Shown piece after piece: positions 1-64,000 of a stretch of 64,000 nucleotides of DNA (position 1 is the stretch's first letter; each line of letters starts with the position of its first letter). Source of the DNA: an uncultured Selenomonadaceae bacterium (GTDB lineage Bacteria > Bacillota > Negativicutes > Selenomonadales > Selenomonadaceae). The notes under the pieces are model-generated. The model saw only the letters and a program-made list of their open reading frames with translations. It had not been told where the DNA came from and did no database searches. The stretch covers positions 62,001-126,000 of the forward strand of contig CAJOFR010000006.1 in the NCBI GenBank assembly GCA_905234195.1. The letters are read 5' to 3'. The translations under genes and the position numbers were made by a program.

Positions 1-269
1 TTATCGCCCATGTGTTCGACCGCGCCGCTTTTGTGAGTCAAGTTGCCGAAATAAACAATATCGTTGACGTTTGTGAGCTTGCCGTCCCTGCAAAGAAAAA
101 CAGATGCGTCGCAGTCAATATCTTTCTTGCCGCTGAAAAGTTTTTTAAAAAATCCGCCGCTTGGTTCTGCCGCCGCGTCCCAGCCGAGACCGACCATCAA
201 GTTTGTTAATTTTTTCCCGTCAGCTTTTACAAGACTAATCTTCTGTCCTTTTTTCAGATTAACAGCCAT
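1..269 (-). CDS. TerD-family stress protein, 3' part outside window
   Basis: The start ATG lies at 269, after an AGAAAGGA-type ribosome site; the gene runs off the left edge, so about 89 residues are visible. The visible protein opens MAVNLKKGQKISL, then has the GLGWD element and an acidic DASVFL strand. These match the calcium-binding beta-sandwich TerD family of tellurite and general stress proteins. It resembles the complete TerD gene just upstream (354-932) along its whole visible length, so the two are tandem paralogs. A third acidic insertion (SGGFFKKLFSGKKD) before the DASVFL strand is absent from the neighbour. TerD proteins are cytoplasmic and act with TerC-like membrane partners; whether any exist here is outside the window. 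The family call is secure, the exact role is not. Confidence 0.88.
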   Translation of the reverse strand, partial: MAVNLKKGQKISLVKADGKKLTNLMVGLGWDAAAEPSGGFFKKLFSGKKDIDCDASVFLCRDGKLTNVNDIVYFGNLTHKSGAVEHMGD

Positions 270-287
270 CTAAAAGTTCCTTTCTCA

Positions 288-325
288 AAAAATGGGAGCA
301 GGGAAAATTTTTTGTCCCTACTCCC
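288..325 (-). terminator. Intrinsic terminator between the two TerD genes
   Basis: Arms GGGAGTAGGGA and TCCCTGCTCCC (325-315 and 304-294, read on the minus strand) pair with one mismatch and are followed by ATTTTTTG. It lies after the upstream TerD stop and only about 25 bases before the next TerD start. It would end or attenuate transcription into the downstream gene unless readthrough occurs. Confidence 0.65.
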
Positions 326-353
326 TGTTGTATCGAATATTTTTAAAATCTTT

Positions 354-932
354 TTAAACGTTCACGCCGAAGTTGCGACCGAGAGACGCGAGCCCGCCCT
401 CGAAGCCGCTGCCAATTGCGTTAAATTTCCATTCGCCTTTGTTGCGATAAAGTTCGCCGACAACAACCGCAGTTTCTATCGAAAAATCTTCGCCGAGATC
501 GTAGCGGATAAGCTCCTTGCCGTTCGCCGCGTCCATTACGCGAATAAAAGCATTCTCGACTTGACCGAAATTCTGTTTGCGCTGTTCCGCCTCGTAAATT
601 GTAACGGTGAAGTCAATTTTTTCGACATTCGCCGGAACTTTGTCGAGGAAGACTTTAATTTCTTCGTCGTCGCCTTCGCCCTGACCGGTGAGGTTGTCGC
701 CGAGATGTTCGACTGCGCCGGATTCGTGTTTCAAATTCCCGTAGAAAACAAAATCAGCGTCGGAATTAACTTTGCCGTTCGCTCCGAGCAGAAAAACGGA
801 AGCGTCCAAGTCAAAATCCTTACCGCCGTCGTATTTGTTAGTATCCCAACCCAAACCTATTAAAACTTCTTTCAAGCCGGGATTTGTTTTCGTGAGATCA
901 ACTTTTTGACCCTTTGCCAAGCTAATTGCCAT
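354..932 (-). CDS. TerD-family stress protein
   Basis: A complete 192-residue TerD-domain protein, the usual length for TerD/TerE/TerZ. It shows [13 protein letters not shown] at the N terminus, GLGWDTN near residue 27, the acidic [11 protein letters not shown] strand, the conserved [28 protein letters not shown] stretch (here split for length: FYGNL, ESGAVEH, GDNLTG, GEGDDE) and a C-terminal strand region. The Asp/Glu clusters are the calcium ligands known for this family. The protein is cytoplasmic, with no signal or membrane segment. An AAAGGAGG site precedes the ATG, and a good promoter (966-994) sits directly upstream, so this is the first gene of a ter unit that continues past the window edge. 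The role is inferred to be envelope or metal/oxidant stress protection. Confidence 0.92.
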
Positions 933-965
933 AGAGAAAATCCTCCTTTAAAAAAGTCTGATCGT

Positions 966-994
966 ATCTTATCACAAGAATCAACTATTTGCAA
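966..994 (-). promoter_or_regulatory. Sigma-70-type promoter for the TerD genes
   Basis: On the minus strand: TTGCAA (994-989), 17-base spacer, TAAGAT (971-966). It lies 34 bases upstream of the TerD ATG at 932 and after the stop of the PilO-like gene. Confidence 0.55.
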
Positions 995-1003
995 TAATAT
1001 TTT

Positions 1004-1561
1004 TCATTGCGCGGGTTTTTCCGCATAAATAAAAAATTCTAAATCGCAATTCAAAAAATTATTTTCTTCGCCGGTGATTAAAGTATTTTCGAGCGTGGTG
1101 AGCCTTTCGCCGTCCGCAACTTCTCTAATAAAATTCAGCAGGGGAATGTATTCCGATTCAAGCTGAACTTTCACGGACTGCCGCAAAATTTCCCGCGAAG
1201 AATTTTTTTCATCGAGTTTGACTGTAGAAATTTCGCCGACCTGCACGGAATTTATGCGCACGTTATTATTTTCCGCCGCCTTGTAAATTTCGACAATAAA
1301 TTTATCGTGATTCATTTCCTGCGGCAAAAAATTCTGCGCATCCTGAAGTCTGTCGCCTGTCAAACCGACGAACTTATCAAAATTTTTGTAGCGGATGACT
1401 ATTTCTTTCAGCTTGTACTCGATTTCTCTGAGGCGGCGGATTTCTACTTCGATATTTGAAATTTCTTGACGGACGGGCTTGCCGACGAACTGCCAATAAA
1501 AAAGAATGAACGCCGCGCAGAACGAGAGCACCACGACCAATAAAATTTTTCCTCTAACCAT
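1004..1561 (-). CDS. PilO-like type IV pilus/secretion assembly protein
   Basis: A 185-residue protein with one N-terminal membrane helix (residues 6-25), then a coiled coil (about 33-75, rich in E, R and K), then a small alpha/beta domain. This is the layout of PilO and GspM, inner-membrane proteins that link the pilus motor to the periplasmic ring. It is only a family-level resemblance. No pilM, pilN or pilQ gene adjoins it: the neighbours are terD and rpsR, so it is an orphan here. There is no clear ribosome site before the ATG at 1561, only AT-rich sequence after the rpsR terminator. The start is therefore uncertain, although the membrane helix begins correctly from this codon. Confidence 0.55.
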   Translation of the reverse strand: MVRGKILLVVVLSFCAAFILFYWQFVGKPVRQEISNIEVEIRRLREIEYKLKEIVIRYKNFDKFVGLTGDRLQDAQNFLPQEMNHDKFIVEIYKAAENNNVRINSVQVGEISTVKLDEKNSSREILRQSVKVQLESEYIPLLNFIREVADGERLTTLENTLITGEENNFLNCDLEFFIYAEKPAQ

Positions 1562-1577
1562 AAAATTTATTTGAAAT

Positions 1578-1646
1578 AAAAAAAGTGGCAGTGGAAAGTT
1601 GAAAGTGACGAAAAATTTTCACACTAACCCCAACCACTTGCCACTT
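1578..1646 (-). terminator. Terminator of the rpsF-ssb-rpsR operon
   Basis: On the minus strand, arms AAGTGGCAAGTGG (1646-1634) and CCACTGCCACTT (1594-1583) pair almost perfectly across a 39-base loop and are followed by a T-run (1584-1578). It begins 6 bases after the rpsR stop. Confidence 0.6.
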
Positions 1647-1652
1647 AGCAAC

Positions 1653-1883
1653 TTACTCTGCGGTGAACGGCAAGAGCGCGATATTGCGCGCGCGTTTTAT
1701 CGCGACAGTAACTTGACGCTGATGTTTGGCGCAGTTGCCGGAAATACGACGCGGCAAAATTTTTCCGCGCTCGGTAATAAAACGACGAAGTTTCGCCGCA
1801 TCTTTATAATCTATCTGTTCGACCTTATCGACGCAAAAAGCGCAAACCTTTCTGCGCGGGCGTCGACCTCTTTCTCTACGCAT
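1653..1883 (-). CDS. rpsR: 30S ribosomal protein bS18
   Basis: A 76-residue bS18. It has the basic start [12 protein letters not shown], the core [24 protein letters not shown] and the C-terminal tail [10 protein letters not shown]. The CAFC pair near residue 15 and the NCAKH element near residue 50 make this the cysteine-containing (C+), zinc-ribbon form of S18. I chose ATG at 1883 because GGAGG lies 7 bases upstream; the TTG two codons earlier is too close to that site. It is the last gene of rpsF-ssb-rpsR. S18 binds S6 on the 30S platform, and the S6:S18 pair commonly represses this operon through its leader. Confidence 0.97.
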
Positions 1884-1911
1884 CTTCAACCCTCCTTAGG
1901 GTAAACCAAAA

Positions 1912-2379
1912 TCAAAACGGGATATTGTCTTCGTCGAGACTTTCCCCTGCAAAATCGCTGCTGGCATCTTCGCCGCCGGAACTGTTGCGCCCGCCGTAAT
2001 TATTATTGCCGCGATTTCCGTAACTTCCGTCCCCGCGATTGCCGCTGTCGCCTAAGGGCTTCGCGTCGGCAAATTCGCAACGATCAACGACAACATCGAA
2101 ACCGGAACGCTTGACGCCGTCTTTCTCGTACGTATAAGTTTGCAGGCGTCCTTCCACGACAATCTTGCGCCCCTTCGAGAGATAACGCCCGAAAAATTCG
2201 GCGGTCTTCTCCCAAACGGACAAGTTAAAAAAATCCACAGTCGGCTGGTCGCTTTCAGCGTTCTTGTTCTGATAATTTCTGTCGACGGCAAGCCCCACGC
2301 GCGTATAAGCTTTACCGTTCGGCGTGTACTTAACTTCTGGGTCGCGCGTCAATCTGCCTGAAAGAAAAACTTTGTTCAC
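1912..2379 (-). CDS. ssb: Single-stranded DNA-binding protein
   Basis: A 155-residue SSB. The N-terminal OB fold (about 1-105) opens [19 protein letters not shown] and includes the strands around [17 protein letters not shown] and [15 protein letters not shown] Gly/Asn-rich disordered linker (110-145) follows. The acidic tip DEDNIPF is the conserved docking peptide for replication and repair partners. The GTG start overlaps the rpsF stop (GTGA), which implies translational coupling. It protects single-stranded DNA during replication, repair and recombination. The position between rpsF and rpsR is the normal bacterial order. Confidence 0.97.
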
Positions 2380-2678
2380 TCTTTGTCAGCTCCTTTCTCT
2401 TCGGAGCGAACTATCATGTGCTTAAGAATTTCGTCAGTGATTTTCATGACGCGGTCGCATTCGTCGACACAAGCCGGCTCACAAGTCACGTAAAACAGAA
2501 CGTAAAAACCTTCAGCCTCTTTCTTAATCTCGTAAGCCAAACGCCTCTTGCCCCAACGATCCTCTTTGTCGATCGTTCCGCCGTTCGCAACGATAAGTTT
2601 GGAAAACTTTTCGATAACGGCGTTGGTTTCCTCTTCCTCAAGCGGCTTCACGATAAAAATAATCTCGTACTTTCTCAT
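2376..2678 (-). CDS. rpsF: 30S ribosomal protein bS6
   Basis: A 100-residue bS6. It opens [17 protein letters not shown] and contains the conserved [23 protein letters not shown] segment (broken here: [21 protein letters not shown]), which forms the ferredoxin-like sheet that contacts S18 and 16S rRNA. The ATG at 2678 lies after AGAGGAGGTG. It is the first gene of the rpsF-ssb-rpsR operon, served by a promoter at 2755-2783 and a structured leader that may bind the S6:S18 complex. Confidence 0.97.
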
Positions 2679-2684
2679 CGGACT

Positions 2685-2730
2685 AACACCTCCTCTTCGG
2701 TCTTCGGCTCGGTCTTCCTCCGAGCAGAGA
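2685..2730 (-). promoter_or_regulatory. Candidate S6:S18 autoregulatory leader of rpsF
   Basis: The rpsF leader holds a hairpin, CTCGG-AGGAAGA-CCGAG (2725-2709, minus strand), followed by GCCGAAGACCGAAG and then the ribosome site GGAGG. Many bacteria use a CCG-bearing hairpin before rpsF that mimics the S6:S18 site in 16S rRNA. The position, CCG-rich content and hairpin fit that idea. I have not matched it to the covariance model, so the identity is inferred. Confidence 0.4.
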
Positions 2731-2754
2731 AGTAAAATATTTCAACGAAAAGGA

Positions 2755-2783
2755 ATTTTAACACAGTTTTTTTTTATAGGCAA
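2755..2783 (-). promoter_or_regulatory. Promoter of rpsF-ssb-rpsR
   Basis: On the minus strand: TTGCCT (2783-2778), 17-base A-rich spacer, TAAAAT (2760-2755). It starts 77 bases before the rpsF ATG and 47 bases after the obgE stop. Confidence 0.6.
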
Positions 2784-2829
2784 GCTTTTTTTACCACGAC
2801 TGCGGAAAATTTTAGATATTGCAGAATTT

Positions 2830-4216
<1,387 letters not shown>

Positions 4217-4240
4217 AAAGTGGTGGCGTCAACAAAGTGA

Positions 4241-4290
4241 TAAGCGGTAAGCGACAAGTGACAGATAAAAAATCTTGTCAGTTGCCGCTT
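4241..4290 (-). repeat. Inverted repeat over the rfaE2 stop codon
   Basis: AAGCGGCAACTGAC (4290-4277) can pair with GTCAC...CCGCTT (4261-4241) on the minus strand. It covers the rfaE2 stop codon (4280-4278). There is no good T-run after it, so it may be a transcript-end or stability hairpin rather than a true terminator. Confidence 0.35.
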
Positions 4291-4754
4291 TTCACTTTTT
4301 GCATAGCGTTAATCAAGTTCGTTGTTGAGTGACCGGCGACAAAATCCACCAGCTCAATTCTTCCGCCGTAACTCTGCACGATTTTTGCTTCGGGAATTTT
4401 ATCAATCGTGTAATCGCCGCCCTTAACGTAGACATCGGGCTTGACTTCGGCGATAAGATTTTCGGCAGTCCGTTCGCCAAAAAAAACAACATAATCGACA
4501 GCCTTGAGACCGAGCAAAACTTCTGCGCGGTCTTTTTCGTTATTAATCGGACGAGAATCGCCCTTCAGCTTTTTGACGGACGCATCGGTATTCAGCCCGA
4601 CAATCAGCACATCGCCGAAATTTTTTGCCGCCGTCAAATATCTGACGTGCCCGACGTGAAGAATATCGAAACAACCGTTCGTGAAGACAATTTTTTTATT
4701 TTGCCGCCGAAGATTTTCGCAAGTCTCGACAACCAAATTTTTTTCTATAATCAT
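4278..4754 (-). CDS. rfaE2: D-glycero-beta-D-manno-heptose 1-phosphate adenylyltransferase
   Basis: A 158-residue cytidylyltransferase-like protein. It has the nucleotide-binding start KIVFTNGCFDILHVGHVRYL, with the HVGH catalytic motif, and then GLNTDASVKKLKGDSRPI and the YVKGGDY element typical of RfaE domain II. It adenylates heptose-1-phosphate to give ADP-heptose for the LPS core. I set the start at the ATG at 4754, with GGAGG 6 bases upstream; the open frame upstream of it is unsupported. Here the kinase and transferase are two genes (rfaE1 upstream), not the fused HldE of enterobacteria. The pair indicates an outer membrane with heptose-containing LPS. Confidence 0.94.
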   Translation of the reverse strand: MIIEKNLVVETCENLRRQNKKIVFTNGCFDILHVGHVRYLTAAKNFGDVLIVGLNTDASVKKLKGDSRPINNEKDRAEVLLGLKAVDYVVFFGERTAENLIAEVKPDVYVKGGDYTIDKIPEAKIVQSYGGRIELVDFVAGHSTTNLINAMQKVKSGN

Positions 4755-4792
4755 ATTACCCTCCGGTAAGAAATAGCCGCCGCCCATGGATG

Positions 4793-4880
4793 GGCGGCCG
4801 CCCGCATTTGGTCGCGTGATGCGACCTCTGCGGGCAGTTTTCTTTTGCTTCTTTTCTTTTGCGCCAAAAGAAAAGTTGAT
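4793..4880 (+). repeat. Intergenic repeat element, copy 1
   Basis: This spacer between rfaE2 and rfaE1 holds a two-part element. First is a CCCGC...GCGGG stem (4800-4836) enclosing a smaller GGTCGC/GCGACC hairpin. Then comes GCGGGCAGTTTTCTTTTGCT, leading into the palindrome CTTTTCTTTTGCGCCAAAAG with its closing AAAAG. The same arrangement recurs inverted at 37672-37750, with about 44 of 46 core bases shared. It is probably a non-coding interspersed repeat; open frames across it are spurious. Confidence 0.7.
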
Positions 4881-4916
4881 TGGGGAAAAATTTTAGAAGA
4901 AAAAATAATTTCAACG

Positions 4917-5906
4917 CTAAACTCTTTCAAGAACCTTATCCAGCTCAATGAAATTAACAGTAGAAGTACCGAGCTTGCGGACGGCAATCCCCGCCGCATA
5001 ATTCGCCACGCGCGCCGAAACTGTCGGCGAAAAAGCGGCAGTCAAGCAGAGAATAAAAGCCGCCACGCAAGTATCGCCCGCGCCCGAAACGTCGAAAACT
5101 TCGCTCCTGTCCGCAACGGGAATATGATGAACCGCCCCGCCGCGCTCAAATAAACTCATGCCATATTCTCCGCGCGTTATCAAGACGCCGTGCGCATTGA
5201 GTTTTTTCAAAAGCTCCGTGCCCGCCTCAATTAACGAAGTCATATCATTCACGGGATGACCGACAAACGCCGCAAGCTCCGTGTCATTTTGTTTCGCGAA
5301 ACCCACGCCGCTAAATTCGCCGATATTGTAACGAGAATCAACCATGCTCGGAACTTTGTTTTGTCCGGCGTGACGAATTACAAGCTTTTTCACGGCGTTG
5401 GTTATCGTGCCGGAACCGTAGTCGCTCAAAACAATTCCGTCGACCAGCGGCAAAATTTTATCGAGTTTCGCAATCAAAGCCGCCTCCATTTTTTTTGAAA
5501 GGGGATCTTTGCTTTCCTTGTCGATGCGAACAATTTGTTGGCTGACTGTCGCACGCCCGCCGGCAATAACGCGCGTCTTTGAAATTGTCGGGCGCGTCTT
5601 GTCCATAACAATCCCTTCGATATGAACGTCGTGCTCCCGCAAAATATTTCTCAAACTTTCGCCGTTAAAATCGTCGCCGACAACCCCGACAACATAAACT
5701 TCCCCGCCGAGCGTCGCGATATTCGCAACGACATTCGCCGCGCCGCCCGCAACAATTTTTCTGCCTTCCTCCTCCAAAATCAAAACGGGAGCCTCGCGGG
5801 AAATCCTCGAAATTCTTCCGTCAAGGTAAACGTCCGCAATTATGTCACCGACAACCAAAATTTTTCGTCCATTAATTTTTTTCGTGACGTCATCTAATTT
5901 CTGCAA
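4917..5906 (-). CDS. rfaE1: D-glycero-beta-D-manno-heptose-7-phosphate kinase
   Basis: A 329-residue PfkB/ribokinase-family sugar kinase matching RfaE domain I. It has KILVVGDIIADVYLDGRISR at the N terminus, the GGAANVVANIATLGG substrate motif (about residues 54-68), and the C-terminal anion-hole signature DVSGAGDTCVAAF with the catalytic Asp in GAGD. It phosphorylates heptose-7-phosphate at O1 in ADP-heptose synthesis. The TTG start has GGAGG 8-9 bases upstream. It follows argC by 18 bases and precedes rfaE2, so argC-rfaE1-rfaE2 may be one transcript, although the repeat element separates the last two. Confidence 0.95.
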   Translation of the reverse strand: MQKLDDVTKKINGRKILVVGDIIADVYLDGRISRISREAPVLILEEEGRKIVAGGAANVVANIATLGGEVYVVGVVGDDFNGESLRNILREHDVHIEGIVMDKTRPTISKTRVIAGGRATVSQQIVRIDKESKDPLSKKMEAALIAKLDKILPLVDGIVLSDYGSGTITNAVKKLVIRHAGQNKVPSMVDSRYNIGEFSGVGFAKQNDTELAAFVGHPVNDMTSLIEAGTELLKKLNAHGVLITRGEYGMSLFERGGAVHHIPVADRSEVFDVSGAGDTCVAAFILCLTAAFSPTVSARVANYAAGIAVRKLGTSTVNFIELDKVLERV

Positions 5907-5924
5907 AGTTTCATCCCTCCCAAC

Positions 5925-6962
5925 TCAAGGATAAATTGGCACGAAGTCCAGCGCGATATCTTCTTCAAGACCCGCCGCGATATTGAAATTTTGAACGGCC
6001 TGCCCCGCCGCGCCCTTAACCAAATTGTCAATCGCCGAAAGCACGATGACCCGCCCCGTTCGTTCGTCAATATGCCAGGCAATGTCGCAATAATTCGAGC
6101 CGCGAACAAATTTTGTTTCGGGGTAAGCGTCGCGCCCGAGCACGCGGATAAATTTTTCGTTGCCGTACATTTTTTGAAAGGCGGCGTCAATAGTTCCTGC
6201 AGTGCAATTCTCTTTTATGTTCGCGTAGCACGTCGCCAAAATCCCGCGAGACATCGGAACCAAATGCGGCGTGAAGTTCAGAATAATTTTTTCTCCGCCA
6301 ATGTCTTCGAGTGCCTGTTCAATTTCCGGCGTGTGGCGGTGGTGAGCAACATTGTACGCCTTGAAATTGTCGTACAGCTCCGGAAAATGATTGCCGAGCT
6401 TAGGACTTCTGCCCGCGCCGCTGACTCCGGATTTCGCGTCGATAATAATCGTGTTGACGTCGATTAAATGATGACGGACGAGGGGAGCAAGCGCAAGAAT
6501 TGAAGCCGTCGTGAAACAACCCGCGTTGCCGATAATTTTTGCGTTGCGAATTTCTTCGCGGTAAATTTCGGCAAGACCATAGACGCGCGGCGCATTTTTG
6601 TGCGTGTGTGGAACGTTGTACCAGCTTTCGTAAATGCTCGTGTCGCTGAAACGATAATCCGCGCCCAAATCAATAATCCTTACCGGCAACGACTCCAGCT
6701 TTTTCCCGACGTCCATTGCGTGCCCGTGCGGCAGGGCGATAAAAATAAAATCACTGTCGCCGCCGATTTTTTCAATGTCGTTTAAACTTTCGAGCGTCTG
6801 ATTATAAATCCCGTTCAAGTGCGGATAAATTTCGGAAAATTTTTTTCCGGTGTGGCTCTCCGAAGTTATATGAGTGATTTCAACTTGCGGGTGCCTGTAT
6901 AAAATCGACAGGAGTTCCGCGCCCGCGTACCCCGTCGCCCCAATTATGCTGACCTTTAACAA
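5925..6962 (-). CDS. argC: N-acetyl-gamma-glutamyl-phosphate reductase
   Basis: A 345-residue ArgC. The N-terminal dinucleotide fold opens LKVSIIGATGYAGAELLSIL. The catalytic cysteine sits in the motif IIGNAGCFTTASILAL (about residue 149). His in the PHLVPMSRGI stretch completes the active site. It reduces N-acetyl-glutamyl phosphate to the semialdehyde in arginine synthesis. The TTG start lies 10 bases after GGAGG. The usual argJ, argB and argD partners are absent, and argG/argH sit 28 kb away, so the arginine genes are dispersed in this genome. A small membrane-protein gene lies directly upstream. Confidence 0.95.
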   Translation of the reverse strand: MLKVSIIGATGYAGAELLSILYRHPQVEITHITSESHTGKKFSEIYPHLNGIYNQTLESLNDIEKIGGDSDFIFIALPHGHAMDVGKKLESLPVRIIDLGADYRFSDTSIYESWYNVPHTHKNAPRVYGLAEIYREEIRNAKIIGNAGCFTTASILALAPLVRHHLIDVNTIIIDAKSGVSGAGRSPKLGNHFPELYDNFKAYNVAHHRHTPEIEQALEDIGGEKIILNFTPHLVPMSRGILATCYANIKENCTAGTIDAAFQKMYGNEKFIRVLGRDAYPETKFVRGSNYCDIAWHIDERTGRVIVLSAIDNLVKGAAGQAVQNFNIAAGLEEDIALDFVPIYP

Positions 6963-6977
6963 AATTTTTTGCCTCCT

Positions 6978-7151
6978 TCAAAATTTACCGTCCAACCTTC
7001 GTCGTCGCAAAGTGAGCAAATTAAAAAGTCTTGAAATTTTTTTTAGAAAACGTTCGTTGCCTTTGAAAAAACTTTTTCGCTGAAAGAATACGTAAAAAAC
7101 TAAACCGAACGGCACAACCAACGCGATTAATATTTTAAGCCATTTTCTCAT
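6978..7151 (-). CDS. Small membrane protein of unknown function
   Basis: A 57-residue open frame from ATG 7151, with AGAAAGG 9 bases upstream. One hydrophobic helix (about residues 4-24, LKILIALVVPFGLVFYVFF) is followed by a strongly basic tail ending in RRRRLDGKF, which predicts a single-span protein with a cytoplasmic positive tail. It ends 15 bases before argC on the same strand, so co-transcription is likely. A TATAAT box (7198-7193) sits about 40 bases upstream with a poor -35. I do not recognise a family. Confidence 0.45.
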   Translation of the reverse strand: MRKWLKILIALVVPFGLVFYVFFQRKSFFKGNERFLKKISRLFNLLTLRRRRLDGKF

Positions 7152-7207
7152 CGTACTCAACCTTTCTGCGAAAATTATTTCTGCCCGCCCGAATTATAAT
7201 ACAAACG

Positions 7208-7240
7208 CAGAAAAAAATAAAAGCCGCGATTTTTGCGGCA
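7208..7240 (-). terminator. Terminator after the metal-binding lipoprotein gene
   Basis: On the minus strand, GCCGC (7239-7235), a short AAAAATC loop and GCGGC (7227-7223) are followed by TTTTATTTTTTT. It begins about 20 bases after the stop at 7261. Confidence 0.8.
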
Positions 7241-7260
7241 AAAGTTTTCGGAAAAATATT

Positions 7261-8160
7261 TTAACCGGCGTTTGTATTCAGAGCTTCAACAAGCGTATTC
7301 ATATTCGTTTTCATTCTGTCGATATAAGCGTTGGCGTTGCCGGTCGTCGCGTCGCCGGTCGTCACCGGATCCAACGTGTAAATTTTCGCGCCGGTTTCGC
7401 GAGCTATAGTTTCCGCCGCCGTCGGTGAATATTGCGGCTCGGTGAAGAGGACTTTTACCGGCAAATAATTTACTTTCCTGACTATGTCAATCAATTCTTG
7501 TGGCGTCGGCTCGATACCAGGTTCGCTCTCTATCGTCGCAACAATGTTCAGTTTAAATTCCGACGCAAAATAAGGAAAAGCCTCGTGGAAAGTAACAATA
7601 TCTTTGTTCGGTAAATTATCCAGCGCAAGATGCATTTCGTCGCGCAAAGTCGTAAGCTTGTTGAGATAATCCAGCGCGTTCTTCTTGTAAATTTCCGCGT
7701 GCGTCGGATCCAGTTCGCAGAGCTGACGAGTTATCGCCTTGACCTGGCTCATGGAATAAGTCACGCTAACCCAAACGTGCGGATTGATTTCCTCGCCGTT
7801 CTTCAGCAAAAAAATTTCATCGGACTCCGATGCGTCAATGATTTTCAAATTTTTATTCGACTCGGTGACTTTATCGAGAAAACTTTCCATGCCCACGCCG
7901 TTGACGATAAAAATATCCGCCGTCTCCAAAGTTTTCATGTCTTCGGGCGTCAGCTGATAATCATGCAGGCAACCGGTCTGCGGCTGTGTCAAATTTATAA
8001 TTTCAACGCTGTCAATTCCGCCGGCAATGTTAATCGCGTCAAGGTACATGGGAAAAAACGACGTGACGATTTTCAATTTGCCGTTGTTCGTACCGGGATT
8101 TTGTTCGCCGCAACCGGCAAGTAATAATACCGCAAAAATAAGTAGAAATAATTTTTTCAT
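7261..8160 (-). CDS. Zinc/manganese ABC transporter substrate-binding lipoprotein
   Basis: A 299-residue cluster A-I metal-binding lipoprotein. Residues 1-17 are a lipoprotein signal with lipobox LLAGC (Cys17 lipidated). The mature domain keeps the expected metal ligands: His66 (CLHDYQ), His128 (NPHVW), His192 (TFHEAF) and Asp264 (TLDPV). These place it with ZnuA/TroA/PsaA proteins. There is no His-rich loop, so zinc versus manganese cannot be decided. No ATPase or permease gene adjoins it; it is bounded by terminators, so it works with a transporter encoded elsewhere. Its ribosome site is unusual: the GGAGG lies across a hairpin from the ATG (see 8169-8206). Confidence 0.92.
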   Translation of the reverse strand: MKKLFLLIFAVLLLAGCGEQNPGTNNGKLKIVTSFFPMYLDAINIAGGIDSVEIINLTQPQTGCLHDYQLTPEDMKTLETADIFIVNGVGMESFLDKVTESNKNLKIIDASESDEIFLLKNGEEINPHVWVSVTYSMSQVKAITRQLCELDPTHAEIYKKNALDYLNKLTTLRDEMHLALDNLPNKDIVTFHEAFPYFASEFKLNIVATIESEPGIEPTPQELIDIVRKVNYLPVKVLFTEPQYSPTAAETIARETGAKIYTLDPVTTGDATTGNANAYIDRMKTNMNTLVEALNTNAG

Positions 8161-8206
8161 GACAAAAAGGGCGCGGCAGAAAAAATTTCCCCCCGCGCCG
8201 ACCTCC
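8161..8206 (-). promoter_or_regulatory. Hairpin between SD and start of the metal-lipoprotein gene; also pyk terminator-like
   Basis: On the minus strand the order is GGAGG (8206-8202), then GGCGCGG (8199-8193), a loop, CCGCGCC (8176-8170), CTTTTTGTC and the ATG at 8160. The 7-base-pair GC stem followed by TTTTT looks like a terminator for pyk. The only good ribosome site for the next gene is on the far side of the stem, about 40 bases from the ATG; folding would bring it within about 12 bases. Confidence 0.55.
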
Positions 8207-8244
8207 TTTTAACAGGCAAAAAATTTACGACAAAAATTTTCGCT

Positions 8245-9657
8245 TTAAATCGTGTGGAGCTGAATCGCGCTTGTTCCGCCCGCGCCGTATTTAATTCCGC
8301 TCGTCACAACTGTAATATCGCCTTCCTTGACGAAACCGCGCTCAAGCGAAACTTTCGTCACGTAGTCGATCATTTCTTCCGGATTGAGCCACTGCACGTC
8401 AGGCACGACAAAAACGCCCCAACGCAAATTCAAATGACGCGCAACCATCTGATTCGGAGCAAACGCAATTATCACCGCCTGCGGACGATATTTTGAAACA
8501 ATCTTCGTCGTGTAGCCGGACTTTGTCGGCGTGATAATGGCCGCCGCCGAAAGTTCGTAAGCAAGCTGAACTGTGGCGTGGGCAATCGCGTCCGTGTGAG
8601 AATATTTTCTGTGCACGCCCTTATTTTCAAAAATAACTTTGTATTCAAGAGAGGCCTCTATCCTCTGCGCAATCCTGCTCATCGTAGCGACGGCCTCGAC
8701 GGGATATTTTCCGCTTGCAGTTTCGCCGCTCAACATGATCGCATCTGCGCCGTCCAAAATCGCGTTGCCAACGTCCGAAACTTCAGCACGAGTCGGGCGC
8801 GGATTAGTAGTCATGCTCTCCAACATTTGCGTCGCCACGATAACGGGCTTGCCGGCGTCGTTGCACTTTTTGATAATTTCTTTTTGGATAATCGGCACGT
8901 CCTCTGCGGGAATTTCTACGCCGAGATCCCCGCGCGCAACCATAATCCCGTCCGACGCGGCAATAATGTCATCGATATTTTGAACGCCGGCGAGATTTTC
9001 AATCTTCGGGATAATTTCCATGTGCCCGCCGTGACGAGCAACCAGCTTGCGAATCGACTCAACGTCCGCTGCGCGCTGAATGAAACTTGCCGCGATAAAA
9101 TCCATGTCGTTTTCAATTCCGAAGATAATATCTTTCTCGTCCTGTTCCGAAATCGCGGGCAAACCCAGTTCGACGCCGGGAGCCGCAACGCGCTTGCGTG
9201 TGCTCATCTTGCCGGAATTTAAAATCGTCGTGACAATATCCTTGCCCTCTATCGCGTCAACCTTCAGCTCAACGAGCCCGTCACTCAAAAGAAGTTTATC
9301 GCCCGGCTTGACTTCGGTATAAAGCAGTTTGTGATTAACGGAGACGTGAGTTTCATCGCCAGGCGCGTCGTCGTTCGTCAGCGTGAATTTATTCCCCGCG
9401 ACGAGCTGAACTTCACCGGCGGCAAATTCGCCGAGACGCATTTCAGGTCCCTTCGTGTCGAGCACGAGAGAGATGACGCGCCCTAATTTTTTTGCGGCGG
9501 CTTTCACGGCGTCGATTCTTTTCTTTTGTTCCTCGTGGGTGCCGTGCGAAAAATTAAAGCGCGCGCAGTTCATTCCGTTTTCAATAAGTTTTTCGACAAC
9601 GCCCGGGGCGTCGGTGGCGGGACCTTGAGTGCAAATAATTTTTGTTTTCTTTAACAT
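8245..9657 (-). CDS. pyk: Pyruvate kinase
   Basis: A 470-residue pyruvate kinase without the extra C-terminal phosphohistidine domain found in Bacillus. The barrel includes TKIICTQGPAT, NFSHG, the catalytic lysine region FIPKIEN (here EIIPKIENLAG), and the signature GIMVARGDLGVEIP followed by Q-K-IIKKCN. The regulatory C-terminal domain runs from about residue 350. It makes pyruvate and ATP from phosphoenolpyruvate in glycolysis. The ATG at 9657 has only a weak site of its own, but it overlaps the end of a short reading frame (9651-9686) that has a near-perfect ribosome site. A TATAAT box (9732-9727) marks the probable promoter. Confidence 0.97.
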   Translation of the reverse strand: MLKKTKIICTQGPATDAPGVVEKLIENGMNCARFNFSHGTHEEQKKRIDAVKAAAKKLGRVISLVLDTKGPEMRLGEFAAGEVQLVAGNKFTLTNDDAPGDETHVSVNHKLLYTEVKPGDKLLLSDGLVELKVDAIEGKDIVTTILNSGKMSTRKRVAAPGVELGLPAISEQDEKDIIFGIENDMDFIAASFIQRAADVESIRKLVARHGGHMEIIPKIENLAGVQNIDDIIAASDGIMVARGDLGVEIPAEDVPIIQKEIIKKCNDAGKPVIVATQMLESMTTNPRPTRAEVSDVGNAILDGADAIMLSGETASGKYPVEAVATMSRIAQRIEASLEYKVIFENKGVHRKYSHTDAIAHATVQLAYELSAAAIITPTKSGYTTKIVSKYRPQAVIIAFAPNQMVARHLNLRWGVFVVPDVQWLNPEEMIDYVTKVSLERGFVKEGDITVVTSGIKYGAGGTSAIQLHTI

Positions 9658-9686
9658 CGCTTTTCGTCACTGAAAACTTTCAGCAA
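9651..9686 (-). CDS. Putative 11-residue leader peptide coupled to pyk
   Basis: Read on the minus strand, AAAAGGAGGTG is followed at 8 bases by TTG and a short frame MLKVFSDEKRC. Its TAA (9653-9651) overlaps the pyk start (ATGTTAA). pyk has no comparable ribosome site near its own ATG, so coupled re-initiation is a reasonable reading. The same stretch could instead form a small CTGAA/TTCAG hairpin that shortens the distance from the site to the pyk ATG. No protein evidence; inferred from layout. Confidence 0.4.
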   Translation of the reverse strand: MLKVFSDEKRC

Positions 9687-9787
9687 CGATTACACCTCCT
9701 TTTATTTTTCAGCGAAAGACTTTTTCATTATAATGATATATTTTTTGCGCGGTATTGGCAATAACTTTTTGTATTTTTGGAAAATTT

Positions 9788-9840
9788 TTTTCGGCAAAAA
9801 AATTTCGCACCCGCGTGTAAAAAAACACAAGGCGCGATTT
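9788..9840 (-). terminator. Terminator after phoH
   Basis: Directly after the phoH stop, CGCGCCTTGTG (minus strand, 9835-9825) and CACGCGGGTGCG (9817-9806) can pair imperfectly around a T-rich loop. AAATTTTTTTGCC follows. Confidence 0.5.
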
Positions 9841-9841
9841 T

Positions 9842-10807
9842 TTATTTTTTGCGATAATTATCATACGCATTGACAATCCGCGAAACAACATCGTGACGAA
9901 CGACGTCAGTTGAATCCAATTTTGAAATACCAATCCCCTTGACGCCGGACAAAATTTCGACAGCTTCGGCGAGACCGGACTGAACGCCGGACGGCAAATC
10001 AATTTGGCTCAAATCGCCGGTGACCGCCATCCTCGACCCGAAACCAAGCCGCGTCAGAAACATTTTCATTTGCTTGCTCGTGGTATTCTGCGCCTCGTCA
10101 AGAATGATAAATGCATCGCTAAGAGTTCGCCCGCGCATGTAAGCGAGCGGCGCAATTTCAATCACACCGCGACTAAAAAATTTTTGATACATATCAAATC
10201 CGAAAATTTCCTGCAGTGCGTCGTAGAGCGGGCGGAGATACGGGTCAACCTTTTCTTGCATATCGCCTGGCAAAAATCCGAGCCGTTCCCCTGCCTCGAC
10301 GGCGGGACGAGTCAATATAATTTTCTTAACTTCGCGAATACGAAGATAATATGCTGCCATAGCGACGGCAAGAAAAGTTTTTCCGGTTCCGGCGGGACCA
10401 ATCCCAAAAGTTATGACGTGTTGCCGGATTGTTTCGATATAATTTTGCTGACCGAGACTTTTCGTGTGGATATGCGTTCCGTTCGCCGTAACGATAATCG
10501 TTTCGCTAAAAATTTTATGCAGATCCTTCGCGCGGTCGGACTTGATAATTTTAATCGCGGCAACGACGTCGTTCAAGGTAATAAAACTTCCTGCGCGGTA
10601 GATTCGCTGGAGTTCAAGGATAACTTTCGCCGCGCGATCGACTTCGGAAAAATCTCCGTGCAGTTCGATAAAATTTCCGCGACTTACAACACGGCAATTA
10701 AAATTATTGTCCAGCGTTTGCAAAAATTCGTCACGTTCTCCCAAAATGGAGCGCGTTTCCTCGACGTCGGCAAACTCAATTTTTTTCGTCGTCAAATTAT
10801 TTATCAT
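9842..10807 (-). CDS. phoH: PhoH-family ATPase
   Basis: A 321-residue PhoH-like protein. An N-terminal single-strand nucleic-acid-binding segment (about 1-110, with RVVSRGNFIELHGD) precedes the P-loop ATPase. Walker A is GPAGTGKTFLA (about residue 137) and Walker B is DAFIILDEAQNTT. The SKQMKMFLTRLGFGSRM and TGDLSQIDLP segments are diagnostic of PhoH. Members are cytoplasmic and are implicated in RNA metabolism next to ybeY in many genomes; ybeY is not adjacent here. The start overlaps the csaB stop by 11 bases, so it is translated with csaB. Confidence 0.93.
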   Translation of the reverse strand: MINNLTTKKIEFADVEETRSILGERDEFLQTLDNNFNCRVVSRGNFIELHGDFSEVDRAAKVILELQRIYRAGSFITLNDVVAAIKIIKSDRAKDLHKIFSETIIVTANGTHIHTKSLGQQNYIETIRQHVITFGIGPAGTGKTFLAVAMAAYYLRIREVKKIILTRPAVEAGERLGFLPGDMQEKVDPYLRPLYDALQEIFGFDMYQKFFSRGVIEIAPLAYMRGRTLSDAFIILDEAQNTTSKQMKMFLTRLGFGSRMAVTGDLSQIDLPSGVQSGLAEAVEILSGVKGIGISKLDSTDVVRHDVVSRIVNAYDNYRKK

Positions 10808-11897
10808 CTCCCCTGTTTATCAATTCCACAGCAAGGCGCGCATTTTTCAGAGCAAGTTCACGCAAATTTTTCAAAAGAGATTCATTATGAAAAAACTCAC
10901 TCGATTTTAATTTTTTAGCAACCCCGTCGAAAATTTTTTCCGCCGTCACATTCGACAGCGTCCCCAGAGGTTTTTCGCCAATCGAATCGAGGAACCGCTC
11001 AATTTTCGGGTCGTAAGAAATTCCCAGCATGGGCACGCTCATGACGCCGGCGAAAATCAGCGCGTGCAACCGAATGCTAATCAAAATATCCATGCAACCC
11101 ACCAGGCTCAAAATTTCCGCCGTAGTAAATTCATCTTCCAGCACGGTGCATTTATTTTTCATGAGTTCGGCGGTGGAGTTCGCGGCTTTTATGTCTTCGG
11201 GAAATTGCATCGGCAGAAAAATTATTTCAACGCCGCACTGCTCAACAAGTTTATCGAGAGCTTTCGCGAGTTCTGCCCGACAATTTTCCCAGTGCATCCA
11301 GCGACGAACCGACACGCCAACAAATTTCTTATCACTTTTTTGAATTGAATGATTAAATAAAATTTTTTCTCCAAGTTCGTGAGAAACAGGCTTAATCGCA
11401 AGGACGGGGTCGGCCGTGCAAAAAATTTCCGGCTTTGTGATATTCAGCCGCCGAAGTTCCTCAAGCGAACCGTGATCCCGAACAGTTATCAAATTTACTC
11501 GATTTAAAATAAAATTCATCATCTTACGCGCAAGCCCGCCGCAAATCGGACCGATACCCTGCGCGTACAACATGACCTTGCGTCCAAATAATTTCGCAAG
11601 AAAAATAATTCCAAGATAATAGTATAGACTTCGGCGGCTCGTGACATTTTGCAGGAGACTGCCGCCGCCGCTGATTAAAAGATCGGCCGCGAGAATTTTT
11701 TTGATAATATTCCAAACGTCCAGCCAGGGAACGACGTCGACCTTGTGCCGCTTTTTGGTGTACTCGGGGTTGAGCGAAATGACCGTAACGTTCAATTCGT
11801 CACACTCTTCGCGCAAAACTTCAAGCATAGCCGCGAGCATCGCCTCATCGCCGCCGTTTTTCGAGCCGTAGTAGCCGGAAATTAAAACATTCTTCAC
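10797..11897 (-). CDS. csaB: Polysaccharide pyruvyl transferase
   Basis: A 366-residue CsaB-type pyruvyltransferase. It opens KNVLISGYYGSKNGGDEAML, has the glycine motif LLISGGGSLLQNVTS (about residue 95), and a C-terminal IRLHALIFAGVMSVPMLGISYDPKI stretch (segments IRLHALIFAG and GISYDPKI) that binds phosphoenolpyruvate. It adds ketal pyruvate to cell-wall glycans that anchor SLH-domain surface proteins. It begins 8 bases after the DUF5693 gene and overlaps phoH, so the DUF5693-csaB-phoH genes form one unit. The csaB/DUF5693 pairing is common in Firmicutes with S-layers. Confidence 0.93.
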   Translation of the reverse strand: MKNVLISGYYGSKNGGDEAMLAAMLEVLREECDELNVTVISLNPEYTKKRHKVDVVPWLDVWNIIKKILAADLLISGGGSLLQNVTSRRSLYYYLGIIFLAKLFGRKVMLYAQGIGPICGGLARKMMNFILNRVNLITVRDHGSLEELRRLNITKPEIFCTADPVLAIKPVSHELGEKILFNHSIQKSDKKFVGVSVRRWMHWENCRAELAKALDKLVEQCGVEIIFLPMQFPEDIKAANSTAELMKNKCTVLEDEFTTAEILSLVGCMDILISIRLHALIFAGVMSVPMLGISYDPKIERFLDSIGEKPLGTLSNVTAEKIFDGVAKKLKSSEFFHNESLLKNLRELALKNARLAVELINRGDDK

Positions 11898-11905
11898 GCC
11901 CTAAG

Positions 11906-13984
11906 TCAAACTCCTTTGCGAAAACGTGCGGCAAAATGTAGGATTAAAATCAACGCCGCGCCTATGATTGCGCCCGGTATAATTCCGTCGATTCCGCGCA
12001 TGAACGACATAAAAATTGGCGTCCTCATGTGCGCGAAAGTTTCCACCATTGAACTTTGTCCGATTGTGGCGGCGATTGTCAGGAAGAAGCAGATTAGTTT
12101 AGGAAATTTTTTCAAAAACGCCGCAGTTGCTAAAATAAACGCGGGATGCCCGAAGAAAATTTCTTTTGAGCGCGGTCGTGCGTAAAAAATCTGCTCCAAC
12201 GCTGAACGGACGCTTATTTCTGCGCCGGAAACCGGCATGCCCGAAGTGTGTCCGCTGCGCGCGATTAAGACGACCATTCCCGCGAAAACGACGAGCGATA
12301 TTAAAGCCGCTTTGACTGAAATTTTCATCTCCAAAATTTCTTTGATTTGTTGGAGTGCCGGGACATTTTTGCGCGCTTCGTCGACGATATTAAATCTCTG
12401 CAGGAACGCGACCGCGACTAAAATCAGCGGCAAGACGAAAGTTAATTTTATTCCACGAAAAATTTCAAACTCCAGGAAATAGCTCACGTCCGACAGCGCG
12501 CCCGAAAGGTAAACCGCGCCGACCATAGACATGCCGCCGGCTATCAAAAGTGCCGCCGCCGACAGCCAAATTACTTGCCCGACGGAAAGTTCAGCCGCGA
12601 CTTTCGAGTTTTGATTTTGGATTGATTGCAGGCGAGATTTCAGGCGGATAAATCGGAGCCGGTCGAGTTGCCAAATTATTGCGAGCACGGGAAATAAATT
12701 TGCGCTCATGAATCCGGCGAGCAAGCGAATTTTTCCGCCCGCGCCGACTAAAATTGGGATTGCCGCGACGACTGACAGCACGAACAAAATTTTCAGCTGG
12801 AGCTGTTGATTTTCGTTGAGCTTTTCCGAAATTAACGAGAGGTACAAAATTCCCGCCGCAATGACGCCGACGACGACCAACACGCGCAAAATTCTGTTCG
12901 GGTAATAATTTTCAAAGGTGCCCGCCTTGCCGAGAGTGTAGCCGCGCGCCTTGAGGTGTTCGCTTGTTTCGCGAATGTAATTTAAATTTGTTTCGAGGAG
13001 AGTTTTTCCGGGCGCAGGCTTTTCAAAAATCCGCAGAAGATTAATCCGAATGTTGCGCTCCCTGTCCGTCGAAACCCAACGGTTAATCGCGGTACCGACC
13101 TGCAATTTCGGCTGTTCGTCCTTCGGGATAGCGTAGAGGCGCGCGACGTTGTTGTAGCCGATTCCGCGCGCGAGCTGATTCATTCCGCGCTGGTTATAAA
13201 ATTGCAGTTGGCTGGTGTGTTCGATAAGTCCTAGAGTCAAATCGCGCTTTTTCATTTCCTCCGCCGTCACGTCGATAAAATCATCTGCGCCGAGAATTTC
13301 CGGACCGTCGAAGACGACTTCGGACACGGGATAATTTTCCAGCCGTTCAAAGACCGTACGAATAGAATCCGGCGTGCACAAACTGAAATTGGACGGGCGC
13401 GCCAAAATCATGAAGCCGGCATTTTTCGCAACGTCGAGTTCGTGAGTAGGGAGACCGAGCGAATCATTCACGAAGGAGCCGAAACGCGCCTTGACTTCGA
13501 GAACTTCGACTTCGCCGACGGAAAAAACACGGATACGGTTCGCGCCGACTCTTTGCAGTAAATCTTCTTTCACCTGCTGATAAATCGCCAGGTCGCGCCC
13601 GACAACGTAAACTCTGCTTGGATCAATCGCGCCGGTTTCGACGGCCTGCCGCCAAAGAATACTTGTCAACGCGCCGTCGTGATAATGTTCGATAAGGGTG
13701 CTGCCGGAGACCGCGATAACTTTTCCTGTGCGGGTGAGTTTTGCAAGAGTTGTGTCGTAAATCGCCAGCGAAGTAATACCCGCGTCCTTTGCCTGCGCGA
13801 GCACGTCTTCAAAGTCAAGCCCTTCGATTTCGGCAAGATTTCTCAAGCTGTCGTAGTCCATGACCATATCGACTTGATTGTTGCTGATTTCGACGGCGTG
13901 ACGCTGACCGGCGATAACGAGTCCGGCGATAAATCCGAGCGCGATTATCATCAGCAACGTTCGGTTATAAACAAATTTTTTCAT
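11906..13984 (-). CDS. DUF5693-family multi-pass membrane protein
   Basis: A 692-residue protein from ATG 13984 (AGGA 5 bases upstream; earlier TTG and ATG codons fit less well). It has an N-terminal helix (MKKFVYNRTLLMIIALGFIAG), a large extracytoplasmic domain (about 30-360) with YDSLRNLAEIEGLDFEDVL and FDGPEILGADDFIDVT motifs, and then about eight membrane helices to the C terminus. The function of the family is not established. Its constant position before csaB suggests a role in making or exporting the pyruvylated wall polymer. It follows the DUF2993 gene by 21 bases. Confidence 0.85.
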   Translation of the reverse strand: MKKFVYNRTLLMIIALGFIAGLVIAGQRHAVEISNNQVDMVMDYDSLRNLAEIEGLDFEDVLAQAKDAGITSLAIYDTTLAKLTRTGKVIAVSGSTLIEHYHDGALTSILWRQAVETGAIDPSRVYVVGRDLAIYQQVKEDLLQRVGANRIRVFSVGEVEVLEVKARFGSFVNDSLGLPTHELDVAKNAGFMILARPSNFSLCTPDSIRTVFERLENYPVSEVVFDGPEILGADDFIDVTAEEMKKRDLTLGLIEHTSQLQFYNQRGMNQLARGIGYNNVARLYAIPKDEQPKLQVGTAINRWVSTDRERNIRINLLRIFEKPAPGKTLLETNLNYIRETSEHLKARGYTLGKAGTFENYYPNRILRVLVVVGVIAAGILYLSLISEKLNENQQLQLKILFVLSVVAAIPILVGAGGKIRLLAGFMSANLFPVLAIIWQLDRLRFIRLKSRLQSIQNQNSKVAAELSVGQVIWLSAAALLIAGGMSMVGAVYLSGALSDVSYFLEFEIFRGIKLTFVLPLILVAVAFLQRFNIVDEARKNVPALQQIKEILEMKISVKAALISLVVFAGMVVLIARSGHTSGMPVSGAEISVRSALEQIFYARPRSKEIFFGHPAFILATAAFLKKFPKLICFFLTIAATIGQSSMVETFAHMRTPIFMSFMRGIDGIIPGAIIGAALILILHFAARFRKGV

Positions 13985-14005
13985 CATATTCCTGCTTGTC
14001 AAAAA

Positions 14006-14719
14006 TTATTTGTGGATAGCGGAGAGGACGGCTTCGCCTTCGCGCATCTCAACAGAATCGAATTGGAAACCGAGAGGCAAAACGGTGCTTTCCAAAATTT
14101 TTATGTCACCGAAGAATCTGTCAAGCTGAATGTGGCGGACGAGAGTGTTGCGCACGTTCAAATTTGTCATGCGGAAATAAACATCGCCGTTATCGACGAT
14201 AAAATTTCCGGCAAGGTCAATATCCGCCGTCCTGCCCATAATTTTAACCTGCCCCGACGCGGTGACGCCTTCGGGTTTAATTTTAACATCGGCGTTTTCG
14301 AGTTTGTCGACCTTCAGCGCGATAAAATTTTTCAGCTCCTCTTCGGTAATGGTGCCGTGCATGTCGATTTTATCCGCGTACTTAAAAATTTTACTGATGC
14401 GCTCTTTTTCAGTCAGCTTTTTAGTTGGGAAGAGAATTTCGAGCACGTCGAGACGAAGATTTTCACCGTCGACAGTCAAATTTTTAAAATATATGTCGCC
14501 GATACGTCCCAGCCCTGCCGTGCCGTGAATCTTATCGATTTCTCCAATCGCGATTCTGATATTCGGCGAAGAGCTCAACGAAACATCGACTTCCTGCGCG
14601 CCCGTTGCGTGAACTATTTGTTCTTCAAGGATATTCGCCAAATTTGTTGGCAGGATGAAATTTAGGAGCACGACGAGAATCACCAGCAGAATCGCCATTA
14701 GTGACAAAAATTTTTTCAT
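14006..14719 (-). CDS. DUF2993 (LmeA-like) envelope protein
   Basis: A 237-residue protein with an N-terminal signal anchor (residues 4-24, LSLMAILLVILVVLLNFILP) and a beta-rich domain. Its alternating strands (VDVSLSSSPNIRIAIGEIDK, ADIDLAGNFIVDNGDVYFR) resemble the DUF2993/LmeA tube-like lipid-binding fold. The protein should face the outside of the inner membrane. GCGGAGG precedes the ATG. It leads the DUF2993-DUF5693-csaB-phoH unit, so I infer an envelope-polymer role; lipid binding is only by family analogy. Confidence 0.75.
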   Translation of the reverse strand: MKKFLSLMAILLVILVVLLNFILPTNLANILEEQIVHATGAQEVDVSLSSSPNIRIAIGEIDKIHGTAGLGRIGDIYFKNLTVDGENLRLDVLEILFPTKKLTEKERISKIFKYADKIDMHGTITEEELKNFIALKVDKLENADVKIKPEGVTASGQVKIMGRTADIDLAGNFIVDNGDVYFRMTNLNVRNTLVRHIQLDRFFGDIKILESTVLPLGFQFDSVEMREGEAVLSAIHK

Positions 14720-14737
14720 AAAAAATCCTCCGCAAAA

Positions 14738-15322
14738 TTATTCGGGCAGTCGTTCGTAGGCTAGGCGCAAAATTTTTTCTGTTGCCTGCGGAAAAATTTT
14801 TTTCAGTTCCTGCCGCGTGAAGAGTTTAAAGCCTGCGTACTGAAATTTTGGCATCGTCGCGCAAGAAACAAACGTGTAGCTTTCGGGATTTAAATTTTCT
14901 GCCGCGAAAATCGCGCCCGCCGGAACAATCGCCGCCGCCTTTTGCCCGCGCTTAGTGTCACTGCCGAGAAAAATTTCTTCAAGCCGCCCGTCATTCAGCA
15001 CAAAAATTTTCAAGCCGCAACCCTCGTGATAATACCAAATTTCGTCGCAGTCAATTTTGTGGAAGTGGGAAATATCTTTGCCCGCCAGCAAAAAATAAAT
15101 ACTGCCCGCCGTCGCCCGATTGTCCTGCGCGAAAGGCGAAGTGTACACCTCCGAAAAATATCCGCCCTCCGAATGTGGAGTGAGCGCGTAAAAATTTTTC
15201 AGCTCTTCGACGCGGCTATCTTTCGTCCCGAAATTTTTTGCAAAAGTTTTCATTGTGCCGCCCTCCAAAATTCCGGCAAATACTATAGAAAAAATTATCG
15301 CGGCTGTCAAAAATTTTTCCAT
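14738..15322 (-). CDS. Cupin DUF985-family protein with possible signal peptide
   Basis: A cupin of the DUF985 type: the core starts at FYALTPHSEGGYFSEVYTS and continues AGSIYFLLAGKDISHFHKID, DEIWYYHEG, LGSDTKRGQ and TFVSCATMPKF. The HFH and DEIWYYHEG elements supply the usual metal-binding residues. There are two plausible starts. ATG 15322 (GGGAG 7 bases upstream) gives 194 residues with a hydrophobic leader that could be a signal peptide. ATG 15253 (GGAGG 8 bases upstream) gives a 171-residue cytosolic form, the usual form of this family. I list the longer frame because the hydrophobic leader is unlikely by chance. The substrate is unknown. Confidence 0.78.
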   Translation of the reverse strand: MEKFLTAAIIFSIVFAGILEGGTMKTFAKNFGTKDSRVEELKNFYALTPHSEGGYFSEVYTSPFAQDNRATAGSIYFLLAGKDISHFHKIDCDEIWYYHEGCGLKIFVLNDGRLEEIFLGSDTKRGQKAAAIVPAGAIFAAENLNPESYTFVSCATMPKFQYAGFKLFTRQELKKIFPQATEKILRLAYERLPE

Positions 15323-15341
15323 GACAATCTCCCAAAAAATT

Positions 15342-16449
15342 TTACACGGTGACGTTAGCTTTCATGGCGAGGAAGGCGCGAATAAAGGGATCAAGTTCGC
15401 CGTCCATAACCGCCTGCACGTTGCCGGTTTCTTCGCCGGTGCGCAAATCCTTAACCATAGTGTACGGCTGAAAAACATAGGAGCGAATTTGGCTGCCCCA
15501 CTCAATCTTCATGCGGTCGCCCTCCAGTTTCGCAAGCTCCTCTTCCTTTTTTTCCAGCTCCAGCTCAAAAAGTTTTGCGCGCAACATTTTCAGACACTGC
15601 TCACGATTTTGAATTTGCGAACGTTCATTTTGACACTGCACGACAATTCCGGTGGGGATATGCGTCATTCTCACGGCGGAAGAAGTTTTATTAATGTGCT
15701 GTCCGCCTGCGCCGCTTGCCCGATAAGTATCAACCCGAACGTCCGCCATATTAATATCGACTTCGACGGCGTCATCGATTTCCGGCATAATATCACACGC
15801 CGCAAAGGAGGTATGACGACGCGCATTTGAATCGAAGGGCGAAATTCTGACGAGGCGATGAATCCCCTTTTCGGACTTCAAAAAACCGTAGGCGTTGTGC
15901 CCTTTGATAAAAAGCGTGACGGATTTAACGCCCGCCTCGTCGCCGGGCAAAATATCAGCCGTTTCGACGGTAAAGCCGTGACGTTCCGCCCATCGAACAT
16001 ACATTCGCAAAAGCATCTGCGTCCAATCCTGCGCCTCTGTGCCGCCCGCGCCCGCGTGCAAAGTCAGAATCGCGTTGTTCGCGTCGTAGGGTTCGCTCAA
16101 CAAAATTTCGAGACGAAGACTTTCGAGACCGGCTTTGATATTTTCTATTTCGGCGGCGATGTCACTTTCCTGCGACGGGTCTTCCTCTTCCATTGCAAGT
16201 TCGAGCAAAACCTGCGCGTCGTCGTATTTCGCGACGAGATTTTTATAAGTTTCGACGCCGGATTTAATCCCGTTCAGCTCCTGCGTAATTTGTTGCGCGG
16301 CTTCAGGGTTATCCCAAAAAGTTGGCTCCCCCATTTTATATTCCAGCTCGGCAATTTTTTCTTCTTTGCGAGCAATGTCAAAGTGAATCCCCCATTTCGT
16401 TCAGCTTTTCGCGCAGAGCCGTCAGCTCTACTTTTCTGTCTTCAAGCAT
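15342..16449 (-). CDS. prfB: Peptide chain release factor 2, with programmed +1 frameshift
   Basis: The full protein needs a +1 shift. Frame one runs from ATG 16449 for 23 codons (MLEDRKVELTALREKLNEMG then DSL) to an in-frame TGA at 16380-16378. Skipping T16380 continues as DIARKEEKIAELEYK and into the long frame, giving 368 residues in total. The GGQ motif (SGAGGQHINKTSSAVRMTH) and the SPF recognition motif (RISPFDSNARRHTSF) identify RF2, which reads UGA and UAA stops. The shift lets RF2 limit its own synthesis. Normally prfB follows secA directly; here three accessory genes intervene. Confidence 0.96.
16377..16395 (-). promoter_or_regulatory. RF2 programmed +1 frameshift site
   Basis: Minus-strand sequence ATGGGGGATTCACTTTGAC. 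The slip codon CTT (16383-16381) is followed by the TGA stop (16380-16378) and C, the canonical CTT-TGA-C. A GGGGG run at the usual distance upstream acts as the stimulatory internal ribosome site. Confidence 0.93.
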
Positions 16450-16472
16450 TAAATCACTTCCCAAAAATTATT

Positions 16473-16919
16473 TTAAACACGAGCAGAAATTTGCTCGGAA
16501 AAATTTTCTTCGTCTTCCGCGCCCAAATAAATATCGGCGTCCTCTTCGTCAGCAAGCCCAAATTTTTTATCGAGTTCAAAGCAAAGCCGCCAATACTCCT
16601 CCGCAGAAATTTCCCCTGCGTCGTGCGCCAAAACAATCTCGTCGAGTTCGGTCAGCCATTCGTCACATTCGCGACTTCCGCCGGAAATTTCCCTGCAAGC
16701 CCGCGTATGTTCATGGTCAAGTTCGATTGAAAGATGATCAAATTCCTGCTTTGTAATTTCCCCGCGCTCGTACTTCTCAAAAATTTTGGCGTCGGCTTCT
16801 GAAAATTTTTCTTCAAGTTCAATATCTTTCAAGCCAAAAATTCCCAAGTTGAAATATTCCTTTCGCAAGTCCGCCCACGTCGTCAAATTTTTGGTTCGCT
16901 CCCGCAAATCTTCAATCAT
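16473..16919 (-). CDS. Acidic protein paired with the RelE-like toxin
   Basis: A 148-residue, strongly acidic, mostly helical protein from ATG 16919 (AAGGAAG upstream). It opens MIEDLRERTKNLTTWADLRK. It overlaps the toxin-like gene by 8 bases, the layout of a toxin-antitoxin pair. Unlike HigA-type antitoxins it shows no helix-turn-helix; instead it has two related segments, YERGEITKQEFDHLSIELD and HDAGEISAEEYWRLCFELD, an internal duplication of a GEIt/sxeEyxxLxxELD motif. It could be a non-standard antitoxin or an unrelated passenger. I do not recognise the family. Confidence 0.6.
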   Translation of the reverse strand: MIEDLRERTKNLTTWADLRKEYFNLGIFGLKDIELEEKFSEADAKIFEKYERGEITKQEFDHLSIELDHEHTRACREISGGSRECDEWLTELDEIVLAHDAGEISAEEYWRLCFELDKKFGLADEEDADIYLGAEDEENFSEQISARV

Positions 16920-17274
16920 GACAATTCTTCCTTTCCCTGAAGTCGGCCAATTCTTTTTTCGCCCTTTCAATTTCGCGGCGCGGAGTTTTTTGCGTGTCCT
17001 TCCTGAAATGGTGCAGAACAACAAAAGAATTTTCAACCCACGCGGCAAACAAAAGTCTGTTTGGCGTCGGACGCAATTCCCAAATTTCACCTTCCAAATG
17101 TTTCACAAATTTTTCGCCGCAACGAGTTCCCCTTTGAGAGAGTTTTGAAAAATACCGATTAATTTTGTTCAAATTTATGCGGCTGTCGCCGTCATTTTTC
17201 AAGGCAAGTTCGTTAAGATAATCTCGAATGGGAGAATTTCCATTTCTATCCTCGTAAAAAATTATTTCGTACAA
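16912..17274 (-). CDS. RelE/HigB-type toxin
   Basis: A 120-residue protein of the phage-derived Gp49/HigB-like RelE superfamily. It opens MYEIIFYEDRNGNSPIRDYL, then has the core CGEKFVKHLEGEIWELRP, NRLLFAAWVENSFVVLHHFRKDTQKTP and the closing EIERAKKEL. These are the family's conserved basic and aromatic positions (Arg in LRP, Lys in FRKDTQKTP). Such toxins cleave mRNA at the ribosome. The TTG start has GGAGG 6 bases upstream. The downstream overlapping acidic gene is the only antitoxin candidate. The gene lies inside a cassette separating secA from prfB, a sign of acquisition. Confidence 0.85.
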   Translation of the reverse strand: MYEIIFYEDRNGNSPIRDYLNELALKNDGDSRINLNKINRYFSKLSQRGTRCGEKFVKHLEGEIWELRPTPNRLLFAAWVENSFVVLHHFRKDTQKTPRREIERAKKELADFRERKNCHD

Positions 17275-17320
17275 AATTTTCCTCCGCGATTATTTTCTGC
17301 GCCCGCAAAAATTTTAAATT

Positions 17321-18027
17321 TCATTTAACTATATCTTCGCGAATAAAAATCAGATTTTCGCCGCGAAATGCAAAGAACCAATGATATTTCGAGACAGCTT
17401 TGAAAAATTCGTAAGAGCAACCGCGTTTCATTCTGTCATGTAGCTCAATCGTCATAACCTTTACTTTAGAAAGCCACTCGTCGACGTTCGGCGCACCGAA
17501 ACTTCTTTTTCCGCCCCCTCAATGTCAATCTTCAGTAAATCTATTTCGTCAAAGCCGGACTCACTCAAAATTTTCGAAATGGTCACGGTCTTGAAAGCCT
17601 CCGGATCGTCTTCAGTCGTTTCAAAACCCCTGTCCTCAACGCGGATAAAAGTTTCTTTATCCCAAACGGCTGACTTTATCGCGTGAATATTTTTTCGCGG
17701 AAAGGCATTGTAGTTCAAAAGAGCAAAATTATCCTCTTGCGGCTCGACGGCGTAAATTTTTGCGTGCGGATATTTAATGTTGAAATAAACCGCGCTACAA
17801 CCAATGTTTGCGCCACAATCTAAAATCAATCTCGGCTGAAAATTTTGTAAGGGCAAAAGATACTCTTCATTTTGAAAAATTATTCTCATCAAAGCCAGAT
17901 CCTCATTTACTTGACGATACGCAAAGGGAATGCCTAATATATCCACTGTCTTAAACTCAAACGGTAGTTGAATTTTGGACTGAAGTAACAGCTGGGTGGG
18001 GGGAGAAGATTTGAATTTCTTGGACAT
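17321..18027 (-). pseudogene. FkbM-family methyltransferase, frameshifted near the C terminus
   Basis: The intact part (ATG 18027 to about 17493) has FkbM motifs: ILDCGANIGCSAVYF (SAM-binding loop), IYAVEPQEDNFALLNYNA, and LLKIDIEGAEKEV. After GAAGTT the frame is wrong and ends at 17461 with 11 junk residues. One base over, the normal family ending resumes: FGAPNVDEWLSKVKVMTIEL and on to FIREDIVK, stopping at 17321. Restoring one T in the TTT run near 17490 joins the two parts. It is a recent one-base deletion, or an assembly error. It starts 19 bases after secA. FkbM enzymes methylate glycans or small molecules. Confidence 0.85.
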
Positions 18028-18046
18028 TTAAAAAACCTCCGTTAAA

Positions 18047-20578
18047 TTATTTTCTGCGCCCGCAACAATTTTTATATTTCTTGCCGCTACCGCAGGGGCA
18101 GGGGTCATTGCGCCCAATCTTTTTGCCGTCGGAAGTCTTTGGAGTCTTTTTGGATTCTGCCGGGCTGACTTCGCCGCCGTGTGACGCCTGCGCGGTCTGC
18201 AAGCGGTCTTCAACTTTTTGTTCCTCCTGCGCGACAATGGCGACGTGATACATAAGCGACGCAATTTGATCCTGAATCGCGCCTTCCATTTCCTCGAACA
18301 TGCTCAACGCTTCGATTTTGTATTCGACGAGCGGATTCCTCTGCCCGTAAGCCCGCAAATTAATTCCTTCGCGCAACATATCCATATGGTCAAGGTGCTC
18401 CATCCATTTGTTATCGACGACGCGCAACATTACAACCTTTTCAAGTTCGCGCATCGTCTCTTCGCCGTAAGCCTCTTCGCGTTGACGATAATTATCTGCC
18501 GCAATTTTTTCAAGGTGCTCCTTCAATTCGTCACGGCTCATATTTTCCAGCTCGGATAACTTCAGCTGACCGGGCGCGGCGTAAATTTGTTCGGCGTCCT
18601 TGATTATCTCACCAAGCTGCCATTCTTCGGGATAAAGTTTTTCATTCGCGTACTGATTCATTTCCGCCTTGATAATGTGATTGACCATACCGACGATATT
18701 TTCGCGCAGGTTGTCGCCGTTCAAAATTTTTCTGCGCTCCCCGTAAATAATTTCGCGCTGTTGGTTCATGACGTCGTCATATTCCAAAACGTGCTTGCGA
18801 ATGTCAAAATTTCGCGCCTCAACTTTTTTCTGCGCGTGCTCAATCGATTTCGTGATTAAAGTATGTTCAATCGGCTCGTCCTCTTCCATACCGAGCTTGT
18901 CCATAATTTTTGCCACGTTATCGGACGCGAAAAGCCGCATCAAATCATCTTCCAGCGACAAATAAAATCTGGATTCGCCCGGGTCTCCTTGCCGCCCTGA
19001 ACGCCCGCGCAACTGATTATCAATTCGCCTGGACTCGTGCCGCTCCGTACCCACGATAAACAGCCCGCCGAGTTCGGGGACACCTTCGCCGAGCTTAATA
19101 TCGGTGCCGCGCCCTGCCATGTTCGTCGCGATAGTCACGGCATTTTTCTGCCCGGCGTCCGCAACAATCTGCGCCTCTTTCTCGTGATACTTCGCGTTAA
19201 GGACGTTGTGGGGGATCCCGCGCTTTTTCAAAATATCGCTAAGTTCTTCGGACTGCGTGATAGACGTCGTGCCGATAAGAATCGGTTGCCCCTTCGCGTG
19301 AATTTCTTCGACGGCCTGCCCAACTGCCTTGTACTTCGCGCGCTTATTCTTGTAAATAACGTCGGGGTGGTCGACGCGCTGAATCGGCATGTTCGTCGGG
19401 ACAACGACGACGGGCAGTTTATAAATTTTCAAAAACTCGTCCTCTTCTGTCTTAGCTGTGCCCGTCATTCCCGCAAGTTTGTCGTACATGCGGAAATAAT
19501 TTTGAAAAGTTATCGTCGCCAGCGTTTGGGATTCGCGGCGGATGCGGACGCCCTCTTTCGCCTCTATCGCCTGGTGAAGCCCGTCGGAATATCTCCTGCC
19601 CGTCATAAGACGCCCCGTGAATTCGTCAACGATAATAATTTCGTCGTCACGGACAACATAATCGCGGTCACGTTTCATAAGGGCTTTTGCGCGGAGTGCG
19701 GCGTTAAAGCAATGCGACAGTTCGATATTTTCCGGCGCGTAAAGGTTATTAATTCCTAAACGCTGTTCCATTTTCGGGATAACAGAATCACTCGGCGCGA
19801 CGGTCTTTTGTTTTTCGTCAACGGTATAATCTTCGCCCTCTTTCAGATTTGCGACGGCGCGCGCCATAATTGCGTACATTTCGGTTGATTTCGCGCCGGG
19901 CCCGGAAATTATCAGCGGAGTTCTTGCCTCGTCAATCAGAATAGAATCAACCTCGTCGACTATGGCATAATGCAACGGACGCTGAACCATTTGCTCCTGG
20001 TGAATAACCATATTATCGCGCAGGTAATCAAAACCGAACTCGTTATTCGTGCCGAAGGTGACATCGCAACCGTAGGAATATTTTCTTTCGGGGAAATCCA
20101 TATCGTGAACAATCAAACCGACGCTCAAACCGAGAAAACCGTAGAGTTGCCCCATCCATTCGCTGTCACGGCGCGCAAGATAATCGTTGACGGTGACCAT
20201 GTGCACGCCCTTGCCTTCCAGCGCGTTGAGATAAACGGGGAGGGTAGCGACAAGAGTTTTGCCTTCGCCGGTTTTCATTTCGGCGATTTTCCCTTCGTGA
20301 AGACACATGCCGCCCATTAACTGAACGTCAAAATGTCTCATGCCCAAAACCCTGCGCGACGCTTCCCTTGTGACGGCAAAAGCTTCCGGCAAAATTTGTT
20401 CGAGAGTTTCGCCGTTTTTCAGGCGTTCCCTAAAAATTTCAGTAGAGCCGGCAAGTTTATCGTCGGTGTAATTTTGGTAAGTAGGTTCCAGCGCATTAAT
20501 TTTATCAACAGTCTTTTGCAAGCGTTTAATTTCTTTATCGTTGTTATCTCCCAAAAATCTTTTCAAAAAACCGAACAA
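18047..20578 (-). CDS. secA: Preprotein translocase ATPase SecA
   Basis: A full-length 843-residue SecA. The DEAD motor has Walker [15 protein letters not shown] (about residue 101), [16 protein letters not shown] and [12 protein letters not shown]. The preprotein cross-linking, helical-wing and scaffold regions follow. The C terminus ends in the zinc-binding linker [17 protein letters not shown], which binds SecB or lipids. It drives Sec-dependent export at the inner membrane. The TTG start is 9 bases after AAGGAG. The promoter at 20615-20643 contains a perfect palindrome. In most Firmicutes prfB comes next; here an FkbM/toxin cassette separates them. Confidence 0.98.
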
Positions 20579-20614
20579 AATTTTTCACTCCTTGCAAAAA
20601 AAATTCCCGCCGAA

Positions 20615-20643
20615 ATTATAACAAACTGCGCAGCAGTTTACAA
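20615..20643 (-). promoter_or_regulatory. secA promoter with palindromic spacer
   Basis: Minus strand: TTGTAA (20643-20638), 17-base spacer, TATAAT (20620-20615). The spacer region contains the perfect inverted repeat AAACTGC-TGC-GCAGTTT (20639-20623), placed where a repressor could block polymerase. Confidence 0.68.
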
Positions 20644-20798
20644 CTTTTCAAGAAAAAATTAGCGACATACCATTCGGCGGAAAAGAAAGAAAATTTTTAA
20701 TCAAGAGCGGCAGGGATTTTCTTTTGTTTCATAGAATTTTAGGAAAAATAATTGCAGCGTTCGTTAATGACTTTGCAAATGCCAAAGGGGACGAAGAT

Positions 20799-21266
20799 GT
20801 GGATGCAAAACTTGTGAACCCGTTTATTGATGCCTTCATGGCGGTTATGCCGCAGTTGGGTTTCCCCATACCGCGAAGGACGAAAGTTTATTTGCAGGAC
20901 AAGAGCACAGTCAGTCGGGGTGTGACTGTCGCGGTAAATTTCACCAGACAAATGCGCGGGAACGTCGTCTACAACATGACGGAGGACACGGCGAAATTTA
21001 TTGCGTCGACAATGATGATGGGGATGCCCGTGATTGAATTTGACGAGATGGCTCAAAGCGCGATTGCCGAGATGTCTAACATGCTTACGGCGAGTGCCGC
21101 CACAAGTTTTGCGAACTTGGGGCTTGACGTCGATATTTCCCCGCCGAATCTGAAAAGGGGCAGTGGGCTTTCCGTCGAAATTGCGAACCCGCAGTGCTTG
21201 GCGGTCGAGATGGATTTGGGCGGGCACAGGGTGGACATCGCCATTTCCGTCGAAAAAAATATTTAG
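20799..21266 (+). CDS. cheX: CheX-type chemotaxis phosphatase
   Basis: A 155-residue CheC/CheX-family protein, the exact length typical of CheX. I chose the GTG at 20799 because GGGG lies 8 bases upstream and the protein then opens MDAKLVNPFIDAFMAVMPQL like known CheX; the upstream extension is not family-like. The catalytic signature EMSNMLTASAATSF (Glu and Asn of the E-x2-N motif) is present near residue 92. CheX removes phosphate from CheY-P in the cytoplasm and resets flagellar signalling. It stands alone on the plus strand between secA and the flagellar genes. Confidence 0.88.
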   Translation: MDAKLVNPFIDAFMAVMPQLGFPIPRRTKVYLQDKSTVSRGVTVAVNFTRQMRGNVVYNMTEDTAKFIASTMMMGMPVIEFDEMAQSAIAEMSNMLTASAATSFANLGLDVDISPPNLKRGSGLSVEIANPQCLAVEMDLGGHRVDIAISVEKNI

Positions 21267-21285
21267 TCCAAAATTTTGCAAACAA

Positions 21286-21336
21286 AAAACGCAGTGAAGT
21301 CAATCTTTCGATTAAACTTTACCGCGTTTTTTTTCG
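21286..21336. terminator. Bidirectional terminator between cheX and the flagellar locus
   Basis: Arms AACGCAGTGAAGT (21288-21300) and AACTTTACCGCGTT (21314-21327) pair with a couple of mismatches. An A-run before and a T-run after give a U-tract in both directions. It separates the convergent cheX and 21338-21619 genes. Confidence 0.75.
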
Positions 21337-21337
21337 A

Positions 21338-21619
21338 TTAAATATCCCCGAAAATTTTTCCCATGAACTGCGCCGGCATACTCCCGCCGAAATTCCCGCC
21401 CAAAGCGTAATTTGAACTTATCGCGCGATTAACCTGCTGATTCACTTCGAGTTCGGTGGACATCCTGACTTTGGAAGTTGCCGCGCTGATTTCGGCGGCC
21501 TCTGCAGAATTATCCGCCTTTGAAGTATCCGGCGGCTGTCGCGGAAATTCGTCAACGAAAAAAGTTCCTTCGTACAGTTCGTCAAAAGCACTTTCCTTGA
21601 AAAATTTTTGATCGTCCAT
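21338..21619 (-). CDS. Small protein of the flagellar locus, unknown function
   Basis: A 93-residue protein from ATG 21619, with GGAGG 7 bases upstream. It has an acidic N terminus (MDDQKFFKESAFDELYEG), a proline/serine/alanine-rich middle, and a Gly/Asn-rich end (NYALGGNFGGSMPAQFMGKI). There is no signal or membrane helix. It is the third gene after fliK and flgD and precedes a terminator, so it is part of that operon. It may be a hook-associated or export accessory protein; I do not recognise the family. Confidence 0.6.
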   Translation of the reverse strand: MDDQKFFKESAFDELYEGTFFVDEFPRQPPDTSKADNSAEAAEISAATSKVRMSTELEVNQQVNRAISSNYALGGNFGGSMPAQFMGKIFGDI

Positions 21620-21665
21620 GTAAAAAACCTCCGTCAATCCGATTAACCAACGGTGATTTCAAAAA

Positions 21666-22235
21666 TCAAACTTCGGCGACAACTTCTTCAGTGGCAACGC
21701 CGGAATCGGAAGGATTTTCGGAATTATCATTGAGTTCGTAAACATAAGCGATATTGTTGACGCCAACTTGATAAGTTTTTCCGTCTTCTGTCTGCGCGAT
21801 AACTTTCGTGACGCCGTCCGCCACAGTCACGCCGGTAATAATCCCGCTGAAACTTTCCGTCGTGCTGACTGGGTTGCCTTTATCGTCCGCAGTTTCCACA
21901 GTCTCAATCCAATCGAGCCCCTTGCCAATCATTCCGCTAAGCTGCCCGACTAAAACCGAAGTGTCGATATTGCCGACGAGGGTATTAATATCGCCGAGAG
22001 CACTTGACATATTTGACATTTGTTCAAGCGTGGAAAATTGAACCATCTGCGCGACAAATTCGCTGTTATCTTGAGGGTCAAGGGGATCTTGATTCTGCAG
22101 TTCGGTGACGAGCAAAGTCAAGAAAGCATTTTTATCGAGTTCGTTATTAGTTTTGGTCACGGCGTTTGCCGACGCGTAAGCCTCCGAATTATAAGTCACG
22201 CCATTAACGGTTATGGTATTGAGTGAGTTTGCCAT
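21666..22235 (-). CDS. flgD: Flagellar hook capping protein
   Basis: A 189-residue FlgD. The N-terminal capping segment is diagnostic: LDKNAFLTLLVTELQNQDPL, DNSEFVAQMVQFSTLEQMSN. The C-terminal half keeps a shortened beta domain (GIITGVTVADGVTKVIAQTE, GKTYQVGV). The ATG at 22235 is 7 bases after GGAGG; the upstream in-frame ATG lacks a site. FlgD is exported through the flagellar system and caps the growing hook. It lies 15 bases after fliK, whose product sets hook length, so both act in the same assembly step. Confidence 0.95.
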   Translation of the reverse strand: MANSLNTITVNGVTYNSEAYASANAVTKTNNELDKNAFLTLLVTELQNQDPLDPQDNSEFVAQMVQFSTLEQMSNMSSALGDINTLVGNIDTSVLVGQLSGMIGKGLDWIETVETADDKGNPVSTTESFSGIITGVTVADGVTKVIAQTEDGKTYQVGVNNIAYVYELNDNSENPSDSGVATEEVVAEV

Positions 22236-22250
22236 TTTAAAAACCTCCAA

Positions 22251-25200
22251 TTAAACTTTATAATCTACGCCGTCCGTGGAATTTATATCATCAACGGGCG
22301 TGACGACGTCCGCTTCTTCGTCGAACGCGTCAAAATCAATACGGCTTCTGTTATTTCTCTGCTGTTGATTTTGTTGCCAAGCCTGTTGTCCTTGACCATT
22401 AGTCAAGCCGCCGTCGCTAAGTCCGGCATAAACCTGCACATTTTCGACTTTAATTCCCTGATCGCTAAGTTCCTGCTTGAGTTGCACGAGGGAATTTTCA
22501 ATAATCGTGCGAACCTGCGCGTTATCGCTGTAAAAATTCGCGGTGAGTGCGCCGTTTTGATTAACGGAAATTCTAAGCGTCAAGTTGCCGAGATGTTCCG
22601 GCTTAAGATTTATAACCATTTCGGTATTTTCCGCGTTGCGAATTAACCTTGCCTGCTCGACAATCTGGGCGGGAACGTTAAAATCATTACGTGAGGTTTG
22701 AGCGGCGGTTTCGGGAGTCTGAATTTGCGTCGTCGGCTGGACAGGCGCGGGATTATTGGCAGGAGCCGCGTGCGGAATGAAATTTTCTTCGCCGCCAGAA
22801 TTTTGCTGTTGAACTTGCAACTCGACGTCAACGACCTGCGACAAATTTTGCCTGAAATTCTGTTCAATCTGCGGCTGTTGGATTATCGGCTGTTGAATTT
22901 GTTCGGGCTGTTGGGGCGTCCGCGAAAAAGTTTGCTGTTGATTCTGCGAAAAGTTTTGCGGCGTCTGCTGTGCCGGTGTGACGTTCGTCGACGGCTGACC
23001 TTCCTCGACCTGCGCGCTGTTCAAAGTCGGCTCGAATGAAATTTGTTGTTGAGCTGGGCGGGCTTCAATTTGCGGTTGCACGGAATTGATGACGGGATTT
23101 ATTTCCGCGCCAAACTGTTGCTGTTGAAATTGCGGCTGTGTTTGAATTTGCGGTTGTGCCTGTGTCTGAACGCGCGGTTGGTACTGAATTTGTTGCGGCT
23201 GGATATTTTCTGCGGGCTGTGAAATTTCTTGCGTCGGCTGATTTATTTCTGTCGTCGGCTGACTAATTTCAACTCGTGGCTGAATCTGCGGCTGTGCCTG
23301 TGTCTGAACTCTAGGCTGATACTGAATTTGTTGCGGCCGGATATTTTCTGCAGGCTGTGAAATTTCTTGCGTCGGCTGATTTATTTCTGTCGTCGGCTGT
23401 TGAATTTCAACTCGCGGCTGAATTTGCGGCTGTTGCGTCAAAATTTGCGGCTGTGTCTGAATTTGCGGTTGTGCTTGTGTCTGAACTCTAGGCTGATACT
23501 GAATTTGTTGCGGCTGAATATTTTCTGCAGGCTGTGAAATTTCTTGTGTCGACTGATTAATTTCTACCGTCGGTTGACTAATTTCAACTCGCGGCTGAAT
23601 TTGCGGTTGTGCCTGTGTCTGAACTCTAGGCTGATACTGAATTTGTTGCGGCTGAATATTTTCTACGGGCTGTGAAATTTCTTGTGTCGGCTGATTTATT
23701 TCTACCGTCGGCTGACTAATTTCAACTCGCGGCTGAATTTGCTGTTGTGCCTGTGTATGAACGCGCGGTTGATACTGAATTTGTTGCGGCTGAATATTTT
23801 CTGCAGGCTGTGAAATTTTTTGTGTCGACTGATTAATTTCTGTCGTCGGCTGATTAATTTCAACTCTCGGCTGAATTTGCGGTTGTGCCTGTGTATGAAC
23901 TCTAGGCTGATACTGAATTTGTTGCGGCTGAATATTTTCTGCAGGCTGTGAAATTTCTTGTGTCGGCTGACTAATTTCTACCGTTGGTTGCTGAATTTCA
24001 ACTCGTGGCTGAAATTGCGGCTGTGCCTGTGTCTGAACTCTAGGTTGGTACTGAACTTGTTGCGGCCGGATATTTTCTGCAGGCTGTGAAATTTCTACCG
24101 TTGGTTGACTAATTTCAACTCGTGGCTGAAATTGCGGCTGTTGTGTCAAAATCTGCGGCTGTGTTTGAATTTGCGGTTGTTGCTGTGTCTGAACTTTAGG
24201 CTGATACTGAACTTGTTGCGGCTGAATATTTTCTACAGGCTGTGAAATTTCTTGCGTCGGCTGATTTATTTCTACCGTCGGTTGATTAATTTCAACTCGC
24301 GGCTGAATTTGCGGTTGTGCCTGTGTCTGAACTCTAGGCTGATACTGAATTTGTTGCGGCTGAATATTTTCTACAGGCTGTGAAATTTCCTGCGTCGGCT
24401 GACTAATTTCTACCGTCGGCTGTTGAATTTCAACTCGTGGCTGAATCTGCGGTTGTGCCTGTGTCTGAATGCGCGGTTGGTACTGAACTTGTTGCGGCCG
24501 GATATTTTCTACAGGCTGTGAAATTTCCTGCGTCGGCTGATTTATTTCTACCGTCGGTTGATTAATTTCAACTCGCGGCTGAATTTGCGGCTGTTGCGTC
24601 AAAAACTGCGGCTGTGTTTGAATTTGCGGTTGTTGCTGTGTCTGAACACGCGGTTGGTACTGAATTTGTTGCGGCTGAATATTTTCTACAGGCTGTGAAA
24701 TTTCTTGCGTCGGCTGACTAATTTCTACCGTCGGCTGTTGAATTTCAACTCGTGGCTGAATTTGCGGCTGTTGCGTCAAAATCTGCGGCTGTGTTTGAAT
24801 TTGCGGTTGTTGCTGTGTCTGAACGCGCGGTTGGTATTGAATTTGTTGCGGCCGAATATTTTCTGCAGGCTGTGAAATTTCCTGCGTCGGCTGACTAATT
24901 TCTACAGTCGGCTGTTGAATTTCAACTCGTGACTGAGTCTGCGGCTGTTGCGTCAAAATCTGCGGCTGTGTTTGAATTTGCGGTTGTTGCTGTGTCTGAA
25001 CACGCGGTTGGTACTGAATTTGTTGCGGCTGAATATTTTCTGCAGGCTGTGAAATTTCTTGCGTCGGCTGATTTATTTCTACCGTCGGCTGTTGAATTTC
25101 AACTCGTGGCTGAATTTGCGGCTGTTGCGTCAAAATCTGCGGCTGTATTTGAATTTGCGGTTGTTGCTGTGTCTGAACGCGCGGTTGGTATTGAATTTGT

Positions 25201-26633
25201 TGCGGCTGAATATTTTCTGCAGGCTGTGAAATTTCCTGCGTCGGCTGATTTATTTCTACAGTCGGCTGTTGAATTTGACTGAACCGCGACCAAGATGAAA
25301 TGCGCGTCCGAATTTGCGGGACGGTGTTCGGTTGCGGGCGGCGGCTGTCAATTTCAACGTTCGTGCCGGTTTCCGAAGAATCCCACGTCTTGCCGCTCAA
25401 AATGTCGAGCATTTTCTGCGCCTTGTTGTCCCGCGTCTGCGGCATAACCGTCATCAAATTTGTTTCGACGGCTTTGGTTGTAGCGTTCGTATTTTTCGCC
25501 GTCAAAAGAGTTTCCATATTCGACGAGAAAAAATAAGGCACTCCGGTAAAAATTTGCGGCGCGGGTTGAATTTCTGCCGGCGCGGAATTTTCTTGAGGCA
25601 TTTCCGGCGAAACTTCCGCCAAAACTTTTTCCGGATAATCGTTCGGGATTTCGGTCAAAACTTTTTCGGGAACATCGGGCGAAACTTCCGCCGCTACCCT
25701 TGTCGAAAATCTGCGCGGCGTATGTGTTGGAACTTCGGCAGAAATTTTTTGCGGGACGTCCTTTGGCAATTCTGCGGGAATTTCCTGCGGCGTGTCAACA
25801 ACTTCTCCCGAAGAAAAATTTTCTAAAATCGTCGGCTGTATTTCTGCGGGCGGCTCTTGAGAAATTTTTTCCGGCAATTCGTTTTCGGAAATATTTTTCG
25901 GCAAACCTTCTGTTGCATCAATTTTGGAAGTTGTCGCGAAAATTTTTGTCGGCGTATCTTCTGAAGGAACTGTTTCCAATATTTTCCCCGAAACTTTTTC
26001 TGCAGGCTTCCCCGTCGGAATTTGTTCAAGCGTTTTTATTTCCGGCGTCGTGTTCTCGAAAATTTTATTATTCGTCGGCTGACTGTCGAAAAATCTGTTT
26101 CCAAAAACCCTGACAAAATTTTTGGCGGCGAAGTTTCTATGACCAAAATTTTTATTCGCGGACGGTCTGTGTTCAAAATTTTTATCTGCGGCAAAATTTT
26201 CTGCCGGCTTTTCCGTCGTCGGCTCCTCTGCCGTCTCGACTACCTTGCCCGCCTCGACGGTTTCGGTTATTTTCGTTTCGTCTTGAGGCGCGTCCTGCGG
26301 CTGTGTTTCATTTTCCTGAACCGAAGTTTTTGTTTGCGAGGTGTCGTTTTGCAAATTGACATTCGATTCATTTTCCGGCTGGGAATTTTCCGTGACTTTC
26401 ACTGCGTCTTGAATTTCTGCGGATCCCTTCTGCGAAATTTCCTGTTGCGGTGCGTCCCCGATTTTTGAACCGGCCTTTTCAAGAGCCTTGCCGAAATTAT
26501 TTTTCGTGCTTTGTCGCTGTGCAAAATTATTTCTCGAATTTAGGTTTGAAGTGCGCGAACTCTGCGGCGCGGTGCCGGCTCCCGTCGTCTGATTTAAGTT
26601 TATTGCCATTAAGTTAAAATTTGTATTTGCCAT
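22251..26633 (-). CDS. fliK: Flagellar hook-length control protein with giant repeat region
   Basis: A 1460-residue FliK, about three times the usual length. The N-terminal third (1-455) is disordered and rich in Pro, Glu, Lys and Thr. Residues about 457-1173 are 14 tandem Q/P-rich repeats (23115-25265). The C terminus holds the conserved hook domain: NTEMVINLKPEHLGNLTLRI, GALTANFYSDNAQVRTIIEN and LKQELSDQGIKVENVQVYAG. FliK is secreted during hook growth and its length acts as the measuring tape that switches export to filament proteins. A sigma-28-like promoter lies upstream. Repeat-number change could alter ruler length. Confidence 0.93.
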   Translation of the reverse strand: MANTNFNLMAINLNQTTGAGTAPQSSRTSNLNSRNNFAQRQSTKNNFGKALEKAGSKIGDAPQQEISQKGSAEIQDAVKVTENSQPENESNVNLQNDTSQTKTSVQENETQPQDAPQDETKITETVEAGKVVETAEEPTTEKPAENFAADKNFEHRPSANKNFGHRNFAAKNFVRVFGNRFFDSQPTNNKIFENTTPEIKTLEQIPTGKPAEKVSGKILETVPSEDTPTKIFATTSKIDATEGLPKNISENELPEKISQEPPAEIQPTILENFSSGEVVDTPQEIPAELPKDVPQKISAEVPTHTPRRFSTRVAAEVSPDVPEKVLTEIPNDYPEKVLAEVSPEMPQENSAPAEIQPAPQIFTGVPYFFSSNMETLLTAKNTNATTKAVETNLMTVMPQTRDNKAQKMLDILSGKTWDSSETGTNVEIDSRRPQPNTVPQIRTRISSWSRFSQIQQPTVEINQPTQEISQPAENIQPQQIQYQPRVQTQQQPQIQIQPQILTQQPQIQPRVEIQQPTVEINQPTQEISQPAENIQPQQIQYQPRVQTQQQPQIQTQPQILTQQPQTQSRVEIQQPTVEISQPTQEISQPAENIRPQQIQYQPRVQTQQQPQIQTQPQILTQQPQIQPRVEIQQPTVEISQPTQEISQPVENIQPQQIQYQPRVQTQQQPQIQTQPQFLTQQPQIQPRVEINQPTVEINQPTQEISQPVENIRPQQVQYQPRIQTQAQPQIQPRVEIQQPTVEISQPTQEISQPVENIQPQQIQYQPRVQTQAQPQIQPRVEINQPTVEINQPTQEISQPVENIQPQQVQYQPKVQTQQQPQIQTQPQILTQQPQFQPRVEISQPTVEISQPAENIRPQQVQYQPRVQTQAQPQFQPRVEIQQPTVEISQPTQEISQPAENIQPQQIQYQPRVHTQAQPQIQPRVEINQPTTEINQSTQKISQPAENIQPQQIQYQPRVHTQAQQQIQPRVEISQPTVEINQPTQEISQPVENIQPQQIQYQPRVQTQAQPQIQPRVEISQPTVEINQSTQEISQPAENIQPQQIQYQPRVQTQAQPQIQTQPQILTQQPQIQPRVEIQQPTTEINQPTQEISQPAENIRPQQIQYQPRVQTQAQPQIQPRVEISQPTTEINQPTQEISQPAENIQPQQIQYQPRVQTQAQPQIQTQPQFQQQQFGAEINPVINSVQPQIEARPAQQQISFEPTLNSAQVEEGQPSTNVTPAQQTPQNFSQNQQQTFSRTPQQPEQIQQPIIQQPQIEQNFRQNLSQVVDVELQVQQQNSGGEENFIPHAAPANNPAPVQPTTQIQTPETAAQTSRNDFNVPAQIVEQARLIRNAENTEMVINLKPEHLGNLTLRISVNQNGALTANFYSDNAQVRTIIENSLVQLKQELSDQGIKVENVQVYAGLSDGGLTNGQGQQAWQQNQQQRNNRSRIDFDAFDEEADVVTPVDDINSTDGVDYKV
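23115..25265 (-). repeat. 14 tandem repeats inside fliK (177/138-bp units)
   Basis: Translated, each unit begins PT(V/T)EI and continues through EISQPxENIxPQQ, QYQPRVQTQ and ends RVEI(Q/N/S)Q. Two forms alternate: a 59-residue long form (copies 1-4, 7, 12) and a 46-residue short form lacking a 13-residue QPQILTQQPQ block (copies 5, 6, 9, 10, 11, 13). Copy 8 has 39 residues, and copy 14 (from 23258) decays into unique sequence. The high DNA identity between units suggests recent unequal exchange, and a short-read assembly may have miscounted the copies. Confidence 0.95.
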
Positions 26634-26656
26634 GACTGCCTCTCCTCTCTGTCAAT

Positions 26657-26683
26657 TTATCGTAATTTTTCTTAAAGCTGTTA
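26657..26683 (-). promoter_or_regulatory. Sigma-28 (FliA/SigD)-like promoter of fliK
   Basis: Minus strand: TAAC (26683-26680), 15-base spacer, TACGATAA (26664-26657). The Firmicute flagellar sigma consensus is TAAA, 15 bases, GCCGATAA. It sits 24 bases before the fliK ATG. Confidence 0.5.
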
Positions 26684-26703
26684 AATTTTTTTATAAGTCC
26701 TTG

Positions 26704-26745
26704 CAAAAATAAAAGGCGGAAAGTTTTTTCAAGTCCTTTCCGCCA
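26704..26745 (-). terminator. Terminator of the AAA+ operon
   Basis: Minus strand: GGCGGAAAG (26744-26736), loop, CTTTCCGCC (26723-26715), then TTTTATTTTTG. It lies after the 148-residue gene and before fliK, so the AAA+ unit and the flagellar unit are separate transcripts. Confidence 0.85.
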
Positions 26746-26768
26746 AAAAATTTTTATCTGTTCAAAAA

Positions 26769-27215
26769 TTAATTCAGTTTAATTTCCTTCGATTCCTCCG
26801 AAATTTTTTTGACTTCCTCTTTTGCGGGAGCCGTTTCCTTTTCGGCTTTAGCTTCGGGAAGTTCTATCGGGAAGGTGATAATTTTCAGAGCCTTGATAGT
26901 TTTTGCCGCGCCCTCTTCGAGCAAACTCACCTCGCGAAGTTCGCTTTCGTTAGCAACCTTGTGCCACTGATCTTCCTCGTCCTTGAAGTACATTTCAAAT
27001 TCGAGCTGGAAATTTTTTTCGTCGACGTACTTAATGTGAAATTTCCCCGCGCTGTACTGCAAGCCCTTCTTTTCGTGCTTTTCGATAAGCTCCACCAAAC
27101 GCGGATTCACGACCTCGTTAATGTCTTCGAGCGTCATATTCGGCTTGAGCAAGTTTTTAAAAAAATCCTTCACCGACTCAACAGCCATTTCGATTGTTTG
27201 CTTAGTAATCGCCAT
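26769..27215 (-). CDS. Unknown cytoplasmic protein of the AAA+ operon
   Basis: A 148-residue soluble protein from ATG 27215, after GCGAGGTG. It has an N-terminal helical part (about 1-55, MAITKQTIEMAVESVKDFFK), a beta part (SAGKFHIKYVDEKNFQLEFE, MYFKDEEDQWHKV), and a charged low-complexity tail (110-148, rich in Lys, Glu and Ala). There is no signal peptide or membrane helix. It is the last gene of the four-gene AAA+ unit, 15 bases after the small membrane-protein gene. It could be an adaptor or substrate of the ATPase. No family recognised. Confidence 0.7.
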   Translation of the reverse strand: MAITKQTIEMAVESVKDFFKNLLKPNMTLEDINEVVNPRLVELIEKHEKKGLQYSAGKFHIKYVDEKNFQLEFEMYFKDEEDQWHKVANESELREVSLLEEGAAKTIKALKIITFPIELPEAKAEKETAPAKEEVKKISEESKEIKLN

Positions 27216-27230
27216 TTAAATTCACCTCGC

Positions 27231-27578
27231 TCAAATCGTAAGTTCGAGTTCTTTTTCGTAGCGGGAAGTAACGTCGGTCTCCTTGTTGGACAACCCTGCT
27301 TTTGCCCACTCCGGCACTTGAGATTCGTCAATTTCGCGCGTCGTGGTCTTCTCAATCCATTTGCCGTCCTCTTTGTAATAAAGCCTGTGCACAAGGCGAA
27401 GCGCGCCATTTTCGACGCTGGAAAAAAGTTTCGCGACGTAATCGCCGACGCCGATATTTTGCAGAGCCGTCTGAATTTTCGGCAGGAAGTCCTTCAGCCA
27501 ACCGGTAATCTCTTCCCAGTTCGTCACGACGACCAGCCCGCCGACGAGTGCGCCTAAACCAATCAAAACAGGAATCAT
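27231..27578 (-). CDS. Small membrane-anchored protein of the AAA+ operon
   Basis: A 115-residue protein from ATG 27578, with AAAGGAGATG upstream. A single N-terminal helix (residues 2-19, IPVLIGLGALVGGLVVV) is followed by an amphipathic stretch (WEEITGWLKDFLPKIQTALQ) and a soluble part with RLVHRLYYKEDGKWIEKTTTR and SRYEKELEL. The helix has few preceding charges, so the topology is not clear. It sits between the AAA+ ATPase and the 148-residue gene. It may anchor the ATPase complex to the membrane. No family recognised. Confidence 0.7.
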   Translation of the reverse strand: MIPVLIGLGALVGGLVVVTNWEEITGWLKDFLPKIQTALQNIGVGDYVAKLFSSVENGALRLVHRLYYKEDGKWIEKTTTREIDESQVPEWAKAGLSNKETDVTSRYEKELELTI

Positions 27579-27620
27579 TAAAAAACATCTCCTTTAAAAA
27601 TTCTATCTTGGGAGTTTAAA

Positions 27621-28451
27621 TCAACCTTTGTTCGCCGCCTTGCTCGCCAAAATATTTTCGACAGCCTCAAAGACAAAATTTTTGTCCAGAGCGTCGCATT
27701 TCAGCCGCGCCGCCTTGAACGCGGCATTGAGCATGGCATTTGAAATATCGCTGCCTGAAATCCCGTCGTACTTCTTCGCAATTTCCTCGACGTCAATATT
27801 ATTCGGCAAGTCCTGCGGAATATACATCGCCCAAATTTTTTTCCGGCAATCTTCGTCGGGCAGCTCGAACTTAATGTGAATCGAAATCCTTCGCATGAAC
27901 GCGGGGTCAAAATTCTCGATAAAATTCGTCGCAAAAATTATAAAATCCTGGTATTCGTTCATCAACATGAGCATAACCGAGCGCGTTTGGTTCACGCTGA
28001 CATCAACCGCCTGTGTCATGTTCGTGACGCGCTTACTCAAAATCGCGTCCGCCTCGTCGAAAAACAAAATGCTGTTAGATTTTTTCGCCGCCTCGAAAGC
28101 CTTGCGGATATTTTTGGGAGTTTCGCCGACATATTTTGATTCAATGTCCGCGTAGTTGACGATTAAAATTTTTCTGCCGAGCTGCTTAGCTATCGCGTGC
28201 GCCGCCATAGTTTTGCCGGTGCCGGGCGCGCCGTAAAGATTGACGCCGATGCGCCGCGAAAATTTATGCGTGTTTTTAAATCCCCACAACTCGAAAACCC
28301 TGTAGGAATTTTCCGCGTAGGTCGCCACGTCCAAAATCTGCGCCTTGACTGCGTTCGACAAAATTATATCGTCCAGCGAAAATTTCGGCTCTTCCGGTTG
28401 AAAAGTTTCTTCCGCCGGATTTTTTTCTTGCGTTTCGGATTTGCTTGCCAT
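27621..28451 (-). CDS. Standalone AAA+ ATPase
   Basis: A 276-residue single-domain AAA+ protein. Residues 1-25 are a charged disordered tail. Walker A is GAPGTGKT (74-81), the pore-loop region is ESKYVGE (104-110), Walker B is ILFFDEAD (128-135), sensor 1 is FATN (173-176), the arginine finger is RR (187-188), and the small helical lid carries GISGSDISNAML. These are classic-clade (FtsH/spastin/Cdc48-like) features, but there is no protease, MIT or N domain. It probably forms a hexamer that remodels or unfolds a partner. It lies between a secreted protein and a small membrane protein, which suggests a membrane-linked job. Confidence 0.88.
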   Translation of the reverse strand: MASKSETQEKNPAEETFQPEEPKFSLDDIILSNAVKAQILDVATYAENSYRVFELWGFKNTHKFSRRIGVNLYGAPGTGKTMAAHAIAKQLGRKILIVNYADIESKYVGETPKNIRKAFEAAKKSNSILFFDEADAILSKRVTNMTQAVDVSVNQTRSVMLMLMNEYQDFIIFATNFIENFDPAFMRRISIHIKFELPDEDCRKKIWAMYIPQDLPNNIDVEEIAKKYDGISGSDISNAMLNAAFKAARLKCDALDKNFVFEAVENILASKAANKG

Positions 28452-28464
28452 TTTTCCCTCCGAG

Positions 28465-29403
28465 CTATCTCAACGAAATTCGCGCGTACTCTTCGACCAT
28501 ATCAATCAAAGTCATGTGTCCTTTGTCCGAAGCCTTACCCGTACCAATTTTTTTGAGGACGGTTTCATAAATCACCGACTCGACGCTGCTTGGCACAAGG
28601 TTTTCCCAATTTTTGTAATCGTAGGCGCGTTCGGAAATTGTGTTTTGCGGATGCCCCACGACTTCCAATTCGCAGAGGAACTGAATTTGCTTGGTTTTCG
28701 GGCGCAAATAATAATGCTCCAAAAAATATTTCCTGTGGCTCAAAACTTCCACGTCGACCGGATCATAAAGGATACCTTTTTCCAGAGCCAGCTTGACTTC
28801 TTCGCTTTCCTGCACGCCCACATATTCCGCCAAATCTTCGGGCAAACTTGAAATATCCTCGTTGCGTTCAATCATGCGAATCCAAACGTCGGCAATATAT
28901 TCGCTCGCGGAATAAAGCATTCTTTTCCAGGCAACACTTTGCAAATCGAGATAGTAAGTATAATTATCGTCGGCAGTCAGTTTCACGAAACGCGCCTTTT
29001 GCTTTTTGTACTTCTTCTTCTTCGGAGGATTTTCAATTTCGTTTTTCGGAATTATTTTTTCCACGTCATTTTGGGACGGGGGAATATTTTTTTCGGGCTG
29101 TGTAAAATTCGGTTGGGGATTTTCTGCGGGCGCATCTTCACGGCGATTTTTATTCAAGTCAACAAAACTCAACTCGTCACCAAAATCTTCGTCATTAAAA
29201 GTTTTTTCGTCGGGGTTATCGGCGGGCGGAATATTTTCGCTAAAATTCTCGTCATTCGGATTTTCGGCGGGAAAAATATCTTCAACATTCCTGTCAACAT
29301 CTTCGCCAAAAGCTTCGACGCCCTCTTCAGCAAAAACTTGCGGCGGATTGATCGTCATTGCCGCCAGCACCAACGCGCCGATAAAAAAATTTTTCACGTT
29401 CAA
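28465..29403 (-). CDS. Secreted low-complexity protein of the AAA+ operon
   Basis: A 312-residue exported protein. I chose the TTG at 29403, with GGGG 8 bases upstream. A signal peptide (residues 1-25) ends INPPQVFA with cleavage before EEGVEAF. A disordered acidic Asn/Pro/Glu region (about 26-115) follows, then a basic KKKKYKKQK patch. The folded C-terminal domain (about 125-312) opens RFVKLTADDNYTYYLDLQSV, which resembles the small beta domains of surface-adhesin-like proteins. It is the first gene of the unit, 13 bases before the AAA+ ATPase. The co-transcription of a periplasmic protein with a cytosolic ATPase is notable. No family firmly recognised. Confidence 0.7.
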   Translation of the reverse strand: MNVKNFFIGALVLAAMTINPPQVFAEEGVEAFGEDVDRNVEDIFPAENPNDENFSENIPPADNPDEKTFNDEDFGDELSFVDLNKNRREDAPAENPQPNFTQPEKNIPPSQNDVEKIIPKNEIENPPKKKKYKKQKARFVKLTADDNYTYYLDLQSVAWKRMLYSASEYIADVWIRMIERNEDISSLPEDLAEYVGVQESEEVKLALEKGILYDPVDVEVLSHRKYFLEHYYLRPKTKQIQFLCELEVVGHPQNTISERAYDYKNWENLVPSSVESVIYETVLKKIGTGKASDKGHMTLIDMVEEYARISLR

Positions 29404-29431
29404 GGAAATCACCCCGCTGTTATTTTCGACT

Positions 29432-29461
29432 TCAAAAAAAAAATTCCTCTAAGTCAGAGGA
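29432..29461 (-). terminator. rsmG terminator overlapping its stop codon
   Basis: Minus strand: TCCTCT (29461-29456), GACTT loop, AGAGGA (29450-29445), then a run of T (29443-29434). The rsmG TAG stop (29451-29449) lies within the hairpin. Confidence 0.85.
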
Positions 29462-30165
29462 TTTTTAACGGGGGTTCCTGCTTTTCGCGGAAATTTTTTT
29501 GGCGCGGGAATTTTTTTCTCAACGTAAATCACCGCGCGAATATCGGGGAGACCTGGCAAAATTTTTTCGACGGCATTTATTTCGCCGCCGCCGAGAATTT
29601 TAACGGCGTTTTGTGCTTCGGCAATTTCTTCGCGAAAATTTTTGCCCTTCAACGCCGCGAAAGTCCCTCCGATTCTCACGAAGGGCAGGCAATATTCGGC
29701 GATGACATTCAGCCGAGCAACGGCGCGCGTCGCGGCAATATCGAAAGCCTCACGAAAATTTTTTTGGCGGGCAAAATCTTCCGCGCGCCCGTGAATGCAA
29801 GTCACGCCCTTCAAATTCAGAGCGGCGACAACTTTTTTCAGGAACTCGACGCGCTTAGAAAGAGAATCGAGCAAAAAAATTTCGACTTCCGGCAAAAAAA
29901 TTTTCAGCGGAATACCTGGAAAGCCCGCGCCGGTTCCGACGTCGATAATTTTTTTTGCGCCGGCGAATTTTTTTTCGTCCCACAGCGTCAGCGAATCGAC
30001 AACATGTTTGACGGCAAAATCTTTTTCGCCGGTTATCGCCGTCAGATTTATTTTTTCGTTCCAGCTCGTGACCAGCTCATAAAAAATTTGAAAATCGTCA
30101 AGCTGTTTTTCGGAAAGCGCAAGCCCAAATTCCGAAATATTTTCCGATAAAATTTCGCGGAACAT
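29449..30165 (-). CDS. rsmG: 16S rRNA (guanine-527-N7) methyltransferase
   Basis: A 238-residue GidB/RsmG. It opens MFREILSENISEFGLALSEK and has LVTSWNEKINLTAI, the SAM-binding IIDVGTGAGFPGIPLKI (about residue 71), LDSLSKRVEFLKKVV and the DIAATRAVARLN motif. It methylates G527 of 16S rRNA; loss of it gives low-level streptomycin resistance. The ATG at 30165 is 7 bases after AGGG; the upstream TTG has no site. It overlaps nothing but begins 5 bases after the end of the nucleotidyltransferase-fold gene, so those are co-transcribed. The usual mnmG/parA neighbours are absent. Confidence 0.95.
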   Translation of the reverse strand: MFREILSENISEFGLALSEKQLDDFQIFYELVTSWNEKINLTAITGEKDFAVKHVVDSLTLWDEKKFAGAKKIIDVGTGAGFPGIPLKIFLPEVEIFLLDSLSKRVEFLKKVVAALNLKGVTCIHGRAEDFARQKNFREAFDIAATRAVARLNVIAEYCLPFVRIGGTFAALKGKNFREEIAEAQNAVKILGGGEINAVEKILPGLPDIRAVIYVEKKIPAPKKFPRKAGTPVKNPLT

Positions 30166-30169
30166 CGAA

Positions 30170-31063
30170 TCACCCTTCAAAATTTTTGTGCTGAAGTTTT
30201 TGCAAATCTTCTACGGACTCGGTTAAAAATTTTTCGGCGGGCAATTTGTAAACGAAAGGCAAAGTGCTACGGGCGATACTTTTAATTTCTTTATCGCTGA
30301 ATTTGGTATCGTAAATTTCAAAAGTTTTGCGCACATCCTCCACCGAAGTCCATTTTCGGCTGTCGTCAATCACTTTGAAAACTTGATCCCAATCGAGAAA
30401 TTTTAGGAAGAAAAAAATTTCCAGCCACGCATAGACTTTTTTCTGATAAGCCTCCTCCAAAAGATGAAGCTGCCGCAATTTTTCAAGATCCGGGCAATTA
30501 TCCAGTGTCTCAAGAAAATTTATAGCTTCGGCGTGAGGAGGACAAACCATCCCGCAAATTTTGTCATAAAAATTTTTAATATCCGCGCCGGTAATTTTTC
30601 GCCCTTGAGATTTTTCCTCGATAAGCAAGCCCAAAATATCTGTCGCGTCGTGGCGATAGCGGCGGAACGAAGCAATTTTCAACGCCAAATACCAATCGCG
30701 CCCCTGCACACGAAAAGAAACCCTTTCAGATTTTATCGGCAGGGGGGTTGAGCCGCTGAAGAAAACTTTTTTCAAACCAACCGCGTATTTTTCTCGCGTC
30801 ACACTTTGTTCGTGCATCCAACGACCTTGCAAATTCAATCGCTCACCTACAGACTTGACGCACTCTAAAAAAAGCGGAGAAGGTTTTTCAAGCAGGTAAT
30901 CTATATCTCTCGTCGTCGTATAAAAATCAAATTGAAAGACCGCCGCCGAACCCCCAATAATAACGACGATCAGCGGCTCCCCTTTCCTTTTATCGTACTC
31001 TTCAGCGACCGCCGAAAGAATCATTCGCAAATCGTCGACTGAAAATTTATTTTCCAAAGTCAT
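30170..31063 (-). CDS. Nucleotidyltransferase-fold protein, tandem copy B
   Basis: A 297-residue protein with the polymerase-beta-type nucleotidyltransferase signature: IIGGSAAVFQF, then TTTRDIDYLLE (the hG[GS]x13DhD pattern), near residues 34-58. A later FRRYRHDATDIL segment, with a Arg/His/Asp cluster, resembles AbiEii-like or DUF6036 proteins. It is about 90% identical to the upstream copy A, including flanking signals. It differs mostly in the C-terminal third (AWLEIFFFLKFLDWDQVFKV). The true substrate is unknown. It may be a toxin-like enzyme, but no antitoxin gene is present. Confidence 0.72.
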   Translation of the reverse strand: MTLENKFSVDDLRMILSAVAEEYDKRKGEPLIVVIIGGSAAVFQFDFYTTTRDIDYLLEKPSPLFLECVKSVGERLNLQGRWMHEQSVTREKYAVGLKKVFFSGSTPLPIKSERVSFRVQGRDWYLALKIASFRRYRHDATDILGLLIEEKSQGRKITGADIKNFYDKICGMVCPPHAEAINFLETLDNCPDLEKLRQLHLLEEAYQKKVYAWLEIFFFLKFLDWDQVFKVIDDSRKWTSVEDVRKTFEIYDTKFSDKEIKSIARSTLPFVYKLPAEKFLTESVEDLQKLQHKNFEG

Positions 31064-31966
31064 TCATTCCTCTACGGACGAAAAATTTTTGTGCTGAAGT
31101 TTTTGCAAATCTTCTACGGACTCGGCTAAAAATTTTTCGGCGGGCAATTTGTAGACGAAGGGCAGAACTCGACGGGCGATATTTTTAATTGCTTTATCGC
31201 TGAATTCGGCACCGTAAATTTCAAAAGTTTTGCGAACGTCCTCCTCTGAAATCCATTTTCGGCTGTGATGCATAATATCGTATATTGTTCCCGTATTGCC
31301 AAATCTACACAAAAGAAAAAATTCCAGCCGCACATAAATTTTTTTCTGATAAGCCTCCTCCAAAAGATAAAGCTCTCGCAATTTCTCAAGGTCGGGGCAA
31401 TTATCCAGCGTCTCAAGAAAATTTATAACTTCGGGGTGAGGAGGACGAACCAAGCCATAAATTCCGTCATAAAAATTTTTAATATCCGCGCCGGTAATTT
31501 TTCGCCCTTGAGATTTTTCTTCGATAAGCAAGCCCAAAATATCTGTCGCGTCGTGGCGATAACGACGAAAAACTTTTGCCTTAATTGCCAAATACCAATC
31601 GCGCCCCTGCACACGAAAAGAAACCCTTTCAGATTTTATCGGCAGGGGGGTGGAACCGCTGAAGAAAACTTTTTTCAAGCCGACCGCGTATTTTTCTCGC
31701 GCCACACTTTGTTCGTGCATCCAACGACCTTGCAAATTCAGCCGCTCACCTACAGACTTGACGCACTCTAAAAAAAGCGGAGAAGGTTTTTCAAGCATGT
31801 AGTCTATATCTCTCGTCGTCGTATAAAAATCAAACTGAAAGACCGCCGCCGAACCCCCGATAATAACGACGGTCAGCGGCTCCCCCTCCCTTTTATCGTA
31901 CTCTTCAGCGACCGCCGCGAGCAACGTCCGTAAATCGTCGGCAAAAAATTTATTTTTCAAAGTCAT
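31064..31966 (-). CDS. Nucleotidyltransferase-fold protein, tandem copy A
   Basis: A 300-residue paralog of the next gene. It has the same IIGGSAAVFQF...TRDIDYMLE signature near residue 36, the same central block GRDWYLAIKAKVFRRYRHD, and a divergent C-terminal region (VRLEFFLLCRFGNTGTIYDI). Its TGA is followed immediately by the ATG of copy B, so the pair arose by head-to-tail duplication. It lies 35 bases after guaA on the same strand. The function is unknown; by family it may transfer nucleotides to a protein or RNA. Confidence 0.72.
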   Translation of the reverse strand: MTLKNKFFADDLRTLLAAVAEEYDKREGEPLTVVIIGGSAAVFQFDFYTTTRDIDYMLEKPSPLFLECVKSVGERLNLQGRWMHEQSVAREKYAVGLKKVFFSGSTPLPIKSERVSFRVQGRDWYLAIKAKVFRRYRHDATDILGLLIEEKSQGRKITGADIKNFYDGIYGLVRPPHPEVINFLETLDNCPDLEKLRELYLLEEAYQKKIYVRLEFFLLCRFGNTGTIYDIMHHSRKWISEEDVRKTFEIYGAEFSDKAIKNIARRVLPFVYKLPAEKFLAESVEDLQKLQHKNFSSVEE

Positions 31967-32001
31967 TCACTCCCTCGCGGAGACAAATGCCCGCGCAAAA
32001 A

Positions 32002-33582
32002 TTATTCAAACTCAATCGTCGCGGGCGGCTTGGAAGTGCAATCGTACAGAACGCGGTTGATGCCCTTGACTTCGTTGACTATTCTGTTAGCAACGGTGTT
32101 TAAAATTTTCCAATCAATCTGCGCGGCTTCGGCGGTCATAAAATCGCTTGTCAAGACGGCGCGCAGGGCAATCGCGTAATCGTAGGTGCGCCCGTCGCCC
32201 ATGACACCGACCGAGCGCATATTTGTCAGCGCGGCGAAATATTGTCCGAGTTCGGGCGCGATACCCGCCTTGAAAATTTCTTCGCGATAAATCGCGTCGG
32301 CGTCCTGCACGATTTTAATTTTTTCCGCAGTGACTTCGCCGATAATTCTAATTCCGAGACCAGGACCCGGAAAAGGCTGACGGCTAACGATATTTTCAGG
32401 CAAGCCGAGTTGACGCCCTGCCTCACGAACTTCGTCCTTGAATAAAAGTCTAAGCGGCTCGACAATCTCCTTGAAGTCCACGAAATCCGGCAAGCCGCCG
32501 ACGTTGTGATGAGATTTAATGACGGCGGATTTTCCCAAGCCGCTTTCTATAACGTCGGGATAAATCGTGCCCTGTACGAGATAATCGACCGCGCCAATTT
32601 TTTTCGCGACTTCCTCGAACACGCGGATAAATTCTTCGCCGATAATTTTTCTTTTGCGTTCGGGGTCAGTCACTCCGCGCAACCTCGTTAAAAATCTTTC
32701 GCTCGCGTCGATTTTTATAAAGTTCAAGTCATAATTTTTAAAGGCGGCTTCGACTTCGGCGGGCTCATTTTTTCTAAGCAGCCCGTGATCCACAAAAACG
32801 CAAGTCAAATTTTTTCCGACCGCCTTACTCAACATGACGGCGGCAACACTCGAATCGACGCCGCCGCTAAGCGCGCAGAGGACTTTCCCCGCGCCGATTT
32901 TATTTTTGAGTTCGGCGATTTTGTCCGCGACGAAAGAATCCATTTGCCAATCACGACGGCAACCGCAAATTTCGACGAAGTTGGACAAAATTTTTTTGCC
33001 TTCGACGGTGTGCAAAACTTCGGGGTGAAACTGGACGGCGTACAAATTTTTCGCGGGATTTTCGGCGGCGGCAATCGGGCAATTTTCGCTGGAGGCAGTC
33101 GCGACAAAATCTTTCGGCAAATCAAAAATTCTGTCGGTATGGCTCATCCAGACGACGGAATTTTTTTCGACGCCTGCAAAAATTTTTGAATCGCGGATAA
33201 TTTTCAGGTTGGTCTTGCCGTATTCGCTGACTTCGGATTTTTTCACCGCGCCGCCGAGAACTTGAGTCATTGCCTGCGCGCCGTAACAAATCCCCAGCAC
33301 AGGAATATTCAAGTTAAAAATTTCTTCAGGCGGAAGAAAACCTTGCTCCTTGCCACTAAAATTATAGACGCTTTGAGGACCGCCCGTCAAAATAATTCCT
33401 TCGGGCTGAAGGTCGCGAATCGCAGAAAAATTTATCGCCGTGCCGAGACCGCTTTTAACATTTTTGTCAGCGGAAGTTTTACCGCCGGTAAGCGTGTGAA
33501 CTTCGCAATAGACATGATTTTCACGAACGCGCCGCGCGATAAGCTGATTGTATTGCCCGCCAAAATCTAAAACTAAAATCAA
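32002..33582 (-). CDS. guaA: GMP synthase (glutamine-hydrolysing)
   Basis: A 526-residue GuaA from TTG 33582, with GGGGG 7 bases upstream; the frame upstream runs into the FkbM gene and is spurious. The glutaminase domain (1-190) has [20 protein letters not shown], the nucleophile in [11 protein letters not shown] and the VQFHPE motif. The ATP-pyrophosphatase domain has [16 protein letters not shown] (about residue 222). The dimerisation domain ends with the conserved KPPATIEFE. It converts XMP to GMP. It lies 14 bases after the FkbM methyltransferase gene, an unusual partner. Confidence 0.97.
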
Positions 33583-33596
33583 ATTAAATCCCCCCG

Positions 33597-34742
33597 CTAT
33601 TTTTTCACTAAGAAAATATCTCCCAGCTGTGTGGTTGCATTTTGAAATTCCCAAATCTTTTCTATAGGATACAAGTTAATTTTTTGAGTGGCGGTCACCT
33701 CCCACATTAACACGCAACCCGAATAAATTTCGAGCAAAAGCTCCATCATTCCTTCGTAAAAACCGGACTTCTGCCACAAATGAGGATTACACTCCATAAA
33801 AATTGGCGCGGCACTCCTCCTTAAAATATTTTTTGCTCCGAGCAAAACCTGCGACTCAAAACCTTCTGTATCAATCCAAATGTATTTAACCTCTTCGGCG
33901 CGAAGATTTTTTTCGGCAAAATATTTGTCCAGAGAAATAATTTTTATCGTCTCCGATTCAGCACCTTCTTGGTGTGCAAGTACACTATTCCCTCCCAGAT
34001 TAAAAATATTTTTGTACATAGTTTGAGTGCTTTCTTCGACGCCAAGCCCAAAATTTTCTGCGGTAGAAATTTTTTCCAGCTCGTTAAGAATTAAATTTGC
34101 GCGCAGGAGTTTAAAGTTTTCGGCATCCGGTTCAAAGGCGAGGAGTTTTAATTTTGGCGCAAGTTTTTTTATGAAATAAATTCCCGTCGTCCCGATATTC
34201 GCGCCCAAATCTAAAAACAAACCGTCGTTATCGTCGACTTTACAAAATTTTTTCGTCAGTTCGTGGAAAAGTTTTATATCGCGTTCGGCCCAATTTCTGC
34301 GGTTGACGTACATATTCCTCATGATAGTAATATCATTCGACGTGGCAACGTAATGAAGTCCGTCGTACGTTGTGCAGGTGACAAAGTAGCCGGCTTGCCG
34401 TGTGATCTGAAAACTTGCCAGCCGGTAAATCCCCTGCCCCCCCCCTTCGGGATTTATCAGAGCGTAAACCGCCAAAGGATGAGTCATCCAACTTAATTCG
34501 TCAAGCGCAAAAATCACACGCTCCGCAGGAATATTCATGAATTGAATCAGCAACGAAAAAAATTGCCGCGAATTTTGCTCAAATATCAAAAGATAATCCC
34601 AAGAATCTTCCGCGAGCAAAGCCCTTTGATTTTGAGTGGTTGCCGGCAAAATTGTTCCGACGACTTCAAAATTTTTTCTGACGGTAAAATTTTCGAGCCA
34701 CTGTTCTGAAATCCCGACGTAATCACAAATTAAAACCTTCAA
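33597..34742 (-). CDS. FkbM-family methyltransferase
   Basis: A 381-residue protein from TTG 34742, with GGAGG 8 bases upstream. The N-terminal part (1-160) opens [19 protein letters not shown] and is not typical; it resembles a sugar-nucleotide or glycosyltransferase-like segment. The C-terminal FkbM domain has [20 protein letters not shown] (SAM loop), [17 protein letters not shown], and [20 protein letters not shown]. It probably O-methylates a surface glycan or lipid. It heads a transcript into guaA. It is intact, in contrast to the frameshifted FkbM gene next to secA. Confidence 0.85.
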
Positions 34743-34825
34743 TCCAAAACCTCCCGTGCCATTCAAAAAAAATTTCCAATTCTAAAATTCGCACCGCCGA
34801 TAAATAATCCTGCAAAACTTTTCCA

Positions 34826-34860
34826 CAAAAAAAAGACGCGCAGATTTTCACCGCGCGCCC
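34826..34860 (-). terminator. Terminator of argGH
   Basis: Minus strand: GGGCGCGCGG (34860-34851), short loop, CTGCGCGTC (34843-34835), then TTTTTTTT. It lies 8 bases after the argH stop. Confidence 0.8.
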
Positions 34861-34867
34861 AAAAATT

Positions 34868-36253
34868 TTACGAGTTCATTGAAAGCCAATCGCAAGCTTC
34901 GGAAATTTGAAACTCGACCTGCTTAATCGAAGTGCCGCCCAAAGAATTTCGAGCATTGACGCAAGTTTCAGGATTAATCGCGCTGAAAATATCGGCGTCG
35001 AATTTTTCGGAGAAGGTTTTAAATTCGTCAAGCGTCAAGTCCTTCAGATAAATCCCGCGCTCAATACAATGGTGGACGATTTTTCCGGAAACTTCATGCG
35101 CTTGACGGAAGGGCAGATTTTTTTTGACGAGGTAGTCAGCCAAATCCGTCGCGTTGGAAAAATCTTCCTCGACGGCGCGGCGCATATTTTCGGATTTAAT
35201 TTTCATGCCCGCGATAATCTGCGCGAAGACGGCTAGGGAAAATTTCACGGTATCAATCGCGTCGAAGAGCCCTTCCTTGTCCTCCTGCAGGTCTTTGTTG
35301 TAGGCGAGCGGCAGAGCTTTAACGGTCGTGAGCATTGCCGTCAAATGACCGAAGACGCGCCCGGCTTTCCCGCGCACGAGTTCAGGGACGTCGGGATTTT
35401 TTTTCTGCGGCATCATTGAAGAGCCGGTGCAATGCGCGTCGTCAAGTTCGACGAAATTAAATTCGCGACTGCACCACAAAATTATTTCTTCGCTAAGCCG
35501 CGAAAGGTGAATCATCAAAATTGACGCCGCCGCCAAAAATTCCAGAATGTAATCTCTATCGCTGACCGCGTCCAGGCTGTTCAGATAAATTGCGTCGAAT
35601 TTCAGTTCGTCGGCGACAAATTTTCTGTCAATCGGAAAAGTCGTTCCGGCGAGCGCGCCCGCGCCGAGCGGCATAATATTTGCCCTGTCGTACGCGCCGC
35701 AAAATCTTTCAAAATCGCGCTGAAGCATCTCGAAATAAGCCATGAGGTGATGCGAAAACAAAATCGGTTGCGCGCGCTGAAGGTGGGTATAGCCGGGCAT
35801 AATTACGCCGAGATTTTTTTTCGCGGAGTCGACGAGAGATTTTTGCAACGCCAAAATTAATTCCTGGACTTCGCGAACTTGCCGGCGAACGTAAAGATGC
35901 GTATCGAGGGCAACCTGGTCGTTTCGGCTGCGCGCCGTGTGGAGCCTGCCGCCCGCCTCCCCAATTTCGTCCGTCAACGCCTTCTCGATATTCATATGAA
36001 TATCTTCGAGTTCGACTTTAAATTCAAAGTTGCCGGCGTCGATTTGCGCGAGAATTTTTTTCAGACCGGCGATAATTTTTTCGGCGTCGTCAGCGGAAAT
36101 AATTTCACACCTTGCGAGCATTTTTGCGTGGGCAATCGAGCCTTGAATATCTTCGCGGTACATGCGCCTATCGAAATTTATCGACGCTTGAAACTCGTTA
36201 ATCATTTCGTCGGTAGATTTTTCAAAACGCCCGCCCCAAAGTTTTTCGCTCAT
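34868..36253 (-). CDS. argH: Argininosuccinate lyase
   Basis: A 461-residue ArgH. It has the start [20 protein letters not shown], the catalytic-loop signature [20 protein letters not shown] (fumarase/aspartase superfamily, about residue 281) and the substrate region [20 protein letters not shown]. It splits argininosuccinate into arginine and fumarate, the last step of arginine synthesis. It overlaps argG by 4 bases (ATGA), so the two are translationally coupled. The following terminator ends the argGH transcript. Confidence 0.97.
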
Positions 36254-37455
36254 TTTTTATTCACCAGCGCGCGGACTTTCAGCGGCAAGCCGAACAAATT
36301 TATAAATCCGGTGGCGTCCGCCTGATTATAAACGTCGTCGTGCTCAAAAGTCACGAACTCTTGACTGTAGAGGGAGTGCGGGGACTTCGCGCCGGCAGAA
36401 ATAATATTTCCCTTGTAGAGCTTAAGTTTAATTGTGCCGGTGACAGTTTCCTGCGTGGCGTCGACGAACGCGGAGAGGGCTTCGCGCAGCTGGCAGAACC
36501 ACATGCCGTCATAAACGAGTTCGCCATATTTAATCGCGACGTGCTGTTTGAAATGGAAGGTTGCGCGGTCGAGGCAGAGGTATTCAAGTTCGCGGTGAGC
36601 GTAATACAAAATTGAGCCGGCGGGATTTTCGTAGACGCCGCGACTTTTCATGCCGACGAGACGATTTTCGCAGATGTCAACGATACCGATACCGTTGCGC
36701 GCGCCGATTTCGTTTAATTCGGTGACGAGGGCGACAGAATCTTTTTTGACGCCGTTCACCGCGACGGGGACGCCCTTTTCAAAATCGATAGTAATTTCTT
36801 CGGGCTTATCGGGCGCATCTTCGGGGGCTTTTGAAATTAAGAACATGGAATTATTCGGCGCGTTCCAGGGGTCTTCGAGGTCGGAGCCTTCGTGGGAGAG
36901 GTGCCAAATATTTCTGTCCATGCTGTACTTTTTATTTTCGGTGGCGATAGGAATATCGTGCGCCTTCGCGTATTCGATTTCAGATTCGCGGGAGTCGAGT
37001 TCCCATTCGCGCCAAGGAGCGATAATTTTCAGTTCGGGGGCGAGGGCTTTAACCGTCAACTCAAAGCGAACTTGATCATTGCCCTTGCCGGTTGCGCCGT
37101 GAGCGACAGCCTCTGCACCTTCAGCCTTCGCAATTTCGACGAGTTTTTTCGCGATAATCGGGCGGGCAAAGGACGTGCCGAGCAAATATTTTTCTTCGTA
37201 GACTGCTCCGGCTTTCAGCGTGGGGAAAATATAATTTTCGATAAAATCTTTCGTTAAGTCTTCGATAAAAACTTTCGACGCGCCGGACTTCAACGCCTTA
37301 TCGTGCACGACGTTCAGTTCATCGCCCTGCCCGACGTCCGCGCAGACGGCTATAACTTCGCAACCGTAATTTTCTTTAAGCCAGGGGATAATCACCGACG
37401 TATCAAGCCCGCCGGAATAAGCAAGCACAACTTTTGAGATTTTTTCTTTAGCCAT
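36250..37455 (-). CDS. argG: Argininosuccinate synthase
   Basis: A 401-residue ArgG. It opens [20 protein letters not shown] (ATP-pyrophosphatase P loop), has [13 protein letters not shown] (about residue 120) and the citrulline/aspartate-binding elements [15 protein letters not shown] and [13 protein letters not shown]. It joins citrulline and aspartate using ATP. GAAAGGAAG precedes the ATG. The promoter at 37501-37529 is close to consensus. No ARG box was recognised by eye. It is co-transcribed with argH. Confidence 0.97.
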
Positions 37456-37500
37456 TTTGAACTTCCTTTCAAAAATTCCTTTTGTCAGATTAACTTTGCA

Positions 37501-37529
37501 AGTTTAGCAAAAATTTTCGGGCGCGTCAA
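37501..37529 (-). promoter_or_regulatory. Promoter of argGH
   Basis: Minus strand: TTGACG (37529-37524), 17-base spacer, TAAACT (37506-37501). It lies 46 bases upstream of the argG ATG. Confidence 0.6.
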
Positions 37530-37671
37530 TTCAAACGGCGGCTTTAATTTTTCGGCGAAGTGTTTTATAATTAGGTAAATTTTTTCCCAAAAAGTTTGGA
37601 GCTCTATTTTTCTTTTGGAATTAGTATCTTCTTTTCTTTGTAGAAATTTTTTTCTCTCTTTAAAACCAGCA

Positions 37672-37750
37672 TCTACTTTTCTTTTGGCGCAAAAGAAAAG
37701 TAGCAAAAGAAAACTGCCCGCTGTATTCGCGTCACGCTCATAACGCGGGC
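37672..37750 (-). repeat. Intergenic repeat element, copy 2
   Basis: In the 353-base argG-hypD spacer, read on the minus strand: CCCGC...GCGGGCAG, then TTTTCTTTTGCTACTTTTCT, then the palindrome CTTTTGCGCCAAAAG with flanking bases. It is the inverted counterpart of 4793-4880. The rest of the spacer holds the argGH promoter, an AT-rich stretch (37560-37670) with nothing recognised, and a possible hypD promoter (TTGACG at 37764-37769, 12 bases of leader). Confidence 0.7.
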
Positions 37751-37808
37751 GGGGCCGTCGTCCTTGACGGCCTCTCTTCAAAAAATTTTTAAATGTTCGA
37801 GGTAAAAA

Positions 37809-38870
37809 ATGTCAGGGTTGATTGAAAAAATTGAGGAGCTTGCGAGCGGTAAAAAGAATTTGAGATTTATGGAGGTCTGCGGAACTCATACGGTTTCTAT
37901 TTTTCGCGCGGGCATTCGACAAATTTTGCCGCCGAACGTCGAATTGGTTTCGGGGCCGGGCTGTCCGGTCTGCGTGACGGACGACGAATACATTGACAAG
38001 GCGATTTCTTACGCGAAAATTTCCGGCGTGATTATCGCGACTTTTGGCGACATGTTGAAAGTTCCCGGGAGTGATTCGAGTTTGGAAAAAGTTTCTGCAG
38101 AAGGCGCGGACGTCCGAATAATTTATTCGCCGCTGGATTGTTTGAAAATCGCGGAGGAAAATCCGACGAAGAAAATAATTTTTCTTGCGGTGGGTTTCGA
38201 GACGACGGCTCCCACTGCGGCGGCGACAATCTTAGCCGCACGAAGTCAGGGCATCAAAAACTTATTCTTCCTGTCCGCGCAAAAACTCGTGCCGCCCGCG
38301 CTGAAAATGTTGCTGAACGATTCCGCTGTTCGGGTCGACGGATTTTTATTGCCCGGGCATGTTGCGGTTATCACGGGCGCGGAAGTCTTCAAATTTTTGG
38401 CGGCAAGTTATAAAATTCCGAGTGTTGTTGCAGGATTCGAGCCGGAAGAAATTTTAATCGCGCTGATAAATTTATTGCGGCAGGTCGACGAAAATCGCGC
38501 GGAGGTTGCCAACGAATATAGAAGCGTCGTCAAGCCGGAAGGTAACATCGCGGCGAAAAAAATTCTCGCGCAGGTTTATGAGGAAGTCGACGCGGATTGG
38601 CGGGGGCTGGGAAAAATTCCGAAGTCCAGTTTAAAAGTTCGGGAGGAGTTTGCAGAATTTGACGTCGAAAAAATTTTGCCGCTCGAAGTAAAAAAATCTG
38701 CGCGCAGGACGGCTTGCAGGTGCGGGGAAGTTTTGCGCGGAATAATTTCGCCGCCACAGTGCCCGCTCTTCGGAAAAATTTGCCGACCGCTCAATGCCGT
38801 CGGACCGTGCATGGTTTCGGTGGAAGGGGTTTGCGCGGCGTGGTTCAAATACAGGGGGGCTTTGACTTGA
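37809..38870 (+). CDS. hypD: Hydrogenase maturation factor HypD
   Basis: A 353-residue HypD. It has the MEVCGTHTVSIFRAGIRQIL active-site region, VSGPGCPVCVTD (Cys pair, about residues 59-62), AVGFETTAPTAAATI, and a C-terminal four-cysteine cluster (CRCGEVLRGI, PPQCPLFGKICRP) that holds the 4Fe-4S centre. Together with HypC and HypE it delivers Fe(CN)2CO to the NiFe hydrogenase. GAGGT lies 5 bases before the ATG. It overlaps hypE by 4 bases. hypC, hypF, hypA and hypB are not in the window, so the set is split in this genome. Confidence 0.96.
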   Translation: MSGLIEKIEELASGKKNLRFMEVCGTHTVSIFRAGIRQILPPNVELVSGPGCPVCVTDDEYIDKAISYAKISGVIIATFGDMLKVPGSDSSLEKVSAEGADVRIIYSPLDCLKIAEENPTKKIIFLAVGFETTAPTAAATILAARSQGIKNLFFLSAQKLVPPALKMLLNDSAVRVDGFLLPGHVAVITGAEVFKFLAASYKIPSVVAGFEPEEILIALINLLRQVDENRAEVANEYRSVVKPEGNIAAKKILAQVYEEVDADWRGLGKIPKSSLKVREEFAEFDVEKILPLEVKKSARRTACRCGEVLRGIISPPQCPLFGKICRPLNAVGPCMVSVEGVCAAWFKYRGALT

Positions 38871-39856
38871 AAATTACTTTGGCGCATGGCGCGGGCGGGA
38901 AGTTCAGCGCGGATTTGATTCACGAAATTATTTTGCCGGCGTTCGACAACGAAATTTTAAACGAGCTTCACGACGGCGCGAAGATTGGGCGGCTGGCTAT
39001 GACAACTGACAGTTACGTCGTGCGTCCGATTTTTTTTCGCGGCGGGGATATTGGCAAGCTTGCGGTCTGCGGGACGGTGAACGATTTATCCGTAACGGGC
39101 GCGGTGCCAAAATTTTTGTCGGTCGGTCTGATTATTGAAGAGGGTTTCGACTTCGACGACTTAAAAAAAATTTTGCGGTCGATGCGCGCGGCGGTTGATG
39201 AATCCGGCGTGAAGATTGTCACGGGCGATACGAAAGTTGTCGGGAAAAATCAAGCGGACGGAATTTTTATCAACACGGCGGGAATTGGCGAACTGATTGA
39301 CGGCGTAGAGATTTCGCCGAAAAAAATTTGTGCGGGCATGAAAATTTTGGTGTCGGGGACGCTGGGAGATCACGCCGCGACGATTTTGGCGGAGCGTCAT
39401 GGTTTGGAGTTGCCGCCGAATGTAAAATCGGACTGCGCGCCGCTGAACAAAATGATTTTTGAGATGTTGAGTATAGAGCCGAAAATTCCGATGTTGCGTG
39501 ACGCGACGCGCGGGGGAGTTGCGGCGGTGTTGAATGAAATTTCTGCCGCCGCGCAGGTCGGGATTTTGTTGGACGAAAATAAAATTCCGATTCGTTCGGA
39601 AATTCGCGGCGTCTGTGATATTCTCGGCTTCGACGCGCTGGAACTTGCCAACGAGGGAAAAATTATTGCGGTCGTGCCGAAAAATTCTGCTGAAAAAATT
39701 CTTGCCGCCATGAAAAAATTTGATTGCGGGAAAAATTCCGCGATTATCGGCGAAGTCACCGAAAAATTTATCGGCAAAGTCGGACTCAAAACGAAAATAG
39801 GCGGGATTCGGATTGTTGATATGCCCGTCGGGAATTTGGTGCCGCGCATTTGCTGA
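38867..39856 (+). CDS. hypE: Hydrogenase maturation factor HypE
   Basis: A 329-residue HypE from the TTG at 38867, which overlaps the hypD stop (TTGA); GGGGGG lies 7 bases upstream. It opens KITLAHGAGGKFSADLIHEI and has an AIR-synthase-type core (AMTTDSYVVRPIFF, GTVNDLSVTGAVP, DATRGGVAAVLNEIS). It ends in the essential PRIC tail, whose Cys carries the thiocyanate made from carbamoyl phosphate by HypF. It works with HypD to build the cyanide ligands of NiFe hydrogenase. A PRD-type regulator gene follows after 13 bases. Confidence 0.96.
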   Translation: MKITLAHGAGGKFSADLIHEIILPAFDNEILNELHDGAKIGRLAMTTDSYVVRPIFFRGGDIGKLAVCGTVNDLSVTGAVPKFLSVGLIIEEGFDFDDLKKILRSMRAAVDESGVKIVTGDTKVVGKNQADGIFINTAGIGELIDGVEISPKKICAGMKILVSGTLGDHAATILAERHGLELPPNVKSDCAPLNKMIFEMLSIEPKIPMLRDATRGGVAAVLNEISAAAQVGILLDENKIPIRSEIRGVCDILGFDALELANEGKIIAVVPKNSAEKILAAMKKFDCGKNSAIIGEVTEKFIGKVGLKTKIGGIRIVDMPVGNLVPRIC

Positions 39857-39869
39857 AGGAGTGATTTTT

Positions 39870-41963
39870 TTGGAACAGCGGACGGCGGAAATAGTCAAAC
39901 TCCTTTTGCAGCAAAAAAATTTTCAAACGACGAACGAAATAGCCAAACAACTTGGAGTAAGTTCAAAAACAATTTCGCGACAAATTTCAAAAGTCGAAGA
40001 GGTATTAAATTCATTCGGGCTTAGGCTTGAAAAAAAATCGGGCGCGGGAATTATCGTGACGGGCAGTGAAGTCAAACGATACGCGCTTGCCGAAAAACTG
40101 AAGTCCACGAAAAAACGGGAGTACACGCCGAACGAAAGGCGGTCAATAATAATCGGCAAGCTTTTGGCGAGCGGGGAGCCGATAAAATTATTCGTGCTGT
40201 CTTCGGCGGTTTACGTCACCGATTCGACAATCAGCAACGACCTTGACAAATTAGAGGAGTGGTTTCACGAGCAGGGATTGAAATTGATTCGCAAGCCCGG
40301 ATTGGGGATAAGTTTGTTAGGTGACGAGCGGGATTTGCGGCGCACGATTGTCCGTTACATTTATGAGCACGTCGGGGAGGAGGAGCTGTTAAATTTAATG
40401 CAGGACAATCTCGACGACGAGGAAAATGTTCAGCTCGCGCAGGTCTCGAAATTTTTGTTGGAGCTAATCGGCGCGGGGATTTGGCGGCAGTTGGAGCAAA
40501 TGATTCGCGAAATGGAATTGGAGAGCGGCTACAAATTTTCAGACAACGCGTTTATCGGGCTGATAGTTCACCTGTCGCTTGTGGTTCAGCGGATAAAAAA
40601 TCATGAGGCGATAAATTTTAACGCGGAAAATTTTTCAAGGGCTCGTAACAGCCGCGAATTTATTTTGGCGTCGAAACTTGCGGAAAAAATTTCTTCGGAG
40701 TTTGAAATAATAATTCCCGACGACGAAATTTTTTACATTGCGGCGCATATTTCTGGCGCGCGCAGTCGATTTACGCCGGCGAATTTCGGAAACTTTTCGA
40801 TGATGGATAATTTTCGTGTCGTGAAGATGGCGCGGCAGATTATGAAGAACGCCGCGAAAATTTCCCGCCGCGATATTGACAAGAATCAGAATTTGCTTGC
40901 GGGTCTCGTCAATCACCTTGCGCCGACGATTAGCCGAATAAAAATGCATTTGGACATTCGCAATCCGTTGCTCGGCGAAATGCAAAAACATTATCCAGAA
41001 CTTTTGACGCTTACAAAAAAATGCGTCGTCGAAGTCGAAGAGGAGCTCGGCGAAAAATTACCCGACGCGGAAATTGCTTACATAGCGATGCACATTGGCG
41101 CGGCGTTGGCGGACAGCGAAAAATTTTTGCACGCAACTCATCGCGTCGTTGTTGCCTGCCCGACGGGCATGGGGACTTCGCGGCTTTTGTCGAGTCAGCT
41201 CCGCGCGAATTTCCCGACGCTGAAGATTGTCGACGAAGTTCCGATTTTAAAAATCACGCCGGACTACGCGGCGGAAAAAGATTTTGAATTTATAATTTCG
41301 ACGGTGCCGATTTCGCGCATGAATTGTCCGGTGATTGTCGTGAGCGCGGCTTTGACTGAAGAGGACAGAAAAAAAATCGACGCGGAAATTTCCAGGCAGA
41401 GCAAAAATTTTTTGAGTAGCGCGGAAGAAATTGAGATTCGCCCGCCGTTTACTGAAGCACTCGAAAAAATGACGGCGTACGGGTTGGCGATTTTGTCGCT
41501 GACGAAAAATTATTTTTTTGCCCGTGAATCCGTCGACAGCATTGAGGAAGTTTGCAGGCTTGCAGGAAATTTTGCCGCGCGTGATGAAAAAAGTCGTGCC
41601 GAAATTTCGCGGGCGTTGCTCCTGCGCGAAGACAAGGGCAGCACGATTATTGCAGGGCGGCATATGATTCTTTTGCACTGCAAGAGCGAATTTGTGGAGG
41701 AGGCGGCGTTTGGGATTCTGCAACTCGGCGACGGTTTCAAGTATCCGGACGACGGCGAAAATGTTCGCACGGCGATAGTTTTGCTTGCGCCGGAGGACGC
41801 TGACGAATTTACGATTGAAACGATTGGGCATATCGCGTCGGTTTTGCTTGACCGCTGGGGATTTATCGAGATCCTACACGAGGGCGACGCTGACGAAATT
41901 CAAGGCGAGATGTTACAAATTTTTGCGGACTTCTATAAAACGAAACAAAGCGAGCTGATTTAA
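39870..41963 (+). CDS. PRD-containing transcriptional regulator with PTS EIIB/EIIA-like domains
   Basis: A 697-residue BglG/ManR/MtlR-type regulator from TTG 39870, with AAGGAG 8 bases upstream. Domains in order: HTH (7-45, TTNEIAKQLGVSSKTISRQI), a second HTH/Mga-like region (90-145), PRD1 (about 205-300, His234 and His293), PRD2 (about 320-415, His349 and His408), EIIB-like (425-520, Cys430 in ACPTGMGTSRL) and EIIA-like (555-697). Phosphorylation of these His and Cys residues by the PTS normally tunes sugar operons. No PTS sugar genes are near: its partners are hypDE and phzF. Confidence 0.9.
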   Translation: MEQRTAEIVKLLLQQKNFQTTNEIAKQLGVSSKTISRQISKVEEVLNSFGLRLEKKSGAGIIVTGSEVKRYALAEKLKSTKKREYTPNERRSIIIGKLLASGEPIKLFVLSSAVYVTDSTISNDLDKLEEWFHEQGLKLIRKPGLGISLLGDERDLRRTIVRYIYEHVGEEELLNLMQDNLDDEENVQLAQVSKFLLELIGAGIWRQLEQMIREMELESGYKFSDNAFIGLIVHLSLVVQRIKNHEAINFNAENFSRARNSREFILASKLAEKISSEFEIIIPDDEIFYIAAHISGARSRFTPANFGNFSMMDNFRVVKMARQIMKNAAKISRRDIDKNQNLLAGLVNHLAPTISRIKMHLDIRNPLLGEMQKHYPELLTLTKKCVVEVEEELGEKLPDAEIAYIAMHIGAALADSEKFLHATHRVVVACPTGMGTSRLLSSQLRANFPTLKIVDEVPILKITPDYAAEKDFEFIISTVPISRMNCPVIVVSAALTEEDRKKIDAEISRQSKNFLSSAEEIEIRPPFTEALEKMTAYGLAILSLTKNYFFARESVDSIEEVCRLAGNFAARDEKSRAEISRALLLREDKGSTIIAGRHMILLHCKSEFVEEAAFGILQLGDGFKYPDDGENVRTAIVLLAPEDADEFTIETIGHIASVLLDRWGFIEILHEGDADEIQGEMLQIFADFYKTKQSELI

Positions 41964-41964
41964 A

Positions 41965-42747
41965 ATGAAACAATTTATAGTTGACGCCTTCACGGAAAAA
42001 ATTTTTAGCGGGAATCCTGCGGCGGTGTGTATCGCGGAAAAATTTCCGCCGGCAGAAATCATGTTGAAAATCGCGCAGGAAAATAATTTATCGGAGACGG
42101 CGTTTGTTGTGGAGGACGGGAAAATTTTTCGGCTGAAGTGGTTCACGCCCGCCGCCGAGATTGATTTTTGCGGGCACGCGACACTTGCGGCGGGGTTTGT
42201 GGTTTTGACGAAGTGCAAGCCGGATTTAAATTCGGTAGAGTTTGAAACTTTGAGCGGCAAGTTGACGGTGACGAAGACTGAAAAATTTTTTGAGATGGAT
42301 TTTCCGGCTTACGAGTACAAAAAAATTCCCGTGACAGACGAAATGAAGGAGGCAACAGGCGCGGAAATTTTGGAGGCGTATTTGAGCAGAGACCTGTTGC
42401 TTGTTTTAGATTCGGCGGAGGCTGTGGAAAAACTCAAGCCGAATTTTGAAAAACTTTCTGCGCTGGGAGGGCTGACTCAAGCAGTCACTGCCGCCGGAGA
42501 AAAATTTGATTGTGTGTCGAGAATTTTCGCGCCGAAGGTCGGAATTAATGAAGACCCCGTCACCGGCTCGACGCATTGTTTAATTGCGCCGTACTGGTCA
42601 AAAATTTTGGGCAAGAAAAAAATTATCGCGCGGCAAGCTTCGGCGCGTGGAGGAATTTTGCGCTGTGAAGTTTTGGGCGCGCGCGTAAAAATCGCGGGGA
42701 GCGCGGTACTCTTCGCGACAGCCGAATTAAACGAGGAGGAATTTTGA
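41965..42747 (+). CDS. PhzF-family isomerase-like protein
   Basis: A 260-residue PhzF-type protein with a diaminopimelate-epimerase fold in two pseudo-symmetric halves. It has VDAFTEKIFSGNPAAVCIAE at the start, the catalytic Glu in NNLSETAFV (about residue 36-44), DFCGHATLAA, and NEDPVTGSTHC in the second half. Family members isomerise small acids; most, as here, are outside phenazine clusters and have unknown substrates. It begins 1 base after the regulator and abuts the next gene (TGA-ATG), so the operon is tight. Confidence 0.9.
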   Translation: MKQFIVDAFTEKIFSGNPAAVCIAEKFPPAEIMLKIAQENNLSETAFVVEDGKIFRLKWFTPAAEIDFCGHATLAAGFVVLTKCKPDLNSVEFETLSGKLTVTKTEKFFEMDFPAYEYKKIPVTDEMKEATGAEILEAYLSRDLLLVLDSAEAVEKLKPNFEKLSALGGLTQAVTAAGEKFDCVSRIFAPKVGINEDPVTGSTHCLIAPYWSKILGKKKIIARQASARGGILRCEVLGARVKIAGSAVLFATAELNEEEF

Positions 42748-44142
42748 ATGAGCATTTTAGCCGCAACAGCCGTGCCGCATCCGCCGATAATTTTGCCGGA
42801 AGTCGGGCGCGGCGAAGAAGAAAAAATTTCCGCGACGACGAAAGCCTATCAAGAAATTTCGCGGAGAATAGTCGAACTCAATCCGGAGACGATAATAATC
42901 ACGAGCCCGCATTCAGTCATGTACGCGGATTATTTTCACATTTCGCCGGGAGAATCTGCGCAAGGGAACATGGGACAATTCCGCGCGCCGCAAGTTTCGC
43001 TGAAGATAAATTACGACGTCGACTTCGTGAAAAAATTGAGCGACGCGGCGATGTCCGAAAGAGTACCGGCGGGAATAATGGGCGAGCGCGAAAAAAATTT
43101 GGATCACGGAACGATGATACCTTTGAGATTTTTGGAGCAAGCCGGATTAAATTTCGACAAGGTAAAATTTTTGCGAATAGGTCTTTCAGGATTATCGGCG
43201 GCGGTTCATTACAAGTTCGGGCAAATAATTTCGAGCGTTGCTGACGAACTAAACAGGCGCGCAGTTTTCGTGGCGAGCGGGGATCTTTCGCACAAGCTGA
43301 AATCTGACGGACCTTACGGCTTTGTCAAAGAGGGTCCGCAATTCGACGAGGAAGTTACAAAAATTTTGGGCGCGGGAGATTTTTTGAAACTGCTGACTAT
43401 GGATTCTACCATGTGCAACCGCGCGGCTGAATGTGGTTTGCGTTCGTTCTGGATAATGGCGGGCGCGCTGGACAAAAAATCTGTTGCGAGTGAACTTTTG
43501 TCCTACGAGGGAACTTTTGGCGTTGGCTATGGAATTGCGTGGCTGAAAATCACCGGAGAAGATCCCGCGAGAAATTTTGATAAGCAGCTGGAAAATTTCA
43601 AGCACAACGAATCAATCAGGCGCAAGCAGAATGAGGACGCCTATGTTAAGCTTGCGCGAATGACTCTTGAAACTTTTGTAAGCACGCACCAAATTATTTC
43701 TCTTCCGAAAAATTTACCGGAGGAGATGACTTCGCGGCGCGCGGGGACTTTTGTCAGCTTGCACAAGGACGGAGATTTGCGCGGTTGCATTGGGACTTTC
43801 ATGCCGACGACGGATTCAATCGCGCAGGAAATTATTCAGAATGCGGTTTCAGCTTGTTCGCGCGATCCGAGATTTTCGCCCGTCGAAGTTTCCGAGCTTG
43901 AGGACATTGAATACAGCGTCGACGTTTTGAGCGAGCCGGAAAGGGTTTTCGATTTGAAGGGCATGGACGCGAAAAAATACGGCGTTATCGTCGAGAACAA
44001 CGGGCGGCGCGGGTTGCTGTTGCCGGATCTCGAAGGCGTCGACACCGTTCAGGAACAAATTGCCATTGCGAAGAGGAAGGCGGGGATTACGCCGGGCGAG
44101 AAAGTTAATTTGTGGCGGTTTGAAGTTATTCGCCACCACTGA
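42748..44142 (+). CDS. MEMO-like/AMMECR1 fusion (AmmeMemoRadiSam system A)
   Basis: A 464-residue two-domain protein. Residues 1-270 are a class III extradiol-dioxygenase/MEMO-like domain: ATAVPHPPIILPEVG, ITSPHSVMYADYF, LDHGTMIPL, VASGDLSHKL carry the metal-ligand His residues. Residues 275-464 are an AMMECR1 domain: GTFVSLHKDGDLRGCIGTFM, AVSACSRDPRFSPV, NNGRRGLLLPDLEGVDTVQ. In many prokaryotes these pair with a radical-SAM protein in the AmmeMemoRadiSam system; that gene is not seen here. Its last 17 bases overlap the convergent membrane-protein gene. The function of the system is not established. Confidence 0.9.
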   Translation: MSILAATAVPHPPIILPEVGRGEEEKISATTKAYQEISRRIVELNPETIIITSPHSVMYADYFHISPGESAQGNMGQFRAPQVSLKINYDVDFVKKLSDAAMSERVPAGIMGEREKNLDHGTMIPLRFLEQAGLNFDKVKFLRIGLSGLSAAVHYKFGQIISSVADELNRRAVFVASGDLSHKLKSDGPYGFVKEGPQFDEEVTKILGAGDFLKLLTMDSTMCNRAAECGLRSFWIMAGALDKKSVASELLSYEGTFGVGYGIAWLKITGEDPARNFDKQLENFKHNESIRRKQNEDAYVKLARMTLETFVSTHQIISLPKNLPEEMTSRRAGTFVSLHKDGDLRGCIGTFMPTTDSIAQEIIQNAVSACSRDPRFSPVEVSELEDIEYSVDVLSEPERVFDLKGMDAKKYGVIVENNGRRGLLLPDLEGVDTVQEQIAIAKRKAGITPGEKVNLWRFEVIRHH

Positions 44143-44584
44143 AGCCGAAAGATTGTTTTATTTTTGGAATTTGCATTTCGCATTGCGCGATAAAATTTTC
44201 TCTCAAAGAATCCGCCAGTTCGATCAACGCTAATGAAAGTTTCGTTCTGCGCGGAAATTCTTTTTTCGGGAGCATTGTTTCGACGAAAAGCAACGCGCTT
44301 TCTCCGGTGGCGAACTCTCTTCCGATTGCGAAGACTGCCACGAAAAAAGTTATCGCTGCCGAAATTATGTAGGGGATTGCGTTGACTGCGGCGGGGACGA
44401 ATTTTTTCAAGGCAAGGTAGATTATTCCGGTCAGCAAACCGATCGCGACACAAATTATTTTGAAAGTGACGGCGACGACCGAAAACAAAAATTTTATTAT
44501 CAGCCAGGCGAATTTGCCGAAAAATTTTACAGCTCCAGCGCCGAAAATCAGCACGAGTAAAATTGCGAGGAATACGTCGAGCAT
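44126..44584 (-). CDS. Membrane protein, unknown function
   Basis: A 152-residue protein from ATG 44584, with GGAGGTGA 8 bases upstream. It has three to four hydrophobic helices in residues 1-95 (DVFLAILLVLIFGAGAV, LIIKFLFSVVAVTFKII, AVNAIPYIISAAITFFVAVF) and a soluble C-terminal part (about 100-152) with RRTKLSLALIELADSLRENF. It is the last gene after the Hsp70 and pyridoxal kinase genes, 54 bases on, and its 3' end overlaps the convergent MEMO-AMMECR1 gene by 17 bases. No family recognised. Confidence 0.6.
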   Translation of the reverse strand: MLDVFLAILLVLIFGAGAVKFFGKFAWLIIKFLFSVVAVTFKIICVAIGLLTGIIYLALKKFVPAAVNAIPYIISAAITFFVAVFAIGREFATGESALLFVETMLPKKEFPRRTKLSLALIELADSLRENFIAQCEMQIPKIKQSFGFSGGE

Positions 44585-44638
44585 TTTTATCACCTCCGCG
44601 AATTTTTTATATTGTAACATTTTGCGCGGGGAGTTTCA

Positions 44639-45460
44639 TTAAAGTCCGGTTAAAAATTCCTCGAAGGGCAAGCCGAAATTCCACGCGAGATTTAATTTTT
44701 CGGCGTGGAGGATGCATTTTGTAACGAAGTCAGCCGCTTTCCGAACGGAGGCGGTTAAATTTTTTCCGTTCATGAAATTTGCCGCGACTATCGCGAAAAA
44801 AACATCGCCTGTGCCCGAACGATCGCTACCGAGTTTTTGGGAAGTGACCACGTCGATTTTTCCGCCGTCGTAAATAAAATTTGAAATACTCGTGCTGTCG
44901 TCGCAGTCCAGCGTGACGCCGGTGATAATGACTTTTCCGCCGCGCGTTTTCGCCGCGATATTCGCCGCCATTGTCGCCAAATTTGAATCGGAAATAATTC
45001 CGCCGGCGGGGTAGGGCACGCCCAAAAGTTCACACGCCTCCGTCAAATTCGGCGTGACCAAATCGGCGAACTGCAAAAGCCCGCGCATTTTGATACACAT
45101 TTCGCGGGTATAGGAGGCGTAAATTTTGCCGTGATCTCCCATGACGGGATCAATCATAATCAGCGGCGCGGGAAAATTTTTCAGGAAGTCGACGACAATT
45201 TCAATCTGCGCGGCGGAACCGAGAAAACCCGTTGCAATTCCGTCGAAGGAAAGATTATTCAGCCGCCAGCTTTCGATATAATTTTTCATTCTGTCGGTGT
45301 AATCGTCCATGAAATAATTTTTGTAGCCGGTGTGCACGGAAAGAATCGCCGTCGGCAATGGGCAAACTTGAATTTTCAGCGCGGAAATTATCGGTAATTC
45401 GACGGTGACCGAGCAACGCCCAAAGCCGGTAATATCGTTTATAAGAGCAATTTTTTTCAT
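44639..45460 (-). CDS. pdxY: Pyridoxal/pyridoxamine kinase
   Basis: A 273-residue PdxY/PdxK-type vitamin B6 kinase of the ribokinase superfamily. It opens KKIALINDITGFGRCSVTVE and has VCPLPTAILSVHTGY, MIDPVMGDHGKIYASYT, DLVTPNLTEACELL and the anion-hole GSDRSGTGDVFFAIVA. It phosphorylates pyridoxal, pyridoxine or pyridoxamine. I use ATG 45460, the family's normal N terminus; ATG 45472 is an alternative that overlaps the hsp70 stop by 8 bases. Either way it is tightly coupled to the divergent Hsp70 gene, with no obvious metabolic reason. Confidence 0.9.
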   Translation of the reverse strand: MKKIALINDITGFGRCSVTVELPIISALKIQVCPLPTAILSVHTGYKNYFMDDYTDRMKNYIESWRLNNLSFDGIATGFLGSAAQIEIVVDFLKNFPAPLIMIDPVMGDHGKIYASYTREMCIKMRGLLQFADLVTPNLTEACELLGVPYPAGGIISDSNLATMAANIAAKTRGGKVIITGVTLDCDDSTSISNFIYDGGKIDVVTSQKLGSDRSGTGDVFFAIVAANFMNGKNLTASVRKAADFVTKCILHAEKLNLAWNFGLPFEEFLTGL

Positions 45461-45464
45461 GGCA

Positions 45465-48332
45465 TCAGTCATCCAATTTTATGAGCAAAAATTCTTCTTC
45501 TTCCGCGCTAAGTTCTCCGCCCTGCAACATTTTTTGAGCAACGGTCGCGGATTTTTCAAACCTTGCGTCGACGCCGAAGGGGTAAAGCGAATCCAAATCG
45601 TTGAGGAGCTTTTGCGCCTCGTTGAAGGCGGATTGTTCAAGGGGATTGGGATAGCGGCGGTCGCAGAGCAAACCAATCGCCAAGAGGCAATTATTAATTT
45701 CGGTCGAGTTCATTTTTTTGGAGCGAATAATTTTGCACAGGTCGCTGACAATTTTACTCTTGCGAACTGAAGCGACAGTCGGTTCGCCGTCGCTGAGACG
45801 ATACGCCACGCCGAGAGCATGCGCGGAATTTTGGACGAGACTTTTTTTGCCGTTCGCGATGAGGTTGCAATCTTTTTTGAACTCAAGATAAATCCAATCG
45901 ACTGAAGTTTTCGTCATGGCATGCGTGTAAAGATTGGCGAGGCGCAGTTTGCTGTACCCGTGCAAATTTTCGAGTTGGGCGAGATCATTTTCACTGCCGC
46001 ACATATTCAGCGTATAAACCGCCTGAATTTTTGTGTTGACGCTGTAGCCTTTCAAGTCGAAGCCGTGAAAATGAATTTCCCTGTCAAGTTGTTGCATGCA
46101 AAAATTTGCGAGTCTTTTTTTCTGGGACGCCGTCCAATTTTTTCCAATCTTCCTGCCGATAATTATAAAGTTTGTTTTAAAAATTTCGTTGCTCAAATTT
46201 TCGTTGTCCTTAAAAATTTTCAAAAAGGTTTCGGCAAAATCGTTGGGGTTATCCGCCGTCCAAAGATTTTGCTTTTCTCTTCTAATCAGCTCGGAATATT
46301 TTACGAAATTATTTTTATCGCCACGCTTTTGTGCGGAATCAGCCTTCTTGCAAAATTCGAGAATCCTGTTAAGAACTTGCACGGGATTTAAATTTTTGAG
46401 GGGTTTAGTCGTTACGATTTTTGGTTTAGCAATTTCTTCGACGGGCTTATCAATTTTCGTGGCGATGGCAATTTCGGTGGTGCCGTCGTCGATTTTCTCA
46501 AGCCCCTGCGGATCTTTGCAGGTATAGGCGTCCATGCGAATGATTCTTTGTTCGTTCATAGTGACGGTGAAGGCGGCGAAGTTTTCATTTTTGGAGCGCG
46601 AATATTTTTCGGGGAAGACGATATTTCCTCCGGCGATAATCGTATAACTTCCGTCGTTATTGCGGCGGGCGATAGGGACATTAATTTTGTTTGTGCCCGA
46701 AGGCAATTTAAATCCGGTGAAAATTTCTGAACGGTGGGGGAGCGTCGTGCCGGTCTTGATAATTTCTTCGTAGCGGTTGCCGTGCGTGACGAGGTACAAG
46801 CTGTCCGGGAGAATCGAATGACCGGGACGAATGTAAGGCATTGGATTTTTAGCGGGAGGCGCGGAATTTTTTCCGGCTTGTTTGGCGGAGGAAGTCAGCG
46901 GCAAATTTTTCATGGCGGGATCTTTGGCAAGAGCCTCGTCGTATTTGTGCAGGAAGTAGTGATAGACAGCCGCGCCGCGAGCAACTGCCTGGTCGGGGTC
47001 CAGCGCGACAATGGGATCAAATCCGAAAAATTCTTTCAGGCGATTAATGACCATATAAAATCTTGACATCCCGCCGTTCATAATTACGGCGTCGATTTTA
47101 AAATTTTCGGTGCCGAGTTTATCGGAGCACTTTTTGAGCACGTCGAGGATAGGGAAAATAATATTGAGCGTGCCGAATTTTTTAGCGACTTCGTCCAAAT
47201 TTTTGAAGTCGTCGAATTTAAAATCGTTGCCCATAAATTTATTCCAGACGTCTTCGAGGGCTTGAGTGGTAAAATTATCGTCGTAGGCGTAGCCGGTCGC
47301 GCCGATATTCCCGCCGACGGGGTAGGTGTCGTCGTCGTCGCCCCAAGCGTCGTCGTCCTGCCGCCCGCCGCCAAATTCGTCGCTGTTATCCATGCTGACT
47401 TTTATTTTGAGTTCTTCGGCGTAGTTCAAGAGTTGCGGCATAACTCCGGCTTCTTCGCGTTTAATCTTCTGAAAAATTTCGGGATGACTGCGATATTTTT
47501 CAAGGTACCTTACGAACATTTCTTTCGCGAGCGCGGCATCAAAATCGTCACCGCCGAGAAGGGTATAACGATTAATCGCCAAATCTTCCACGTTCAAAAC
47601 TTCGGGGGCGTCCTTGCGCCTGGAAATTTTATGCAACGTTATATCGAGAGTTCCCCCGCCCAAATCGAAGACCATAACAATTTTTTGCGTGCTCAAGTCC
47701 AAAATTTTATCGGAAATTTCTCCGTTATGAACTTGATTTATAAAATCGTAAATGACTGCCTGCGGTTCGGGCAAAAGAATCGAACGCATAGAGCCGTTGG
47801 CGTTTCTGATTTTAATTCCCGCAAGTTCGGCGGCCTTGAGTGTGGCTTGACACATAATGCTATCGAAATTTGCGGGGACTGTTATGACGGCGTCGTCAAT
47901 TTCTTTTTGGTGATAAGTACGCGCCGCGCTTTTCAGCATGTATTCCAAAATGCGCGCAGAAATTTGCGCGGGGGTTTTGTCGGGGATATTCGAGGAAAGA
48001 CCTTCGGCGAAGGCGTTCCCCATTTGGCTTTTGATAGACTTTGCGACGAGGTGAGGACGAAGAGAATATCTGCTCTTCGCGAAATTCCCGACGACAGGCG
48101 CAAAATTTTTTTCTTCGTTGTAGTAGACGCAGCTGGGCAAGGTATTTTCTTTTCGCATTGAAAATCTTGTCTCGCCGCCGGCATTAAACATATCAACGGC
48201 GCGATCAATTCCAATGACTTTGCTGACGATATTTCCGTTGGCGCGCGGAGTTATCGTTGCCAAGACTGAATTTGTCGTGCCCAAGTCTATGCCTACGCAA
48301 AGATCGTTGTGATTTTCTCCATTAATCAGCAT
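45465..48332 (-). CDS. Divergent Hsp70-family chaperone with long C-terminal extension
   Basis: A 955-residue Hsp70. The ATPase domain (1-460) has phosphate-1 CVGIDLGTTNS (12-22), phosphate-2 VMVFDLGGGTLDITL (219-233) and adenosine motif DAVIMNGGMSRFY (414-426). It is broken by an acidic Gly/Asp insert at 314-352. The substrate-binding beta domain (about 510-640) includes KTGTTLPHRSEIF. Beyond the usual lid, a helical extension (650-955) has many Trp, Leu and Asn and no DnaK-like EEVD end. The start has GGAGG. It is not the housekeeping DnaK (no dnaJ or grpE/hrcA context), but a GrpE-like gene precedes it. It is probably a dedicated chaperone. Confidence 0.9.
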   Translation of the reverse strand: MLINGENHNDLCVGIDLGTTNSVLATITPRANGNIVSKVIGIDRAVDMFNAGGETRFSMRKENTLPSCVYYNEEKNFAPVVGNFAKSRYSLRPHLVAKSIKSQMGNAFAEGLSSNIPDKTPAQISARILEYMLKSAARTYHQKEIDDAVITVPANFDSIMCQATLKAAELAGIKIRNANGSMRSILLPEPQAVIYDFINQVHNGEISDKILDLSTQKIVMVFDLGGGTLDITLHKISRRKDAPEVLNVEDLAINRYTLLGGDDFDAALAKEMFVRYLEKYRSHPEIFQKIKREEAGVMPQLLNYAEELKIKVSMDNSDEFGGGRQDDDAWGDDDDTYPVGGNIGATGYAYDDNFTTQALEDVWNKFMGNDFKFDDFKNLDEVAKKFGTLNIIFPILDVLKKCSDKLGTENFKIDAVIMNGGMSRFYMVINRLKEFFGFDPIVALDPDQAVARGAAVYHYFLHKYDEALAKDPAMKNLPLTSSAKQAGKNSAPPAKNPMPYIRPGHSILPDSLYLVTHGNRYEEIIKTGTTLPHRSEIFTGFKLPSGTNKINVPIARRNNDGSYTIIAGGNIVFPEKYSRSKNENFAAFTVTMNEQRIIRMDAYTCKDPQGLEKIDDGTTEIAIATKIDKPVEEIAKPKIVTTKPLKNLNPVQVLNRILEFCKKADSAQKRGDKNNFVKYSELIRREKQNLWTADNPNDFAETFLKIFKDNENLSNEIFKTNFIIIGRKIGKNWTASQKKRLANFCMQQLDREIHFHGFDLKGYSVNTKIQAVYTLNMCGSENDLAQLENLHGYSKLRLANLYTHAMTKTSVDWIYLEFKKDCNLIANGKKSLVQNSAHALGVAYRLSDGEPTVASVRKSKIVSDLCKIIRSKKMNSTEINNCLLAIGLLCDRRYPNPLEQSAFNEAQKLLNDLDSLYPFGVDARFEKSATVAQKMLQGGELSAEEEEFLLIKLDD

Positions 48333-48368
48333 AATAAAACCTCCTTTAAAATTTTTAAAAGTCGTTGG

Positions 48369-49484
48369 TTATTCGGCGGCGTCCTCCTCAATTTCTTTAA
48401 GGCGGGGGCGCGCAATTTGAATATCTTTATTTTTGTAGAACCAGCCGGGCGAAAGAACTTTGACTTGTTTAATTTCTTCGGCGTCGACGTACGGCGAACC
48501 TTCGTAGTCACAAGATTCTATCTCGTTAAATTTCATGGAGTGGACGGAGCCGAGTTTCATAATCGGATTAATTTCGTGGTCGCGGACAAATTTTGTAAGG
48601 TTGTCGACGAGAATGAACAGCCCGCTAATTTCCGGCGGCAAGTTCACATTTTGTTTGCGGAGCTTGCGGACACCGTCACGGACATTAATTATTGCGTCTA
48701 AAATGCAACCGTACTTTTCGGAGTTTAGGCGCGAAAAAAAATCTGTCATTTCGTTTTGGTGAATTTCCTCAAGGCGTGATTCAAAGTCGTCCTGCAAATC
48801 CTTCAACATCATTTCGTTTCTCTTCAAAGTATTTTCGAGCTGTTCGATTTTATTTTGAGCCGCGCTTTGATTTTTATTTTTCCCCTGCGCGCCGCAAATC
48901 TCCTTCAAAAAATCATTCATATCGTAGCGAAGATATTGCGCGTAAACATTTCCGAACTTAGCAAAATTTTCGAGGTCGCCATGAATATCCAGCTCCGGAT
49001 ATTTCGTGTAGAGCATCAAGCAAAAAATTCTACTCTTGACCTTGCGATAATCGGGGTTGCCCTTCATTTTCATGTACGCCTCAAAATCTTCGCTATCCTT
49101 CGATACAAGTGCTTTAACAAAGGCGTCGACGGCGGCAGATGCCCAAATGAAAAGCTCTTCGCGGCTGTCGAAGTCCGTGATATTGTGGAAACGAAAAACT
49201 CTAATCACTTCGTTTGCCGTCACGTCGTAGCCATATTTTGTCCGCAACTTTTCTACGCAACGATTGACGCTGAGAAATTTTTCCTTGCAGAGAATTTGGA
49301 AGAGGCGGCTTTCATAAACGTAATCGACGTCAGCCATATTTGGCAGGCTCTTCAATCTCCGGTTGGTGCCGCTGTGAACAATTTCGATAAACTTTTTAAT
49401 ATCCGGGTTATCGACGTCCAATTCGGTTATCTCCCTCAATTTTTGAATCGGCAAATCTTTTATGGCGTCACGAATCGTTTGCAT
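48369..49484 (-). CDS. GrpE-like nucleotide-exchange factor with novel N-terminal domain
   Basis: A 371-residue protein. Residues 1-195 form an all-helical domain I do not recognise (MQTIRDAIKDLPIQKLREIT, VDYVYESRLFQILCKEKFLS). A coiled coil spans about 209-245 (KIEQLENTLKRNEMMLKDLQ). Residues 250-371 resemble the GrpE four-helix and beta-wing part: a helix with ILDAIINVRDGVRKL, then VRDHEINPIMKLGSVHS and a closing VKVLSPGWFYKNKDIQIARP. GrpE drives ADP release from Hsp70. The gene lies 36 bases before the divergent Hsp70, so a cognate pair is inferred. The ATG has TAGGAGG. The GrpE call rests on visual similarity. Confidence 0.72.
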   Translation of the reverse strand: MQTIRDAIKDLPIQKLREITELDVDNPDIKKFIEIVHSGTNRRLKSLPNMADVDYVYESRLFQILCKEKFLSVNRCVEKLRTKYGYDVTANEVIRVFRFHNITDFDSREELFIWASAAVDAFVKALVSKDSEDFEAYMKMKGNPDYRKVKSRIFCLMLYTKYPELDIHGDLENFAKFGNVYAQYLRYDMNDFLKEICGAQGKNKNQSAAQNKIEQLENTLKRNEMMLKDLQDDFESRLEEIHQNEMTDFFSRLNSEKYGCILDAIINVRDGVRKLRKQNVNLPPEISGLFILVDNLTKFVRDHEINPIMKLGSVHSMKFNEIESCDYEGSPYVDAEEIKQVKVLSPGWFYKNKDIQIARPRLKEIEEDAAE

Positions 49485-49511
49485 GGTAATCCTCCTAAAA
49501 TTTTATAAAAG

Positions 49512-50612
49512 TTAAATTTCAAACGGCTCAAAATTTTTTGGAAAGATAAAATTCGTTCGGGAATCGGGTTCGTTCATCAAAACTTGCTCGATTGTTCGCG
49601 GGTTGTAAGTTCTGTCGGGCGGGCTGTGCACGACGATACAAATTTTTGGATTTATTTTCCGGACGAAGTTTGCGACGGATTGAAAGTCATCGTGTAGCGA
49701 AAAACTTTTGCGAATAATTTCAAACCGTTTGTAACGCGGCGGGGGTTCCGTCGAAAAAACTACGCAGGGTTTGTCGGCGAAAAATTCCAGCGGGCGAATG
49801 CGCTCGTTGATAATGGGAATGTGCAGTTCCTCGAAACAGTGCACTAACTTCATTATCTGCGCGTCGATAAAAATTTCTACGTCCGGCAAAAATTTATTAA
49901 TCATGGTCGCCAACTCAATGCCCTTGCTTATCTGATTAATCTGGAAGTAAATTTTTTTGCCGAAACTGATTGAGCGGCGAATGTGGAAGAGAATTTTTTG
50001 TATAGCGGCGTCGTTCGTCCGGTAGCTTGAGTGTTTGGCGTGCAGTCCGCAAATAATCAGTACGTCAATATCAACATCGGGAAGGATAGCGGCTCCGACA
50101 AGTTGCGTCGAAAAAGTTGAGTAGTCGCCGGTATAAAGCAACCGCCGCCCGCCGAAATTAAAAAGCGTCATCATTGCGCCTGGAATGTGCCCCGCCTGGT
50201 GGAAACTCACGGAAATTTCGGGCAAAGGAATTTCCTGCAGGAAGGCGACGCGAAAAATTTTCTCCTGCTCGGCGGCGGATAATCTGTTGCCGATTTGCAG
50301 ACGGGTAATTTGCCAAGTCAAGTCCGTCATGTAAACATTCGCGCGCTCGTTCAGTTTCAAAAAATCGGGCAGGGCGGCGACGTGGTCAAGGTGAGCGTGC
50401 GAAATAAAAACGTGCGAAATTTGGTGGAAGTCCTGCAAATAAGGCGTCTGCAAAAGAGCATTAAACTGCGGCGAAAAATTTACTCCGTCAGATCTTCCGC
50501 AACCACAATCCAAAAGAAAATTCGTCGTGCCGATTTTCAGGTAGTAGCAGTTCGCGCCGACGTTTTGCGCGCCGTCGAGAGCCATGAAAATAATTTTATC
50601 GTTTGTCTTCAA
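49512..50612 (-). CDS. Beta-CASP-like MBL-fold metallo-hydrolase
   Basis: A 366-residue metallo-beta-lactamase-fold protein. It has the zinc motif HAHLDH (72-77), His142 in GHIPGA, Asp163 in LYTGDY, then an insert (about 185-320) with LIICGLHAKHSSYR and a last ligand His329 in VVHSPPD. This order matches beta-CASP nucleases such as CPSF73 and RNase J, and it may therefore act on RNA. It could also be a different MBL hydrolase. The TTG start follows AGGTG. It is the first gene of the unit with the GrpE-like and Hsp70 genes, 27 bases before the former. Confidence 0.8.
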   Translation of the reverse strand: MKTNDKIIFMALDGAQNVGANCYYLKIGTTNFLLDCGCGRSDGVNFSPQFNALLQTPYLQDFHQISHVFISHAHLDHVAALPDFLKLNERANVYMTDLTWQITRLQIGNRLSAAEQEKIFRVAFLQEIPLPEISVSFHQAGHIPGAMMTLFNFGGRRLLYTGDYSTFSTQLVGAAILPDVDIDVLIICGLHAKHSSYRTNDAAIQKILFHIRRSISFGKKIYFQINQISKGIELATMINKFLPDVEIFIDAQIMKLVHCFEELHIPIINERIRPLEFFADKPCVVFSTEPPPRYKRFEIIRKSFSLHDDFQSVANFVRKINPKICIVVHSPPDRTYNPRTIEQVLMNEPDSRTNFIFPKNFEPFEI

Positions 50613-50640
50613 AATTTCACCTGCCTTTTAAATTTAAAAT

Positions 50641-50673
50641 TACCCCTCCCGCGCGCAGGAGGGGCAGTTTTTT
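50641..50673. terminator. GC hairpin between jag and the MBL gene
   Basis: CCCCTCC (50643-50649) and GGAGGGG (50658-50664) enclose CGCGCGCA. A T8 run follows on the plus strand, while the minus strand has only a mixed TAATTTT tail. It lies 33 bases after the jag stop (50697). It probably ends the rpmH-jag transcript. Confidence 0.6.
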
Positions 50674-50696
50674 TTATCGAAACGTCTAAAATTTTA

Positions 50697-51512
50697 TCAA
50701 CGTCCGCGTTTTTTCGGCGAGACAACAATATAACGGTAGGGATCTTCGCCCGCGCTGTGTGTTTCGATTTTGTCGTTGTCCTGCAGTGCGGTATGAATAA
50801 TTTTTCTTTCGTGGCGGCTCATCGGCTCAAGCTTAACGTCTTGACGCAGACGAATGACACGTTCGGCGACACTCTTCGCAAGTTTTTCGAGAGTTTCGGC
50901 GCGGCGTTCGCGATAATTTTCTATATCCAAAATGAAACGGATTTTTTCCGGCGCGTCGTGCGTATTAGCCGCCAAATTCGTGAGGTACTGCAGCGCGTCC
51001 AAAGTCTGCCCGTGTTTGCCGATAAGGACACCCATATTTTTTCCGGCCAAGTCCAACACAATCCCCGCGTCGGATTCTTTTGCGGTAACAGTCACGTCGA
51101 TTTTCATAGCCGCGCAAACTTCCAGCAAGAAATTTTTTGCCACGTCAACAACGGCATTTTTGTCGAAGTCAGAAAATTTTTCTTCGGCAACTTCGGTTTC
51201 AGTTTCGCTTGCGGAAATTTTTTCGTCGTCGATTTTTTCGGTGACTTCGGGAATATTTTTATCTTCGGGAGTTTCCTCCACTTGAACTTCAAATTTTGAA
51301 ATAGGTTGCGGCTCGGCTTGAGTTACAGGCTGTGTAATTTCCTTCAGCTTGACTTGAACTCTGGCGGGTTTTGCGCCGAAGCCGAAGAAACCTTTTGACG
51401 GATTTTCCAAGACTTCAACTTCTACATCTTTTTCGACCGCGCCGAGTTCGGTTAAAGCCGCTTGAATTGCCTCTTCGACAGTCTTACCGGTTTTTTCAAT
51501 AATAGTCGCCAT
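50697..51512 (-). CDS. jag: RNA-binding protein Jag/KhpB
   Basis: A 271-residue Jag (KhpB/EloR). The N-terminal Jag_N domain (1-52) opens MATIIEKTGKTVEEAIQAAL and ends GFFGFGAKPARVQV. An acidic linker (60-120) is followed by a KH domain (about 125-200, GIVLDLAGKNMGVLIGKHGQ) and an R3H domain with RHERKIIHTAL. It binds RNA and controls cell elongation in other Firmicutes. It directly follows yidC (1-base gap), the normal rpmH-rnpA-yidD-yidC-jag order. The usual mnmE gene does not follow; a hairpin and the MBL gene do. Confidence 0.95.
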   Translation of the reverse strand: MATIIEKTGKTVEEAIQAALTELGAVEKDVEVEVLENPSKGFFGFGAKPARVQVKLKEITQPVTQAEPQPISKFEVQVEETPEDKNIPEVTEKIDDEKISASETETEVAEEKFSDFDKNAVVDVAKNFLLEVCAAMKIDVTVTAKESDAGIVLDLAGKNMGVLIGKHGQTLDALQYLTNLAANTHDAPEKIRFILDIENYRERRAETLEKLAKSVAERVIRLRQDVKLEPMSRHERKIIHTALQDNDKIETHSAGEDPYRYIVVSPKKRGR

Positions 51513-52181
51513 TTAGGCAGCCTCCTTGTTAGTGTCGCGATTAATCCACAGTTGTTGGAAAATCTGCACGACGTTCATTGTTGCCCAATACAAAACGAGT
51601 CCCGAAGGAAAACTTATGCTTATAAAACCGATAAACAGCGGCATAACAATCATCATAATTTTCGCCTGCTGATTCATTTCGGTCATTGAAATTTTTTGCA
51701 TAAGAAAAGTTGTGAATGCAGAGATTAACGGCAGGATATACATTGGATCCGGTTCCGACAGGCTGGGCAACCACAAAAACGAAGGTGTTGCCGCGCCGTA
51801 GTCGAAACTAAACAGCGTGTAATACATTGCCATCAAAATCGGCATTTGTATCAGCATAGGCAAGCAGCCTGCCAACGGGTTGACGCCTTCTTTTTGGTAA
51901 AGCTCCATGACTTTTTGTTGCATGACCTGCGGATTATCCTTGTATTTATCCTGCAATTTTTTAAGTTGCGGTGCGACTTTCTGCATTGCCCTCATAGATT
52001 TCATTTGTTTTGCCGTGAGCGGGTACAAGATTATTTTTATGATAATTGTCAAGAGTATAATTGCAAGTCCGTAGCTGCCGAATCCTAATTTATCTGTAAA
52101 GAGATATAACGAGTTCATTGCGGAATTAAAAACGAATTCTATAGGCGCAAAGATTGAACTAAAAATTCCGGGTTCTTCCAA
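51513..52181 (-). CDS. yidC: Membrane protein insertase YidC/Oxa1 (SpoIIIJ type)
   Basis: A 222-residue short YidC of the Gram-positive type, lacking the large periplasmic domain. Membrane helices include GSYGLAIILLTIIIKIILYP and IPILMAMYYTLFSFDYGAAT-adjacent segments. The cytosolic hairpin has MRAMQKVAPQLKKLQDKYKD and the motif AGCLPMLIQMPIL. It inserts and folds inner-membrane proteins, alone or with Sec. I take TTG 52181, with GGGAAG upstream; a TTG five codons earlier is an alternative. It follows yidD by 23 bases, and jag follows directly. Confidence 0.95.
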   Translation of the reverse strand: MEEPGIFSSIFAPIEFVFNSAMNSLYLFTDKLGFGSYGLAIILLTIIIKIILYPLTAKQMKSMRAMQKVAPQLKKLQDKYKDNPQVMQQKVMELYQKEGVNPLAGCLPMLIQMPILMAMYYTLFSFDYGAATPSFLWLPSLSEPDPMYILPLISAFTTFLMQKISMTEMNQQAKIMMIVMPLFIGFISISFPSGLVLYWATMNVVQIFQQLWINRDTNKEAA

Positions 52182-52204
52182 AACATCACTTCCCAATCTC
52201 GTGG

Positions 52205-52414
52205 TTAAGGGACGGGGTCATAACCGCCCTTGCAAAAAGGGTTACAGCGCAAGACGCGCTTGACCGCCAGAAATCCGCCGCGCCTCCAGCCGTATTTTTT
52301 CAGAGCCTCCAACGCATAAGCCGAGCAAGTAGGAATAAACCGACAACAAGGCGGCTTAAGCGGGGAGATCCATTTGCGGTAGAAATTGACGGCGGCTATA
52401 AAAATTTTCGTCAT
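52205..52414 (-). CDS. yidD: Membrane protein insertion efficiency factor YidD
   Basis: A 69-residue YidD. It has the basic helix MTKIFIAAVNFYRKWISPLK and the conserved CRFIPTCSAYALEALKKYG cysteine motif, then CNPFCKGGYDPVP. It sits on the cytoplasmic face of the membrane and helps YidC. It lies 6 bases after rnpA and 23 before yidC, the classical position. Confidence 0.97.
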   Translation of the reverse strand: MTKIFIAAVNFYRKWISPLKPPCCRFIPTCSAYALEALKKYGWRRGGFLAVKRVLRCNPFCKGGYDPVP

Positions 52415-52420
52415 GAAAAA

Positions 52421-52768
52421 TCAACCTGTCCAAATTTTTGCCTTCCTGCAAATTTCGCGAAAAGATTTTATTGCGGCACCGGCTTTGGCGTCCACCAGAT
52501 TTTTTCTGCCGACGAGCACCAGCGCGCAATCTTGACGAATATTATTTTTGTTTAGGCGGTAGGCTTCGCGCAGGATACGTTTGACGCGGTTACGAACGAC
52601 CGCGCCGCCCAGTTTTTTTCCTGCGGCGAAACCGACTCTACCGCTAAGATTTTGATTAAACAAGACGTAGATGACAATATCGCGGTTAGCGAAGGAGCGA
52701 CCTTTTGAATAGACTTCGTTAAATTCGCGCTTGCCGCGAAAAATTTCGCTCCTCTTCAACTCGAACAT
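52421..52768 (-). CDS. rnpA: Ribonuclease P protein component
   Basis: A 115-residue RnpA from ATG 52768 (GGAGG 8 bases upstream); the open frame upstream of it has no site. It has the start FELKRSEIFRGKREFNEVYS, the cleft strands RDIVIYVLFNQN, and the RNR motif VRNRVKRILREAYRLN that binds RNase P RNA. It assists 5' maturation of tRNAs. It lies between rpmH and yidD, as expected. Confidence 0.97.
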   Translation of the reverse strand: MFELKRSEIFRGKREFNEVYSKGRSFANRDIVIYVLFNQNLSGRVGFAAGKKLGGAVVRNRVKRILREAYRLNKNNIRQDCALVLVGRKNLVDAKAGAAIKSFREICRKAKIWTG

Positions 52769-52795
52769 AAAAATTTCCTCCGCACCGTCAAAACG

Positions 52796-52827
52796 AAAAA
52801 AAGCCACTCCCGAAAAAGGAAAGTGAC
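52796..52827 (-). terminator. Partial terminator between rpmH and rnpA
   Basis: Minus strand: GTCACTTTCC (52827-52818) and GGGAGTGGC (52812-52804) pair with a mismatch and are followed by TTTTTTT. Such a weak hairpin often gives more L34 than RnpA mRNA. Confidence 0.55.
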
Positions 52828-52837
52828 CGAATCTTTT

Positions 52838-52972
52838 TCAAGCAGTAAGTTTTTTTCTGCCGCGCTGACGACGGCGTTTAATGACCAAGCGTCCGCCGAG
52901 AGTCTTCATACGTTCACGAAAACCATGTGTCTTTTTTCTGTATCTTGTATTTGGCTGAAAAGTTCTTTTCAA
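52838..52972 (-). CDS. rpmH: 50S ribosomal protein bL34
   Basis: A 44-residue bL34: [20 protein letters not shown] at the start, then [17 protein letters not shown]. The start is TTG at 52972, 8 bases after GGGGG. It is the first gene of the rpmH-rnpA-yidD-yidC-jag operon behind a consensus promoter. In most bacteria dnaA lies next to it on the other side, but not here. Confidence 0.97.
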
Positions 52973-53009
52973 AGTCCGTACCCCCTTGCTAAAAATTAAA
53001 CCGCAATGC

Positions 53010-53038
53010 ATTATATTCAATCGAGCATTGCCTGTCAA
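53010..53038 (-). promoter_or_regulatory. Consensus promoter of the rpmH operon
   Basis: Minus strand: TTGACA (53038-53033), 17-base spacer, TATAAT (53015-53010). It matches the sigma-70/SigA consensus at all 12 positions and lies 38 bases before the rpmH start. Confidence 0.9.
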
Positions 53039-53651
53039 GAAATTTTTCTTAAAACGAGCATTTTTGTTTTTCGGGGAGCAAAAATTAGCAACAATTATTC
53101 CAGGTGTAAAAACCATGTCAAAAGAAAGAATTCTTTTTAAAAACCTTCACGAAAAAGAGGAAGGAAATGCAAAAGATGTGTCGAATTCCCCTCTCGGGGA
53201 GAGGGGAATGAGCGGCGAGGCTTGCGCCTGCCGCTTTGGTTTAGGTAGTTACCTTTTCTAAGGAATGACATTTTTCTTTTTTTTTACCTTTTTTTATTTT
53301 CTTTTTAGAAATTGTAGGCTTTTATTCCTCTGCTTGTAAGTTTTAGTTAAAATTGACAAGGTTGCTAGTGTCGAGTCGGGACTTGAGAGATTATAAAATT
53401 CAAAGATTAAAACAAGAGTTGAGACGTTACAGGTTGTAGCTTGGGACTGTGTTGTTGGAGGTCGTTCGCAACTGCGAACGGCTTTTTCAGTGCAACAGTG
53501 AGATTTAAAGCAGAGATTAACAAAGTTCAAGGTCAGAGTTCTGACAGGCGGTTGTTGAGATTGTCGACTGTCAAGGCTATCGACTAGGGAGTTGTTGAGA
53601 CTATCGACTAGAGGTTAAACAACAGATTTGTAGATGATTGACAGATTACAG
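53039..53651. other. Gene-free switch region, possible origin-proximal DNA
   Basis: No convincing gene is seen here. Contents: a perfect inverted repeat ATTCCCCTCTC-GGG-GAGAGGGGAAT (53188-53212) followed by a GCGGCGAGGC...GCCTGCCGC hairpin (about 53213-53233); a pyrimidine-rich stretch (53262-53310); the palindrome CGTTCGCA-AC-TGCGAACG (53463-53480) followed by GCTTTTTC, terminator-like on the plus strand; and three copies of a GTTGAGA motif (53418, 53554, 53594), with a fourth downstream at 53772. Two CTATCGACTAG repeats lie at 53578-53588 and 53601-53611. No TTATCCACA-type DnaA box was found by eye. Confidence 0.5.
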
Positions 53652-53680
53652 GTGACAACCACTGATTGCTGTGATATACT
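53652..53680 (+). promoter_or_regulatory. Promoter for the DUF896-proC-folD genes
   Basis: GTGACA (53652-53657), 17-base spacer, TATACT (53675-53680), with TG two bases before the -10 (extended -10). The leader to the DUF896 start is about 165 bases and contains the A28 tract. Confidence 0.55.
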
Positions 53681-53714
53681 TTACTAAGGAGAGGGGGAGA
53701 AGATTCCAAACGAG

Positions 53715-53742
53715 AAAAAAAAAAAAAAAAAAAAAAAAAAAC
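53715..53742 (+). repeat. A28 homopolymer tract
   Basis: Twenty-eight consecutive A residues in the leader of the DUF896 gene, after a G-rich GGAGAGGGGGAG stretch. Tracts this long are rare in bacterial DNA and prone to slippage or assembly error. Confidence 0.9.
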
Positions 53743-53852
53743 CAACTGTAATAGTAAAAACCTAGAGGGTAGTTGAGATTGTAAACCAGAGGATGGGTTA
53801 ATCTTTAAAATAGAGTAGACTAAGGAATAGTAGCAGAGAAAGGTTGATGCTG

Positions 53853-54110
53853 ATGATAACTCCTGAACTGATTGCAAGGATAAATGAGTTGGCTAGGAAG
53901 AAAAGGACTGTTGGGCTTTCGGAAGATGAACTTGTTGAGCAGAAGAAACTCTACGGGGTTTATCTTGCGGGGATTAGGGAACAGATGACCGGATTGCTCG
54001 ACAGCATAGAGTTTGTTGATATTGACAGCGGGGGAGAAGTTCGCGGGTCGTCAAAAAAAAATAGCTTTGTCCGGCAAGCAACTATAAACTTGGAACAGGT
54101 GTATCATTAA
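53853..54110 (+). CDS. DUF896-family small protein
   Basis: An 85-residue protein from ATG 53853, with AAAGG 9 bases upstream. It opens MITPELIARINELARKKRTV, then GLSEDELVEQKKLYGVYLAG, the helical-hairpin pattern of DUF896 (YnzC-like) proteins. It is longer at the C terminus, with a polar tail to FVRQATINLEQVYH. Family members are small cytoplasmic proteins linked to SOS or stress in Bacillus; the function is not established. proC follows immediately (TAA then ATG). Confidence 0.85.
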   Translation: MITPELIARINELARKKRTVGLSEDELVEQKKLYGVYLAGIREQMTGLLDSIEFVDIDSGGEVRGSSKKNSFVRQATINLEQVYH

Positions 54111-54932
54111 ATGAATGATTTTAACTTTGAAGAGCCAAATATTCGAGTTGGCTTTGTCGGCGGCGGGGCTTTGACTGAATCTATTGTCAACGGGATTCGC
54201 GGTAACCTTACGACTTCGCACGAGATTTTCATTTCGGATCACAAGAAGGAGCGTTGCAACGAGCTGATTAATCGCTACAGGGTGAACGCTTCCGTCGGGA
54301 TTGATTCTTTTATTGAGAAGGTGGAGTTGCTGATTATCGCCGTCAAGCCGAAAGATATTGCGCCGACTTTGACCGAGATTAAAAGTAAAATTACTTTGAA
54401 CACGACGATAATGTCAGTGGTAGCGGGCTTGAAACTTGCCGCGCTGGAGAAAATATTTCCTCGTCATACTGTTGTCCGTGCGATGCCGAATGTTGCGCTT
54501 TTGGTTGGCGAAGGTATGACGGCTTACGTCATGAACAAAAAGGCTCTTGCGGCTGACCGCGAGATGGTTAAAAAATTTTGGTCGTCTATCGGGCGCGCTA
54601 TTGAGATTGACGAAAAGTTTATGGACGCGGTGACAGGTTTGAGCGGTTCGGGGCCGGCTTACGCTTTTTTGATGATTGACGCGCTTGCTGACGGCGGGGT
54701 TGCTGCGGGTCTTCCTCGTGCCGCCGCGATTGAACTTGCCGCACAAACTTTGCTGGGCGCGGCTAAAATGATTTTGGAGACGGGCGAACACCCCGGCGTT
54801 TTGCGCGACAAAGTTACCAGCCCTGCCGGCACGACTGTTGAGGGGTTGAGGGTTTTGGAGCGCAACGGTGTGAGGAGCGCGCTGATTGAGGCGGTTATTG
54901 CCGCCGCAGAAAAGTCCAGGAGTTTGGGCTGA
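54111..54932 (+). CDS. proC: Pyrroline-5-carboxylate reductase
   Basis: A 273-residue ProC. The dinucleotide fold opens RVGFVGGGALTESIVNGI, followed by VRAMPNVALLVGEGMTAY and the C-terminal signature TGLSGSGPAYAFLMIDALAD, then LRDKVTSPAGTTVEGLRVLE. It makes proline from pyrroline-5-carboxylate with NAD(P)H. The ATG adjoins the DUF896 stop and has only a weak ribosome site, so it is probably translated by coupling. folD follows 18 bases on. Confidence 0.97.
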   Translation: MNDFNFEEPNIRVGFVGGGALTESIVNGIRGNLTTSHEIFISDHKKERCNELINRYRVNASVGIDSFIEKVELLIIAVKPKDIAPTLTEIKSKITLNTTIMSVVAGLKLAALEKIFPRHTVVRAMPNVALLVGEGMTAYVMNKKALAADREMVKKFWSSIGRAIEIDEKFMDAVTGLSGSGPAYAFLMIDALADGGVAAGLPRAAAIELAAQTLLGAAKMILETGEHPGVLRDKVTSPAGTTVEGLRVLERNGVRSALIEAVIAAAEKSRSLG

Positions 54933-54950
54933 TTGAAATGGAGTTTTGAA

Positions 54951-55814
54951 ATGTCTGCAAGAATTTTGTATGGGAAAGATTTTGCCGCGCAAATAAAAAA
55001 TTCTGCGCGCGCCGAAGTCGAACAGCTCAAAAATAATTTTAACGTGACGCCCGGGCTTGCCGTGATAATCGTCGGGGAAAATCCGGCGTCTCAAGTCTAC
55101 GTCCGCAACAAGCATAAAACTTGCGAAGAACTCGGCATAAAATCCGAAGTCGTCACGATGCCTGAAACTTCCACGAAAGACGAACTGCTTGCGAAAATCG
55201 ACGAACTTAACGCGGCGAAAGATATTCACGGGATTTTAGTTCAGTTGCCGCTGCCGGACGCGATTAAAGCGCATTCGGAGGAGATTTTAAATCGGATTGA
55301 CCCGCTGAAGGACGTCGACGGTTTTCATCCTTTTAACGTCGGGAAGTTGGTGACGGGCAGTCCGACGCTTGTTCCGTGCACTCCCGCCGGCTGTATCAAG
55401 ATGCTTGACCTTGCCGGAATTGAAATCGACGGCAAGCGCGCGGTGATTATCGGGCGCAGCAATATTGTTGGCAAGCCGATGTTGCACTTGCTTATGGCGC
55501 GTCATGCTACTGTTACGGTTTGTCATTCGCACACGAAAAATTTGCCGGACGTCACGCGCGAAGCTGATATTCTCGTGGCGGCGATGGGCAAGCCAAAATT
55601 CGTGACGGCTGACATGATTAAATCGGGCGCGGTTGTTGTCGACGTTGGGATTAATCGAATTGCGCCGAAAAAATTAGTTGGCGACGTTGACTTTGACGCG
55701 GCTGTCGAAGTGGCGGGCGCGATAACTCCGGTGCCGGGCGGCGTTGGTCTTTTGACTGTGGCAATGCTCATGAAAAACGTCGTCAAGGCCGCGAAGTTAC
55801 AACTTGAGGGATAA
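54951..55814 (+). CDS. folD: Methylenetetrahydrofolate dehydrogenase/cyclohydrolase
   Basis: A 287-residue bifunctional FolD. It has VGENPASQVYVRNKHKTCEE (catalytic Lys in the YxxxK motif), GILVQLPLPDAI, DVDGFHPFNVGKL, and the NAD(P)-binding IIGRSNIVGKPMLHLLMARH. It ends with PVPGGVGLLTVAMLMKN. It interconverts one-carbon units on tetrahydrofolate. The ATG at 54951 has GGAG 7 bases upstream; the upstream TTG is not supported. A metallophosphoesterase gene begins 2 bases after its stop. Confidence 0.97.
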   Translation: MSARILYGKDFAAQIKNSARAEVEQLKNNFNVTPGLAVIIVGENPASQVYVRNKHKTCEELGIKSEVVTMPETSTKDELLAKIDELNAAKDIHGILVQLPLPDAIKAHSEEILNRIDPLKDVDGFHPFNVGKLVTGSPTLVPCTPAGCIKMLDLAGIEIDGKRAVIIGRSNIVGKPMLHLLMARHATVTVCHSHTKNLPDVTREADILVAAMGKPKFVTADMIKSGAVVVDVGINRIAPKKLVGDVDFDAAVEVAGAITPVPGGVGLLTVAMLMKNVVKAAKLQLEG

Positions 55815-55816
55815 AA

Positions 55817-56994
55817 ATGTTTTTGATATACGTTTCGATTTTTTTGGCGTTGATTGTCGGGCTTGCGTTAATCAGCGTCAGTTTTTTATTAGAGAGCGAA
55901 AAAAAAAAATTCGCCTCTACAAAATTTTGGCGTTCGCAGATTTGGGAATAATCGCGGCGATAATCGGCGGCTTTTCATTGCGCGCGAACCTGCCGCATTC
56001 TGCGGTCGACTTGCTGGGGAGTTTCGCGACGATATTTTTCATGACGCAACTGTTTTGCGGGATTTTCGTTGTGGCGGCATTAATTTTTCGTGCGGTGTAC
56101 AGAAAATTTCACAAGCCGCGAGAATTTAGTCCTGCGCGTCGGCGGGCGTTGAAGTGGGGATTATTTTATCCGGTCACTGCGCTGGCGGTCTCACTCTACG
56201 GAAATAAAATCGAGCGCATGGAAACTGTCGACAACTTTTTTGAAATACCGATAAGGAAATTGCCGCCGGAACTCAACGGATTTAAAATCGCGCAGATCAG
56301 CGACGTGCACTTGGGCGCATATTTTTCGTTGGAGCGGCTGGAAAAACTTTTGCAGAGGATAGCCGACGCCAAGCCGGATATTTTGGCGATAACCGGAGAT
56401 ATTTTTGACAGCGTACCGATTAACGACGCAGCGATTAAAATTGTCGACAGCTTTTGCGATAAATTCAAGCACGGGATTTTTTATTGTCATGGGAATCATG
56501 AACACTTCAGAGGAATTTCGCATATAGAGGCGGAGCTTGCGAAGACGAAAATTCATTGGCTTGTTAATCAATCTGCGCATGTTACGTCGAACCTGTACAT
56601 TTTGGGCGTCGATTATCCGCCGACTGCGCCTATCATGAAATCCGGGGGGCGCGGCGAACTTGACGAGAGGTTTTATCGGCAGAAGAAGGATTTTCTTGAA
56701 AAATCTTTGGTTGGCGTTCCCTATGGGGCGACGTGCATTTTGCTGGCTCACCATCCTGAATTTATTGACGACGGCGCGGCGAAAAATATTCCGCTGACTT
56801 TGACGGGGCACACTCACGGAATGCAGATTTTTGGTTTGCATTGGCTGAACATTTTCAAATACACGCGCGGCATGACGAAAATTGACGACAGTTTTGGTTA
56901 CGTGCATGCCGGCAACGGGAGCTGGTTCCCGTTTCGTCTCGGCTGTTCTCCGGAAATTGCGTACTTTACCTTGAAAAATTCGGCAGGTGATTAG
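55817..56994 (+). CDS. Membrane-anchored metallophosphoesterase, frame broken at an A11 tract
   Basis: The 3' part (from 55911) encodes membrane helices (ILAFADLGIIAAIIGGFSLR, FMTQLFCGIFVVAALIF) and a YkuE/YaeI-type phosphoesterase: ISDVHLG, TGDIFDS, CHGNHEHF, LLAHHPEF, LTGHTHGMQIFG, all metal ligands present. The best start is ATG 55817 (GAGGG 6 bases upstream), which reads MFLIYVSIFLALIVGLALIS and then EKK. This frame fails at A11 (55899-55909); one more A would join it to KKIRLYK. An alternative TTG at 55804 keeps one frame but gives a hydrophilic, unsupported N terminus. It may hydrolyse a lipid phosphate such as UDP-diacylglucosamine, or undergo slippage. Confidence 0.8.
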
Positions 56995-57831
56995 GTGAAA
57001 AAATATCGTGACGGTTTATTCAGAGATTATTTCAGCGACAAGCGACGGCTGTTGAGTTTGTGCAACGCTCTCACCGGAGAAGACTCGGCAGACCCGAATG
57101 AACTTGTGGTGAATACTTTGGACGGGGTTTTCTTTGACGAATTGAAGAATGATTTATCGTGCATATATCGCGGAAAATTTTTGGTGATAATTGAACATCA
57201 GAGCACGATTAACGAAAATATGCCGTTGAGGATTTTTCTTTATGCGGCGGAACTTTTCAAACAGCACGTTGAGTCTTTCAAGGGGCAAATCTATCTTGGC
57301 GGGAGAGTTATTTTGCCGACACCGGAGTTTTTTGTTTTCTACAACGGCGACAGGAAAGAGTTTGAACAGCGGGAAATGCGTCTTTCGGATTCTTTTTTGG
57401 ACAACAGGAATTTTTTGGAAGTTGTCGTTAAAGTTTACAACATAAACGAGGGAATGAACGGGGATTTAATTTCAAAATCCGAGCCGCTGAATAATTATTG
57501 CACCTTTGTTAATTGCGTCAAACAAAATCTGAAAATGGGGTTGAGCCTCGAATACGCCATAGCGGAGACGTTCAAATTTTGTCAAGAGAATAATATTATG
57601 GCGGAGTATCTTGACGGGAGAAGAAAGGAGCTGGTGAGCATGTTGGGTTTGGAATATGATCCCGAAGAGGCGCGGAAGGCTTTTATTAACTACGGCATAC
57701 AACAGGGAATAGGAATCGGAAGAGAACAAGGAATTGAAATCGGAAAGGAGGAAAAAACAATCGACTTCGTGAGTAAAATGTTGCAAGAAAATATCTCGAT
57801 TGAAACAATTTCAAAAATCAGCAAATTTTGA
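56995..57831 (+). CDS. Rpn-family PD-(D/E)XK nuclease, altered C terminus
   Basis: A 278-residue protein of the Rpn/PDDEXK_2 family (recombination-promoting nuclease or putative transposase). It opens KKYRDGLFRDYFSDKRRLLS and has VNTLDGVFFDELKNDLSCIY and FLVIIEHQSTINENMPLRIF (the D...ExQ catalytic pattern), then RILPTPEFFVFYNG-like strand region. A helical tail has one GIGIGREQ unit and ends ISKISKF. The neighbour fragment shows the likely original ending SGWSEEEILKSLK, so this copy has lost it. The start is GTG 56995. It overlaps nothing and sits 0 bases after the phosphoesterase stop. Confidence 0.88.
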   Translation: MKKYRDGLFRDYFSDKRRLLSLCNALTGEDSADPNELVVNTLDGVFFDELKNDLSCIYRGKFLVIIEHQSTINENMPLRIFLYAAELFKQHVESFKGQIYLGGRVILPTPEFFVFYNGDRKEFEQREMRLSDSFLDNRNFLEVVVKVYNINEGMNGDLISKSEPLNNYCTFVNCVKQNLKMGLSLEYAIAETFKFCQENNIMAEYLDGRRKELVSMLGLEYDPEEARKAFINYGIQQGIGIGREQGIEIGKEEKTIDFVSKMLQENISIETISKISKF

Positions 57832-57858
57832 AAATTTTTAAGGATTAATTTAATTGAA

Positions 57859-58177
57859 GTGATAGGTATGTTAGCTTTGGAATATGATCCCGAAGAGGCG
57901 CGAAAAGCTTTTATTAATTACGGCATACAACAGGGAATAGGAATTGGAAGAGAACAGGGAATAGGAATCGGAAGAGAACAGGGAATAGGAATCGGAAGAG
58001 AACAAGGAATAGGAATCGGAAGAGAACAGGGAATTGAAATCGGAAAGGAGGAAAAAACAATCGACTTCGTGAGTAAAATGTTGCAAGAAAATATCTCGAT
58101 TGAAACAATTTCAAAAATCAGCGGCTGGAGCGAAGAAGAAATTTTGAAATCCTTGAAGAATAATTGGGGGAAATTTT
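57859..58177 (+). pseudogene. Duplicated 3' tail of the Rpn-type nuclease
   Basis: Bases 57867-58122 repeat the end of the preceding gene (57640-57823) almost exactly, starting at LALEYDPEEARKAFINYG. They differ by 72 extra bases (three more 24-base GIGIGREQ units) and by keeping the family-like ending KISGWSEEEILKSLKNN. There is no nuclease domain and the frame runs on into rluB. It is most simply a leftover from recombination between two Rpn genes, not a functional gene. A GTG at 57859 opens the frame, with no good ribosome site. Confidence 0.8.
57934..58029 (+). repeat. Four 24-bp GIGIGREQ repeats
   Basis: GGAATAGGAATYGGAAGAGA with ACAR repeats four times (57934-57957, 57958-57981, 57982-58005, 58006-58029). 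The parent gene has one unit (57712-57735). The units are identical except for single substitutions, consistent with replication slippage. Confidence 0.95.
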
Positions 58178-58900
58178 TTGGCAGAACGTTTGCAGAAAAT
58201 AATCAGTCGCGCAGGTTTGATGTCGCGGAGGGCGGCGGAAAAATTTATCGTCGAAGGGCGCGTGACTGTCGACGGAAAAATTATTTCGGAGCTTGGCGCG
58301 CAGGCTGATCCTCAAAAAAATAAAATTTGCGTAGACGGGCAAGAGCTGACCTTCGGCGCAGAGAAAGTTTATTTGCTTTTGAACAAGCCGCGCGGTTACG
58401 TCTCGACGGCGAAGGACGAACGCGGGCGGCGGACGGTTTTGGATTTGGTTGCGGAAATTTCTGCGCGCGTCTACCCCGTCGGGCGGCTGGATTTAAATTC
58501 GGAAGGGCTGTTGCTTTTGACGAACGACGGCGAACTCATGAACGCACTGTTGCACCCGAAATTTAAAATCGAGAAAACTTATCGTGCGAAAATTTTTGGC
58601 GAACTCACCGAAAAAAAATTAAATCTCCTGCGCGCCGGGATTGAACTTGACGACGGCTTGACGGCTCCCGCTGAAATTTTTTTAATCGGCGCGGGAAAAA
58701 ATTCTACGACGGTCGAAATCACGATTCATGAGGGGCGCAATCGGCAAATTCGTCGAATGTTCGCGGCAGTCGGCTGTGAAGTAAAAAGATTGACGCGCAT
58801 AAAATTTGCCGGCTTGACTTTGGAGGGCGTGAAGGTCGGAAAATTTCGGCAGCTGACTCCCGAAGAGATTTTCCGGCTCCGTAAACTGACAACAAATTAA
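58178..58900 (+). CDS. rluB: Ribosomal large subunit pseudouridine synthase B
   Basis: A 240-residue RsuA/RluB-family enzyme. The N-terminal S4 domain opens AERLQKIISRAGLMSRRAAE. The catalytic domain has KPRGYVSTAKDERGRRTVLD, the active-site Asp in VYPVGRLDLNSEGLLLLTND, and HEGRNRQIRRMFAAVGCEV. It makes pseudouridine near position 2605 of 23S rRNA. The TTG start is 7 bases after GGGGG. It begins within the frame of the nuclease-tail pseudogene, so that recombination ended right beside it. Confidence 0.95.
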   Translation: MAERLQKIISRAGLMSRRAAEKFIVEGRVTVDGKIISELGAQADPQKNKICVDGQELTFGAEKVYLLLNKPRGYVSTAKDERGRRTVLDLVAEISARVYPVGRLDLNSEGLLLLTNDGELMNALLHPKFKIEKTYRAKIFGELTEKKLNLLRAGIELDDGLTAPAEIFLIGAGKNSTTVEITIHEGRNRQIRRMFAAVGCEVKRLTRIKFAGLTLEGVKVGKFRQLTPEEIFRLRKLTTN

Positions 58901-58940
58901 AAATCCGCCACGATAATTTTCGTAGCGGATAATTTTTTTC
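58898..58940. terminator. Bidirectional terminator between rluB and dacF
   Basis: ATCCGCCACGA (58903-58913) and TCGTAGCGGAT (58920-58930) pair with one mismatch, with an A-run on the left and T-run on the right. It serves both convergent genes. Confidence 0.85.
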
Positions 58941-60219
58941 AAGCTAGGAAGTTATGGATTTTATTGACGAGCCACCGGAAAAAAGATTTGTGCTCAACGT
59001 CGGCGGTGGTAATAATGTCAGTCGAAGCAATTTCTTTTCCGTCGCAAATGACGTGCGCTTTTCCAATGGTCTCGTTGATTTTCACCGGCGCGGTCAAAAA
59101 TTCGGGCAGGTCGTACTCAATTTGATAGGCGTCGCTGTCGTTTTGAAAAATCGGTACGACGATATCACTTGCGGTCTTGACGGGCATGGACTTCCTACGA
59201 CCGGAAACAACCGGCAGAGTTTTGACGACATTCACGGAGCTGACCAAAGTTTCGGGCTTGACGTTCGCGAAGCCGTAATCCAGCAGATAAATTGAATCGT
59301 TCCACATGTAAAGGCTGTCCAAAATCACGGCGATAATTTGGATTCCGTCCCTTTTCGCCGCGCTGATAACACAACGTCCGGAATTTTTTGTGGAGCCGTG
59401 TTTAATTCCGTTGCTGCCGCGATAAAGCCAGAGCATTTGATTTTCTGTGTGCAGGGTTTTCGTTTTGTCGTGAATCCAACCGAAAGACGCCTCCTGCGCG
59501 CTGACAATCTCCTCGAACCCGGGCAAGGTGTAGCCGTGCACGGCGAGCAAAGCCAAATCGTGGGCGGTGGTGTAATGGTTGTTGTCGGGGAGTCCGTGCG
59601 GATTGTTGAAGTGCGTACCGGTTGCGCCGAGTTCCGCCGCGCGCTGATTCATGTGCTCGACAAAATTTTGGACGCTTCCGTCGACGTGTTCGGCAACGGC
59701 AATGGACGCGTCGTTCGCCGAAACCATGATCATGCCGTAAAGCAAATCATTAAGCGGAATTTTTTCGTTAGGCTCCAGCCACAGCGTCGAACCTTCCGTG
59801 CCCGAAGCGTTTGTGCTGATGTTGACAATCTCGCTAATTTTTCCTGATTCAAGAGCCATAATCAACGTTGCCATTTTCGTGGTGCTTGTCGGGAACATTT
59901 GTTGGTCGGCGTTGCGGGAATAAATTATGTGACCGGTCGACGCCTCAATAACGACGGCTGAAGTTGCCGTGACGTTTGGCAGAGGGTCGTTTGGGTCGAC
60001 GGGGCGGGTATTCGGCGGCGGGGTTATCATGTAGCCCGGATTCAAGCCCGAATTATCGCTCGTCAAACTTTTCGACGGGTCGAATTTCAAACCCGGCGGC
60101 AAATTTGTCACGGGGCTGGTGCCGTCCGTAAAATACTGCGCCGCCACAATTCCCTGCGCGATGCCGAAAGATAAAAGAGTTGCGAAAAATATTCCTCCGA
60201 AAATTTTTTTGGCTTTCAA
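58939..60219 (-). CDS. dacF: D-alanyl-D-alanine carboxypeptidase (class A low-mass PBP)
   Basis: A 426-residue exported carboxypeptidase. A signal peptide (1-27) ends QGIVAA. The peptidase domain has the nucleophile motif S112-TT-K115 (PTSTTKMATL), S167-AN (MVSANDASIA), and K273-HG where KTG is usual (SNGIKHGSTKNSG). A beta-rich C-terminal domain (about 330-410) and an amphipathic closing segment (FFRWLVNKIHNFLA) for membrane attachment follow. It trims the fifth D-Ala of peptidoglycan. GGAGCGTGAG lies upstream of the ATG. The promoter is at 60250-60278. The gene is the only minus-strand one after 53 kb. Confidence 0.94.
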   Translation of the reverse strand: MKAKKIFGGIFFATLLSFGIAQGIVAAQYFTDGTSPVTNLPPGLKFDPSKSLTSDNSGLNPGYMITPPPNTRPVDPNDPLPNVTATSAVVIEASTGHIIYSRNADQQMFPTSTTKMATLIMALESGKISEIVNISTNASGTEGSTLWLEPNEKIPLNDLLYGMIMVSANDASIAVAEHVDGSVQNFVEHMNQRAAELGATGTHFNNPHGLPDNNHYTTAHDLALLAVHGYTLPGFEEIVSAQEASFGWIHDKTKTLHTENQMLWLYRGSNGIKHGSTKNSGRCVISAAKRDGIQIIAVILDSLYMWNDSIYLLDYGFANVKPETLVSSVNVVKTLPVVSGRRKSMPVKTASDIVVPIFQNDSDAYQIEYDLPEFLTAPVKINETIGKAHVICDGKEIASTDIITTADVEHKSFFRWLVNKIHNFLA

Positions 60220-60249
60220 TATCTCACGCTCCTTTTCTGTTGTAAAATG

Positions 60250-60278
60250 ATTTTAACATGAAAACAATCTTACTGCAA
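60250..60278 (-). promoter_or_regulatory. Promoter of dacF
   Basis: Minus strand: TTGCAG (60278-60273), 17-base spacer, TAAAAT (60255-60250), 31 bases before the dacF start. Confidence 0.6.
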
Positions 60279-60375
60279 GCCGGCAGAAATAATTACAAAG
60301 ATAAATTTCAAGTCGAAAGGATTTTTTTTGCGGCGTGTTGAATAAATCAGAATCAATTTAAAGGAGGAAAACATT

Positions 60376-60912
60376 TTGGCAGATATTAATCAAAACCAGA
60401 CTGATCAAGCGTACGAGCGTTTAAGGAAATCGATTGACGAGATTGTCCACGTGACGAACACTGTTTACGACGCGGTTTCAAATGTCTCGAAGAGCGCGAA
60501 TACCCTTGCAACGGCGGGGCAGGAAGCTATCAAGCAGGCGAAGTTTTTGCAGGAAAAAAATGATGACACCGTAAAGGTCATTGACTTTATCACGAACATT
60601 GCGGGGCAGACAAATTTGCTCGGTCTAAATGCGGCGATAGAGGCGGCGCGCGCGGGTGAACAGGGGCGCGGGTTTGCGGTTGTTGCTGAAGAAGTCCGCA
60701 AGCTCGCCGAACAATCGCGCGAGGCAACGGAAAGGATTCAGCTGACTCTTAATCAGATGAACCAGGCGGTTGAAGAAATTTCCAAGACGATTGAGCACAC
60801 CGGCAGAGTCAGCGAAGAGCAGGCGTCGTCAACTTCCGAAATTATGTCTAATCTTATGCGCGCGAAAAAATCTATCGATGAACTGCAAAGGTACATCGAG
60901 GCGTTGAAGTAA
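60376..60912 (+). CDS. Short soluble chemotaxis-receptor signalling protein
   Basis: A 178-residue protein with only the methyl-accepting receptor signalling tip. The hairpin [20 protein letters not shown] then [26 protein letters not shown] is diagnostic (residues about 68-115). Flanking coiled coils fill the rest. There is no membrane helix, HAMP or sensor domain, so it cannot bind an outside signal by itself. The TTG start at 60376 follows GGAGG. It may couple another sensor to CheA, or act as a cytoplasmic cluster component. mnmA follows after 3 bases. Confidence 0.88.
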
Positions 60913-60915
60913 TCC

Positions 60916-61965
60916 ATGTTTGACAGGAAAAAAGTTGCCGTTGCAATGAGTGGCGGTGTTGACAGCTCATTGACAGCGGCTCTTTTAATTCAGCGGGGCT
61001 TTGAAGTTTTCGGCGTGACCATGTTGCTTGACGACGGCAAGGTCAACGAAATTAACGACGCGAAAAATGTTGCCGCGCAACTCGGAATAAAACATTACGT
61101 TGCGGATTTTCGGGAAGAGTTTCGCGCGGAAGTAGAAAATTATTTTGTCGAAGAATATCTGCGCGGAAAAACTCCAAACCCCTGCGTTCGTTGTAACAAG
61201 AAGATAAAATTTGGCAGGCTGTTCGATTTTGCTGACGAACTCGGCGCGGATTTTTTTGCAACGGGTCATTACGCGCGCATCATTTTTGAGGACGGTCGCT
61301 TTAAACTCAAGAAGGCGATTGATTTAAAAAAGGATCAATCCTATGTGCTTTACAACTTGACGGCTGAAAAAATCAGCCGGATTATTTTTCCTCTTGGTGA
61401 ATTTTCAAAAGATGAAACCCGTGCGCTTGCCGAAGATTTAAAATTGGTTGTCGCTCACAAGCCGGACAGCCAGGAGATTTGTTTCGTTTCGAACGACGAT
61501 TATAAAAATTTTATTGCCGCGCGCGCAGGTGACGTTGACGCTTTGCGGGCAGGCGAAATTTTTGACACGTCGGGGAAAATTTTGGGGCGTCATGAAGGAA
61601 TTGCGAATTACACTATCGGTCAGCGCAAGGGTCTTGGAATTGCCGCGCCGCGTCCGCTGTATGTTGTCCGCCTTGACGTGAAAAATCGTCGCGTGATTGT
61701 CGGGGACAACGCTGAACTTTTTTCGAGCAGTTTGACTGCGGAAAATGTTCATTGGATTTACGAGCCGAAAAATTTTCCTGCGCGCCTTCAAGCCAAAATT
61801 CGTTACACCCCTCGCGTTGCCGATTGTGTCGTCGACGTCACTGAGCCGGTCGGGAAAAATGTTTGTGTGAAATTTTTTGAGCCGCAACGCGCGGTAACTG
61901 CCGGTCAGTCGATTGTTTTTTATGACGGCGATGAACTTTTGGGTGGCGGGATAATTATTGATTGA
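60916..61965 (+). CDS. mnmA: tRNA-specific 2-thiouridylase
   Basis: A 349-residue MnmA. It has the P loop VAVAMSGGVDSSLTAALL, the first catalytic Cys in TPNPCVRCNKKIKFG (about residue 93-96), the ATP-site region ATGHYARI, the second Cys in DSQEICFVSNDDY (about residue 190), and the closing GLGIAAPRPLYVV and GQSIVFYDGDELLGGG. It thiolates U34 of Lys, Glu and Gln tRNAs. It follows the chemoreceptor fragment by 3 bases, probably by chance of operon packing. The symporter gene begins 13 bases after its stop. Confidence 0.97.
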   Translation: MFDRKKVAVAMSGGVDSSLTAALLIQRGFEVFGVTMLLDDGKVNEINDAKNVAAQLGIKHYVADFREEFRAEVENYFVEEYLRGKTPNPCVRCNKKIKFGRLFDFADELGADFFATGHYARIIFEDGRFKLKKAIDLKKDQSYVLYNLTAEKISRIIFPLGEFSKDETRALAEDLKLVVAHKPDSQEICFVSNDDYKNFIAARAGDVDALRAGEIFDTSGKILGRHEGIANYTIGQRKGLGIAAPRPLYVVRLDVKNRRVIVGDNAELFSSSLTAENVHWIYEPKNFPARLQAKIRYTPRVADCVVDVTEPVGKNVCVKFFEPQRAVTAGQSIVFYDGDELLGGGIIID

Positions 61966-61978
61966 GGGGGGCGGAAAA

Positions 61979-63529
61979 ATGAAACTAAGCAACGAAAATA
62001 TTGGTAAAGTTGTTGAAAACGCGGAAAATTTTTTTGCAAAGGCGGGCGTCTCTCAAAAGGACAAGATAAAAATTTCTTTAGCTCTGGAAGAATCTTTGCT
62101 ACGTTTTCAAGATCATTTTGGTGCCGACAGCAATTTCAGTATCACGAGTAGGAAATGGTTTAGCACGTCGAAAATGACGATTCGCCTAAAAGGTGCGCCC
62201 TTTAATCCTCTGGACGTCAGTGAGGAAGAAGAGGACGTCCTCCCCAGCCAAATGCTCGAAGGTTTTCTAAATTACGAGACCGCGAAAGTTTTTTATCGCT
62301 ACGAGAACGGTTACAACGAGATAAATTTTTCTTCGATGAAGGAAAGGAAGCCGATAAAAATTCCCGGCGGTTCGCTGACGATTGTGGTTTTGCTGGCGAT
62401 TGTCTGTGCGTTTGTGACGAAGATGTTGTCGCCGGATACACAACATTTTCTTATGGACACTCTTGCGAAACCGATAGAAAGCACCTTCATGAAATTAATC
62501 GTCGCGGTGACCGGACCTTTTGTATTTACCTCTATTGTTGCGGGCATTTGTGTTATGAGTGACGTTTCCACTCTGCAGAAGGTCGGATTAAAAATTTTAC
62601 GGCGTTTTGCCGCGCTGATGGCTATCACGGGAATTGTCACAGCCGTTGTTTCCCAAATGTTTTTTCAGATTTTGACTTTGGGCGGGGAAGTTGATTTTTC
62701 TCCGAGCGTGGTTATACAAATGTTTCTTGAAATTATCCCGCCGAATTTATTTACGCCTTTCAGTCAAGGGAACGTCATGCAGATTGTTTTTGTCGCCCTC
62801 ATGACAGGAGTTTGCATTTTGATAGTTGAAAACTTCGTGCCGGAAACAAGAAAAATCGTCGACGAATTTAACAGGATAGCCATGCAGATGATGTCTCTTG
62901 TTAAGAAAATTGTTCCCGTAACAATTTTTTTCAATATATACCAAATACTTTTGACGGAAACTCCTTCAGATATTATTACGACGTGGAAAGTCATTGCCGT
63001 CAATCTTATCGCCTTACTGATAATGGCGGCGATTATGCTTGCCAATTTGGCGATTAGGTATCACGTAAATATTTCGGAGTTCCTGAAAAAAATTTCAGAT
63101 GTCTTGATAATATCACTATCGACTCGCAGCTCTTCGGCCGCCTTGCCGAGAAATATGGAGATTGCAAAAAATGATTTGAAAATTAATCCTAAGCTGTGTG
63201 ATTTTTGGATACCCCTTTCGCAATCTTTGTATGCACCTACCAAAGTAGCTCCGCTGGTCATTTGTGTATTTTTTGCGGCGCGTTATTACGACGTAACTAT
63301 TTCTTTTGAAAATATTTTTCTTATAATTTTCCTTGCAATGCAGATATCCATTTCCGTTCCGATGGTTGCCGGATTGGCTCTGATACTTACGCATTTTCAT
63401 CTTCCGACGGACGTAGTTGGAATGGTTTTGGTTGCCGGAATTTTTACGGGAAATATTGGCACCTCAGTATCAATGCTTGTCAGAAATTGCGAATTGGTCA
63501 ATGTATCCCACGAAATAAAAATGGATTGA
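61979..63529 (+). CDS. Dicarboxylate/amino-acid:cation symporter with extra N-terminal domain
   Basis: A 516-residue DAACS-family (GltP/DctA-like) transporter from ATG 61979, after GGGGGGCGG. Residues 1-125 are a cytosolic domain absent from ordinary family members. It opens KLSNENIGKVVENAENFFAK and has ISLALEESLLRFQDHFG, which looks like the helix-1 region of RsbW/SpoIIAB-type ATPases. The transport part begins at about residue 130 with eight or so helices. It includes ISLSTRSSSAALPRNM (the serine-rich reentrant loop), APTKVAPLVICVFF and MVLVAGIFTGNIGTSVSM. The substrate is probably a dicarboxylate or glutamate. A second copy follows. Confidence 0.88.
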   Translation: MKLSNENIGKVVENAENFFAKAGVSQKDKIKISLALEESLLRFQDHFGADSNFSITSRKWFSTSKMTIRLKGAPFNPLDVSEEEEDVLPSQMLEGFLNYETAKVFYRYENGYNEINFSSMKERKPIKIPGGSLTIVVLLAIVCAFVTKMLSPDTQHFLMDTLAKPIESTFMKLIVAVTGPFVFTSIVAGICVMSDVSTLQKVGLKILRRFAALMAITGIVTAVVSQMFFQILTLGGEVDFSPSVVIQMFLEIIPPNLFTPFSQGNVMQIVFVALMTGVCILIVENFVPETRKIVDEFNRIAMQMMSLVKKIVPVTIFFNIYQILLTETPSDIITTWKVIAVNLIALLIMAAIMLANLAIRYHVNISEFLKKISDVLIISLSTRSSSAALPRNMEIAKNDLKINPKLCDFWIPLSQSLYAPTKVAPLVICVFFAARYYDVTISFENIFLIIFLAMQISISVPMVAGLALILTHFHLPTDVVGMVLVAGIFTGNIGTSVSMLVRNCELVNVSHEIKMD

Positions 63530-63558
63530 CGAATTTTAATTCAGAAGGAGATTATTAA

Positions 63559-64000
63559 ATGAAACTTACAAATCAAGACATAGGGCAGGTTGTTGAAGAC
63601 GCGGAGAAATTTTTTGAACAGGCGGGCGTTTCTCAAAAGGATAAGATAAAAATTTCTTTGGCTATGGAAGAATCTTTGCTTAGGTGGCGGGATCGTTTTG
63701 GTTCCGGGCAAAATTTTAGTGTCACGAAAAAGAAATGGTTCAGCGCGCCGAAAATTATGATTCGCCTTAAAGGTGAGCCGTTCAATCCTATGGACACGAA
63801 AGAAGAAGAAGAAACAGACGAAATATTTCTTCCGCAGAGAATTATGAAAAGTCTTTTGCGCTACGAGACGGCAGGGTCTAATTACCGCTATGAAGATGGA
63901 TATAACGAGATAAGTTTTTTTTCGACGAAGGAAAAGAAGCCGATAAAAATTCCGGGCGGCACGGTTACCATTGCGATTTTGCTCGCGATTGTCTGTGCGC
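63559..64000 (+). CDS. Second symporter paralog, 3' end outside window
   Basis: The ATG at 63559 has AAGGAG 8 bases upstream; 147 codons are visible. The protein opens MKLTNQDIGQVVEDAEKFFE and repeats the extra N-terminal domain of the preceding gene (ISLAMEESLLRWRDRFG, PIKIPGG), then enters the first membrane helix (VTIAILLAIVCA) at the window edge. The N-terminal domains of the two copies are about 65-70% identical, so this is an older tandem duplication. The full length and substrate cannot be judged here. Confidence 0.88.
   Translation, partial: MKLTNQDIGQVVEDAEKFFEQAGVSQKDKIKISLAMEESLLRWRDRFGSGQNFSVTKKKWFSAPKIMIRLKGEPFNPMDTKEEEETDEIFLPQRIMKSLLRYETAGSNYRYEDGYNEISFFSTKEKKPIKIPGGTVTIAILLAIVCA

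Follow-up and report, generated by a model that had tools for sequence, protein, structure and literature searches.

A conserved three-gene cassette of a divergent Hsp70, a GrpE-like protein and a beta-CASP-derived hydrolase in gut bacteria

The locus and its gene signals

The window, a stretch of 64,000 nucleotides from an uncultured Selenomonadaceae bacterium, carries three adjacent genes on its minus strand, encoding a metallo-beta-lactamase (MBL)-fold hydrolase, a GrpE-like protein and a divergent Hsp70, with the following features:

45465..48332, minus strand: divergent Hsp70, 955 aa
46938..48305, minus strand: Hsp70 nucleotide-binding domain (NBD), residues 10-465, ATPase residues kept
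47328..47384, minus strand: acidic insert (residues 317-335); its Trp330 is invariant
46467..46823, minus strand: SBD-beta, residues 504-622
45468..46388, minus strand: C-terminal run of 15 helices, about residues 649-955, replacing the lid and tail of DnaK
48369..49484, minus strand: GrpE-like protein, 371 aa
48897..49421, minus strand: N-domain of the GrpE-like protein, new and all-helical, about residues 22-196, fast diverging
48390..48875, minus strand: GrpE-like part, residues 204-365, with a long helix, two helices and a beta domain
49512..50612, minus strand: MBL-fold hydrolase from the beta-CASP lineage, 366 aa, with a TTG start codon
50382..50399, minus strand: HxHxDH motif for metal binding (residues 72-77), unchanged in 49/49
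50049..50051, minus strand: Cys188, invariant in 49/49, where beta-CASP motif A has Glu
50641..50666, minus strand: terminator-like hairpin ahead of the MBL gene, separating the cassette from the gene upstream, by consensus match only

All three reading frames are open over these coordinates, and both the arrangement and the intergenic gaps of 27 and 36 bases are as the earlier note described them. Its claim of individual GGAGG-type ribosome-binding sites holds for the GrpE-like and Hsp70 genes, whereas the MBL gene has a weaker aggtg ahead of its TTG start. On the 3' side, the next gene overlaps the end of the Hsp70 gene by 8 bases and encodes a kinase (Phos_pyr_kin, via the Pfam match of a cluster mate). 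On the other side, the cassette sits behind genes that we take, from their reading frames, to be yidC-jag. Profile searches matched the Hsp70 to HSP70 (E 5.6e-37) and the hydrolase to Lactamase_B_2 (1.1e-11), but the match to GrpE (9.7e-4) fell under its cut-off.

Domain make-up of the three proteins

The cassette Hsp70 has the NBD with its ATPase residues followed by SBD-beta that define the Hsp70 superfamily, and the ATPase residues checked are invariant in 59/59 proteins. Residues 9-625 of the predicted structure align with DnaK (4b9q_D) over 462 residues at an rmsd of 3.3, while the protein scores below the curated equivalogs (123 bits vs 648 for DnaK, 131 vs 709 for HscA). The acidic insert proposed in the ATPase domain is present, although alignment against DnaK places it at about residues 317-335 rather than 314-352; most of it is modelled with low confidence, and W330 is invariant across the 59 aligned proteins. 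Beyond SBD-beta, the helical extension of about 300 residues without a DnaK tail is borne out by 15 consecutive helices in the model (residues 650-954), which we read as an alpha-solenoid. Docking of this solenoid onto the MBL protein, as deduced from co-divergence, was rejected as a general feature because it fails in the Clostridia subset.

A canonical DnaK-GrpE pair is encoded in the same genome (contig C2) and has in common with the cassette the NBD, SBD-beta and the GrpE-type order of C-terminal elements. It differs from the cassette in several ways. Where DnaK has a lid and tail, the cassette Hsp70 has the run of helices. It also has a long linker modelled with low confidence, and it carries an insertion of eight residues directly before the stretch that aligns with IINEP of DnaK, presumably near the J-domain contacts. 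Furthermore, the cassette exchange factor carries a new N-domain, and the cassette is without dnaJ. The C15 Hsp70 is 544 aa long and its neighbour 216 aa; a PIN-Hsp70 gap measures 26 bases.

The new N-terminal domain of the GrpE-like protein, put at about 195 residues in the earlier note, is all-helical in the model (residues 27-196) and as a domain spans about residues 22-196. The GrpE identity of the C-terminus stood up in part. The predicted structure has the GrpE order of elements (long helix, dimer helices, beta domain), whereas the sequence misses the Pfam GrpE gathering score (19.3 vs 25.8 bits), and hhalign of this part against 30 canonical GrpE proteins gave a probability of 5%.

The best matches of the MBL protein are by far beta-CASP RNA endonucleases. 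Like CPSF73, INTS11 and archaeal aCPSF1, it has the MBL core, the metal ligands (H72, H74, D76, H77, H142 and D163, kept in 49/49 aligned MBL proteins) and the motif B and C histidines (H307 and H329, also 49/49). However, the motif A acid, a Glu in CPSF73 and in three reference proteins, is replaced by Cys188 in 49/49, and the cap is shortened, lacking the segment with SGM..GG found in the three reference beta-CASP proteins, in a total of 366 aa. Two further histidines, H191 and H194, are nearly invariant (47/49 and 46/49). Thus, the earlier assignment as a beta-CASP hydrolase stands as to lineage, metal site and motifs B and C, but not as to motif A or a complete cap, and by sequence the protein is a derivative of the CPSF73/INTS11 type. 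Type VII CRISPR Cas14, another beta-CASP nuclease, is its second NCBIfam match (70.4 bits vs a cut-off of 800) and is also among its PDB matches; Cas14 belongs to a CRISPR system, whereas the three-gene cassette has no CRISPR gene.

The invariant cysteine, the two nearly invariant histidines and the missing cap segment could instead mean that the protein acts as a metallo-hydrolase on another substrate, or as a binding subunit of weak catalytic power, with the Hsp70 and the GrpE-like protein as its assembly or metal-loading chaperones. We regard this as improbable, given the complete retention of metal ligands and of the motif B and C histidines and the predominance of RNA endonucleases among the matches. 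In addition, and as an argument only, an Hsp70 of 955 residues plus an exchange factor of its own would be a costly way to load one enzyme.

Distribution, gene order and flanks

A survey seeded with the GrpE-like protein found 71 loci, and in 64 of these the order MBL, GrpE-like, Hsp70 is kept on one strand, so that the trio stays together in related genomes, as had been proposed as a check. Some of the 64 are cut inside an outer gene (e.g. L101, L120 and L142) and retain part of all three; in five loci the GrpE-like gene was placed by a tblastn match, as antisense ORFs overlap there. In the remaining seven, a contig edge lies beside the other pair of genes. The full trio spans Bacillota, Synergistota and Spirochaetota with differing flanks, and the distances of all cassette parts correlate. 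The profile matches, together with the conservation of the three genes side by side elsewhere, indicate that the cassette is not a chance arrangement. That a spare dnaK/grpE pair simply lies next to an unrelated hydrolase is a reading favoured by nothing more than the weak resemblance in sequence between the GrpE-like protein and GrpE. Within this GrpE-seeded survey it is already contradicted by the shared order and the correlated distances, and we consider it highly implausible.

The spread of the cassette across lineages is patchy. It is present in 40/66 genomes of the Quinella-type genus, with no match in 26/66 (5/14 among the good ones; many are incomplete MAGs), and other carriers are found in Lachnospiraceae, Oscillospiraceae, Synergistaceae, Riflebacteria and Spirochaetaceae. 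Across a phylum-wide sample of 398 genomes, the sole match was the window's own genome, leaving 397 without. The Hsp70 tree mixes families, with Riflebacteria among Clostridia and Anaerovibrio with Synergistaceae; because its branches are long and support is low, we do not claim horizontal transfer.

This distribution bears on whether the cassette might serve a constitutive function, as in the specialised quality-control or RNP-remodelling system suggested earlier, in which the Hsp70 and its exchange factor would strip proteins from, or load them onto, a particular RNA or ribosomal complex, with the MBL protein trimming the RNA. The CPSF73/INTS11/aCPSF1 lineage of the hydrolase, an Hsp70 NBD that is strongly conserved (its two parts average 0.69 and 0.68 in pairwise identity), and a housekeeping setting in many Quinella-type genomes, with the yidC-jag-like genes ahead in the window, are consistent with such a role. 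Yet the patchy presence within the genus and the phylum, a chromosomal setting that varies among lineages, and a GrpE-like N-domain whose mean distance is 2.6 times that of the NBD argue against it, and on balance we think it rather unlikely.

A role in defence is plausible, although no plasmid, phage or defence-island link was found for the cassette. A search of plasmids with the MBL protein gave 13 matches only, all distant beta-CASP proteins. Against PADLOC 2023, the best match of the three cassette proteins had an E of 0.0023 (LeoBC to the GrpE-like protein) and the others 0.004-0.018, which we read as chance. For the flanks of 12 Quinella-type loci, the scan took in 128/130 proteins (ORF length 120-900 aa), and 128/191 proteins encoded in distal parts of these contigs served as the control. 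At 1e-5, 103 families matched in flanks vs 64 in the control, but these tables tally families rather than proteins, and we do not count the difference as defence-island enrichment, although some enrichment may exist. Among the matches listed (25 families per table) were type II RM, Gabija-like and DRT in flanks, and MAD, AriA and others in the control. A scan of 32 far loci (136/137 flank proteins, at most three a side, 110-1200 aa) gave 154 PADLOC families at 1e-10, counted without a matched control. When checked singly, the protein behind the 'ZorD/DpdE' match proved to be a helicase that reaches no NCBIfam cut-off, and the one behind 'DpdF' a topoisomerase III. Outside the genus group, no gene of the flanks is shared by more than four of the 32 loci; the Pfam tables of flanks list the 25 commonest families. 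Loci L128 and L141 have cas6 genes close to the cassette.

Two other candidate features were discarded. First, a conserved 150-nt element next to the Quinella-type cassette, considered as a structured RNA, reads as protein code, presumably that of tatA; an Rfam scan of seven sources returned one tRNA only. Second, apparent MBL remnants beside tatC in cassette-free genomes are DNA matches upstream of the MBL start, from ORFs that had been extended too far at the 5' end; in L220, the gene at that place is an FtsW/RodA protein.

Comparison with known systems and a proposed machine

No description of the three-gene cassette was found in the literature searched, and it appears to be a molecular machine that has yet to be described. 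Two systems come close. First, Kaur et al. 2020 (PMC7159879) describe GAP1-N2 conflict systems that are built on a GTPase, carry HSP70 and GrpE, and include a protein with FNIII repeats that is fused to DnaJ or TPR. Both they and the cassette have HSP70 and GrpE genes of their own, and the GAP1-N2 neighbourhood is of the conflict type; the conserved core of the cassette, however, comprises three genes, none of them for a J protein, and the main text of PMC7159879 nowhere uses the terms metallo-beta-lactamase, beta-CASP or MBL. Second, CnuD of type III CoCoNuT systems (PMC11090510) combines Hsp70 NBD and SBD with HEAT-like repeats, has a degenerate Walker-A-like motif and is partnered by McrB/McrC homologues. 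It resembles the cassette Hsp70 in joining NBD and SBD to a helical-repeat part, and CoCoNuT systems carry RNases. Set against this description of CnuD, the cassette Hsp70 stands apart by the invariance of its checked ATPase residues (59/59), and its family was reached via its GrpE-like partner.

Based upon these observations, we hypothesize that the cassette is an accessory, self-contained machine of three proteins, in which an Hsp70 under the control of a dedicated exchange factor gates a hydrolase; to this reading we give a chance a little short of even. The Hsp70 would be an active ATPase not serving general folding, and its SBD-beta and C-terminal solenoid would bind one constant partner, which is most likely to be the MBL hydrolase. 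As a private exchange factor, the GrpE-like protein would open the Hsp70 nucleotide cleft with its C-terminal part, and its new N-domain would provide a sensing or targeting input. Binding of a trigger by this domain would alter ADP/ATP exchange on the Hsp70 and thereby release or activate the metallo-hydrolase, which would act on nucleic acid, probably RNA, in response to stress or conflict. What the sequences show is the conserved unit, its domain composition, ATPase and metal sites that are intact at the sequence level, and the patchy distribution; partner binding, the activity and substrate of the hydrolase, the trigger and the biological role are what we infer, and the cassette would possibly be a switch controlling the MBL enzyme. 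A bolder version, which we offer as speculation and think doubtful, would make the cassette a new class of chaperone-gated effector with the exchange factor itself as the sensor: its fast-evolving N-domain would detect an invader or stress, drive a J-protein-independent Hsp70 cycle and unleash the hydrolase with its motif-A cysteine.

Hsp70 machines are commonly viewed as folding devices of general use that J proteins drive. In this compact cassette, one Hsp70 is linked to just one exchange factor and one hydrolase, and this holds across phyla, so that the effect of a dedicated Hsp70 on one enzyme becomes testable in a three-gene system. With the cassette, which gut bacteria from several lineages carry, the chaperone-controlled effector systems gain a case with Hsp70 and GrpE, and the beta-CASP proteins a variant with a natural cysteine in catalytic motif A.

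A conserved three-gene unit

The cassette consists of three genes, and our reading of the window ORFs bears out the coordinates and strand assigned to them in the earlier note:

49512-50612, minus strand: MBL, a beta-CASP-lineage hydrolase
48369-49484, minus strand: GrpE-like protein with a new helical N-domain
45465-48332, minus strand: Hsp70 with a C-terminal helical extension

The reported intergenic gaps of 27 and 36 bases were likewise confirmed, and of the ribosome sites claimed for each gene, those at the second and third are clearly Shine-Dalgarno-like but that at the first is weak. A terminator-like hairpin lies 5' of the cassette. G+C is unremarkable, and no RNA family reached its gathering score in a scan of the window. 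Elsewhere in the window, two ORFs (56995-57831 and 57859-58308) have C-terminal parts that are near-repeats of each other, the second containing tandem GIGREQ-type units.

One contig scan with the GrpE-like alignment found 71 loci, in which ORFs were then assigned with profiles of the three proteins. The trio, proposed earlier as a dedicated module, stays together: 64 of the 71 loci hold MBL, GrpE-like and Hsp70 genes in that order, all on one strand. The order is plain in 56 loci, a further two contain an additional GrpE-N gene between trio genes, one has its Hsp70 split over two frames, and in five an antisense ORF was picked over the GrpE-like gene, where the GrpE-like tblastn match is nevertheless in place. 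In the other seven, the contig stops either right at the gene pair still present or no more than about 220 bases beyond it. Stand-alone copies of the N-domain, with a differing but mutually similar C-terminus, lie between the MBL and GrpE-like genes in three loci (L068:14958-15833, L075:8741-9574 and L078:684-1523).

The hydrolase and the co-divergence of the parts

The nearest solved chains in a profile search with MBL were INTS11 (E 8.5e-35) and CPSF73 (E 1.9e-34), and a single-protein search gave CPSF73 at 1.1e-20. H72, H74, D76, H77, H142, D163, H307 and H329 are kept in 49/49 MBL sequences. So is Cys188 (IICGLH), which aligns with the motif-A Glu of CPSF73 (IIESTY), a Glu that three reference beta-CASP proteins (Deinococcus, Herpetosiphon, Halomontanus) keep, unlike the cassette MBL. 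MBL also lacks the cap segment bearing SGM..GG. Judged by these sequence features, MBL is derived from beta-CASP, and RNA cleavage is plausible, though not assured.

Across the 43 loci holding all three proteins, distances for eight segments correlate at r 0.78-0.93. We recomputed the correlations after removing the distance of the Hsp70 nucleotide-binding domain (2000 permutations) for all 43 loci, 18 Quinella-like loci and 21 from Clostridia; the full set includes both subsets, and nearly all pairs correlate in the Quinella-like one, where the GrpE C-part against the substrate-binding domain (SBD-beta) gave 0.47, with 0.56 overall and 0.55 in Clostridia (permutations as high: 2, 0 and 0, respectively). 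For the GrpE N-domain against the helical extension, the values were 0.27 (all), 0.42 (Quinella-like) and 0.36 (Clostridia), with 0, 1 and 15 permutations as high; for the extension against MBL they were 0.48, 0.55 and 0.00. There are weak hints here that the N-domain and the extension, the two new parts, may meet.

Distribution and neighbourhood

Matches occur in 40 of 66 genomes of the Quinella-type genus of Selenomonadaceae, the window's own included, and in 9 of the 14 that are >=90% complete and <=5% contaminated. When 398 genomes from the whole phylum were sampled, none but that of the window matched at E 1e-15. The cassette is also carried by Lachnospiraceae, among them Lachnoanaerobaculum saburreum DSM 3986 and L. 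orale DSM 24553, and by Oscillospiraceae, Butyricicoccus, Anaerovibrio lipolyticus, Phascolarctobacterium, Synergistaceae, Riflebacteria and Spirochaetaceae. Ruminants or other animals figure in many of the record titles. Families are mixed in the Hsp70 tree, though its branches are long; the cassette has likely been transferred between lineages.

We clustered 632 flanking ORFs of 110 aa or more outside the trio. Beyond the genus group, no cluster occurs in >4/32 loci; within it, the commonest is found in 17/39. In a set of 37 loci from the genus group, 20 carry a tatC-cluster member, and TatC and UbiD were each matched by 9 of 128 flank proteins. Four of the 23 loci scanned have tRNA genes immediately next to the cassette, possibly marking an integration point:

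L044:7469-7542, tRNA-Thr(CGT)
L045:7444-7517, tRNA-Thr(CGT)
L060:11870-11942, tRNA-Thr(CGT)
L137:14013-14242, three tRNAs

Separately, two loci have a cas6 gene not far from the cassette (L128:7903-8631 and L141:6922-7668), and in L127 a 30-nt CRISPR-like repeat occurs three times, at 6354, 7805 and 7876.

Other Hsp70 genes and a possible role

In the window's genome, contig C2 carries the canonical dnaK and grpE, and contig C15 a 544-residue Hsp70 that is preceded by a 216-residue protein without clear family (the two at L083:4372-6675); L059 holds a similar pair. Relatives carry a second accessory GrpE and Hsp70 pair (L185:7495-10031, flanked by PP2C, VWA and AAA genes; similar pairs in L186, L188, L189 and L190), with GrpE ORFs of 289-370 aa. 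Within the genus the Hsp70s of these pairs are 485-490 aa long, and that of L190 has 619 aa. In the Lachnospiraceae locus L129, a 776-residue Hsp70 (446-2776) that harbours an internal PIN_4 domain precedes the MBL gene by 26 bases, and is a further coupling of Hsp70 with a nuclease-type domain. More Hsp70-type ORFs lie downstream there (8753-10240 and from 13660).

The literature searched, whose scope left out many subscription papers and bioRxiv, did not describe the trio or combine 'beta-CASP' with Hsp70 and GrpE. Kaur et al. 2020 (PMC7159879) treat effector thresholding by chaperones, and gene neighbourhoods that contain HSP70 and GrpE; the CoCoNuT paper (PMC11090510) describes Hsp70 with HEAT-like repeats in systems bearing RNases. 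Links to mobile elements and defence islands are lacking, which speaks against a role in defence; the GrpE-like protein had no match in viral contigs, plasmids or phages. Most economically, the cassette would be an accessory Hsp70 switch that, with a private exchange factor, gates a metallo-hydrolase.
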